Positions 1 through 40,234 of a stretch of 40,234 nucleotides of DNA are shown in pieces (the stretch's first letter is position 1; each line of letters begins with the position of its first letter). Below the pieces are notes generated by a model. The model ran no database searches and was not told the DNA's origin. It worked only from the letters and a program-made list of their open reading frames with translations. Source of the DNA: Smithella sp. (GTDB taxonomy: Bacteria > Desulfobacterota > Syntrophia > Syntrophales > Smithellaceae); the NCBI GenBank assembly GCA_017993615.1, contig JAGOMJ010000003.1, forward strand, positions 1 through 40,234, written 5' to 3'. Made by a program: the position numbers and the translations under genes.

Positions 1-1494
1 GTTTCTGATTTAACCAATGGAGACAACTGGAAAGCCGTGGGCAAGGCGGCGGTGGATACGGCCAAAGATCTGATTCTCCATCCGTTGGAATCTTCTGTTA
101 AGGTTGGTGATGTCGTCAAAGACGCCGGGAGCATAGCCATCAAGGCCGCGGACGTTGCCGGAAATGTGGCGGTTGCCATTGTTTCCGATCCGTTTGCCTT
201 TGCGGAATCGGTCGTGGGCATTGACAACTGGAAAAAAGTTCTTGATCCTAATGTGCCAGTGGGAGAGCGTGTCAGCCGCGCGTTATACGGAGCAGTAGAC
301 ACTGCTTTGAACTTTGCCTCGGGTGGAACCAAAACGGCGGCTGCCGGCGTTGAAGCCGGTATGGATGCGCTCAAAACAGCCGATACGGTATCGGATGCAG
401 CCAAAGCCGCAAATGCAGCAGACATGGCGGCAGACGCGGCACGCATTACCCCGAAGCTCGATGACCCGGCCCGTGTGCAGGTCTGGGAAGTGGGCCGCCA
501 GGCAGGCCAGCAGAAAGCGGACAAACTGGCCGAAGCGATCAAAAGCGGCAAGCCCTCTGAAATCAAGCAAGCTCTTGTGGAATGCCAGAAAGACAAGCAC
601 GCCATCGGAGCGCTCAATAGGGCGGATGATACCGTAAAACATGCGTATAATCAGCAAATGAAACAGCTTATCACGGATGATGTGGATAAGGTGGTAAAGG
701 AAAAAATCGCTCAGCGCTATGGGCTGGATCCCAAAGATGTGGAGATTGTCAAGCCCACGAATCCCACGTCCAAACCGAAGGTTGGCAGCGATCTTGATTT
801 TACCGTCAAAGTAAAAGCGAAACCCGGTGAGATCGTGCCCGATCCTAATAAGCCGGGAAGCTTCATTCAGGTGAAGCCGGGGGATAATCTGACCAAGGAT
901 GTTCCCCTCAAAGACGCCCAGGAAATTTATAATCGGGAACTCTACAGCAAGGTAACGGGAGAGCCGATTCCGACGGATCCTGAAAAGTTTAAAGCCTTTC
1001 AGGCCGAAGCCGACAAACTCGCGCATGAGATGGACCATGTAGCGGGACATCGCGTGGGAGCGGAATCCTACGGCGCCTCGCAGCAGGATTTGGAAGTCAT
1101 TCTGCAGAAATCCGGCGGCCGGTTTACGGATCCGGAACAGGCGGGAATGGTAGCTTCCTACAAGTCCACGCATCTTTACCAGGAAGCGGAAAGCATCACA
1201 AAACTGGATCCCGGTAAAGCCGAACAGCTTGTCGCCGACGGCATGCGGCAGACCACTAAACAATACAGCAATCTGATCGAAACACGGGTGGCCGCGCTGC
1301 AGAACCAGGGCATTGAGGTTGCCGTGGATCCGCGCCTGACGAAGGCGGTGGACATTTTTAAACAGGTGGAAACCAAAGGCCTGCCTCCGGCAAAAGCCGA
1401 AGCGTTATTGAAAAGCCAGTTGAATATGTCCAAGGACGATGTAGCCAATATGCTCGGCGCGCAGCTGGCTAAACTGCACAGGGTGAAAGCTTAA
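1..1494 (+). CDS. C-terminal part of a large polymorphic-toxin-like protein (5' end outside window)
   Basis: The reading frame is open from base 1 without a stop, so the GTG at 37 is probably internal and the true start lies upstream of the window. Numbered from that GTG (485 residues), residues 1-130 are Ala/Val-rich and resemble linker or pre-toxin regions of Rhs and other polymorphic toxins, including a VGIDNWKKVLDPN stretch. Residues 140-235 are helical and charged. Residue 250-255 GSDLDF looks like the metal-binding GS/DxD strand of pol-beta-type nucleotidyltransferases, and residues 330-338 HEMDHVAGH match an HExxH zinc motif with a third His. I cannot say which, if either, is a working active site. 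A small membrane protein follows after 26 bp, as an immunity gene would. The toxin assignment is inference from architecture and context; no repeats, PAAR or RHS core are visible because the N-terminus is missing. Confidence 0.55.
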   Translation, partial: VSDLTNGDNWKAVGKAAVDTAKDLILHPLESSVKVGDVVKDAGSIAIKAADVAGNVAVAIVSDPFAFAESVVGIDNWKKVLDPNVPVGERVSRALYGAVDTALNFASGGTKTAAAGVEAGMDALKTADTVSDAAKAANAADMAADAARITPKLDDPARVQVWEVGRQAGQQKADKLAEAIKSGKPSEIKQALVECQKDKHAIGALNRADDTVKHAYNQQMKQLITDDVDKVVKEKIAQRYGLDPKDVEIVKPTNPTSKPKVGSDLDFTVKVKAKPGEIVPDPNKPGSFIQVKPGDNLTKDVPLKDAQEIYNRELYSKVTGEPIPTDPEKFKAFQAEADKLAHEMDHVAGHRVGAESYGASQQDLEVILQKSGGRFTDPEQAGMVASYKSTHLYQEAESITKLDPGKAEQLVADGMRQTTKQYSNLIETRVAALQNQGIEVAVDPRLTKAVDIFKQVETKGLPPAKAEALLKSQLNMSKDDVANMLGAQLAKLHRVKA

Positions 1495-1520
1495 TCATGA
1501 AGATGAGGGAATTTTAAATT

Positions 1521-1985
1521 ATGTGGGCTGTTTTCCTGAAAATTGTTTCGTACTTTTTCCTGCTCCTGTTTGTGCTGGGCGTGGTGTTGATGCTTTTGAC
1601 CTGGCGCAAGGAAAAATTCGTCAAGCCGAAGTGGATTCTTTTCGGGCAGATTGTGGCGTTTATGGCACTTGTGGTCTTTACAATGTTGTCCCGGAATCCA
1701 CTGGGATTCTGGAGCTGGTTGCTCATCTTTCTGGCCGGGCTGTGTGGCGGATATTTTTACGGCCGAACGGTGAAAGTGAAAAAGTCTGCACGCGGAATCA
1801 TGATGAACTACACCCTGCCCTATGTCATCACGTGGGGCGTGCTTTTATTCCTCACGCAGTTTTTGACGATCAGCACGGGTCGTATTCCTGTGATTGTGCT
1901 GGGCCTGTGTGTGCTCAATACTGGATTAAATCTGGCGATGAATGGCCAAGTCGTCTGGAATTATAACCGGATGAAAAAAACCTGA
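1521..1985 (+). CDS. Small polytopic membrane protein, possible immunity partner
   Basis: 154 residues with about four or five hydrophobic helices (roughly 5-27, 38-58, 64-82, 98-117, 122-142) and short basic loops. It starts with ATG behind a good ribosome site (GAGGGA, 1505-1510). I do not recognise a family. It lies 26 bp downstream of the toxin-like gene on the same strand and is followed by a convergent gene, so the two genes form a closed pair. A multi-pass membrane protein directly behind a toxin-like C-terminus is a common immunity arrangement for toxins acting at or crossing the inner membrane; that role is inference. An unrelated membrane protein is equally possible on sequence alone. 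Confidence 0.7.
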   Translation: MWAVFLKIVSYFFLLLFVLGVVLMLLTWRKEKFVKPKWILFGQIVAFMALVVFTMLSRNPLGFWSWLLIFLAGLCGGYFYGRTVKVKKSARGIMMNYTLPYVITWGVLLFLTQFLTISTGRIPVIVLGLCVLNTGLNLAMNGQVVWNYNRMKKT

Positions 1986-2000
1986 CCCCTAATTACGCAT

Positions 2001-2016
2001 CAAAAGAAGGCTTTTG
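2001..2016 (+). terminator. Weak hairpin between convergent genes
   Basis: CAAAAG-AAGG-CTTTTG forms a 6-bp stem with a 4-base loop just after the membrane-protein stop, followed by a short T-rich run. It is AU-rich and would be a weak terminator at best. Confidence 0.2.
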
Positions 2017-2048
2017 TTTGACTTTGTCATTGATCAGAATTGCATATG

Positions 2049-3236
2049 CTATTTGCCGGAAGTTTCCCTGATCGCTTCTGTAAATCCCCGCATGGAATTG
2101 ACAATTGTTTTGTCATCAACGCAGTAGGCGATCCTGAAATATCCGGCAGCGCCGAAACCGCTTCCCGGAACAACCAGGATATTTTTCTGCAAAAGAATTT
2201 TAGTGAATGCAACATCATCCGGTAGCGGGCTTTTGACAAACAGATAAAAGGCCCCTTGCGGTTTGGCAAATTTATAACCGGCTTTTGACAACCCTTTGCA
2301 CAGCAGATCGCGCTTGTTCTGATACACGTTTACATCCACCGCTGCATTTTGCAGTTTCACGACAATTCTCTGCATCAATGCCGGTGCGTGAACAAATCCC
2401 AGAATCCGGGTGCATAAAATCAGAGCACTGATTAAATCCCGGCAATCGTCAATTTCCGGATTGACGGCAATATAGCCGATTCTTTCCCCCGGCAGAGAAA
2501 GCGTCTTGGAATAGGAACAGGCAACGATACTGTTCGTGTAGGATTTCAGCACGCTGGGGACTATTACCCGGTCATAAACGATTTCATTATAGGGTTCGTC
2601 GGAAACCAGGTAAATGGTTTTATGAAACGCTTTGCCCTTTTTCTTCAAAAGGGCGGCAAGCGCCTGAATGTTTTTTGAACTGTAAACCTTTCCCGTCGGG
2701 TTATTCGGTGAATTGATTAACACCGCTTTTGTCTTTTTGTTGATGGCCTTTGAGATCGCCTCGATGTCCAGAGAAAAATCTTTTCTGGTTCTGACGAATT
2801 TTGTTACGCCTCCGTAGTTGTCGATGTAAAATGGATATTCGACGAAATAAGGCATGGGGACGATGACTTCATCATTGGGATCCAGTAATGATTTGAAAAT
2901 AACATTCAACGCACCGGCTGCGCCGCAGGACATGACAATATGGTCGGCGCTTAAATTCAGATCGCAGGTTTTACTGACCTGCTTGGCAATAGCCTGCCGT
3001 GTATCCGCAAAACCGGCGTTCGGCGCGTATCCGTGCTTGAGGGGCAATGGCTTTGCGGCCAGACGAATCAATTCCCTCTTGAAGACTGCCGGAGGCTCGA
3101 CGTTGGGATTCCCCAGGCTGAAATCAAAGACTTTATCGGCGCCGTATTTTCTTTTCATCACGGCGCCTTGTTCAAACATCTTTCTAATCATCGAAGAATT
3201 CGAAATCGATGATTTAATTTTTTTTGCAATTGACAA
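2049..3236 (-). CDS. PLP-dependent class I aminotransferase
   Basis: 395-residue fold-type I aminotransferase. Visible motifs are the SPNNPTG loop (176-182, Asn178), SDEPYNE (212-218; Asp213 contacts the PLP ring nitrogen and Tyr216 its phenol oxygen) and SYSKTLSLPGERIGY, in which Lys244 is the Schiff-base lysine. An arginine near residue 368 (YFRIAY) would bind the substrate carboxylate. The start is TTG (3234-3236): the Met-Ser-Ile-Ala-Lys-Lys beginning fits related proteins better than the internal ATG at codon 16. It transfers amino groups between an amino acid and a 2-oxo acid in the cytosol; substrate cannot be read from sequence (aspartate, alanine or aromatic are all possible). It follows the small membrane gene by 8 bp and probably shares its transcript. 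Confidence 0.9.
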   Translation of the reverse strand: MSIAKKIKSSISNSSMIRKMFEQGAVMKRKYGADKVFDFSLGNPNVEPPAVFKRELIRLAAKPLPLKHGYAPNAGFADTRQAIAKQVSKTCDLNLSADHIVMSCGAAGALNVIFKSLLDPNDEVIVPMPYFVEYPFYIDNYGGVTKFVRTRKDFSLDIEAISKAINKKTKAVLINSPNNPTGKVYSSKNIQALAALLKKKGKAFHKTIYLVSDEPYNEIVYDRVIVPSVLKSYTNSIVACSYSKTLSLPGERIGYIAVNPEIDDCRDLISALILCTRILGFVHAPALMQRIVVKLQNAAVDVNVYQNKRDLLCKGLSKAGYKFAKPQGAFYLFVKSPLPDDVAFTKILLQKNILVVPGSGFGAAGYFRIAYCVDDKTIVNSMRGFTEAIRETSGK

Positions 3237-3244
3237 CGAATGTA

Positions 3245-3556
3245 TTATCCTTTCTTTCTTCTGAGGAGCACAAAAATGCCCAGCAAAATGATAATACCGG
3301 GCAACACATATTTCGAATACTGGGAAACATCGAATCCGTAGAACTCATAAAAGAGAAACCCCGTCCCGGCAAGCGTTATAATCCATCCGCCGAGATCTCT
3401 GAACTTTTGTATTAGCGTGCAGATACCGATGACAATCAACAAAACCGGCCAGGTCTGGCCGAACGGGAAACTTCCGGACTTGCTCAGATAAATCAAAATT
3501 CCCAACGTAATTAAAACCGTTCCGCCCGTAATCACATTCTGTTTCTTATCGCTCAT
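3245..3556 (-). CDS. Small membrane protein with LiaI/LiaF-type transmembrane region
   Basis: 103 residues with four hydrophobic segments (about 8-25, 33-48, 56-70, 82-98) and a basic C-terminal RRKKG. The pattern, with a GTVLITLGILIYL first helix and a WPVLLIVIG second helix, is that of the DUF5668/LiaF transmembrane region, found in envelope-stress and hypothetical membrane proteins. No soluble domain is attached. It sits between the slipin gene and the aminotransferase on the same strand. The function is unknown; context with NfeD and slipin hints at membrane quality control, which is inference. Confidence 0.75.
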   Translation of the reverse strand: MSDKKQNVITGGTVLITLGILIYLSKSGSFPFGQTWPVLLIVIGICTLIQKFRDLGGWIITLAGTGFLFYEFYGFDVSQYSKYVLPGIIILLGIFVLLRRKKG

Positions 3557-3614
3557 GCAAGAATCTCCTTTTCGTTTATTGGTTATTTAAAGCGTCTCTG
3601 CTTTTTTCCGGAAA

Positions 3615-4370
3615 TTATTTATCTTTCAAAAAAGGTTTAAACAAATCAATCGGTATCGGAAATACCGTTGTGGAATTATTTTCCGAAGCTATCTGATTCA
3701 ATGTCTGCAAATAGCGAAGCTGTAAGGACATTGGCTGGGTTTCCATCAAAGCAGCCGCTTCGATCAGCTTCTGCGCTGCTTGAAATTCGCCTTCGGCATT
3801 GATGACCTTGGCTCTTCGTTCTCTTTCCGCTTCCGCCTGCTTTGCCATAGACCGTTTCATCTCTTCCGGGAGGTCAATATGTTTGACTTCTACCAGCGAC
3901 ACCTTAATGCCCCAGGGTTCAGTGCTGCGGTCGAGAATTTCCTGAAGATTCATATTAATTTTTTCCCGTTCGGAAAGTATTTCATCGAGTTCCATCTGGC
4001 CGCAGACACTTCTCAAGGTGGTTTGAGCAAGCTGCGATGTGGCGTAAAGATAATTTTCCACATTCGTCACGGCGGAATTGGCATCCATCACCCGGAAATA
4101 AACAACCGCACTGACTTTAATGGAAACGTTGTCCTTCGTAATAACGTCCTGCGGAGGAACATCCATGGTAATGGTCCGCATATCCACCCGGACCATTTTG
4201 TCAATGCCGGGAATAATGATAATCAAGCCCGGCCCCTTGGCATCCCGGATTCGACCGAGTCGGAAAATAACCGCCCTTTCGTATTCGCTCAATATTTTGA
4301 TTGCGGAGACCAAAAACATTACGACCAGAACGATCACGACCAGCGTCGGCATTGATAAAGTTCCCAACAT
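3615..4370 (-). CDS. SPFH-domain slipin/stomatin-like membrane protein
   Basis: 251 residues: one N-terminal membrane helix (about 8-25), then the SPFH/Band 7 domain with the stomatin signature region ([13 protein letters not shown], 28-40; GPGL at 46-49; VDMRT, then the [12 protein letters not shown] strand), and a C-terminal helical [17 protein letters not shown] coiled-coil stretch. This is a p-stomatin (slipin) of typical length. Such proteins oligomerise on the inner membrane and form microdomains; they pair with NfeD proteases, which cleave the C-terminal tail of stomatin in Pyrococcus. The NfeD gene lies 29 bp upstream, the classic arrangement. Confidence 0.92.
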
Positions 4371-4399
4371 ATGTATTCCTCCTCTTTTTATTCTAATCC

Positions 4400-5707
4400 T
4401 TATTTTTGATTTTTTATTTCTTCAACGACCAGTTTCATGCCGTCAACCTTGACGATTCTCACCTTGGCGCCTTTTTTGATGGACGCGTCACTGACGGCTT
4501 TCCAGTATTCTCCTTTGACAAAAACATCGCCCTCTTTTTCGATGTCGCTGGTTACTTCGGCTTCCAGATCAATCATGGCTTCCGCGCCGGTAAAATGTTT
4601 TCTCATCTGCGCCTTCACTGCCAGCATAATGATGACGATAAAGAAAATAGAGACAACCACAACGGCCGGTATCAATACCTGCAAGGAAAGACGCAAGGCC
4701 GGCTCCGGCGTATCGAACAGCAATAACGATCCCATAACCAATGAAATAATCCCTCCTACCGTCAGCATGCCGTGACTCATGACTTTAATTTCCGCGATAA
4801 ATAAAATGACGCCGAATATTATCAGCAAAATTCCCGTATAACTTACCGGCAGCGTGGACAAGCCGAAAAACGCAAGCAAAAGCGAAATGCCGCCGATCAC
4901 GCCCGGCAGAATCGCGCCGGGAGTGGACAGTTCGAAGTAAAGCCCCGCCAGTCCGATCAGTAATAGAAGATATGATATATTGGGATCCGAAATGGCGGAA
5001 AGAATACCCTGACGCGTCCCCATTTTTTTATCGCGAATCACCGCGTTTTTTGTTGATATTATTTTTTTGCCGCCGATCAACTGAATCTCTTTCTGGTGGA
5101 TGGCAGCCAGTAACGTGTTAACATCCGCCGCAACATAATCGATGACATTCAGCTTCAAGGCTTCCTCCGCCGTGATCGATTCGCTTTTACGCACCGCTTT
5201 TTCGACCCATTCTTCCGACCGGCCTCTTGTTTTGGCAATGCTTCTGGCATAGGCGGCGGCATCATTTTCAATTTTTTCCGTCATGGTTTTATCTTTTTCT
5301 CCGCCCGAATTCCCGAGACCGATTGCCACAGGATGCGCGGCGCCGATATTGGTTCCCGGCGCCATCGCTGCAATGTGAGCCGCCTGGGTGATGATGACGC
5401 CCGCAGAAGCGGCCCGCGCTCCGGACGGCGATACATAAACGATCACGGGTACCGGTGAATTCAGAATGCTCTTGGCGATATCGCGCATCGCCGTATCCAT
5501 GCCCCCCGGCGTATCCAGCAGAATGATGAGCCCCCCGGCATTATCCCGAACGGCTTCCTCGATGCCTGATGCAATGTATTTCGCGGTCGGTGACGTAATG
5601 ACACCATCCACCGTGATAACATTGAAAACAGGATTTTTTTCCTCTGCCCACGCCAGAAGTCCTGCGAAAATGAAAACAGCCATTAATGCATATCGGATTT
5701 GCTTCAT
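4400..5707 (-). CDS. NfeD-type membrane-bound serine protease (ClpP class)
   Basis: 435 residues. A signal peptide (1-21, ending AWA) is followed by a ClpP-like domain with LLDTPGG (63-69), the nucleophile Ser101 in ARAASAG and a likely general-base Lys145, the Ser-Lys dyad of the PH1510/NfeD family. About residues 235-375 hold several membrane helices, and the last 70 residues form the OB-fold NfeD domain ([13 protein letters not shown]). The protease domain would face the periplasm. Its known partner is the slipin encoded next. This is the long form of NfeD, not the truncated OB-fold-only form. Lys145 is assigned by spacing, not by alignment. Confidence 0.92.
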
Positions 5708-5728
5708 TGCCTTACCTCGTTTGATGGC

Positions 5729-6448
5729 TCAATACGGAAGGTTTAATTCCTTCATGATGATTTTTACATCTTCCCATACCTGCTTCTTCGCCGCCGGATT
5801 GCGCAGAAGATAGGCCGGATGATAGGTCGGCATTAATTTTATTCCTTCATAGGAATGAAACCTTCCACGCAGCACTGAAATGGGAATATCTGTTTTTAGC
5901 AGCGTCTTGGCGGCAAACGTCCCCAATGCACAAATCACTTCCGGTGCTATCAACTGGAGTTGTTTCTTGAGAAAAGGTTCGCACCTGCTGATCTCATCCG
6001 GCTGCGGGTTGCGGTTTCCCGGAGGACGACATTTGAGGATATTGCAGATATAAACATCCTTTCTCTGAAGCTTCATGCCTTTAACAATAATTTCGCTCAA
6101 AAGCTGGCCTGCTCTGCCCACAAAAGGGATGCCCTGCTCATCTTCATCAGCGCCGGGAGCTTCACCGACAAAAACGATCCGCGCTCCGGGATTGCCTGTT
6201 CCAAAAACAAGATTTTTCCGGGTTCTGCCCAGCGGACAGAGCTGACAATCGGCCATCTCTTGGTGTATGGCTTCCAGCATTTCCCCTCTGGATTGCCCTA
6301 CGGTCTTGGCTTTAGCAACAACGGTCCGTGATGATCTGCTCCAATCCACGCCAACCGCCAGACTCTCGTTATGGATGACCTGTCCTTTCAGCCCCCTGAC
6401 CGCATGGAGTAATTCGGCTTGTAATTCGTTTCTGGTTATGTTCGACAT
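5729..6448 (-). CDS. Uracil-DNA glycosylase, family 4 (Fe-S type)
   Basis: 239 residues. It removes uracil from DNA arising by cytosine deamination. The family-4 motif GEAPGADEDEQG is at 95-106 and the second motif, PTYHPAYLLRNP, at 207-218. Four cysteines placed for the 4Fe-4S cluster are visible: Cys68 and Cys71 (CQLC), Cys140 (KCRPPGNRNP) and Cys156 (ISRCEPF). The first 55 residues form a poorly conserved extension before the catalytic domain, longer than in compact thermophile members. It starts 10 bp after coaBC and precedes nfeD by 21 bp, suggesting one transcript for coaBC-udg-nfeD-slipin. Confidence 0.95.
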   Translation of the reverse strand: MSNITRNELQAELLHAVRGLKGQVIHNESLAVGVDWSRSSRTVVAKAKTVGQSRGEMLEAIHQEMADCQLCPLGRTRKNLVFGTGNPGARIVFVGEAPGADEDEQGIPFVGRAGQLLSEIIVKGMKLQRKDVYICNILKCRPPGNRNPQPDEISRCEPFLKKQLQLIAPEVICALGTFAAKTLLKTDIPISVLRGRFHSYEGIKLMPTYHPAYLLRNPAAKKQVWEDVKIIMKELNLPY

Positions 6449-6458
6449 CGTTCGCCTG

Positions 6459-7670
6459 TTATTTCTTGCCTTTGCTTTTTTCAGAAATCAATTTTTTAAT
6501 ACGATTCAGAATCGCACCGGCCGCATCGATTTTTGTCATTTTCTCCAGCGACTCCGTCTTACCGGCGCGGTCGATGACGGTAATAATGTTGGTGTCGGTG
6601 CGGAAACCGGCACCCTCCTGACGCAGATTATTGGCAACGATCATGTCCATGTTTTTCTTGACCAGTTTTCCCCGGGCATTGGTTAAAAGATTCTGCGTTT
6701 CCATGGCAAAACCGACCAGAATCCGGTTTCCCTTTTTTTTGCCGATTTCCGCGATGATATCTGGATTTCTTTCCAGTTCTATAAATAGCGTTTTCCCTTC
6801 CTTTTTTATTTTTTCATTGGCCACGATTTTCGGACGATAATCGGCTACGGCGGCGGCCTTGATAATCACCCTTGCACTTTTATAATGCTGCAGAACAGCT
6901 TTGTGCATTTCTCTGGCCGTACGCACCGTGACGATTTTTTCCAACGGCGGCAGCGGCAGTGACGTGGGGCCGCTGACCAGCGTCACGCGGGCTCCCCGTC
7001 TTTGCGCAGCGGAGGCCAGAGCGTAACCCATTTTTCCCGACGACAAATTCGTGATGAAACGCACCGGGTCGAGCGGCTCTTCTGTAGGACCGGCAGTGAT
7101 CAGAATTCTGACGCCCGCCAAGTCCTGCGGCGTCATAATGTTTTCGATTTCAGCAAGGATCGCGTCAATCTCCGGCAAGCGTCCCTTGCCCTCTGTTTTA
7201 CAGGCCAGTTCGCCTACGGCGCTGTCCATGACTGCGTAACCGTTTTTTTTCAGTCTCCGGATATTGTCCTGAACAATCGGATTGGCCAGCATTTTGTCGT
7301 TCATCGCCGGACAAATCAGCGTCGGTTTGTTCTCGGCCATGATCGTGGTGGAAAGCAAATCGTCGCCGATGCCGGAAGCAATTTTTCCGATAATGTTTGC
7401 CGTTGCCGGAGCAACCACAAACGCGTCGGCAAATTCGGCCAGCGCGATATGTGCCATGTCATATTCGTCATCAGAGGCAAACATATCCGTGTAAACTCTG
7501 TTTTGCGAAAGCGTCTGCATGGTAAGAGGCGTAATGAATTCCAGAGCGCTTTTTGTCATGATGATTTTTACATGGGCACCTGCTTTCACAAGCCGGCGGG
7601 TCAATTCCGCCGCTTTGTAAGCCGCAATGCCTCCGGTGATTCCAAGAACAATTTTCTTATTTTCCAGCAT
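6459..7670 (-). CDS. coaBC: Bifunctional phosphopantothenoylcysteine decarboxylase / phosphopantothenate-cysteine ligase
   Basis: 403 residues, full length for the fusion enzyme that makes 4'-phosphopantetheine for coenzyme A. The N-terminal flavin-dependent CoaC half (1-185) shows the GITGGIAAYKA start, the catalytic His74 in DMAHIAL, the PAMNDKM motif (121-127) and Cys157 in ELACKTEGKGR. The CoaB half (187-403) shows LITAGPTEEPLDPVRFITN with SSGKMG and the KAAAVADYRP lysine region, typical of the CTP-dependent bacterial ligase. It is the first gene of the leftward group; the upstream 329 bp separates it from a divergent peptidase gene. Confidence 0.97.
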   Translation of the reverse strand: MLENKKIVLGITGGIAAYKAAELTRRLVKAGAHVKIIMTKSALEFITPLTMQTLSQNRVYTDMFASDDEYDMAHIALAEFADAFVVAPATANIIGKIASGIGDDLLSTTIMAENKPTLICPAMNDKMLANPIVQDNIRRLKKNGYAVMDSAVGELACKTEGKGRLPEIDAILAEIENIMTPQDLAGVRILITAGPTEEPLDPVRFITNLSSGKMGYALASAAQRRGARVTLVSGPTSLPLPPLEKIVTVRTAREMHKAVLQHYKSARVIIKAAAVADYRPKIVANEKIKKEGKTLFIELERNPDIIAEIGKKKGNRILVGFAMETQNLLTNARGKLVKKNMDMIVANNLRQEGAGFRTDTNIITVIDRAGKTESLEKMTKIDAAGAILNRIKKLISEKSKGKK

Positions 7671-7999
7671 ATGGTTCGACTTCCAGAAATTTTTGATTAA
7701 TTTTTTTGAAAACAGCTCGTGGCGCTTGGCCGTTGTCTATGAATATAACAATGCTTTTTCACAATATCAAGGTATAATTATTATTGATATCTTGAAAATT
7801 TTATAAGGAAATGGTCCCATGTAGCTTAATTCTTCGCTGTGCTTGCGCCGCTCCGCTTCGCTGCGGGGATAATTCCACTTACGCTTCGAGCTTCATTACA
7901 TTCGCTCTTAGCACGTGGCATTAATTTCCCTTGCAAATCCTCCGGAATGCTATTATAAACCGAGCAATTCTATTTACATCACAACGTTAGGAGATTATT
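7671..7999. other. Divergent intergenic region with imperfect inverted repeat
   Basis: No credible gene lies in these 329 bp between coaBC and the M23 peptidase. They contain an AT-rich imperfect palindrome (TATCAA...TTGATA, about 7771-7799), and a longer imperfect inverted repeat whose arms are 7805-7825 and 7911-7932. As RNA the arms could pair over about 16 bp with G-U wobbles. The 85 bases between the arms are rich in TTCGCT/CGCTTCG words. The right arm runs into the -35 box of the peptidase promoter. Confidence 0.45.
7931..7959 (+). promoter_or_regulatory. Sigma-70-type promoter for the M23 peptidase gene
   Basis: TTGCAA at 7931-7936, a 17-bp spacer, and TATAAA at 7954-7959, about 40 bp before the ATG. 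A good ribosome site (TAGGAG, 7988-7993) follows. Assigned by consensus match only. Confidence 0.55.
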
Positions 8000-9313
8000 A
8001 TGAAATGGTTCCGTTTTGATATCAGAATTCTCATCGCGCTCGTGGTCGTCGCCGCCCTGGGCTGGTTTATCTTCGGTAATTATATCGAAATAGGAAATCC
8101 TGTGATTAAATTAGACAGTGATGTGAAAGCCATCGGCAGACAGAAAACTGTCGGTATTACGTTTTCCGATTCCAAAAGCGGTCTTTCCCGGATCACGGCG
8201 GAGATCATTCAGGACAACAAAGGTCACGTTCTGGCCGATAAAAAAATCCCGCAAAAGGGCGTGGCCCATGAATCCCTGAGTCTGAATATCGCCAGCACTC
8301 AACTGGCGCTCCATGACGGCCCCGCGGTTTTGAAAATATCGGCGACGGATCATTCGCTTTTGAAGAATCAGACGGTGCTGTCGCAGTCCGTCACAATCGA
8401 TACGATTCCACCGATGATCAACCTTCTAAAGAATATCAATTACATCAATCAGGGAGGCACGGGCTTTGTCGCGTATCAGCCTTCAAAACCCCTCTCATCG
8501 ACGGGCGTTTATATCAATGATTACTTGTCGCCGGCGCATGCCGTCTTGATCGACAATAAACCTTCGTACATCACGTATTTCGCGCTGCCGATGACTGCCG
8601 ATAAAGCAGCTACAAGCATTATGATCTTTGCCCGGGACGAAGCCGGCAATGAAACCCGTGTGTCCGTTCCCTGCGTGATTAAGGAAAAGAAATTCCGTTC
8701 CGACAAAATGCATCTTTCGGAAGCGTTCCTCCAGCGTAAAATGCCGGAATTCCAGGCCATGGTTCCTTCGCTTCAGGGCAAAACGCTTCTGGATGTATTC
8801 ACCTATGTCAATTCCCAGATGCGAAAAGAAAACTTTTCCGCCATACAGAAAATCTGCATGAAATCGGCTCCCAAAGAACTCTGGGAAGGCGAATTCCTGC
8901 GCATGAGCAATGCCGCTCCTATGGCCCTGTTCGGCGATAAGCGCAGTTATGTGTATGAAGGAAAAGTGGTGGGTGAATCCGTTCATGAAGGCGTGGATCT
9001 TGCTGCCAACGCGCGCAGCCCCATTGAGGCATCCAATAAAGGGATTGTTGTCTTCACCGGAGCTCTGGGCATTTACGGCAATACGGTTATTATCGACCAC
9101 GGTCTGGGATTATTCAGTCTTTACGCCCATCTCTCATCCATCGACACGACCGTGGGCAAAACCGTGGCAAAAGGCGAAAAAATTGGTCTTTCCGGCATGT
9201 CCGGACTGGCGGGGGGAGATCATCTGCACTTCAGTATTATGGTCGGCGGAAAATTTGTCGACCCCAAAGAATGGTGGGATCCCCACTGGATCAAAGACAA
9301 CATCACCCGGTAA
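8000..9313 (+). CDS. Membrane-anchored M23 family metallopeptidase
   Basis: 437 residues: a short cytoplasmic tail, one membrane helix (about 9-25), a roughly 270-residue periplasmic part with beta-rich Ig-like character (residues 30-220), and a C-terminal M23/LytM domain. Zinc ligands His329 and Asp333 (HEGVD) and His410, with His377 (YAHL) and His408 (HLH) as catalytic histidines, are all present, so the enzyme should be active against peptidoglycan cross-links, unlike the degenerate EnvC or NlpD forms. It probably acts in the periplasm on wall remodelling or division. It is a single gene with its own promoter, convergent with rapZ (27 bp apart). Confidence 0.93.
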   Translation: MKWFRFDIRILIALVVVAALGWFIFGNYIEIGNPVIKLDSDVKAIGRQKTVGITFSDSKSGLSRITAEIIQDNKGHVLADKKIPQKGVAHESLSLNIASTQLALHDGPAVLKISATDHSLLKNQTVLSQSVTIDTIPPMINLLKNINYINQGGTGFVAYQPSKPLSSTGVYINDYLSPAHAVLIDNKPSYITYFALPMTADKAATSIMIFARDEAGNETRVSVPCVIKEKKFRSDKMHLSEAFLQRKMPEFQAMVPSLQGKTLLDVFTYVNSQMRKENFSAIQKICMKSAPKELWEGEFLRMSNAAPMALFGDKRSYVYEGKVVGESVHEGVDLAANARSPIEASNKGIVVFTGALGIYGNTVIIDHGLGLFSLYAHLSSIDTTVGKTVAKGEKIGLSGMSGLAGGDHLHFSIMVGGKFVDPKEWWDPHWIKDNITR

Positions 9314-9340
9314 AGCAGCGTTTCAACCGGCCATCGGCTT

Positions 9341-10207
9341 TTAATGTTTATTGACATCCCGGTGATTGACATTGACATGGTACTTCAACGAGGTAAAAAA
9401 AGCGCTCATTTTATTGGCCATCACAACTGATCGATGCTTCCCGCCCGTACAACCGATGGCAATATTGAGGAGCACCTTCCCTTCTTTTTCATAAAGCGGG
9501 GTCAAGAGATTCATTAAATCTTTGATTTTTTCCAGAAACTGTTTGCTTTCCCTGTTGCGCAAGACGTAGTTTTGCACGTTCCTGTTATTACCGTCAAAAT
9601 TTTTCAACTTTTCTATAAAATAAGGGTTGGGTAAAAATCGGACATCGAAAACAAGGTCGGCATCCACCGGCAATCCATAACGGTAACCGAACGACTGGAC
9701 ATTGATTACCATTCTCTTGTTTTTTGAAAATACCGAAAAAGACCTCTGAACAACGTCCTTTAATTGATGCACATTAAAGGATGTTGTATCGATCACCTTA
9801 TCCGCCATTTTCTTCAGGGAAGATAACTTTTCGCGTTCCAGCGAAATTCCTTCCATAATAATGCCCCGTTCCAGGAGAGGGTGGACGCGTCTGGTCTCGC
9901 TGAAGCGGTGGACAAGAGACTCGTCGCTGGACTCGAGAAAAAGAATCTCGATTTTGTATCCTTTTTTCTTCAGGCTCGCAAAAATCCGGCTGTATTTATC
10001 CAGAAAGCTTCGTTGCCTTAAATCCATAACCAGCGCCACGCGCTTGATTTCCGGTGAAGAAGCCAGCGTGATGGCAAGAAATTTCGGCAGTAAAATAACG
10101 GGAAGGTTGTCGACGCAGAAGAATCCGACATCCTCCAGCGCGCGCAATGCCGTACTTTTACCCGACCCGGAAATGCCCGTTATAATAACAACCCGCAAAT
10201 TTTTCAT
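9341..10207 (-). CDS. rapZ: RapZ family nucleotide-binding protein (RNase adapter)
   Basis: 288 residues. The N-terminal P-loop is GISGSGKST (11-19) and the C-terminal half carries the conserved [11 protein letters not shown] region near residue 255. In Escherichia coli RapZ senses glucosamine-6-phosphate and guides RNase E to the GlmZ small RNA; outside enteric bacteria the C-terminal sensing domain is kept but the RNA target is unknown. It lies downstream of ptsN, the usual rpoN-cluster order, but an intrinsic terminator stands between them, so it may depend on readthrough or its own promoter. The ribosome site is AGGGG, about 8 bases before the ATG. Confidence 0.95.
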
Positions 10208-10260
10208 TTTATTTCCCCTGGATGTGCCGAATTTTTAGCACACATTTTATAAATTTTACA

Positions 10261-10299
10261 ACAATAAAAAGCCGCAGGCCCTCAACGGATTCCTGCGGC
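10261..10299 (-). terminator. Intrinsic terminator after ptsN
   Basis: On the minus strand an uninterrupted 8-bp stem GCCGCAGG/CCTGCGGC (10292-10299 with 10271-10278) with a 13-base loop is followed at once by TTTTTATTGTTG. It lies 33 bp after the ptsN stop and before rapZ. Confidence 0.85.
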
Positions 10300-10331
10300 A
10301 AAAGAAAAAACGTTTTGATGTCTTGTCCCGT

Positions 10332-10799
10332 TCAGACAATACAGGTGCGTTCCTGATCGATGATAATCTGATACAATTCATCCCGGGATTTTGCCGCGAT
10401 GAGTTTGTTACGGAAGTAAACGTCTTTGAGCATTTTGGATATTTTGGCCAGAATTTTCAGGTGCTGGCCGGCAGAGTTTTCCGGCGCAAGCAAAAGAAAA
10501 AAGAGATGCACCGGTTTGCCGTCGAGCGAATCATAAGCAATGCCCTTTTCGCTGCGTCCGAAAGCAACAACAATGTCATTCAGATTGGATATCTTTCCGT
10601 GAGGAATGGCAACCCCCTCTCCTATGCCCGTGGAACCGAGATTTTCACGCTGCTTTAAAATATCAATGATTGAAGAACTGTTCAGTTTTAAACCGCCTTC
10701 AATGATAACATTCACGAGTTCCGCAAGGACTTCATCCTTGTTTTTCGCCTCTAAACCGGCATTAATAAATTCCATTTTAAAAATCTGATTCAGCTGCAT
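10332..10799 (-). CDS. ptsN: PTS IIA-like nitrogen-regulatory protein (EIIA-Ntr)
   Basis: 155 residues, full length for the EIIA-Ntr/fructose family (PTS_EIIA_2 domain). The phosphorylatable histidine is His67 in EGVAIPHGKI. It receives phosphate from NPr and acts as a regulator rather than a sugar transporter. No membrane component or NPr gene is in the window. The position between hpf and rapZ downstream of rpoN is the standard proteobacterial neighbourhood, which supports the assignment. Confidence 0.95.
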   Translation of the reverse strand: MQLNQIFKMEFINAGLEAKNKDEVLAELVNVIIEGGLKLNSSSIIDILKQRENLGSTGIGEGVAIPHGKISNLNDIVVAFGRSEKGIAYDSLDGKPVHLFFLLLAPENSAGQHLKILAKISKMLKDVYFRNKLIAAKSRDELYQIIIDQERTCIV

Positions 10800-10866
10800 T
10801 GTTCAACCATATCTTCCATGTCTATTGACTTGCTTGATGATCACCTCTAGAAAAGCTCCGACGCTT

Positions 10867-11397
10867 TCATTTCGTTTCGATAAGAGTGTAACGGCCGTCA
10901 TCCCCTCTGTAGATCATACTGACATTTTCAGACGACGTATCGCGATACAGCACAAAACGGTCATTTGTTTCCTCGATTTCCATGATGGCTTCATCAAACG
11001 ACATGGGCTTTAAGATAACTTTTCGGGTTTCCATGATTTTACTTGCCGTCGGTTCCTCGATTTCTTCCTCGTTGAGAGGTTTTTCCTGAGCACGTCTGAT
11101 CGTCTTCGGTTTGTGTTGTCTTATTTTCTCTCTCTGTTTCTTGAGCTGTTTTTCGATTTTTTCAACACACCGGTCCAGAGCAACGCGCATATCCTTGGCT
11201 TCTTCTTTCGCGTTGATGTTCCATCCGTTGGAGTTCAAATTAATTTCCGTCACATTTCTGAACTTTTCCATAGAGACAACTACATGAGCTTCGGCGGGCG
11301 CATCCAGATATTTTTTCAGTTTCTGCATTTTTTCTTCGGCGTAATTTTTTTGCCAGTTCTCCCCTTCCCCGTTCCTGAACGTTACCGAAATCTTCAT
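10867..11397 (-). CDS. hpf: Ribosome hibernation promoting factor, long form
   Basis: 176 residues from the second of two adjacent ATG codons, chosen because the strong TAAGGAGG site then has a 7-base rather than a 4-base spacing. Residues 1-95 are the S30AE domain (KISVTFRNGE, then EINLNSNGWNINAKEEAKDM). After a basic linker (about 95-120) the last 55 residues form the long-HPF dimerisation domain (VILKPMSFDEAIMEIE, DRFVLYRDT, YTLIETK). Long HPF alone makes inactive 100S ribosome dimers. It has its own promoter and a roughly 195-base leader. Confidence 0.95.
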   Translation of the reverse strand: MKISVTFRNGEGENWQKNYAEEKMQKLKKYLDAPAEAHVVVSMEKFRNVTEINLNSNGWNINAKEEAKDMRVALDRCVEKIEKQLKKQREKIRQHKPKTIRRAQEKPLNEEEIEEPTASKIMETRKVILKPMSFDEAIMEIEETNDRFVLYRDTSSENVSMIYRGDDGRYTLIETK

Positions 11398-11469
11398 CAT
11401 TGCTCCTCCTTACATAATTAAATTCATCGTCCTGATAACCTTCATCGACCGATTGACTTTCTTTGCGCC

Positions 11470-11497
11470 GGCAATCAAAGGTGCGAACCTCTTTGCC
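11470..11497 (-). other. Hairpin in the hpf leader
   Basis: In the hpf transcript GGCA and TGCC close an inner stem AGAGGT/ACCTTT around a UCGC loop, with a small internal loop between the two stems. It lies about 70 bases before the hpf start. It has no following U-tract, so it is not a terminator. Confidence 0.4.
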
Positions 11498-11599
11498 AAA
11501 CCGCTGCATAGAATTGAAGCCTCGGCTGCGCCGTGTTTTTCAACCTGCCAATCCCGATGCTTCGCTTCGGCACCAGAGTTTCACCATAAAGGGACCCGT

Positions 11600-11628
11600 C
11601 ATATATTGGGCTCAAAACTAAAAGTCAA
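11600..11628 (-). promoter_or_regulatory. Sigma-70-type promoter for hpf
   Basis: On the minus strand TTGACT (11623-11628), a 17-bp spacer and TATATG (11600-11605). It lies about 200 bp before the hpf start and just after the end of rpoN. I saw no -24/-12 sigma-54 element (GG-N10-GC) in this gap. Confidence 0.55.
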
Positions 11629-11660
11629 CCAAAATCTTACACCGGTTGTGTCTTTGTCCG

Positions 11661-13145
11661 TCAAATCGCTTTAAAATATTTCTTTCGCTTCGATGAAGGA
11701 AGAATCCCCATCATTTCCCGGTACTTGGCCACCGTTCGGCGGGCGATATGAATTCCCTTTGCCTTCAGTAATTGAACCATTTCGCAGTCGCTGTAGGGTT
11801 TACGCGGCGGTTCCGAGCTGATCAGTTGCCGAATTTCTTCCTGCACGCTTTTCGATGCAATCGTTCCCTGTGTTGTCGTTCTGATCGAACTTCCGAAGAA
11901 ATACTTCAATTCGAAAATTCCCTGCGGCGAATGCATGTATTTATTATTAACCACGCGGCTGATGGTGGATTCATGCATCTCGATATCATTGGCAACATCC
12001 CGTAAAATCAAAGGTCTGAGATAATCGATGCCTTTATCGAAAAATTCTTTTTGAAATTTTACAATACTTTCCGCCACCTTATATATGGTGTTTTGACGCT
12101 GTTGAATGCTCTTGATCAACCAGGTTGCCGATTGTACCTTGTCCTTGATGTATTTTTTCCCGTTTTCGGCCTCTTCATGACTATGACTCGAAATGCCGGC
12201 CATTACTTCCCGGTAAAAATTACTGATGCGCAGTCGCGGCAAGCCATCATCGTTCAAAATAATTTTATATTCGTCTCCTGTTTTGACAACATAGACATCG
12301 GGAATGATCGGCTGCGCTTTGTCTTCCGAATAAATGCTCCCCGGCTTCGGATTCATTTCGCTGATCAGCAATACCGCCATTTCCACTTCCTTGAGCGGAA
12401 CTTTTAATTTATGGGCGATTTGAGCATAGTTTTTCAGTTCCAGCTCTTTGAGAAAATCTCTGATTATCACTTCAATAATCCGGTTTTTTACGCCCAGCAT
12501 CCTGGCCTGTATCAACAGGCATTCCTGAAGATTACGCGCGGCAATTCCCGGAGGATCAAATTCCTGAACTTTTTGAAGCACTCTTTCCACCAGCTCTTCA
12601 CTGACATTTTCCAGTTGTGCAATTTCCTGAGCCGTTGCGCATAAATATCCATTGGGATCCAGATTGCCGATAATCTGGCTGCCGACCCGTTCTTCGTCTT
12701 CCGAAAAGGACGACAGTTTCATCTGCCAGGTCAGATGCTTTGATAACGTCTGACCTTCTGTCAGCACATTATCCCAGGATGTTTCCTCCCCATCCTTGCC
12801 GCCGTACGTCATGCCCACCGGGCCGTAATCTTCCAGGTAGCTCGCCCAGTCGAATTCGTCCGTTCCGGCTCCTTTTTCAACATTCAATTCTTCCGTATGT
12901 TCGACCGCTTTTATCGTATCGCGTTCGACGGGCAGGCCATCATTTTCAAATTCCCCGATCAATGCCTCGTCCGAATTTTCATCAGTGGAAATTTCCTCCA
13001 GCAGGGGATTTTCTTCCATCTCCTGATTGATCGCTTCCACAAGTTCCTGACGGGACAGCTGCAGCAGCTTGATGGCCTGCTGGAGCTGAGGGGTCATGAT
13101 CAGCTGCTGGGAAAGTTTTAGATGCTGTTTTAACTCAAATGCCAT
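11661..13145 (-). CDS. rpoN: RNA polymerase sigma-54 factor
   Basis: 494 residues. Region I (1-50) is Gln/Leu-rich (LKLSQQLIMTPQLQQAIKLL) and interacts with enhancer-binding activators; region II (about 50-120) is acidic (DENSDEALIGEFENDG); the core-binding domain, helix-turn-helix and the C-terminal RpoN box ARRTVAKYRE (about 467-476) are intact. It directs transcription from -24/-12 promoters. It follows lptB by 23 bp, the common lptCAB-rpoN-hpf-ptsN-rapZ layout. Confidence 0.98.
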   Translation of the reverse strand: MAFELKQHLKLSQQLIMTPQLQQAIKLLQLSRQELVEAINQEMEENPLLEEISTDENSDEALIGEFENDGLPVERDTIKAVEHTEELNVEKGAGTDEFDWASYLEDYGPVGMTYGGKDGEETSWDNVLTEGQTLSKHLTWQMKLSSFSEDEERVGSQIIGNLDPNGYLCATAQEIAQLENVSEELVERVLQKVQEFDPPGIAARNLQECLLIQARMLGVKNRIIEVIIRDFLKELELKNYAQIAHKLKVPLKEVEMAVLLISEMNPKPGSIYSEDKAQPIIPDVYVVKTGDEYKIILNDDGLPRLRISNFYREVMAGISSHSHEEAENGKKYIKDKVQSATWLIKSIQQRQNTIYKVAESIVKFQKEFFDKGIDYLRPLILRDVANDIEMHESTISRVVNNKYMHSPQGIFELKYFFGSSIRTTTQGTIASKSVQEEIRQLISSEPPRKPYSDCEMVQLLKAKGIHIARRTVAKYREMMGILPSSKRKKYFKAI

Positions 13146-13168
13146 AATCGGAATTCAGTACAAGCCTG

Positions 13169-13891
13169 TTATAAATTAAATGAATCTCCAAAATAAAATT
13201 TTCGGGCCAGTTCGCTCTGCGCAATGGTGTCCGGCGGTCCTTCCACCAGGATCTCTCCATTGTTGACGATATACGCCCGGTCACAGCAGGAAAGCGTTTC
13301 CCGCACATTATGATCGGAGATAATGATGCCGATGCCCTTGGCTTTCAGTTTTTCAATAATTTTCTGAATATCGGCAACGGCCAGCGGATCAATGCCCGCA
13401 AACGGCTCATCCAGAAGAATATATTTGGGAGAGGTCACCAGAGCCCGTGTAATTTCGACCCGCCGTCTTTCTCCACCGGAAAGAGAATAGGCATAATTTT
13501 TTGCCAGTGCGGTCAGGTCCAGCTCCTTTAAAAGCTCGCGAAGCCGCTCCTGTCTTTCCGCTTCACTCAAATCAAGAGTTTCCAGAATCGCCAGGATGTT
13601 TTCCTCCACAGTCAGCTTCCGGAAAATCGACGGTTCTTGAGGCAGATAATTCAGGCCTTTGCGTGCTCGCCGGTACATGGGATTTCCCGTAATGTTTTCC
13701 CCGTCGAGATAAATCTCTCCCGCATCCGGCTTGACCAATCCCACAATCATGTAAAACGTCGTCGTTTTTCCGGCGCCATTGGGCCCCAGCAGACCGACCA
13801 CTTCTCCCGGTGCAATCAATAAGTCGATCTGATTGACCACTTTTCTCTTGTTATAAATTTTCGTTAAACCTTTAGCCGATAAATCGCTCAT
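13169..13891 (-). CDS. lptB: LPS export ABC transporter ATPase
   Basis: 240 residues. Walker A GPNGAGKTT (about 35-43), ABC signature LSGGERRRVE, Walker B YILLDEPFAGID and the switch histidine in ISDHNV are all present. LptB powers extraction of lipopolysaccharide from the inner membrane with LptF and LptG, whose genes are not here. It starts 9 bp after lptA and shares its transcript. Confidence 0.98.
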   Translation of the reverse strand: MSDLSAKGLTKIYNKRKVVNQIDLLIAPGEVVGLLGPNGAGKTTTFYMIVGLVKPDAGEIYLDGENITGNPMYRRARKGLNYLPQEPSIFRKLTVEENILAILETLDLSEAERQERLRELLKELDLTALAKNYAYSLSGGERRRVEITRALVTSPKYILLDEPFAGIDPLAVADIQKIIEKLKAKGIGIIISDHNVRETLSCCDRAYIVNNGEILVEGPPDTIAQSELARKFYFGDSFNL

Positions 13892-13900
13892 TTTAAATCA

Positions 13901-14464
13901 TCAGTTTTTCATGGTTGACTGGTTTTCTGTCTGTCTGCGCTCCTGCGGATAGATAACCGCCTTGACGCGCATGCGCTCTCCGCCTTCCACAATACCTTTA
14001 TCTTCATCAAGCAGAATAATCACCCGCTCGCCTCTGATCGAACTTTTTCCTTCCTTCAGTTCCGCATTCCCCGTCATGATAATTTTATTTTCCGCCTGAA
14101 CATATACGGCCTCATCGGCCGTTGCCTTCCGCGTTCCCTGCACCACGGAAACATTTCCCCGGGCCTCGATTTTTTCCAGATCCCCGGCTTGATTGTCGCG
14201 CGCCTTTTGCGCCTTCTCTGTTTTCGGCTGTTGCCGATAATGCAAAATAAGTTTTTCCGCCTTTAATACACTGTCGCCCTGAACGACCGTGGCATTTCCC
14301 GAAAAAACGATCTGGCTCCGATTCTTAAACGCCTCCATTCTTGCGGCTGTAATCTGAATCGGCTTGTCCGTGCGGGCGGTCAATGTATTTTTACCCGGGC
14401 AGATTTCAACGTAGCAAAAGAAAAAAAACAGCATTAAAAAAATGTATGTGTGTTTACGGATCAT
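13901..14464 (-). CDS. lptA: LPS transport periplasmic bridge protein
   Basis: 187 residues: signal peptide (about 1-24, very hydrophobic LMLFFFFCYVEI), then an OstA/LptA beta-jellyroll with repeating ARMEAFKNRSQIVFSGNATV, GNVSVVQGTRKATADEAVY and GNAELKEGKSSIRGERVI strands. It would polymerise into the periplasmic bridge that carries LPS from LptC to LptD. A charged C-terminal tail (PQERRQTENQ) is not part of the fold. It begins 7 bp after lptC. Confidence 0.95.
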   Translation of the reverse strand: MIRKHTYIFLMLFFFFCYVEICPGKNTLTARTDKPIQITAARMEAFKNRSQIVFSGNATVVQGDSVLKAEKLILHYRQQPKTEKAQKARDNQAGDLEKIEARGNVSVVQGTRKATADEAVYVQAENKIIMTGNAELKEGKSSIRGERVIILLDEDKGIVEGGERMRVKAVIYPQERRQTENQSTMKN

Positions 14465-14471
14465 TCTTTTC

Positions 14472-15041
14472 TCAATGAATGTTTGCCTTGACCATCGACG
14501 GAATACTCAATTCCCCGCTGTTCAAAAAAATGGCCAATCCCTGCCCGGTTATTCTGATGCGTCTGCTTTCCATTCTGACCGGCGCGTCCGTGAAAAATTT
14601 TCTTTCCTCATCGCTGTATTGGACATACTCCGTGAAAAAATTATCGCCGTCATCCGACGTGATCACGACATTGCCGCTGATGTTCATGTTCTTCTTATCC
14701 GTAAAAATCCGGCCCTTATCCGCCTTCATTTCATACTTTTTACCATCCGCCGTTATCACCGTTACCCGGACCTGCTCCAAAACAGCAAGATTTTGTTTTT
14801 TATCGTATGACGCCGATGCCGCTTTTACCTCCCATTTTCCCTTATTCTCTCCAACTTCCGTATAGACAAACCCTTTAATTTGCAGATCAACGTTATCCTG
14901 CAGCGCCTTCAATAACGTTTTCGGCTTATTGATGCTATCCCTGAAGATTAAAAAAGCTGCCAGAAAAACCGCCAGAAAAACCGTTACAACGGAGAAGAAA
15001 ACTATTGTTTTTTTTCTGTTTTTTATCACAATCCGAAACAT
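14472..15041 (-). CDS. lptC: LPS export inner-membrane anchor protein
   Basis: 189 residues: one membrane helix near the N-terminus (about 14-33) and a periplasmic beta-jellyroll (GFVYTEVGENKGKWEVKAASASYDK; then MKADKGRIFTDKKNM and ISGNVVITSDDGDNFFTEYV). It receives LPS from LptBFG and hands it to LptA. A near-consensus promoter lies just upstream, making it the first gene of lptCAB-rpoN. Confidence 0.93.
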   Translation of the reverse strand: MFRIVIKNRKKTIVFFSVVTVFLAVFLAAFLIFRDSINKPKTLLKALQDNVDLQIKGFVYTEVGENKGKWEVKAASASYDKKQNLAVLEQVRVTVITADGKKYEMKADKGRIFTDKKNMNISGNVVITSDDGDNFFTEYVQYSDEERKFFTDAPVRMESRRIRITGQGLAIFLNSGELSIPSMVKANIH

Positions 15042-15069
15042 CCCGCAGAAACTTTTTTTATTTGTTTTT

Positions 15070-15098
15070 ATTATATCACTCAGAATGCAGGGTGTAAA
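15070..15098 (-). promoter_or_regulatory. Sigma-70-type promoter for lptCAB-rpoN
   Basis: Minus strand: TTTACA (15093-15098), a 17-bp spacer, and a perfect TATAAT (15070-15075), about 30 bp before the lptC start. It sits in the 119-bp gap after kdsC, so the lpt-rpoN genes need not depend on the kds transcript. Confidence 0.7.
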
Positions 15099-15160
15099 GC
15101 TATAAGGGGTGTACTGCGTTATAAAAACCGTTTTAAAAAAGCCATGACGAAATGTTATTT

Positions 15161-15688
15161 TTAAAATTCATATCGCGCGGCAATCTCCGCCCACTTTCCC
15201 TGAGCCTGCAGAATCATCTCACAGACTTCCCGTACGGCGCCCTTTCCGCCTTTATGTCCGGTTATATAATCAACCTGCTTTTTGACCACGTCGGATGCGT
15301 CGGCAACGGTCGCTGAAAAACCGACCCTGTTCAACACCGGGATATCCACAATGTCGTCCCCCATAAAAGCCGTTTCGTCTGGCGAGAGCTTGTATTTTTT
15401 TAGAATTTTCTCAAAGACTTCTTTCTTGTTGTATACTTTCTGATAGACATCTGTAATGTCCAGATCTCTTGCCCGATGCGAGACAACTTTGGATTGACGA
15501 CCGGTAATAATAGCCACTTTGATATTAAAGCGCTGCAGGATTTTCAATCCATGGCCATCGCGGACATTGAAATGTTTCGTTTCACACCCTTCATCATTCA
15601 TAATAATCCGCCCATCCGTCATGATGCCATCCACATCCAGCATCAGCAGCTTTATTTTTTTGAGTTTTTCCTTGAGATTCTTTTTCAT
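15161..15688 (-). CDS. kdsC: 3-deoxy-D-manno-octulosonate 8-phosphate phosphatase
   Basis: 175 residues, a cap-less HAD phosphatase. The nucleophile/acid pair is Asp18 and Asp20 (MLDVDGIMTDG); the other HAD motifs are IITGRQS and FMGDDIVDIPVL. The C-terminal GHKGGKGAVREVCE tail matches the KdsC tetramer tail that reaches the neighbouring active site. It releases phosphate from Kdo-8-phosphate made by KdsA, encoded immediately upstream (22-bp gap). Confidence 0.97.
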   Translation of the reverse strand: MKKNLKEKLKKIKLLMLDVDGIMTDGRIIMNDEGCETKHFNVRDGHGLKILQRFNIKVAIITGRQSKVVSHRARDLDITDVYQKVYNKKEVFEKILKKYKLSPDETAFMGDDIVDIPVLNRVGFSATVADASDVVKKQVDYITGHKGGKGAVREVCEMILQAQGKWAEIAARYEF

Positions 15689-15710
15689 TTTTTATTCAGC
15701 CTTTTTTCTT

Positions 15711-16550
15711 TTATTGATTTTTCCCGTTTGACGGCGTTTTGACTAAAGCGTCGATTTTCATCAGAGTGACAAGAAGGTCTTCCAGCGAATCCAGATAGAG
15801 TGAATTTGCACCGTCGCACAGCGCTTTCTCGGGATCGGGATAGACTTCAAAAAAGACACCATCAACACCGGCAGCCACGGCAGCGCGCGCAAGATACGTC
15901 ACCATGTCTCTCTGTCCTCCCGAAGACGCCCCCCGGCCTCCGGGCAACTGCACCGAATGCGTAGCATCAAAAATGACCGGATACCCCATCTTACGCATGA
16001 TCGGCAGGGAACGCACATCAAAAACAAGATTATTATAACCGAACGTTGCGCCCCTTTCCGTAATCATGATGTTGTCATTGCCTGCCGCACGAGCCTTTTC
16101 GATGATATTGGCCACATCCCACGGTGCCAGAAACTGTCCTTTTTTGACATTGATCACACGCGCCTTTTTTGCCATTTCGGTGACAAAATCCGTTTGACGG
16201 CATAAAAATGCCGGCACCTGCATGACGTCCAGAACTTTCGAGGCCGGATCGATTTCTTCGAAACGATGAACGTCGGACAGTACCGGCACACCCAGTTTTT
16301 CCCTGATGCGCTGCAATATCGCCAGACCTTTTTTCAATCCGGGGCCCCGGAAGGATTTAATCGACGTGCGGTTGGCCTTGTCGTAAGACGCTTTGAAGAT
16401 AAAAGGCATTTTCAGCCTCTCCGTGAGTTTTTTCAAATAAAGCGCAATCGCCATCGCCTTTTTCTCATCTTCCAGAACGCAGGGTCCGGCAATCAATATA
16501 AATTTTTTATTATCTCCGATTGTGACATTACCCATTTTTATTTTTTTCAT
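15711..16550 (-). CDS. kdsA: 3-deoxy-8-phosphooctulonate synthase
   Basis: 279 residues, normal length. It condenses phosphoenolpyruvate and arabinose-5-phosphate to Kdo-8-phosphate for lipid A core. Motifs seen include LIAGPCVLED, FKASYDKANRTS, LSDVHRFEE, the CRQTDF loop, ITERGATFGYNNLV and FDATHSVQLPGG. The ATG start at 16550 directly follows the TPR gene stop (2-bp gap). It forms a Kdo pair with kdsC; kdsB and kdsD are not in the window. Confidence 0.97.
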   Translation of the reverse strand: MKKIKMGNVTIGDNKKFILIAGPCVLEDEKKAMAIALYLKKLTERLKMPFIFKASYDKANRTSIKSFRGPGLKKGLAILQRIREKLGVPVLSDVHRFEEIDPASKVLDVMQVPAFLCRQTDFVTEMAKKARVINVKKGQFLAPWDVANIIEKARAAGNDNIMITERGATFGYNNLVFDVRSLPIMRKMGYPVIFDATHSVQLPGGRGASSGGQRDMVTYLARAAVAAGVDGVFFEVYPDPEKALCDGANSLYLDSLEDLLVTLMKIDALVKTPSNGKNQ

Positions 16551-16552
16551 TT

Positions 16553-18571
16553 TTATTCACTCCCTGTATTTTGCCGCTTTCTCTCCTGTAATAATTGAAT
16601 ATTCAATCGGGGGATCCGTTGAGCGGCTTTTGGCGATTCCGGATTGAGTGCATGAGCTTTTTTATAGGTTTCCAGGGCTTTCTGATATAGCCCTTTTTTC
16701 TCATACGCTTCTCCGAGATTATCATAAATATCGGCATCGTCGCTATCGAATTTCAAGGCCGTATTATAATGTTTGATGGCCTGATCGTAATTACCGGCAG
16801 CCGCATAGGCGAACCCGAGATTGGCGTAAGATCCCGCCTTTTTAGGTTCCTGTTTGGCCAGCTTCTGATAGATTGCGATCGCCTTCTGATAATTTTTTTC
16901 CTTCAGGTAAAGATCTGCCAGCGCGGTCGACGCGTCTTTTGACGACGCAGGCATCTTCTCGTACAAGGCAATCGCCTTCTTTTTCATGCCCATCTTTTCG
17001 TAGGTATCCGCGAGATTGGCACGCAAAACCGGTTCCTTCGCGCCCAGTTGAATGGCCTTTTCGTAATTCGAAGCCGCAGCCTGGTATTTTTTTAATTCTC
17101 CATAGGCAAAACCGAGATTCGCATAAACCGAGGCCTTGCGCGATGATTTTGTTTTCAGCCTCTCATAATAGTTGGCCGCCTGGCTGTACTGTTTGTTTTT
17201 TAGTGACAGATCCGCCAGCCTCTCCAGGGCATCGGTATCGCTGGGATTGATCTTCAGAACATGGCGATATTCTCTCGCCGCATCGCCATACATTTTTTTT
17301 CTTTCGTAAACGGCACCGAGATTGAACCGGATGGTAGGCTCGTTGGGATTAAGCGCGGCCGCCTTTTTCAGACTTTGCAGTTCCTCCTGCGCCTTGCCGC
17401 TTCCGGCATATGCCACCGCCAGATTCGCATGGGCTACCGGATTTTTAGGCTGTCGTCTCAAAATTTCCCGATAACATTTAATCGCCTCATCGGTTTTTTT
17501 GAGTTTCAGATAAATATCACCGAGCGCAAACAGCGCCTCCTCCGGCTCCCGGGAATGTTTGACGATGTATTGGTATTCGTCAATGGCGTTGCTCATCATA
17601 TTGCCGTTTTTGTATGCGTCCGCCAGTCTGAATCTCGCCGCGTCGTTATGCGGTTCCAGCCGGACGGCTTCCCGGTAATGTTGCGCCGCTTTGGACCATG
17701 CTTTTTTTTCCTCGAGAGCAAGTCCCAGCGCCAGATGGCCCTCCGTTTCTTTGGGATTGATTTTAATGAGGTCGCCGGCGAGCTTCGCTGCAGCGCCGAA
17801 TTCCTTTTGTTTGATATGAATTTTCACCAGCTCCAGCATGGCGGTTGTGTCATCGGATTGGATCGTCAGGACCTGCTGATACAGTTTTTTCGCGTCATCC
17901 GTTCTTCCGTGATGCGCATAAATACCGGCCAGAATCTTGCGCACACGGACATCGTTTTGATTGAGTTCGATGGCTTTCTTTAAATAGTCAATCTGCTGTT
18001 CGACGTTGGAAGATTCTTTCGCAAACCTAAACCAGTCTTGAGGTGTAATGACAATTTTCAGCGGCACGGACGCGATCGTGTCATTCAGATAATGCACAAG
18101 GATTTGATAATTGTTCACCGTACCGGAACGACCGCTCATTCCTCCCGTCCTGATCAGCTTATTGACAAAATCAATACCCTTCATCAAAACACCGAGGTCG
18201 CTGCTTCTGCTGCTGAGCCCTTCAAACCGGACGTAGGTATACTTGCCGGATAAATCATCACTGGCCACCGCTTTGACGACAAACTCATCGCGGTATGTAA
18301 TTTCCAGCACGTCATTCCGGTATATGCGCATGTCCTGACCGTTTTTTTCCACGTCCAAATAATAGAATTGCGGCTTCTCCTTCAGAACATAATACGAAAA
18401 GGTATTTTTGATCCTGGACATCTGAAAAGCCAGCGACAAAAAAAATCCCTGATAAAAAAGAAGCGCCACAACGGCGATACAAACAACAACGGCGGCTGCA
18501 ATGGATAGCGTTTTTACCGGCAACCTTCCATTTAATTTTGGTCTTCTATCCTGTCTGTCCTGATGGATCAT
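16553..18571 (-). CDS. Membrane-anchored multi-TPR protein
   Basis: 672 residues: a basic N-terminus, one membrane helix (about 21-44), a 140-residue region of mixed strands, then about 13 tetratricopeptide repeats from residue 190 to near the end, with typical NLGFAYAAAGNYDQAIKHY and ANLADTYEKMGMKKKAIALY units. The TPR array would face the periplasm and act as a protein-binding scaffold. No enzymatic domain is visible. It lies between xerD and kdsA, and its stop is 2 bp from kdsA, so it may belong to the envelope operon. Specific partners cannot be read from sequence. Confidence 0.9.
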   Translation of the reverse strand: MIHQDRQDRRPKLNGRLPVKTLSIAAAVVVCIAVVALLFYQGFFLSLAFQMSRIKNTFSYYVLKEKPQFYYLDVEKNGQDMRIYRNDVLEITYRDEFVVKAVASDDLSGKYTYVRFEGLSSRSSDLGVLMKGIDFVNKLIRTGGMSGRSGTVNNYQILVHYLNDTIASVPLKIVITPQDWFRFAKESSNVEQQIDYLKKAIELNQNDVRVRKILAGIYAHHGRTDDAKKLYQQVLTIQSDDTTAMLELVKIHIKQKEFGAAAKLAGDLIKINPKETEGHLALGLALEEKKAWSKAAQHYREAVRLEPHNDAARFRLADAYKNGNMMSNAIDEYQYIVKHSREPEEALFALGDIYLKLKKTDEAIKCYREILRRQPKNPVAHANLAVAYAGSGKAQEELQSLKKAAALNPNEPTIRFNLGAVYERKKMYGDAAREYRHVLKINPSDTDALERLADLSLKNKQYSQAANYYERLKTKSSRKASVYANLGFAYGELKKYQAAASNYEKAIQLGAKEPVLRANLADTYEKMGMKKKAIALYEKMPASSKDASTALADLYLKEKNYQKAIAIYQKLAKQEPKKAGSYANLGFAYAAAGNYDQAIKHYNTALKFDSDDADIYDNLGEAYEKKGLYQKALETYKKAHALNPESPKAAQRIPRLNIQLLQERKRQNTGSE

Positions 18572-18626
18572 CGCATTTCTCGTTTCTGCATGACGATGCT
18601 TTTGATAACGGCGTTCCTGTTGTTCT

Positions 18627-19517
18627 TCAAGCCCGCGGATGAAATTTGCGGTGAACTTCCTTCAATCGTTCCCTCGTAATGTGGGTATAGATTTGCGTGG
18701 TTGCGATATCCGAATGTCCCAGCATAACCTGCACGGTACGCAAATCGGCGCCGCCTTCCAGAAGATGCGACGCAAAGGAATGCCGGAATGTATGCGGATA
18801 AACCTTCTTCTGCAATCCCGCCTGACGCGCACAGGCAACCACGATCTTCCAAAACCCCTGCCTGGTGAATTTTTTTCCGAACCGGCTCAAAAACAGAACA
18901 TCCGTGCTTTTTTTCTGCATGAATTTCGGCCGGATTTCATCCACATAACGCCTGACACAATCATAAGCTATTCTGCCGATCGGGACAATTCTTTCTTTAC
19001 TGCCTTTCCCCATGACAATCAGAAATCCCACCTGCCAGTTGATGCTGTTCATCGTCAAATTAATGAGTTCCGACACACGGATGCCCGTCGCGTATAAAAG
19101 TTCCAGCATGGCGGTATTGCGAATGGCAGCATTATTCCGGTTTCCGGACTGAGCCAGAATGGTTTTCATTTCTTCCTTGCTGATCGTTTCCGGAAGCTTC
19201 ATCCAGACTTTCGCCAGCTCGATATGGGCCAGCGGATTTTGGGCAATAACCTTCTCCCTCAGTAGATATTTGTAAAATCCCCTCAAAGCGGCCAGCGCTC
19301 TGTTCATGGAATTCGCCGCCAAACCTTCTTCTCTAAGCTTTGTCAGATAATCCACGACGATTTCCGGCGTTACGTTGTCTATATCGCTTATTTTCCGGTT
19401 GGTCTGCACAAAGGCCAGATACCGGTGCAGATCCCGGCTGTAGGATTCCAGCGTGTTCTGAGCCATTCCGCGTTCTATGAACAGATAATCCAGATATTTC
19501 ATTAATAATGCCCGCAT
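18627..19517 (-). CDS. xerD: Tyrosine recombinase XerD
   Basis: 296 residues when started at the ATG at 19517; the frame extends 22 codons further (to 19583), but the shorter form has the length and numbering of known XerD. All catalytic residues are present: Arg147 (ATGIRVSEL), Lys171 (MGKGSKER), His242 and Arg245 (HTFRHSF), His268 (LGHSD) and Tyr277 (QIYTH). With XerC it resolves chromosome dimers at dif during division. The SAM-like N-terminal core-binding domain covers about residues 1-100. No clear ribosome site marks any of the candidate starts. XerC versus XerD cannot be fully separated without alignment, but the ILAQ/ETISKEE linker resembles XerD. Confidence 0.92.
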   Translation of the reverse strand: MRALLMKYLDYLFIERGMAQNTLESYSRDLHRYLAFVQTNRKISDIDNVTPEIVVDYLTKLREEGLAANSMNRALAALRGFYKYLLREKVIAQNPLAHIELAKVWMKLPETISKEEMKTILAQSGNRNNAAIRNTAMLELLYATGIRVSELINLTMNSINWQVGFLIVMGKGSKERIVPIGRIAYDCVRRYVDEIRPKFMQKKSTDVLFLSRFGKKFTRQGFWKIVVACARQAGLQKKVYPHTFRHSFASHLLEGGADLRTVQVMLGHSDIATTQIYTHITRERLKEVHRKFHPRA

Positions 19518-19633
19518 ATGACTTTTTAACTTAATTATCTTTCTGAAGCAAAGATTTTTTATTGACTTATTTCTGAATATCATAAAAATAGGAACAGAAA
19601 CCTCTCTAAAACGTTACTGACAAGGAACCGCTC

Positions 19634-20074
19634 ATGAAAAAAATTGTTATCGCTTCCGATCACGGCGCCGTAGCTTTAAAATCCGAAATCATCGCTTTTT
19701 TGAAAACAAAACAGTGCGAGTTGAAGGATCTCGGAGTCGACAGCGATGATCCGGTCGATTATCCCGATATCGCCGTGCTGACCTGTACGGAATTCAAACG
19801 AGGCGGATATGATTTCGGCATTCTTTTGTGCGGGACGGGAATCGGCGTATCCATGACCGCGAATAAAATCAAAGGAATCCGTTGCGCTCTGATTCACGAC
19901 CTCTTTACCGCAGAAATGGCCAAAGCCCATAACGACGCCAACTTTATCGCTTTCGGCGGCCGGGTAAAATATAATGTGCCCGTCACGAAAATGATTGAAA
20001 AATTCATGGAAACCGAATTTGCCGGGGAAAGGCACTGCCGGAGAGTCGGTAAAATCATGGACGCTGAAAAATAA
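19634..20074 (+). CDS. rpiB: Ribose 5-phosphate isomerase B
   Basis: 146 residues, RpiB/LacAB fold. The SDHGA motif (Asp9, His10), Cys66 of LLCGTGIGVS (the general base in RpiB), and AKAHNDANFIAFGGR with His99 are all visible. It interconverts ribose-5-phosphate and ribulose-5-phosphate in the pentose phosphate pathway. The promoter would lie in the short gap shared with divergent xerD; a TTGACT is at 19562 but no convincing -10 box follows. An ATG methyltransferase gene follows 32 bp later. Confidence 0.96.
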   Translation: MKKIVIASDHGAVALKSEIIAFLKTKQCELKDLGVDSDDPVDYPDIAVLTCTEFKRGGYDFGILLCGTGIGVSMTANKIKGIRCALIHDLFTAEMAKAHNDANFIAFGGRVKYNVPVTKMIEKFMETEFAGERHCRRVGKIMDAEK

Positions 20075-20106
20075 TATTCAGACAGCTTTTTCATTCAGGA
20101 ATCCAA

Positions 20107-20967
20107 ATGTCGGATATTCTTGATAAAAAAAAGATTCGCAAGGTGTTTCGCAACGTTCAGAAACACCTGAGCATTGCCCAGCTTATCCGCCGTTTTTCCA
20201 CCAACAAAGAAGATATCCGAAAAGCAGCCCTGAACGGGGTCAACCTGTCCCGATGCAGGAGTGTTTTGGAACTGGGCTGCGCGTTCGGTGCTTTTACCGA
20301 GGCGCTGAGAAACAAACTGCATGACGGCGCAACCATTACAGGCGTTGATATCATCTCCGAATACAAGCCTTTTTTTCTCGATGCCTGCCGACGGGCCGGT
20401 TACGAAGGAACCTTTCTATCTTCCGGAATCGAAAAAATAAAAAAAATCCCATCCGGATTCTTTGATCTGGTGATCTGCAGTTACGCTTTATACTTTTTTC
20501 CTGAGATCATTCCGGAAATTGCCCGAATCATGAAACCAAGCGGTTTTTTTATTACGATTACGCATTCCAGCAACGACATGCGGGAAATCGTTGACATCGT
20601 CAAAAGAATTCTCGGGCGACATCATGCTTCCGGAACCAACCGGTCTCTGCCGATAGAAATTATTTTCGATCAGTTTTCGGCTGAAAACGGCGAGTCCTTG
20701 CTTCAGCCTTTCTTCAAGACGATAGAGGCCATCGACTTTAAAAATACGCTGGTATTTCAGTCTCAGGAAATCAGATATTTCATGGACTATTTTCAATTCA
20801 AGAAATCTTTTTTCCTCTCGGAGCAGGACGCCAACAATCAAACGATCATCCGTCAGCTCTTCAAGGAATTGCAGGAAACACTATCGAAGAATCAAATTGT
20901 CAGTATGTGCAAAGACGACAGAATTTTCATCTGTTCGCAACCTTCAACCGGCAAGGACTCCCCATGA
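20107..20967 (+). CDS. Class I SAM-dependent methyltransferase
   Basis: 286 residues. Motif I VLELGCAFGAFT (53-64) and the VDIIS acidic post-I strand (80-84) give the SAM site, and FDLVICSYALYFFPEI (motif IV region) follows near 120. The 50-residue N-terminal helical segment and the C-terminal half (from about 175) are not recognised. The substrate is unknown; a small molecule or quinone-type target is typical for this class. Its stop overlaps the start of the Nudix gene (ATGA), pointing to coupled translation. Confidence 0.85.
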   Translation: MSDILDKKKIRKVFRNVQKHLSIAQLIRRFSTNKEDIRKAALNGVNLSRCRSVLELGCAFGAFTEALRNKLHDGATITGVDIISEYKPFFLDACRRAGYEGTFLSSGIEKIKKIPSGFFDLVICSYALYFFPEIIPEIARIMKPSGFFITITHSSNDMREIVDIVKRILGRHHASGTNRSLPIEIIFDQFSAENGESLLQPFFKTIEAIDFKNTLVFQSQEIRYFMDYFQFKKSFFLSEQDANNQTIIRQLFKELQETLSKNQIVSMCKDDRIFICSQPSTGKDSP

Positions 20968-21962
20968 AAAAACAGCGCAAGCATTGCCTTTATTGCGGCG
21001 GCAAAACCGTCAAAAAATATGAAGATAACGTCCGGCGCGATTTCTGTCCCGTTTGTAATTCTTATTTTTATGAAAATCCGCTGCCGGTTGTTTCCTCAAT
21101 TCTGGAAGATTCCCGTCAGATTCTTCTGGTTAAAAGAGGCAAGCGCCCGTCAAAAGGATTGTGGTGCCTGCCGACGGGATTTGCCGAAGCCGGAGAAAGT
21201 ATCGAGGAAGCGGCCCTGCGCGAATTGGAAGAAGAAAGCGGCATAAAAGGAAAAATTATAAAATTACTCGACGTCGATTCCTATAAAAGTCGCTTTTACG
21301 GTGATTTGCTGTTTCTGACATTTGTCGTTCAACAAACGGGCGGAAAGCTTTGCGCCGGCGATGATTGCTCACAGGCCCGATTCTGGCCTGTCCATAAATT
21401 ACCTCCCTTAGCCTTCCGCTCCAACAAACGCGCTCTGGATGCCTACATTAAAAGCAGAAAAGACTACTGGGCTATTTTTGATTCCATAGAGCACGCGGAC
21501 AAAAAATCCCTGCCACCCGCCGTGGCAAAAAATTCTCTGACGCGACGCCTGGTGAATGTCATCATCAAAAACAAAGAAAAAATTATTGAACAATGGCTGG
21601 AAGACGTCATAGTCAATCCTTCCACTACCGAGTATCACAAGGTGGAACGGACGGTTCTGTATAACATCTGCGACAAAATTCTCTCTCAGTTAACCCTCTG
21701 GCTCGGAGGGTTGCACGATGTTGACAAAATCAGGAATTTCTATACCAAACTGGGTAAAGAACGAAGGATTTCAGGCTTTAAAATCAGCGGCGCCTTGAGC
21801 GCACTCAGTCTCATTCGCAAACACATCTGGACCTTCGCCTTGGCGCAGGACGCCCTGCAGAAAAATCTGGAGCTGCTGATGACCTTCGAACTTCAACGAA
21901 GGATGACGGTTTTTTTCGACCTGGCAACTTTTTATTTAACTAAGGGACACGAAGAGAAATAG
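20964..21962 (+). CDS. Zinc-ribbon Nudix hydrolase fused to an RsbRD-like helical domain
   Basis: 332 residues from the ATG that overlaps the previous stop; the frame is open further upstream, but only inside the methyltransferase gene. Residues 1-35 form a zinc ribbon (Cys8, Cys11, Cys28, Cys31). Residues 40-165 are a Nudix domain with a perfect 23-residue Nudix box at 72-94 (Gly72, Glu78, Arg86, Glu87, Glu90, Glu91, Gly93). Residues 190-332 are all-helical and resemble the N-terminal domain of RsbRD-type co-antagonists: IEQWLEDVI, LGKERRISGFKI, LIRKHIW. Zinc-ribbon Nudix proteins usually cleave NADH, ADP-ribose or similar pyrophosphates. The helical domain call is recognition by pattern, not alignment; it could be a globin-like sensor or only a dimerisation unit. 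Confidence 0.85.
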   Translation: MKKQRKHCLYCGGKTVKKYEDNVRRDFCPVCNSYFYENPLPVVSSILEDSRQILLVKRGKRPSKGLWCLPTGFAEAGESIEEAALRELEEESGIKGKIIKLLDVDSYKSRFYGDLLFLTFVVQQTGGKLCAGDDCSQARFWPVHKLPPLAFRSNKRALDAYIKSRKDYWAIFDSIEHADKKSLPPAVAKNSLTRRLVNVIIKNKEKIIEQWLEDVIVNPSTTEYHKVERTVLYNICDKILSQLTLWLGGLHDVDKIRNFYTKLGKERRISGFKISGALSALSLIRKHIWTFALAQDALQKNLELLMTFELQRRMTVFFDLATFYLTKGHEEK

Positions 21963-21998
21963 TAATATCTTTTTTTGAGAAGATAACCTATTAGTAAT

Positions 21999-22077
21999 GT
22001 CATACCGGTGCAGGCCGGTATCCAGCTAACGTAAGCGAGTCAATAATTTCCCAGATTCCGGTTTACACCGGAATGAC
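21999..22077. repeat. Palindromic interspersed repeat with terminal inverted repeats
   Basis: The ends are inverted repeats: GTCATACCGGTG (21999-22010) against CACCGGAATGAC (22066-22077), differing at one position. Each end also folds on itself (ACCGG-TGCAGG-CCGGT; TTCCGG-TTTACA-CCGGAA). The GTCATNCCGG...CCAG pattern is that of the short palindromic repeats scattered between genes in many proteobacteria. No transposase is nearby. Confidence 0.75.
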
Positions 22078-22126
22078 GGATAATGGATATTAATTAAATG
22101 TCAACGTCAAGATTGGAGGTGTTACT

Positions 22127-22750
22127 ATGGAATTCAAAGATGTTATAAAACAAAGACGGGCTGTAAATTTTTTTGACCCCACCAAAAACGTAACCGATGC
22201 GCAGCTTAAACAGATCATAGAAACCGCGGCGTTGGCGCCTTCCGGATTCAATCTCCAACCATGGAGGGTTATCGTTCTAAGAGATAAAGAAAAAAAAGAA
22301 ATGTTGAGAAAAGTAGCCATGAATCAGCCGAAAATTACCGAAGCCCCCGTCGTCCTGATTGTTCTGGCGGATCGTGAAGGATGGAAGAAAGGCAATCCCG
22401 GTTTTGAAAAAGATTTTGTCGAATCGGTCAAAGAGGGCATCATGAAGCAGGAGCAGTACGACTGGTTCTGCAAGGCAACCAATTCTCTTTACGGAGCTAC
22501 GCCGGAACGTCAACTGGCGTTTGCCTGCAAGAATACCGGTTTTTTCGCTATGGCGTTGATGCTCGCTGCCAAAGATGCCGGCCTTGATTCTCACCCGATG
22601 GACGGATTCGATATTGACGGCGTTCACAAAGCGTTTAATATCCCCGACCAGTACTGGATTCCCTGCTTATTGGCCATAGGCCATTTCGACAAAACAAAAA
22701 CCCTTCTTCCGCCAAAATGGAGAAAGAGTTATGAAGAAATCGTGTACTGA
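22127..22750 (+). CDS. Nitroreductase family flavoprotein
   Basis: 207 residues with the nitroreductase N-terminus (FKDVIKQRRAVNFFD, 3-17) including the FMN-binding RRAVN arginines, APSGFNLQPWRV (38-49) and the later AMALMLAAKDAGLDSHPMDGFD segment contacting FMN. It would be an FMN-dependent NAD(P)H oxidoreductase acting on quinones, nitro compounds or similar. A ribosome site GGAGGTG lies 10-16 bases before the ATG. The gene follows the palindromic repeat and precedes the glutaredoxin gene by 67 bp. Confidence 0.92.
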   Translation: MEFKDVIKQRRAVNFFDPTKNVTDAQLKQIIETAALAPSGFNLQPWRVIVLRDKEKKEMLRKVAMNQPKITEAPVVLIVLADREGWKKGNPGFEKDFVESVKEGIMKQEQYDWFCKATNSLYGATPERQLAFACKNTGFFAMALMLAAKDAGLDSHPMDGFDIDGVHKAFNIPDQYWIPCLLAIGHFDKTKTLLPPKWRKSYEEIVY

Positions 22751-22817
22751 TAAATAACCAATTGCCATTTTTATAAAATCCGGTTAAATAAGAATTACTA
22801 AATTCAAGGAGAAGAAG

Positions 22818-23069
22818 ATGGCCGCTAAAATTAAAATTTACACGTTGAGCACATGCAGTCACTGCAAGGCAACAAAGAAATTCCTGAACGACAACAGCCT
22901 TCCTTTTGATTGCGTGGATGTCGATTTGCTGCAGGGCGATGCCCGTCAGAAAATGCTGGAAGAAGTTATGCAGTACAATCCCGACCGTTCTTTCCCGACC
23001 ATTCTGATTGGTGACAAGGTCATCATCGGTTTCAAGGAAAACGCTATTAAGGAGGCTTTGGGTATTTAA
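22818..23069 (+). CDS. Glutaredoxin-like thiol-disulfide protein
   Basis: 83 residues, a minimal thioredoxin fold. The active site is CSHC (Cys13, Cys16) and the cis-proline is in SFPTILIG (about residue 60), followed by GFKENAIKEALG. It should exchange disulfides with protein partners. Its stop codon overlaps the ATG of the FTR-like gene (TAATG), so the two are translationally coupled and the FTR-like protein is the likely electron donor. RBS AAGGAGAAG precedes the start. Confidence 0.93.
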   Translation: MAAKIKIYTLSTCSHCKATKKFLNDNSLPFDCVDVDLLQGDARQKMLEEVMQYNPDRSFPTILIGDKVIIGFKENAIKEALGI

Positions 23070-23401
23070 TGACTCCTGCTGAACTCTACGACATGATGAA
23101 AAAGGTCCAGGAACCGAAAGGTTACTTTTTCAATAAAGATAAAGATTGGGTTTTAAGCATCCTCGGCGATCTTTTAGTCAACAAAGAACGTTATGGCTAT
23201 ATGTGTTGTCCCTGCCGTCTGGCGGCTGGCAACCGGGAAAAGGACGCCGATATTATCTGTCCCTGCCAATACCGGCCGGACGATGTCAGGGAATACGGCA
23301 GTTGTTTCTGTAATTTATACGTTTCAGCCGAATGGAATGAAGGAAAAATCGAACATCAGTACGTTCCGGAAAGAAGGCCCAAGGAAAAAATCGGCTTTTA
23401 A
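23069..23401 (+). CDS. Ferredoxin-thioredoxin reductase catalytic-chain-like Fe-S protein
   Basis: 110 residues, the usual catalytic-chain length. Three Cys pairs appear in the FTR order: CPC (47-49), CPC (64-66) and CFC (79-81), plus an extra Cys46. In the plant enzyme the pattern is CPC-x16-CPC-x8-CHC; here spacings are x14 and x12 and the catalytic-site His is Phe. These residues would hold a 4Fe-4S cluster next to a redox disulfide, passing ferredoxin electrons to a thiol partner. No variable chain gene is nearby, as in anaerobes and archaea that use the catalytic chain alone. The coupled glutaredoxin is the obvious acceptor (inference). Confidence 0.9.
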   Translation: MTPAELYDMMKKVQEPKGYFFNKDKDWVLSILGDLLVNKERYGYMCCPCRLAAGNREKDADIICPCQYRPDDVREYGSCFCNLYVSAEWNEGKIEHQYVPERRPKEKIGF

Positions 23402-23467
23402 GTCCTTGTCAATTCAATGATTTTCAAATTCTGTCGGAAGGCCGGGCAATTTTTTTCATCTTTTCTC

Positions 23468-23495
23468 TTGATTTCCGTAAATAAATTATTATATT
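23468..23495 (+). promoter_or_regulatory. Sigma-70-type promoter for the region-4.2 protein
   Basis: TTGATT (23468-23473), a 16-bp spacer and TATATT (23490-23495), 33 bp before the ATG. The ribosome site AAGGAG is at 23515-23520. Confidence 0.5.
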
Positions 23496-23528
23496 CAAGC
23501 AAAACTTAATCATTAAGGAGTTTTCTCC

Positions 23529-23813
23529 ATGATAAATATGTATAAGTGCAAGAAAAAGAACACTCTGATCAGTGAAGTCTGCACCGATACAACCTGCGAA
23601 TGGCGTCTGAAAAACGAATCCTTTCTAAATTGCACATGGGTCGCCTGCAATTACGGTCCGTTTACGCTGGAAGAAGTCGGCGACATGATGGGCGTTACCC
23701 GCGAGCGAATTCGTCAGATTGAAGCCAAAGCTCTGAAGAAACTCCAACATAAAAAGAGACGTGATCAACTCAAAGATTTTGCCGCACCGGGTAACGACTG
23801 GGACAGCCTGTAA
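23529..23813 (+). CDS. Stand-alone sigma-70 region 4.2 protein with Cys-rich N-terminus
   Basis: 94 residues. Residues 46-84 match region 4.2 of the housekeeping sigma factor closely: [20 protein letters not shown], then EAKALKKL, including the arginines that read the -35 element. Regions 1-3 are absent; this is not a truncated gene, since it has its own promoter, a good ribosome site and a distinct N-terminus. The first 45 residues carry five cysteines (7, 18, 23, 35, 40) with CxxxxC spacing twice, suggesting metal, Fe-S or thiol sensing. It cannot bind core polymerase as a full sigma factor does. It might act as a repressor or activator at -35-like sites. Function inferred from domain only. 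Confidence 0.85.
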
Positions 23814-23855
23814 CTCTATCTCGCCTTCACAGTCAATATTCTATACCTGCCAGTT

Positions 23856-23874
23856 TCTCTTCGGAGATATTTTT
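23856..23874 (+). terminator. Short UUCG hairpin with T-run
   Basis: TCTC-TTCG-GAGA, a 4-bp stem with a stable UUCG tetraloop, followed by TATTTTT, 43 bp after the region-4.2 gene stop. The stem is short for a terminator. The rest of the 23814-24048 gap shows nothing else I can name. Confidence 0.35.
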
Positions 23875-24048
23875 GTGACACATCCGTTCGGGATAAATTA
23901 AACCAAAAAATTGTATGCTATTCAGGGGAATTGATTTTCAGGTCTGATCTATGGGCCTTGATTTTTTGCGGTGTACTTTTATGAGCATTATGATTGTTCA
24001 GTTATGACTCACGGATTTCTGTTCGCGCCGCTCCAGAATCTGTTTTCT

Positions 24049-24813
24049 CTATTTTCTTCCTGATTTATCTTTTGAAAGCACTTCTCTCATTTGCTCTTTT
24101 CGCTCATCGCGTGTAAAGAGCAGAGCGCAGATTGACGATTCAATATCCATGGCCGCCATTTTATCCATGCGGGGAACGATGGAGCACAGATTTTTCAATT
24201 CCTCAAAAGCTCTCGGAGAACGTTGTGACAAAGTATCCGCGATACTCTCCGCCACTTCCATGAATCTTTCCGGCGGTTCCACTTTATTGACCAGTCCCAG
24301 TTTCATAGCTTCATTGGCGCCGATCGGTTCTCCCAGCATAACGATTTCCTTCGCCTTGGTGATGCCGACAATCTGACTCAGCGGGTAAAAAAACGGATTA
24401 AATCCGAATTTCAATTCCGGATGACAGAAGATGGCGCTTTCGGATGCGACGACAAGATCGCAAACGGTAACCAGATTAAAACCCCCGCCCAGAGCGATCC
24501 CGCCCACGGCAGCAATCACCGGTTTTTTAAACGCATATATCTTTTTCAAGTACATCATCATGGACTTCAGGAATTTATCGCTTTCTTTATCGGGCAGGTT
24601 GTTCATTTCCTTGATATCCATACCTGCCGAAAAGACATACTCTCCGCCGGTCAGCACGACTGCCCGCACATCGGAATCGGTTTCCAGATCGGCAAATACA
24701 TCATACAATTCCTGATGCATCTCTTTGCTGATCGCATTCATTTCATGAGGGCGATTCAACTTAATCACGGCGTACTTCTTTTTCTTTTCAACAATCAAAC
24801 TATGGTAAGTCAT
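24049..24813 (-). CDS. Crotonase-superfamily protein (enoyl-CoA hydratase/isomerase)
   Basis: 254 residues, crotonase fold. The oxyanion-hole segments AGMDIKEM (63-70) and GGIALGGGF (104-112) are present. Of the two catalytic glutamates of rat crotonase, Glu164 corresponds to Glu133 (HPEL), but the Glu144 position, exactly 20 residues earlier, is Asn113, and the PGAGGTQR loop is replaced by NPFFYPLS. Hydratase activity is therefore doubtful; isomerase, hydrolase or decarboxylase chemistry is possible. Its start overlaps the ihfB stop by 4 bp. Confidence 0.88.
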   Translation of the reverse strand: MTYHSLIVEKKKKYAVIKLNRPHEMNAISKEMHQELYDVFADLETDSDVRAVVLTGGEYVFSAGMDIKEMNNLPDKESDKFLKSMMMYLKKIYAFKKPVIAAVGGIALGGGFNLVTVCDLVVASESAIFCHPELKFGFNPFFYPLSQIVGITKAKEIVMLGEPIGANEAMKLGLVNKVEPPERFMEVAESIADTLSQRSPRAFEELKNLCSIVPRMDKMAAMDIESSICALLFTRDERKEQMREVLSKDKSGRK

Positions 24814-25094
24814 TTTTTATTATCAACCATGATACGAAGTTCTTTTCCTGTTTTGAAAAACGGAACTTTTCTTTCTGTCAGTTTCACCTGAGTGCCTGTT
24901 TTGGGATTGCGGCCCATGCGCGGTTTTCTTTCCCGGACCTCGAAACTGCCGAACCCCCTCAACTCAATGCGTTCGCCGCGTTTTATCGCGTCAATCATCG
25001 AATCAAAAATGATGTTGACAACGTACGTTACATCCTTGAGGGAATACGTTTTGAGTTCTTCCTGTAATTTTTTGATCAAATCGTTTTTTGTCAT
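24810..25094 (-). CDS. ihfB: Integration host factor, beta subunit
   Basis: 94 residues, HU/IHF family. GERIELRGFGSF (about 41-52) and GRNPKTG (70-76, the DNA-intercalating arm with its proline) are typical of IHF-beta, and the N-terminal MTKNDLI start matches the E. coli protein. The position after rpsA (here with sppA between) also matches ihfB in E. coli. IHF bends DNA by more than 160 degrees and assists sigma-54 promoters, replication and recombination; rpoN is encoded in the same window. Confidence 0.93.
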   Translation of the reverse strand: MTKNDLIKKLQEELKTYSLKDVTYVVNIIFDSMIDAIKRGERIELRGFGSFEVRERKPRMGRNPKTGTQVKLTERKVPFFKTGKELRIMVDNKK

Positions 25095-25107
25095 GATAAA
25101 CTTTCCT

Positions 25108-26004
25108 TTATCTTCCGGGATAATATAAGTAACTTAAACCGCTATTCATCTCCATTTTTTCCTTGAGCGACGCGCTTATTTTACTCGCCGCACCTTCCAG
25201 AACATAATCGAAAATCGACGCTCTTTTCTTTGAAGGATAAACCAGATCGAATTCGCCGTTGCCCCCTGCTAATTTATCCGCGAGCTTTGCGGCGGAAGAC
25301 ATGTCGCCCAAATAATCAATCAATCCCAATTCCTTCGCTTTACGGCCTGAAAAAACCCGTCCATCGGCGATTTCGATCACTTTTTCCCGGGACAGTTTTC
25401 TTTCTTTCACAATCACGTCCACGAACTGATTGTAAATATCGTCCACCAGATCCTGAACGATGACTTTTTCTTCAGGCGTCATGTCCCGTAACGGAGAGCC
25501 GATATCCTTGTATTCGCCGCTTTTCACCACGGCGGATTTTACGCCGACTTTCTTGAGCAGCTCTTCGAAATTGGCAAACTGCATGATAGCCGAAATACTG
25601 CCGGTTATGGTGCCGGGATTGGCGACAATTTTATCGGCTGCGCACGCGATAAGCAACCCGCCGGACGCTGCAATCGATCCCATGGAAACGACAACTTTCT
25701 TTGTTTTTTTGAGCTCGAGGATGGCATCGTATATTTCCTGAGAAGCGGCAACGCCTCCTCCCGGCGAATCCACCCTGAGAACCACCGCAGTAATAGAGCG
25801 GTCTTTGCCAAATTTATCCAACTGTTCGACAATTTCCAGCGAATCGGCAATCATGCCTTCAACAGGCACAACGCCGATTTTGTTTTTTAACGAAAACCGG
25901 GATGTCTTTCCCATGTTAAAACCGGCGTTGTAAAAAGACAGATAGAAGATCAGACCAAACACAAAAAGGATCAACATTCCAAACAACACGGGATGTTTTC
26001 GCAT
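25108..26004 (-). CDS. sppA: Signal peptide peptidase SppA, short form
   Basis: 298 residues: one membrane helix (about 6-26), then a single S49 domain with LRVDSPGGG (76-84). Nucleophile Ser114 (SIAASGG) and general base Lys166 (SGEYKDIG) are 52 residues apart, the same spacing as in the Bacillus SppA (Ser147/Lys199). It cleaves remnant signal peptides in the membrane; the short form acts as an oligomer. It is 3 bp downstream of rpsA and 13 bp upstream of ihfB. Confidence 0.95.
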   Translation of the reverse strand: MRKHPVLFGMLILFVFGLIFYLSFYNAGFNMGKTSRFSLKNKIGVVPVEGMIADSLEIVEQLDKFGKDRSITAVVLRVDSPGGGVAASQEIYDAILELKKTKKVVVSMGSIAASGGLLIACAADKIVANPGTITGSISAIMQFANFEELLKKVGVKSAVVKSGEYKDIGSPLRDMTPEEKVIVQDLVDDIYNQFVDVIVKERKLSREKVIEIADGRVFSGRKAKELGLIDYLGDMSSAAKLADKLAGGNGEFDLVYPSKKRASIFDYVLEGAASKISASLKEKMEMNSGLSYLYYPGR

Positions 26005-26007
26005 GGT

Positions 26008-27768
26008 TTACTCGCCCTTTTGTTTCGTATTAATTTTTACGTCAGCAAGAGCTTGGCTGAGATTGGAACCGACATTTTCCGTATTATTAATATACTGATT
26101 GGATGACGGGGTCGGCGCCGGTGCTTCCAGTTCTTTGATGCTCAATCTGATTTTTTTCGATTTCGGATCGATACTCTTCACGACAGCGGAAACCGTATCG
26201 CCTACCGAATAAAGTTCCGAAGATGTCTTGACGCGCTTCTGACTGATTTCAGAAATATGCACCAATCCTTCGATGCCTTCCTCAATTTCCATAAAAATGC
26301 CGAAATCGGTAAAGTTGGTTATCTTGCCGGTCACAACACTGCCCGGAGCATATTTCTGGGCCAGTTCATCCCATGGATTCTTCTCGATCTGCTTGACGCC
26401 GAGAGAGAACTTTTCATTCTGCACGTCAATATTCAAGACGACTGCCTCAACTTCCTGGCCTTTTTTGAAATATTCGGAGGGGTGATTAACCCGGTGTTTC
26501 CAGGAAATATCCGACACGTGAATCAGACCGTCAATTTTTTCTTCAATTCCGACAAACACGCCGAAATTCGTGATATTTCTGACAATGCCTTTTACGATTG
26601 TGCCAACCGGATATTTTTCTTTGAGCTTTTCCCAGGGATTCGGCGTCGTCTGTTTCAGGCTCAGGGAAATTCTCTTGTTCTGAGCATTGACCTCCAGCAC
26701 CTTGACGTCGATTTCTTCTCCGATATTGAGCACTTTAGACGGATGTTTTATTTCTCTTGTCCAGTACATCTCCGAGATATGAACCAGACCTTCAACACCG
26801 GATGCCAGTTCCACAAAAACACCGTAATCGGTCAAATTGACAACCTTGCCTCTTACAATAGAGTTCACCGGATAGGTTTCCGTTATTTTTTCCCAGGGAT
26901 TTGCCGTCAACTGCTTCAGGCCCAGAGATACCCTTTCCTTCTCCGCATCAAAGGAAAGAACTTTGGTCGTAATTTTATCGCCTTTCTGAAACATTTCCGA
27001 CGGCTTGACAATTCTCCCCCAAGAAATATCGGTCACGTGCAGCAGTCCGTCAACACCGCCCAGATCGATGAAAACACCGTAATCCGTAATATTCTTGATG
27101 ATCCCTTCAACAACGTTGCCTTCCTGGATGTTTTTCAGAATATCCTGCTTTTCCGCTTCTCTTTCCGAAGCCACAATGGAGCGTCGGGACAAAACCACAT
27201 TGTTGCGCTTTCTGTCGAACTTCAGCACTTTAAAATCCAGCGTCTGACCTACGAATTTATCCAGATCCTTTACCGGACGGATATCCACCTGCGATCCTGG
27301 AAGAAAAGCGATAATGCCGATATCAACGGATAATCCTCCCTTGACCTTTTCCACGACAACGCCTTCCACGACGGTATCATTTTCGCAGGCATTTTTAATT
27401 TCATCCCATATTTTTACTTTTGACGCCTTGTCACGGGACAAAACCAGATTTCCTTCCGAGTCTCTTCTGTCAATAAACACATCGATTTCATCGTCGATGG
27501 AAATGGTTACGTTGCCCTGCGCGTCTCTGACTTCGTCGATCGGAATAAAACCTTCCGTTTTCCAGCCGACATCGACCATGATCCGATCGTCTTTTATCTG
27601 CACAACTTTTCCGGTGGCTATATCACCGTACTGAAATTGATTAAGGCTTTGTTCGTAAAGCTCTTTAAAATCCATTTCTTCTTTACCGGAAGTTATATTG
27701 TTCTTCGGTAAGGATTTTTCACCTGCTTCATTTTTATTTGATAAGTTTGAGTTGTTATTGTTAACCAT
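26008..27768 (-). CDS. rpsA: 30S ribosomal protein S1
   Basis: 586 residues with six S1 (OB-fold) repeats starting at about residues 47, 132, 217, 302, 389 and 476; the last four share the GVFVELxxGVEGLVHISE type with FDFGIFMEIEEGIEGLVHISE-like cores. It binds mRNA on the small subunit for initiation. The first 31 residues are Asn/Ser-rich and not part of the fold; an internal ATG at codon 32 could be the start, but the first ATG has the better G-rich ribosome site. The cmk gene lies just upstream, the conserved cmk-rpsA order. Confidence 0.97.
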   Translation of the reverse strand: MVNNNNSNLSNKNEAGEKSLPKNNITSGKEEMDFKELYEQSLNQFQYGDIATGKVVQIKDDRIMVDVGWKTEGFIPIDEVRDAQGNVTISIDDEIDVFIDRRDSEGNLVLSRDKASKVKIWDEIKNACENDTVVEGVVVEKVKGGLSVDIGIIAFLPGSQVDIRPVKDLDKFVGQTLDFKVLKFDRKRNNVVLSRRSIVASEREAEKQDILKNIQEGNVVEGIIKNITDYGVFIDLGGVDGLLHVTDISWGRIVKPSEMFQKGDKITTKVLSFDAEKERVSLGLKQLTANPWEKITETYPVNSIVRGKVVNLTDYGVFVELASGVEGLVHISEMYWTREIKHPSKVLNIGEEIDVKVLEVNAQNKRISLSLKQTTPNPWEKLKEKYPVGTIVKGIVRNITNFGVFVGIEEKIDGLIHVSDISWKHRVNHPSEYFKKGQEVEAVVLNIDVQNEKFSLGVKQIEKNPWDELAQKYAPGSVVTGKITNFTDFGIFMEIEEGIEGLVHISEISQKRVKTSSELYSVGDTVSAVVKSIDPKSKKIRLSIKELEAPAPTPSSNQYINNTENVGSNLSQALADVKINTKQKGE

Positions 27769-27878
27769 TAAACCAATACCCCCTGTTTTTTATGAAACCC
27801 AGTAATTTTTAAGGTTTAACATACCAAATATTAAATATCAACATAAATCATGCAAGTAAAATTTATTTAAATACCAGG

Positions 27879-28547
27879 CTACTTTTTTGAAATCATGGAC
27901 ATAATTTTTTCGGCAACCTCCTCAATCGACAAATTATCGGAATCGACGATGATCGACCCTTCGGGCGGCTTCAACGGCGCAATGGCCCTCTCCTGATCCT
28001 GTTTGTCTCTGATCGACATATCGTTTTGAATTGACTGATATTCTGCCGTCGAACCTTTGAGTAAGAGTTCCTTATGCCGTCTTTTTGTTCTTTCGGCAAG
28101 TGTCGCATCCAAATAAAATTTATAATCGGCATCCTGGAAAACCACCGAACCCATATCTCTTCCTTCGGCGACAAGACCTCCCCGCAATCCGGCTTCCCGC
28201 TGCAGGTCAAGCAGTTTTTCGCGAACAACCACAAAGGTGGATATTTTAGAGGCAATCAGACCGACTTCTTCCGTCCGGATTCTGTTTTCAACATCCTCAC
28301 CGTCCACGTAAACCCTCATCCGGCCGTTGACATTTTTCAAATCGACTTTCGTGGTTGAACATAATTCGGACAGCTCTGCGCTGCTGTCAATGGAGATTCG
28401 GATTTTTAAGGCCTTATAGGCCAGACCTCTGTAAAGAGCCCCTGTATCGAGGTAAATATAACCCAGTCGCTTTGCCAGGATCTTGCTGATCGTGCTTTTG
28501 CCCGCTCCGGCAGGACCATCTATGGTGATCACAGCTTTTTTCTTCAT
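27879..28547 (-). CDS. cmk: Cytidylate kinase
   Basis: 222 residues from the ATG; a GTG one codon earlier is also in reach of the AAAGGA site. P-loop DGPAGAGKSTISK near the N-terminus, YLDTGALYR, VAEGRDMGSVVF and the RRHKEL and RDKQDQERAIAPL stretches are the Cmk motifs. It phosphorylates CMP and dCMP. A 110-bp gap before rpsA may hold an rpsA promoter, but I see no convincing one. Confidence 0.97.
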   Translation of the reverse strand: MKKKAVITIDGPAGAGKSTISKILAKRLGYIYLDTGALYRGLAYKALKIRISIDSSAELSELCSTTKVDLKNVNGRMRVYVDGEDVENRIRTEEVGLIASKISTFVVVREKLLDLQREAGLRGGLVAEGRDMGSVVFQDADYKFYLDATLAERTKRRHKELLLKGSTAEYQSIQNDMSIRDKQDQERAIAPLKPPEGSIIVDSDNLSIEEVAEKIMSMISKK

Positions 28548-28635
28548 CACGTATAATCCTTTTTGTTATTTTTAAATGAAAACTTGTCTTTAAAATCCAA
28601 AGAATGTAACATTGCTTGAAATGTGAAATCGGAAA

Positions 28636-30084
28636 ATGCTTATGTGCAAATTCATTCAAAATCAATATATTTATTTGGGCATGATTGTATTGATGCTGCT
28701 GTTGACGTCGGACATTTGTCGTGCTGAATTTACCATTGAGGATGAAAACAAACTGGGCAGGGAATTCTATGAGCAACTAGAACAGCATCAGATGATTCTC
28801 CATAATAAAGTGCTCACAGATTATATCACCGGTATCGGCAATCTGATTCTGGATCAAACCACCCGGACACCTTTCAAATTTAATTTTTTTATCCTCGACA
28901 GTTCCGCCATCAATGCGTTCGCCACTCCCGGAGGTTATATTTACATCAATAAAGGATTGCTGCTGGTTGCGGAGAATGAAGCCCAGTTGGCCGGTGTCAT
29001 CGCGCACGAAATCGGTCACGCCAATGCGCGTCATGTCGCCAGCATTATTTCCAAATCTCAGAAATTAAATATGGCGGCGCTGGCTGCCATGCTGGCCGGT
29101 GTTTTCCTCGGCGGAGGAGGAGAAGCATCGGCCGCGATTACCGCATTTTCTCTGGCCGGGTCCAGCAGCATGACGTTGCGCTATATGCGTGAGCATGAAG
29201 AAGAAGCCGACCGCCTGGGAATAGATTATCTCGTCCACGCAGGATATAATCCGTCGGCGATGGTCGATTTTCTGAAAATCATGAAACAGTACGAATTTCT
29301 CTCCAAGACCATGCCATCTTATCTACAGACACATCCCGGAACCGATGACCGTATCATTTACATGGATGGTTTGATTATGACTCGATACCGGCAGCCAGGG
29401 AAAAACAGCATCATCGGCAACCTGTGTCGGGTCCAGGCAAGCGTTCCTTTAAGCGCCTCCGAACTGTCAAGACGGCAAAGACAACTGGAGACGTCTTTAG
29501 CCAAAGACCCGCAAAATACCGACCTGCTCTACAACCTGGCCATGATCGAAGATCAGTTGGGAGCCAACAGCTCTGCTCTTGAGCATCTTCAGAAAGCCCT
29601 CGTTCAATCGCCTGACGATCACGAGATTCTGAAAAGCATCGGCCTGCTTCATCTCAAAACCGGCCGATATGAACAGGCGCAGAACTATCTCCTGCGTGCA
29701 AAAAAATCAGACCCCCGCAATGATGAAATTACCTTTGCGCTCGGGAAAACGTATTTCTCGTCCGGAAAATACCGGGAAGCGCTGGATTGTTTTTTGAATA
29801 TCCGGGACAGGGCGTCTAATGAGGCGGCCAATCTAAACTACTTTACGGCCATGAGCTACGGCAAACTCCAAAATAAAGGGGAATCGCATTATTATTTCGG
29901 TTTGCATTTCAAGCAGGCCAACAAAAAAGACAGCGCCCTTTTTCATTTCAGAGAAGCCCTGAATTTTTTCCCCCCGGGTTCGGAACGAAACGCCGAAATT
30001 CACCGGGCCGTCAAAGAACTGACGGCAGGCAAAGACAAGCAAAAAAGAACAATAAAAAAAGATGAACAAAATTCGTTTCTATGA
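28636..30084 (+). CDS. Periplasmic M48 metalloprotease with TPR domain (BepA-like)
   Basis: 482 residues. Signal peptide about 1-30 (cleavage after CRA), M48 domain with HEIGH (His124, Glu125, His128), the third ligand in REHEEEADRLG, and TPRs from about residue 285 to 460 (LYNLAMIEDQLGANSSALEH; GLLHLKTGRYEQAQNY). This is the BepA/YfgC architecture, which in E. coli degrades or helps assemble outer-membrane LptD and BAM substrates. The lpt genes elsewhere in the window make an LPS-assembly role plausible. The start ATG at 28636 has a weak GGA ribosome site; a second ATG is two codons later. Confidence 0.9.
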   Translation: MLMCKFIQNQYIYLGMIVLMLLLTSDICRAEFTIEDENKLGREFYEQLEQHQMILHNKVLTDYITGIGNLILDQTTRTPFKFNFFILDSSAINAFATPGGYIYINKGLLLVAENEAQLAGVIAHEIGHANARHVASIISKSQKLNMAALAAMLAGVFLGGGGEASAAITAFSLAGSSSMTLRYMREHEEEADRLGIDYLVHAGYNPSAMVDFLKIMKQYEFLSKTMPSYLQTHPGTDDRIIYMDGLIMTRYRQPGKNSIIGNLCRVQASVPLSASELSRRQRQLETSLAKDPQNTDLLYNLAMIEDQLGANSSALEHLQKALVQSPDDHEILKSIGLLHLKTGRYEQAQNYLLRAKKSDPRNDEITFALGKTYFSSGKYREALDCFLNIRDRASNEAANLNYFTAMSYGKLQNKGESHYYFGLHFKQANKKDSALFHFREALNFFPPGSERNAEIHRAVKELTAGKDKQKRTIKKDEQNSFL

Positions 30085-30146
30085 CCGGATCGAACTTGAC
30101 TTCGTCAGAAGTCTGCATATTTTAACGAAAAAGAGGATTCCATAAA

Positions 30147-30356
30147 ATGCCCATATATGAATTTCGATGCAAAAAGTGCAAACATATCTTTGAAAGCCTG
30201 ATTTTCTCTCCTAAAGAAGAAAAAGGCATGATCTGTCCCAAATGCAAAGCGAAAAATGCGGAAAAAATCATGTCGGTTTTTGCGGGCGGAAAATCCGGCT
30301 GCTCATCGTGCACATCAACGTCATGTTCCGGTTGTTCTTCCTGCGGCGGCCATTGA
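30147..30356 (+). CDS. FmdB-family zinc-ribbon protein
   Basis: 69 residues: MPIYEFRCKKC start, then MICPKCKAK, giving a CxxC...CxxC zinc ribbon (8, 11, 31, 34), followed by EKIMSVFAGGKSG and a Cys/Ser-rich tail with five more cysteines and a final GGH. The FmdB ribbon is common in anaerobic and other bacteria and is thought to be a regulator, with no fixed role. The tail resembles metal-binding ends. It lies 62 bp after the M48 gene. Confidence 0.92.
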   Translation: MPIYEFRCKKCKHIFESLIFSPKEEKGMICPKCKAKNAEKIMSVFAGGKSGCSSCTSTSCSGCSSCGGH

Positions 30357-30404
30357 GTCGTCCGTATCCGGTTTTGGCGTTTTTTCCGGTTCTTTCTTTT
30401 ATTA

Positions 30405-30433
30405 TTGCTAAAATGCTTACAATACATTATAAG
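30405..30433 (+). promoter_or_regulatory. Sigma-70-type promoter for adk
   Basis: TTGCTA (30405-30410), a 17-bp spacer and TATAAG (30428-30433), about 40 bp before the adk GTG. Good match to consensus; AAAGGAG follows as ribosome site (30458-30464). Confidence 0.6.
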
Positions 30434-30473
30434 ACTTTCACTTTAATATTTACCATGAAAGGAGTCTCACAAC

Positions 30474-31148
30474 GTGAACATTTTAATTTTTGGCCCCAAC
30501 GGCAGCGGCAAAGGAACTCAGGGCGCAATCGTGCAGAAGAAGTACGGCGTGCCCCATATTGAAACCGGCGTCATTTTCCGGCAGAATATTTCGAAGAAAA
30601 CGCCGCTGGGAGAAAAAGCAAAGGCTTTTATTGACCGCGGCGAACTCGTCCCTGATGATATTACCATCCCCATGATTCTGGACCGTCTCAAGGAAGACGA
30701 TTGCAAAAAAGGATGGCTTCTGGACGGCTTCCCCCGCAATCTCGCTCAGGCTGAAGCGCTCTGGGATGCTCTGCAGAAAGAAAACATCAAACTGGATTCC
30801 GTCATCGAAATCGTTCTGGACCGCCAGATTGCCAAGAACCGCATCATGGGACGCAGACTTTGCAAAATCGACAACAACCATCCCAACAACATTTTCATTG
30901 ATGCCATCAAACCGCATGAGCATGACGGCAAAACCGTATGCCGGGTCTGCGGTTGCGAAGATCTGTCCACCCGCGCCGACGATCAGGATACAGCCGCCAT
31001 CGACAAACGTCACGGCATCTACTACGACACCAAGACCGGCACACTGGCCGCTGTGAATTTCTACAAGGCAAAAGTGAAAGTTATTGAAGTTGACGGTAGC
31101 GTTGGCGTGAAAGAAGTTACAGATGAACTGATGAAGAAACTCGGATAA
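30474..31148 (+). CDS. adk: Adenylate kinase with metal-binding lid
   Basis: 224 residues from a GTG start preceded by AAAGGAG. P-loop GPNGSGKGT (7-15) and WLLDGFPRN (81-89) show AMP/ATP transphosphorylation. The lid carries C130-x5-H136-x19-C156-x2-C159, the ligand pattern known from the Desulfovibrio gigas adenylate kinase (C-x5-H-x15-C-x2-C), which binds zinc, cobalt or iron; here the central spacing is four residues longer and an extra Cys161 follows. The usual GDMLR of AMP binding is GVIFR (32-36). It stands alone, not with secY or ribosomal genes as in many genomes, and has its own promoter and terminator. Confidence 0.95.
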   Translation: MNILIFGPNGSGKGTQGAIVQKKYGVPHIETGVIFRQNISKKTPLGEKAKAFIDRGELVPDDITIPMILDRLKEDDCKKGWLLDGFPRNLAQAEALWDALQKENIKLDSVIEIVLDRQIAKNRIMGRRLCKIDNNHPNNIFIDAIKPHEHDGKTVCRVCGCEDLSTRADDQDTAAIDKRHGIYYDTKTGTLAAVNFYKAKVKVIEVDGSVGVKEVTDELMKKLG

Positions 31149-31171
31149 AAACTTAAGACACGTGACAAAAA

Positions 31172-31205
31172 AAGCCCCCCAGCATTCCTTGGAGGGCTTT
31201 TTTTA
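31172..31205 (+). terminator. Intrinsic terminator after adk
   Basis: AAGCCCCCCA/TTGGAGGGCTT (31172-31181 with 31189-31198, one mismatch) around a 7-base loop, then seven or more T residues. It separates adk from lepA, whose ATG is only about 12 bases after the T-run. Confidence 0.85.
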
Positions 31206-31215
31206 AAAATACTTT

Positions 31216-33012
31216 ATGGAAAACATAAGAAATTTCAGCATTATCGCCCATATTGATCACGGCAAATCAACGCTTGCCGACCGTCTGATTCAATTTACCG
31301 GCGTCTGCAATGAAAGAAATTTCCAGGATCAGATTCTGGACAATATGGATATCGAACGGGAACGGGGCATTACCATTAAAAGCAATGCCATCTCCCTGCC
31401 CTATCGCGCCAAAGATGGAAAAACGTACATCCTCAATCTGATCGATACACCGGGACATGTTGATTTTTCATATGAGGTTTCCCGATCGCTGGCATCCTGT
31501 GAAGGCGTTTTGCTTCTGATCGATGCCGCCCAGGGCGTGCAGGCGCAAACACTGGCGAATCTTTACATGGCGCTGGAACATGATCTGGAAATCATTCCCG
31601 TCATCAATAAAATCGATCTGCCCTCTGCCGACATTGACCGCGTACTGGAAGAAATTGATTCGGAATTGGGGCTTGATCCCTTCACGCATATCAAATGCTC
31701 CGCCAAGGAAGGCGCCGGGATTGAAGAAGTTCTCGAAGCGATTGTCCTGCGCATCCCGCCGCCCAAGGGAAGCCCCGCAAATCCTCTGGCCGCTCTGATT
31801 TTCGACGCCAAATACGATTCCTTCCGCGGCACAATTATCCACTGCCGCGTCTTTGAAGGAACCATCAAAAGCGGCGACATCATCAAATTTATGTCCAACG
31901 GCGCCACTTACAAAGTGGAGGAAGTGGGACATTTTCTGCTGAACCGCACCAAACGCGAAAAACTTTCCGCCGGTGACGTCGGCTACATCATCGCCGGCGT
32001 CAAAACCGTTTCTGATGTGCGCACCGGTGACACCATCACGCTTCAGAACAGGCCATGCGTTCAGCCTTTGCCCGGTTTCAAGGACGTCAAACCGGTTGTT
32101 TTTGCTTCCATCTATCCCATCGCGTCCGATGATTATCAGGATCTGGCCGACTCGCTCGAAAAATACAAGCTCAATGATGCATCTTTTATTTATGAAAAAG
32201 ATTCTTCGGCCGCCCTGGGACAGGGCTTCCGTTGTGGATTTTTAGGCCTGCTTCATCTTGATATCGTACAGGAAAGACTGGAACGGGAATTTAACCTCTC
32301 CATTATTCTTTCCGTACCCAGCGTACGCTACCGCTTTTCGCTCACAGACAAAACCGTCATTTACGTGGACAATCCCGCGCATTATCCCGATCCGATCGAA
32401 ATCGACAAAGGTGAGGAGCCTTACATTCGCTCCTCCATGATGCTTCCGGAACGCTACCTGGGAGCGGTCATGAAACTGTGTATGGAAAAACGCGGCGTGA
32501 ACTCTGTCATGAATTATACCGGTCCCGGCCGTGTGGAATTATCCTACGAGATGCCGCTTGCCGAAGTGATTTATGATTTTTATGACCGCTTCAAATCCGT
32601 CACCCAGGGCTATGGCTCTTTTGATTACGACATCATCGATTACCGCGAGAGCAATCTGGTTTTAATGGACATCCTGGTCAACGGTGAAAAAGTCGATGCG
32701 CTCTCCCAGATCGCTCATCGAGATCGGGCGCGCGCAAGAGCTCTGCTGGCCTGTGAAAGACTGAAGGAGGAGATTCCTCGCCAGATGTTCAAGATCGCCA
32801 TTCAGGGTGCCATCGGCGGTGAAATCATTGCGCGCACCACCATCAGCGCCTTTCGCAAGGATGTGACAGCCAAATGCTATGGCGGCGACATTACGCGCAA
32901 ACGAAAACTGCTCGAAAAACAAAAAGCGGGAAAAAAACGTATGAAGATGATCGGTTCGGTCAGCATACCGCAGAGTGCATTTCTGGCAGTTCTGAAATCC
33001 GATACCGACTAG
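31216..33012 (+). CDS. lepA: Elongation factor 4 (LepA)
   Basis: 598 residues, full length. G1 [14 protein letters not shown] (12-25), G3 DTPGHVDF, and G4 NKIDLP are intact, and the LepA-specific C-terminal domain is complete ([22 protein letters not shown]). It is a ribosome-bound GTPase that acts on initiation or stalled ribosomes. Its start lies close to the adk terminator with a weak ribosome site, so translation may be low. It is followed 38 bp later by hemW, a frequent lepA-hemW pairing. Confidence 0.98.
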
Positions 33013-33050
33013 ATCTTGACACCAACCGATCTTTTCTTTGATTGATTCTT

Positions 33051-34178
33051 ATGCGAAGCGAAAAAGCCGGCCTTTACATTCACGTTCCTTTTTGCCTGAG
33101 CAAGTGCGCCTATTGCGATTTCTATTCCGTCAAAACGCTTCACCTGATTCCTGACTATATCGCGGCCGTCCAAAAGGAAATGAAACTGTATCGCAACGTC
33201 TTTTCTTCATTCGATTCCATCTATATCGGCGGCGGCACGCCATCCCTGCTGGCCCCGCAATACCTGGATGAAATATTCACAGCATTAAACAAATATTTTA
33301 TCATTGATAAAAACGCTGAAATCACACTGGAGGCCAATCCGGGAGATCTTTCCCCGGTATATTTGAAAGCGCTGCGCGACACAGGGATTAATCGTCTGAA
33401 TATCGGGGTTCAATCTTTTAACGATAAGATTTTAAAATGCCTTGGCCGACGGCATTCGGCTCAGGAAGCGATGGCGTCGATAAACGCCGCCAGAAAAGCC
33501 GGATTCAGAAATCTGGGTATCGACCTGATTTACGGCGTTTACGGACTGGGTCTTCAAGGATGGGAAAAAATTCTGCAACAGGCGTTGATACTGGCGCCTG
33601 AGCATTTCTCCTGCTACCAGCTTTCCCTCCACGAAAAAACACCGCTTCACAAAACATATCTTTCCGCCGGATGGCATCTTCCGGATGACAATGCGGAACT
33701 GAAATTTTTTTTAACGACATCCGAAATTTTGGAAAATGTCGGTTACCGGCATTACGAAGTCTCCAACTTTGCCCGAAAAGACAAATATACATCCCGTCAT
33801 AATCAGAAATACTGGCAGCACGTTCCCTATCTTGGTCTGGGACCGGCCGCGAACTCTTTTCTGAATAATCAACGATGGTGGAACAAGGCATCTGTTAAAC
33901 GTTATTTAAACGCCATGGCCCGCGGCAAGACGCCCGTTGAAGCATCAGAAACACTTACCGTCAATCAACTGCGGCTGGAAGCTCTGTTTCTGGGGCTACG
34001 CTGCAAATCCGGCATCGATCTAAAGCGCTTCAAAGATCAATACGGCACCGATTTGATGACTGAAAAAAAATCTATTATGGATGCTTTAATGAAAAACAAG
34101 CTCATAGAGTTAAAAAACGGTTTTCTTTGCCCGACGCGTTCCGGAATGGCTCTTGCCGACAGCCTGGCTTTAATCTGA
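33051..34178 (+). CDS. hemW: Radical SAM heme chaperone HemW
   Basis: 375 residues from the ATG at 33051; a TTG nine bases upstream is in frame but less likely. Radical-SAM Cys triad CLSKCAYC, then GGGTPSLL and EANPGD, and the HemW-type C-terminal domain (YEVSNFAR, HNQKYW, LGLGPAANSF). HemW resembles coproporphyrinogen dehydrogenase but lacks its extra features and instead delivers heme to respiratory targets. It follows lepA and converges on nrdG. Confidence 0.93.
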   Translation: MRSEKAGLYIHVPFCLSKCAYCDFYSVKTLHLIPDYIAAVQKEMKLYRNVFSSFDSIYIGGGTPSLLAPQYLDEIFTALNKYFIIDKNAEITLEANPGDLSPVYLKALRDTGINRLNIGVQSFNDKILKCLGRRHSAQEAMASINAARKAGFRNLGIDLIYGVYGLGLQGWEKILQQALILAPEHFSCYQLSLHEKTPLHKTYLSAGWHLPDDNAELKFFLTTSEILENVGYRHYEVSNFARKDKYTSRHNQKYWQHVPYLGLGPAANSFLNNQRWWNKASVKRYLNAMARGKTPVEASETLTVNQLRLEALFLGLRCKSGIDLKRFKDQYGTDLMTEKKSIMDALMKNKLIELKNGFLCPTRSGMALADSLALI

Positions 34179-34225
34179 GCGGCAGCTGATACAGAACTTG
34201 ACATATCGGCTACAAGTACCTGTTT

Positions 34226-34275
34226 TACATTACGTATATAAATAGACAGACAGGAAGTGTCTGTAAGATAATGTA
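34226..34275. terminator. Nested palindrome between convergent hemW and nrdG
   Basis: Outer inverted repeat TACATTA/TAATGTA (34226-34232, 34269-34275) encloses an inner stem ACAGACA/TGTCTGT (34246-34252, 34258-34264) with loop GGAAG. It lies exactly at the end of nrdG. It has no T-run, so terminator function for both genes is only plausible. Confidence 0.35.
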
Positions 34276-34965
34276 TCACCGGATGGTTACAGAAGGAATC
34301 TGCTGCTCAAGTTGTTTTTTAATTTTTCGCAGTTTCTCTTCCGAAAAAGATTTTTCCTTCGCGAACTTTTTATCCAGTGTCTTCTTCGCCATAAAATTCT
34401 GCAGCACGTAATGACCGGCGCCGTTGATCATTTTTCCGATCTGCAAGATATCGTTTTCATCGAGCTGAGATTCCACAATCGTTGTGCGGAATTCATAGGG
34501 TATCTTTGCGTTTAAAACCAGCCGGATGCTTTCCTGAATAGCATCCTGATTCACATTGGCCTTGACAATGTCCCTGTACTTGTCTAGAGGCGCCTTGACA
34601 TCCATGGCGATGAAATCCAGCATGTTGTCGGCAATGAGGGTTTTGAGAACATTCGGCACAGAGCCGTTGGTATCCAGTTTAACCGCAAATCCTATTTTTT
34701 TGATCTGCCTGATGAAAGAGATCACATTATCCTGAATGGTCGGTTCGCCCCCGCAAATCGATACTGCGTCAAGTTTTCCTTTTCGCGATTCAAGAAAATC
34801 AATCACCTCACTGACTTTGATAGGTGTGCGAAATAAATCGGGATTGACCAATTCGGGATTATGGCAATAGGGACATTTGAAATTACATCCCTGGGTGAAT
34901 ATAATTGCGGAAATATACCCCGGATAATCAATAAGGGACACTCTCTGCAAACCGCCGATCTTCAT
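34276..34965 (-). CDS. nrdG: Anaerobic ribonucleotide reductase activating protein (radical SAM)
   Basis: 229 residues from the second of two adjacent ATGs, where GAGAGG has a better spacing. The radical-SAM triad CNFKCPYC and the following CGGEPT are visible. It installs the glycyl radical on NrdD using SAM and reduced Fe-S cluster. At 229 residues it is the longer pflA-like NrdG class. It is 71 bp downstream of nrdD on the same strand and would share its NrdR-controlled promoter. Confidence 0.95.
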   Translation of the reverse strand: MKIGGLQRVSLIDYPGYISAIIFTQGCNFKCPYCHNPELVNPDLFRTPIKVSEVIDFLESRKGKLDAVSICGGEPTIQDNVISFIRQIKKIGFAVKLDTNGSVPNVLKTLIADNMLDFIAMDVKAPLDKYRDIVKANVNQDAIQESIRLVLNAKIPYEFRTTIVESQLDENDILQIGKMINGAGHYVLQNFMAKKTLDKKFAKEKSFSEEKLRKIKKQLEQQIPSVTIR

Positions 34966-35036
34966 CATACGCCTCTCATAGATTAAAAAAACAAACGCGC
35001 CGCCGCGTCTGATGATTCTAGACTCTCATGATCCGT

Positions 35037-37124
35037 TTATTTGAATTTGAATTCCTGGCGCAAGTCAAACTCTTCCTGCTTGCCTTTATTCCACTGCTTG
35101 ACCGGCCTTAAGTAACCGACGACGCGGGAATAGACTTCACAATCATCCGCGCAGGTGGGACACTTCTCCTGTTCGCCTTTAATGTATCCATGAGACGGAC
35201 AGACGCTGAATGTGGGAGTGAAGGTGATGTACGGCAGATGATAATTGAAACAAATCTTCTGAACCAGTTTCTTGACGGATTGAGGATCGTCAATTCTTTC
35301 GCCGGCAAATATGTGAAACACCGTGCCGCCGGTATATTTGACCTGAATTTCATCCTGCAAATCCAGCGCTTCAAAGATATCGTCGGTATAATCCACCGGC
35401 AACTGGGTGGAATTGGTGTAAAACGGTTCCGCCTTTTTCGATTTGCCTTCGCTGGCCGTAATAATATCCGTGAACTTCTCTTTATCAATTTTCGCCAACC
35501 GGTACGACGTACCCTCTGCCGGCGTCGATTCCAGATTATAATTATTACCGGTTTCTTTCTGGAAACTGATCAATTTGTTTCGCATGAAATCCAAAACCTG
35601 CTTGGTGAATACCTGTCCCTTATCCGTCGCAACGTTCACGCCCAGCAGATTCAGACAAGCCTCGTTCATGCCGACCAGTCCGATCGTGGAGAAATGATTC
35701 TTCCAGTACTCGCCGAACCGTTCTTTCACTCCGCGCAGATAATACTTCGTATAGGGATAAAGATTTCCGTACGTGAACTTCTCCAGCACCTTTCTCTTGG
35801 TCTCCAGACTTTCCTTCGCCAGTTCCATCAGATGCTCCAGACGCGTCAAAAAATCCTTTTTGGATTTTGAAAGATAAGCAATCCGCGGCATGTTTATCGT
35901 AATGACACCGATAGATCCGGTCAGAGGATTGGAGCCGAACAAACCGCCGCCTCTCATTTCCAGCTCGCGGTTGTCGATTCTCAGGCGGCAGCACATGCTG
36001 CGGGCGTCTTCAGGATTCATGTCCGAATTAATAAAATTGGAAAAATAGGGAACGCCGTACTTGGCTGTCATTTCCCAGAGATCCTGCAAGTTGGGATCGT
36101 CCCAGTTAAAGTCCTTGGTAACGTTGTAGGTGGGAATTGGAAATGTAAACACCCTCCCCTTGGCGTCGCCTTCCGCCATCACCTGCAAAAAAGCCTTATT
36201 GAAAAGATTCATTTCTTCCTGAAATTCTCTGTAGGTCTCTTTCTGCGGCTTTCCGCCTATGATTACATTCTGGTCGGCGTAGTATTTCGGCACTGTTACA
36301 TCCAGGGTGACATTTGTAAAAGGCGTTTGAAATCCAACCCTTGTCGGCACATTAATATTGAAAATAAATTCCTGAAGGGCCTGTTTTATTTCTTTCATAG
36401 ACAAATTATCGTAGCGGATGAATGGAGCAAGCAAGGTATCAAAATTGGAAAAGGCCTGAGCGCCGGCGGCTTCGCCCTGCAACGTATAAAAGAAATTCAC
36501 CACCTGTCCCAGCGCGCTGCGCAAGTGATTCGCCGGTTTGCTCTCCACTTTTCCGGACACGCCTTGAAATCCCTGCAGCAGCAGATCATAAAGATCCCAC
36601 CCCACGCAATAAACGGACAGCAGACTCAAATCGTGAATGTGAAAATCGCCTTCCGTATGCGCTTTGTGAATTTCCGGCGTGTAAATTTCATTGAGCCAGT
36701 AAACCTTGCTGACTTCCGAAGAAATATAATTATTCAATCCCTGCAGGGAGTAATCCATGTTGCTGTTTTCATTGATCTTCCAGTCAAGCTTCTTCAGGTA
36801 TTGATCGACGAGATCAACTTCCATTCGATTGGCGATATCTCTCAAACGGGAGTGCTGATCTCGATAAATGATGTACGCCTTTGCTGTCTTGCGGTACGGA
36901 GAGCTCAGCAGAACTTCTTCAACAACATCCTGAATTTCTTCTACGGACAGGATTTTGCTGTCGAAGAGTTTCTCGGCCAGATTCAGGACTTTGATCGTTA
37001 ATTTACGCGCCTCTTTGATGTCAAAATCGCCTGTGGCATTTCCGGCCTTGGCAATGGCATTGGTAATTTTTTCCGCGTTAAATTTAACCAGTCGCCCGTC
37101 TCTTTTTCTAATTTTAAGATTCAT
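35037..37124 (-). CDS. nrdD: Anaerobic ribonucleoside-triphosphate reductase
   Basis: 695 residues, class III reductase, making dNTPs without oxygen. An ATP-cone (3-90: KIRKRDGRLVKFNAEKI) provides allosteric control. The C-terminal domain has CPSH (642-645), CPTC (655-658) and Cys662 for zinc, and the glycyl radical Gly670 in SRVVGYLRP. The first zinc pair is Cys-x-x-His rather than Cys-x-x-Cys, a variant seen in part of the family. nrdG follows. Upstream are two NrdR-type boxes over the promoter, so repression when dATP is plentiful is expected. Confidence 0.98.
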   Translation of the reverse strand: MNLKIRKRDGRLVKFNAEKITNAIAKAGNATGDFDIKEARKLTIKVLNLAEKLFDSKILSVEEIQDVVEEVLLSSPYRKTAKAYIIYRDQHSRLRDIANRMEVDLVDQYLKKLDWKINENSNMDYSLQGLNNYISSEVSKVYWLNEIYTPEIHKAHTEGDFHIHDLSLLSVYCVGWDLYDLLLQGFQGVSGKVESKPANHLRSALGQVVNFFYTLQGEAAGAQAFSNFDTLLAPFIRYDNLSMKEIKQALQEFIFNINVPTRVGFQTPFTNVTLDVTVPKYYADQNVIIGGKPQKETYREFQEEMNLFNKAFLQVMAEGDAKGRVFTFPIPTYNVTKDFNWDDPNLQDLWEMTAKYGVPYFSNFINSDMNPEDARSMCCRLRIDNRELEMRGGGLFGSNPLTGSIGVITINMPRIAYLSKSKKDFLTRLEHLMELAKESLETKRKVLEKFTYGNLYPYTKYYLRGVKERFGEYWKNHFSTIGLVGMNEACLNLLGVNVATDKGQVFTKQVLDFMRNKLISFQKETGNNYNLESTPAEGTSYRLAKIDKEKFTDIITASEGKSKKAEPFYTNSTQLPVDYTDDIFEALDLQDEIQVKYTGGTVFHIFAGERIDDPQSVKKLVQKICFNYHLPYITFTPTFSVCPSHGYIKGEQEKCPTCADDCEVYSRVVGYLRPVKQWNKGKQEEFDLRQEFKFK

Positions 37125-37174
37125 AAAAACACTCCATCCGATGAAAAAAATAATATAAGAATAAATCCAAAATA

Positions 37175-37190
37175 GCGCTATATATTGGGG
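37175..37190 (-). promoter_or_regulatory. NrdR box 1 (downstream box)
   Basis: Core CTATATATTG (37178-37187) fits the NrdR consensus core CWATATATWG at every position. It would lie just after the predicted transcription start of nrdD, around +4 to +19. Confidence 0.8.
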
Positions 37191-37199
37191 TTGAAAAGG

Positions 37200-37228
37200 A
37201 TAGTACCACTATATATAGTAATTTTCAA
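37200..37228 (-). promoter_or_regulatory. Sigma-70-type promoter for nrdDG
   Basis: Minus strand TTGAAA (37223-37228), a 17-bp spacer and TACTAT (37200-37205), about 75 bp before the nrdD ATG. The spacer holds the second NrdR box, which would block polymerase. Confidence 0.6.
37206..37221 (-). promoter_or_regulatory. NrdR box 2 (promoter-spacer box)
   Basis: Perfect palindrome ACTATATATAGT within the 16-bp box (core CTATATATAG at 37209-37218). Its centre is 31 bp from the centre of box 1, three helical turns, as in known tandem NrdR sites. Confidence 0.85.
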
Positions 37229-37317
37229 GGGAATAATAAATAATTTTTAAAGTGGCTATTCCGATGGAAACTCAAAGAGATAGGCTGATTTTAGTGCAAA
37301 AAAAATACGAATTACGC

Positions 37318-39351
37318 TTAAATCTTGTTGTATTCGGAAAAGATCATGGAGAAAACGGCCCTCCCCTGTGTCGAGGACCTCAAATCGGTGGAATACCCGA
37401 ACATGGCCTTCAAGGGAACCTTCGCCTTAATTTCGCTGACCGTTCCTTTGGGATTAACGGCCTGAATTTCACCCTTCCGGGCATTAATGTCGCCGATCAC
37501 ATCTCCCATGAACTCGCTGGGCGTTATCACATCGACCATCATAATCGGTTCAAGCATGATGGGCTCCGCCTGACCGCAGCCGTCGCGAAATGCGGTTGAA
37601 GCGGCTATTTTATACCCCTGCGCTGAAGATTCGCCCTCACGGAAAGAACCGCCGATAATCGCGACTTCCGTATCCATGACAGGGTAACCATTTAACACGC
37701 CGTTCATCATTGCTTCCCGGATGCCCTCCTCGATGACTTCATGGAAATCCTGAGGAATGACGCTATCGTCAAGTTTTATGATCACGTCATTTCCCGAACC
37801 TCTCTTGCGCGGGGACAGGGCAATCCGGACGTGACCGAAATGCTTCTTTTCGCCAAGTTCTTTTTCAAATATACCTTCGATTTCCACTTTCTTCTGGATG
37901 GTTTCGCGGTAGACAACCCTGGGCCGGCCCACATTCACATGGCAGTTGAATTCCCGCAGCAAACGGTCAACAATAATTTCCAGATGCAGTTCCCCCATGC
38001 CGGAAATGATCGTCTGGGCGGTTTCATCTTCGTATTTCACCTTCAACGTCGGATCCTCTTCCACCAGCTTATCCAGCGCCGCCGTCAGTTTTTCCTGATC
38101 GGCTGGTGTTTTGGCTTCAATGGCCTGACTGATGACCGGTTCATAAAATTCAATCAGTTCCAGTAAAATCGGCTTCTGCTCCGCGCAAAGCGTATCGCCG
38201 GTGGTAGTGGATTTCAATCCCAGAACGGCAATGATATCTCCTGCGGAGGCCGAGTCTATCCTTTCACGTTTGTTGGCGTGCATGCGTAAAAGGCGGGCTA
38301 TCTTTTCCCGCCGTTTTTTTATCGGATTATAGATTTCGTTATTGACCTGAATTTTTCCGGAATAAATTCTCAGATAGGTGAGCTTTCTTCCCTCGTCCAT
38401 CATAATTTTGAACGCGAGCGCTGCCAAAGGGTCCTTCTCGGAACTTCGTCTGATCTCTTCTTCTTTCGTTACCGGATTCATTCCTTTGACGGGCGGAATA
38501 TCTTCAGGAGACGGCAGATAGTTGATAATGGCATCCAGAACGGGTTGTATCCCTTTGTTGCGCAGGGCTGAGCCGCACAAGACCGGAACAATTTTCAGAG
38601 ATATCGTCGCTTTTCTCAGCGCCTCTTCTATCTCAGCAATGGTAATTTCTTCACCGCCCAGGTACTTATCGGCAAGGCTGTCGTCAACCTCGGCAAGCGT
38701 TTCGATCATTTTATCGCGCTGCAACTTCACGTGATCGGCAAATTCCGACGGCACGTCCTGCTTAGACATTTCCGACCCGGATGTCGAATCGTTCCAGACG
38801 ATCATTTTCTGATTAATCAGATCCAGCACGCCACGAAAGTTATCTTCACTGCCGGCGGGAATTTGAATGGCGACGGGCAGAGAGGAAAAACGTTCCCGCA
38901 TCATTCCAATCACATTAAAATAATCGGCTCCCACTCGGTCCATTTTGTTAATAAACGCGATTTTCGGAACACCGTATTTGTCAGCCTGGTGCCAGACGGT
39001 TTCGGATTGCGGTTCGACACCGCCCACCGCGCAGAAGACGACCACGGCCCCGTCCAGCACGCGCAATGAACGTTCCACTTCTATGGTAAAATCCACATGC
39101 CCCGGTGTATCGATGACATGAATGTCATGATTGCGCCAGACACAGGTCGTCACGGCCGATGTTATGGTGATGCCTCTTTCCTGCTCCTGCGGCATCCAGT
39201 CCATTACCGCTTCACCGTCATGCACCTCGCCCATCTTGTAGGATTTGCCGGTATAGTAAAGGATTCTTTCCGTAACCGTTGTCTTTCCGGCGTCAATGTG
39301 TGCGACAATACCGATATTGCGCGTCCGGGCTATTTTTGATTTGGATGCCAT
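37318..39351 (-). CDS. fusA: Elongation factor G family GTPase
   Basis: 677 residues with complete G motifs: AHIDAGKTT (G1, about 17-25), DTPGHVDF (G3), NKMDRVG (G4), and all five EF-G domains to the C-terminal [13 protein letters not shown]. It moves tRNAs and mRNA on the ribosome. It is not in a str operon here (no rpsL, rpsG or tuf beside it), so it may be a second EF-G paralogue, as found in many bacteria, possibly one specialised in translocation or recycling. Which copy it is cannot be decided from this window. It is 9 bp after the GerMN gene. Confidence 0.95.
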
Positions 39352-39360
39352 ATGCGTCGA

Positions 39361-39984
39361 TTAATTGTTAGGGGATTGCTCCGGGATAATGAGTTCGAGA
39401 TCCGGCGAAAAAAACTTGCCTGTTGAAATGTGGCCCTGAATCGAGGAAAGCTCCTTACCGTCAGCCAGAATTTTTACTCTTTTGATTTCCGGAATATTCT
39501 GCGTGATGGAATTCGTTAACGAATAAATCGTATTCATCTCCGCGGCAGAACTGCCTTGATACGCCTTGATCAGATCTTTGCTGAAATTAACATACGCAAC
39601 ATCATGATCCTTAATTTTGACATCCCGGAGCGAAACGTTTTTGGGAAAGGTATTCACCAGTCCCGTCTTGGAACCGTCAAGCAGAGCCTTGACGATTTCC
39701 TGAGCCTGCAACGCAATGTCGCTTTCCTTGATGACATGGCGCTTTTCAGCCTTCAAAAAACGCTCCTGCTGATCCGAAAAATAAATTTTAACAACCCGCC
39801 TTTCCTTTTTGGTCATGACGTCCGTATCGACGGGGGGGAACAGTGCGCTGAATATGGTAATAAAAAAAATGACGAGCAAGACTACACCGCCGCCAACAAT
39901 CAGCGAAAGGTAAAATACCCGGGTTGATTTTTTTATCTTCTTTTCCTTGATGCTCTCTGACCTTAGCTGTTTCTTGGTCGACAT
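39361..39984 (-). CDS. Membrane-anchored GerMN-domain protein
   Basis: 207 residues from the ATG preceded by GGAG with a 6-base spacing; an in-frame ATG four codons earlier overlaps its own ribosome site. A Lys-rich cytoplasmic tail is followed by one membrane helix (about 25-45) and a GerMN domain (about 60-190; KIYFSDQQERFL, VKALLDGSKTGLVNTFP, VNFSKDLIKAY). The GerMN fold occurs in spore germination and in many non-sporulating bacteria's envelope proteins with unknown role. Its position before fusA is probably incidental, though 9 bp spacing suggests one transcript. Confidence 0.85.
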   Translation of the reverse strand: MSTKKQLRSESIKEKKIKKSTRVFYLSLIVGGGVVLLVIFFITIFSALFPPVDTDVMTKKERRVVKIYFSDQQERFLKAEKRHVIKESDIALQAQEIVKALLDGSKTGLVNTFPKNVSLRDVKIKDHDVAYVNFSKDLIKAYQGSSAAEMNTIYSLTNSITQNIPEIKRVKILADGKELSSIQGHISTGKFFSPDLELIIPEQSPNN

Positions 39985-40060
39985 AAAATACTCCATTCCT
40001 CAGAAAAACGCTGCCAATCTATGGCATTTTATATGAACTGTCAAGAAGAACGAGCGTTGA

Positions 40061-40109
40061 TAAAAAAAACAGCCCCTGCATTGAGACATCAGAAACGCAG
40101 GAAGCTGTT
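40061..40109 (-). terminator. Intrinsic terminator of a gene to the right of the window
   Basis: Minus strand: AACAGC/GCTGTT and CCTGC/GCAGG stems (40104-40109 with 40068-40073; 40097-40101 with 40075-40079), a short internal loop, a 17-base loop and then a run of eight T. It ends a leftward transcript coming from beyond base 40234, or possibly a small RNA. On the plus strand it is followed by TTTTATTC, so it may work both ways. Confidence 0.75.
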
Positions 40110-40234
40110 TTATTCTTACAACTCTATCGTTCTGTTCGCCTGAAAATCCTTAATGGCTCATGATCCCCTTCCTACTTGGCTGCCGGGATAGTTTCCAATT
40201 CCGATTTATCAGAATTGGATAGTTCGACTTACGC
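40110..40234. other. Window-edge region without a clear gene; contains an 8-bp inverted repeat
   Basis: TCCAATTC (40194-40201) and GAATTGGA (40212-40219) form a perfect 8-bp stem with a 10-base loop. No frame on either strand gives a convincing coding end. It may be the tail of an upstream leftward gene or the start of an untranslated region. Confidence 0.3.

What the first reader, a model, noticed from the sequence alone, without database searches (positions are those of the whole stretch)
37175..37228. Tandem NrdR boxes 31 bp apart on the nrdDG promoter
Both cores match CWATATATWG fully, their centres are three helical turns apart, one fills the 17-bp -35/-10 spacer and the other sits just after the start. 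This is the expected geometry for ATP/dATP-responsive repression of ribonucleotide reductase. No nrdR gene is in the window.
Basis: partly seen in the sequence, partly recalled or inferred. Interest (0 to 1): 0.6.

Follow-up and report, generated by a model that had tools for sequence, protein, structure and literature searches.

The report
NrdR operator pair at nrdDG promoter
Two short matching DNA sites in front of the genes for the oxygen-free DNA-building-block enzyme are almost certainly the docking sites of the well-known repressor NrdR; the same switch controls this bacterium's other such enzyme, so the finding is real but ordinary.

Summary
Two exact CWATATATWG cores lie at 37178-37187 and 37209-37218, 31 bp apart, in the 193-bp gap before nrdD-nrdG (minus strand). 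The upstream core sits inside the 17-bp spacer of TTGAAA-N17-TACTAT; the other lies just past the predicted start. None of 50,000 dinucleotide shuffles of the gap gave two cores. The genome (Syntrophales, Smithella group) has one nrdR, on another contig, with the zinc cysteines and nearly all reported DNA-contact residues. A second exact core pair, 32 bp apart in the same promoter position, precedes its only full-length class II reductase gene, nrdJ. All 29 related nrdD promoters and all 26 nrdJ promoters examined keep the pair at 31 or 32 bp. Published work shows a dATP/ATP-loaded NrdR tetramer bridging two boxes three helical turns apart, and E. coli nrdDG has the same box separation. This is a new instance of a known operator; binding was not tested.

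Noticed in passing, and more unusual: a second NrdD-like gene outside this regulon. It has Lys instead of the radical-bearing Gly, lacks the finger-loop cysteine pair, and directly follows a SAMHD1-like HD gene. It is conserved across Smithella relatives.

The parts
37209..37218 (-). NrdR box 1 core (upstream box), CTATATATAG, inside the -35/-10 spacer
   Evidence: exact consensus match; conserved at this position in all 29 nrdD promoters of relatives, often as CTATATGTAG; 95% mean column identity
37178..37187 (-). NrdR box 2 core (downstream box), CAATATATAG on the minus strand, just after the predicted start
   Evidence: exact consensus match; conserved in all 29 promoters; 97% mean column identity
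37223..37228 (-). -35 element TTGAAA of the nrdDG promoter (predicted)
   Evidence: TTGA(A/T)A in the same position in nearly all orthologous promoters
37200..37205 (-). -10 element TACTAT with preceding TGG (predicted extended -10)
   Evidence: consensus TGGTATTAT in relatives
35037..37124 (-). nrdD, class III (anaerobic) ribonucleoside-triphosphate reductase, 695 aa, with N-terminal ATP-cone and intact glycyl-radical motif RVVGYL
   Evidence: NF006126 1097.6 bits, PF13597, PF03477; motif seen
34276..34968 (-). nrdG, radical-SAM activase of NrdD (NrdG2 type), 230 aa
   Evidence: TIGR02495 217.7 bits over cut-off 131.15

Best explanation
The two sites are one NrdR operator on the nrdDG promoter. 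When dATP builds up, NrdR loaded with dATP and ATP forms a tetramer. Its two zinc-ribbon pairs hold the two boxes three helical turns apart, bend the DNA and exclude RNA polymerase, because one box fills the -35/-10 spacer and the other lies just past the start. When dATP falls, ATP-loaded NrdR oligomerises into a form that cannot bind and nrdDG is transcribed. The same NrdR acts at a matching operator on nrdJ, so both reductases are set by one dNTP signal. Shown here: the boxes, geometry, conservation, genes, nrdR and the second operator. Inferred from published work on other bacteria: tetramer binding, nucleotide control and repression.
For: Exact box pair, 31 bp apart, on a predicted promoter. 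Correct downstream genes. One nrdR in the genome with C3/C6/C31/C34, D15, R17, R26-29 and R37, aligning almost end to end with NrdR chains of solved structures; those residues are the reported zinc ligands and DNA contacts. Second exact pair, 32 bp apart, before nrdJ. The pair is present in 29 of 29 nrdD and 26 of 26 nrdJ promoters at 31 or 32 bp. The boxes are 95-97% conserved, against 73% in the spacer, 76% upstream and 57% downstream. nrdR is found in 49 of 51 family genomes. Published spacing optimum of 15-17 bp between boxes, and E. coli nrdDG with 15 bp (PMC12051234, PMC12176259). Tetramer structure on two boxes three turns apart (PMC9110341).
Against: No binding, start-site or expression data exist for this organism. 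In many relatives the upstream box is CTATATGTAG, one base off the core consensus. nrdD lies 193 bp behind fusA on the same strand, with no clear terminator between them (the only terminator-like match, lies inside the end of fusA), so some nrdDG transcription may bypass this promoter.
Confidence: 0.95

Rival explanations
1. The cores are chance AT-rich palindromes in an AT-rich intergenic region and have no regulator.
For: The gap is 71% AT, and 8 of the 12 exact cores in the genome are single sites not at reductase genes, close to the reversed-pattern control of 6.
Against: No two-core shuffle in 50,000. The pair is kept in 29/29 orthologous promoters with a fixed 31-32 bp spacing while the flanks diverge. 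An independent pair precedes nrdJ.
Confidence: 0.01
2. The sites bind a different regulator that recognises a similar AT-rich palindrome, such as an anaerobic or iron regulator acting on nrdDG.
For: Class III reductase genes are often also controlled by oxygen-responsive regulators in other bacteria (general knowledge, not tested here).
Against: The spacing, sequence, position and the shared occurrence at both class III and class II reductases match NrdR specifically, and nrdR is conserved in the same genomes.
Confidence: 0.03
3. NrdR does bind, but nrdDG expression comes largely from read-through of fusA, so the operator acts as a roadblock or fine tuner rather than the main switch.
For: fusA (37318-39351) and nrdD are on the same strand 193 bp apart, with no good terminator in the gap.
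Against: A good, conserved promoter sits exactly under the boxes.
Confidence: 0.1

Closest known systems
NrdR operator of Escherichia coli nrdDG and nrdHIEF (PMC12176259)
   Same: Two boxes with 15 bp between them upstream of nrdDG; Zn-ribbon/ATP-cone repressor; dATP plus ATP or ADP needed for binding
   Different: The second reductase here is class II nrdJ rather than class I nrdAB/nrdHIEF; binding not measured
NrdR-nrdRJ operator of Streptomyces coelicolor (7P3F; PMC9110341)
   Same: Box pair about three helical turns apart on a class II reductase promoter, with the same conserved C-G pairs flanking the AT core
   Different: In Streptomyces the operator serves nrdRJ, with nrdR beside nrdJ; here nrdR sits in a glyA-deaminase-nrdR-rib cluster on another contig, and the nrdJ operator is separate
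Synthetic NrdR box-spacing series (PMC12051234)
   Same: The 31- and 32-bp centre distances here (15- and 16-bp spacers) fall in the best-binding class
   Different: No four-turn (25-26 bp) spacers as described in that paper for some Bacillota promoters

Membership tests
NrdR operator (paired NrdR boxes) | Two palindromic boxes with core CWATATATWG | tested here: met
   two exact matches
NrdR operator (paired NrdR boxes) | Centres an integral number of helical turns apart (about 31-32 bp) | tested here: met
   31 bp here; 31-32 bp in all orthologues; optimum per PMC12051234
NrdR operator (paired NrdR boxes) | Overlaps the promoter of a ribonucleotide reductase operon | tested here: met
   nrdD-nrdG downstream; predicted -35/-10 flank box 1
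NrdR operator (paired NrdR boxes) | nrdR with Zn-ribbon and ATP-cone present in the genome | tested here: met
   L007:5956-6417(-), PF22811 + PF03477, TIGR00244
NrdR operator (paired NrdR boxes) | Other reductase genes of the genome carry the same operator | tested here: met
   nrdJ pair at L006:5812 and 5844
NrdR operator (paired NrdR boxes) | Bound by NrdR in the presence of dATP plus ATP | not testable with these tools
   needs purified protein
Class III ribonucleotide reductase (window nrdD) | NRDD domain, glycyl-radical motif, Cys pair, ATP-cone and an NrdG activase next door | tested here: met
Class III ribonucleotide reductase (second NrdD-like protein, L034:1001-3061) | Glycyl-radical glycine | tested here: not met
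   Lys at that position in this protein and in all 20 family relatives aligned
Class III ribonucleotide reductase (second NrdD-like protein, L034:1001-3061) | Finger-loop cysteine pair | tested here: not met
   loop shortened and without the Cys pair in this protein (near relatives)

The most novel reading that the evidence does not exclude
NrdR in this lineage controls only the radical-competent reductases (nrdDG, nrdJ). A second, conserved NrdD-like protein has lost the glycyl-radical glycine and the finger-loop cysteines. It escapes NrdR control and has become a non-catalytic, nucleotide-binding partner or sensor of the SAMHD1-like HD phosphohydrolase encoded just upstream.
Probability: 0.35. 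Interest if true: 0.65.

Novelty: new member of a known kind. Interest (0 to 1): 0.15.

Why it matters
It confirms that the NrdR switch extends, with the same strict helical spacing, to uncultured syntrophic Smithella-type bacteria, and that it couples their class III and class II reductases. That is useful for annotation but unsurprising. The unexpected part is what the regulon leaves out: a conserved NrdD-like protein that should be unable to form a glycyl radical, paired with a probable dNTP hydrolase.

Tried and rejected
Chance origin was tested with intergenic and whole-window shuffles and a reversed-pattern control, and rejected. The other eight exact cores in the genome were located: they are single sites, not at reductase genes. 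Four further paired matches in family genomes were inspected: one lies inside a protein-coding ORF (L020), one in the gap before a short ORF resembling ribosomal protein L31 with 30-bp spacing or less (L028), one at a contig end (L029), and one near an ORF resembling an old-yellow-type reductase but not in its promoter (L032). None adds a clear new NrdR target. An NrdR box pair upstream of the second NrdD-like/HD operon was sought and not found in this genome or in 55 relatives. Literature searches for a glycyl-less NrdD paralogue or a NrdD-HD dNTPase pair found nothing, but coverage is open-access only. No structure was predicted.

Full report
The observation. The gap between fusA (37318-39351, minus strand) and nrdD (35037-37124, minus strand) is 193 bp and 29% GC. 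It holds two exact copies of the NrdR core CWATATATWG, at 37178-37187 and 37209-37218, which are the only exact copies in the window. They are 31 bp apart. Read on the minus strand, TTGAAA (37228-37223), 17 bp and TACTAT (37205-37200) form a promoter with a TGG extended -10; the first core lies in the spacer, and the second would lie at about +7 to +16 (the start is inferred). The genes are nrdD with an ATP-cone (NF006126, 1097.6 bits) and nrdG (TIGR02495, 217.7 bits).

Chance. In 50,000 dinucleotide-preserving shuffles of the gap, at least one core appeared 159 times and two never; in 300 shuffles of the window there were on average 0.09 exact cores and no pair. In the 2.52-Mb genome there are 12 exact cores against 6 for the reversed pattern, and 4 of the 12 are the two pairs at nrdD and nrdJ. 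The other eight are single sites and not at reductase genes.

The regulator. The genome has one nrdR, on contig C64 (L007:5956-6417, minus; 153 aa; TIGR00244 199.6 bits over a cut-off of 124.65; PF22811 and PF03477). Its sequence has Cys3, Cys6, Cys31, Cys34, Asp15, Arg17, Arg26-29 and Arg37. These are the zinc ligands (PMC12176259) and DNA-contact residues (PMC9110341) reported for studied NrdRs; Arg12 is Lys here. It aligns over residues 1-145 with NrdR chains of solved structures. nrdR lies in a cluster with glyA, a deoxycytidylate-deaminase-like gene and riboflavin genes. It is present in 49 of 51 genomes of the family.

The regulon. The only full-length class II/I-type reductase gene of the genome, nrdJ (L006:5883-8129; NF006417, 1282.3 bits), carries its own exact pair at L006:5812 and 5844, 32 bp apart, with TTGACT just upstream of the first core. 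Across the family, all 29 nrdD loci with upstream sequence and all 26 nrdJ loci with a 5' end have the pair, at 31 bp (24 and 17 loci) or 32 bp (5 and 9 loci), just after a TTGA- or TTGC-type -35. The nrdD pairs have at most 3 mismatches in total, the nrdJ pairs at most 4; the weakest pairs are recognised by position as much as by sequence. In 24 gap-free nrdD promoters the boxes average 95% and 97% column identity, against 73% in the spacer, 76% upstream and 57% downstream. This is a conserved operator.

Mechanism. Published work shows that dATP/ATP-loaded NrdR forms a tetramer whose zinc-ribbon pairs kink two boxes about three turns apart, while ATP-loaded NrdR forms non-binding oligomers (PMC9110341; PMC12176259). 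Binding is best with 15-17 bp between the boxes (PMC12051234), and E. coli nrdDG has 15 bp, as here when 16-bp boxes are counted. I therefore take this to be an NrdR operator that shuts the nrdDG promoter by steric exclusion when dATP is high. Steps shown here: boxes, spacing, promoter overlap, conservation, regulator gene, second target. Steps inferred: binding, nucleotide response, repression. A contribution of fusA read-through to nrdDG is not excluded.

Organism. The nearest named relatives of a second NrdD-like gene of this genome are Smithella and other Syntrophaceae/Smithellaceae genomes, so the window comes from a Smithella-like member of the Syntrophales (inference).

A side observation. 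The genome has a second NrdD-like gene (L034:1001-3061, 686 aa; PF13597 377 bits; TIGR02487 317.6 bits, just under its cut-off of 326.35) starting 1 bp after an HD-domain gene (L034:3063-4490). The HD protein resembles SAMHD1-type phosphohydrolases in the PDB. The NrdD-like protein has Lys at the glycyl-radical position, as do all 20 family relatives aligned, where the window's NrdD has RVVGYL. Its finger loop is shortened and without the Cys pair, and its ATP-cone is below the Pfam cut-off. Some family relatives with Lys do keep Cys residues in that loop, so loss of the loop cysteines is less uniform than loss of the Gly. In a wider named set of 73, the glycyl position is Lys in 28, Gln in 17, Arg in 5, Leu or Asn in 2 and Gly in 21. 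Of those lacking Gly whose upstream sequence is held, 46 of 49 have the HD gene next to them, against 11 of 20 of those with Gly. No NrdR box pair precedes the HD gene in this genome or in 55 relatives. It is widespread in the order. The simplest reading is a reductase paralogue that has lost radical chemistry and works with a dNTP hydrolase. I found no description of it in the searches made, which cover open-access papers only.

Verdict. The feature is a textbook NrdR operator in a little-studied lineage: a new member of a known kind, of low interest by itself.

Noticed in passing
L034:1001-3061(-) and L034:3063-4490(-) (own genome, contig C40); relatives L103-L122, L123-L202: A second, conserved NrdD-like protein with Lys (in other Syntrophales Gln, Arg or Gly) at the glycyl-radical position and, in this genome, no finger-loop cysteine pair; it is encoded 1 bp after a SAMHD1-like HD phosphohydrolase gene and has no NrdR boxes. 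It looks like a conserved radical-less reductase paralogue tied to dNTP hydrolysis.
   Followed up: partly
L196:2974-7172: In a Margulisiibacteriota genome two NrdD-like genes of this second type lie in tandem, with abutting ends, and no HD gene was found upstream.
   Followed up: no
G000:C95:3-191 (L094): A 63-codon nrdJ fragment at a contig end, 84% identical to the intact nrdJ: a second copy, strain variant or contaminant contig.
   Followed up: no
L029:1500-1582 and L032:382-423: NrdR-like core pairs, 31 and 32 bp apart, in two family genomes but not visibly at a reductase gene; the first is at a contig end.
   Followed up: partly
L007:5956-8207(-): nrdR lies in an apparent cluster glyA - deoxycytidylate-deaminase-like gene - nrdR - riboflavin synthesis genes, linking dNTP and one-carbon functions.
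   Followed up: partly
window 37318-37366: No convincing terminator between fusA and nrdD on the minus strand; the only terminator-like match lies within the end of fusA.
   Followed up: no
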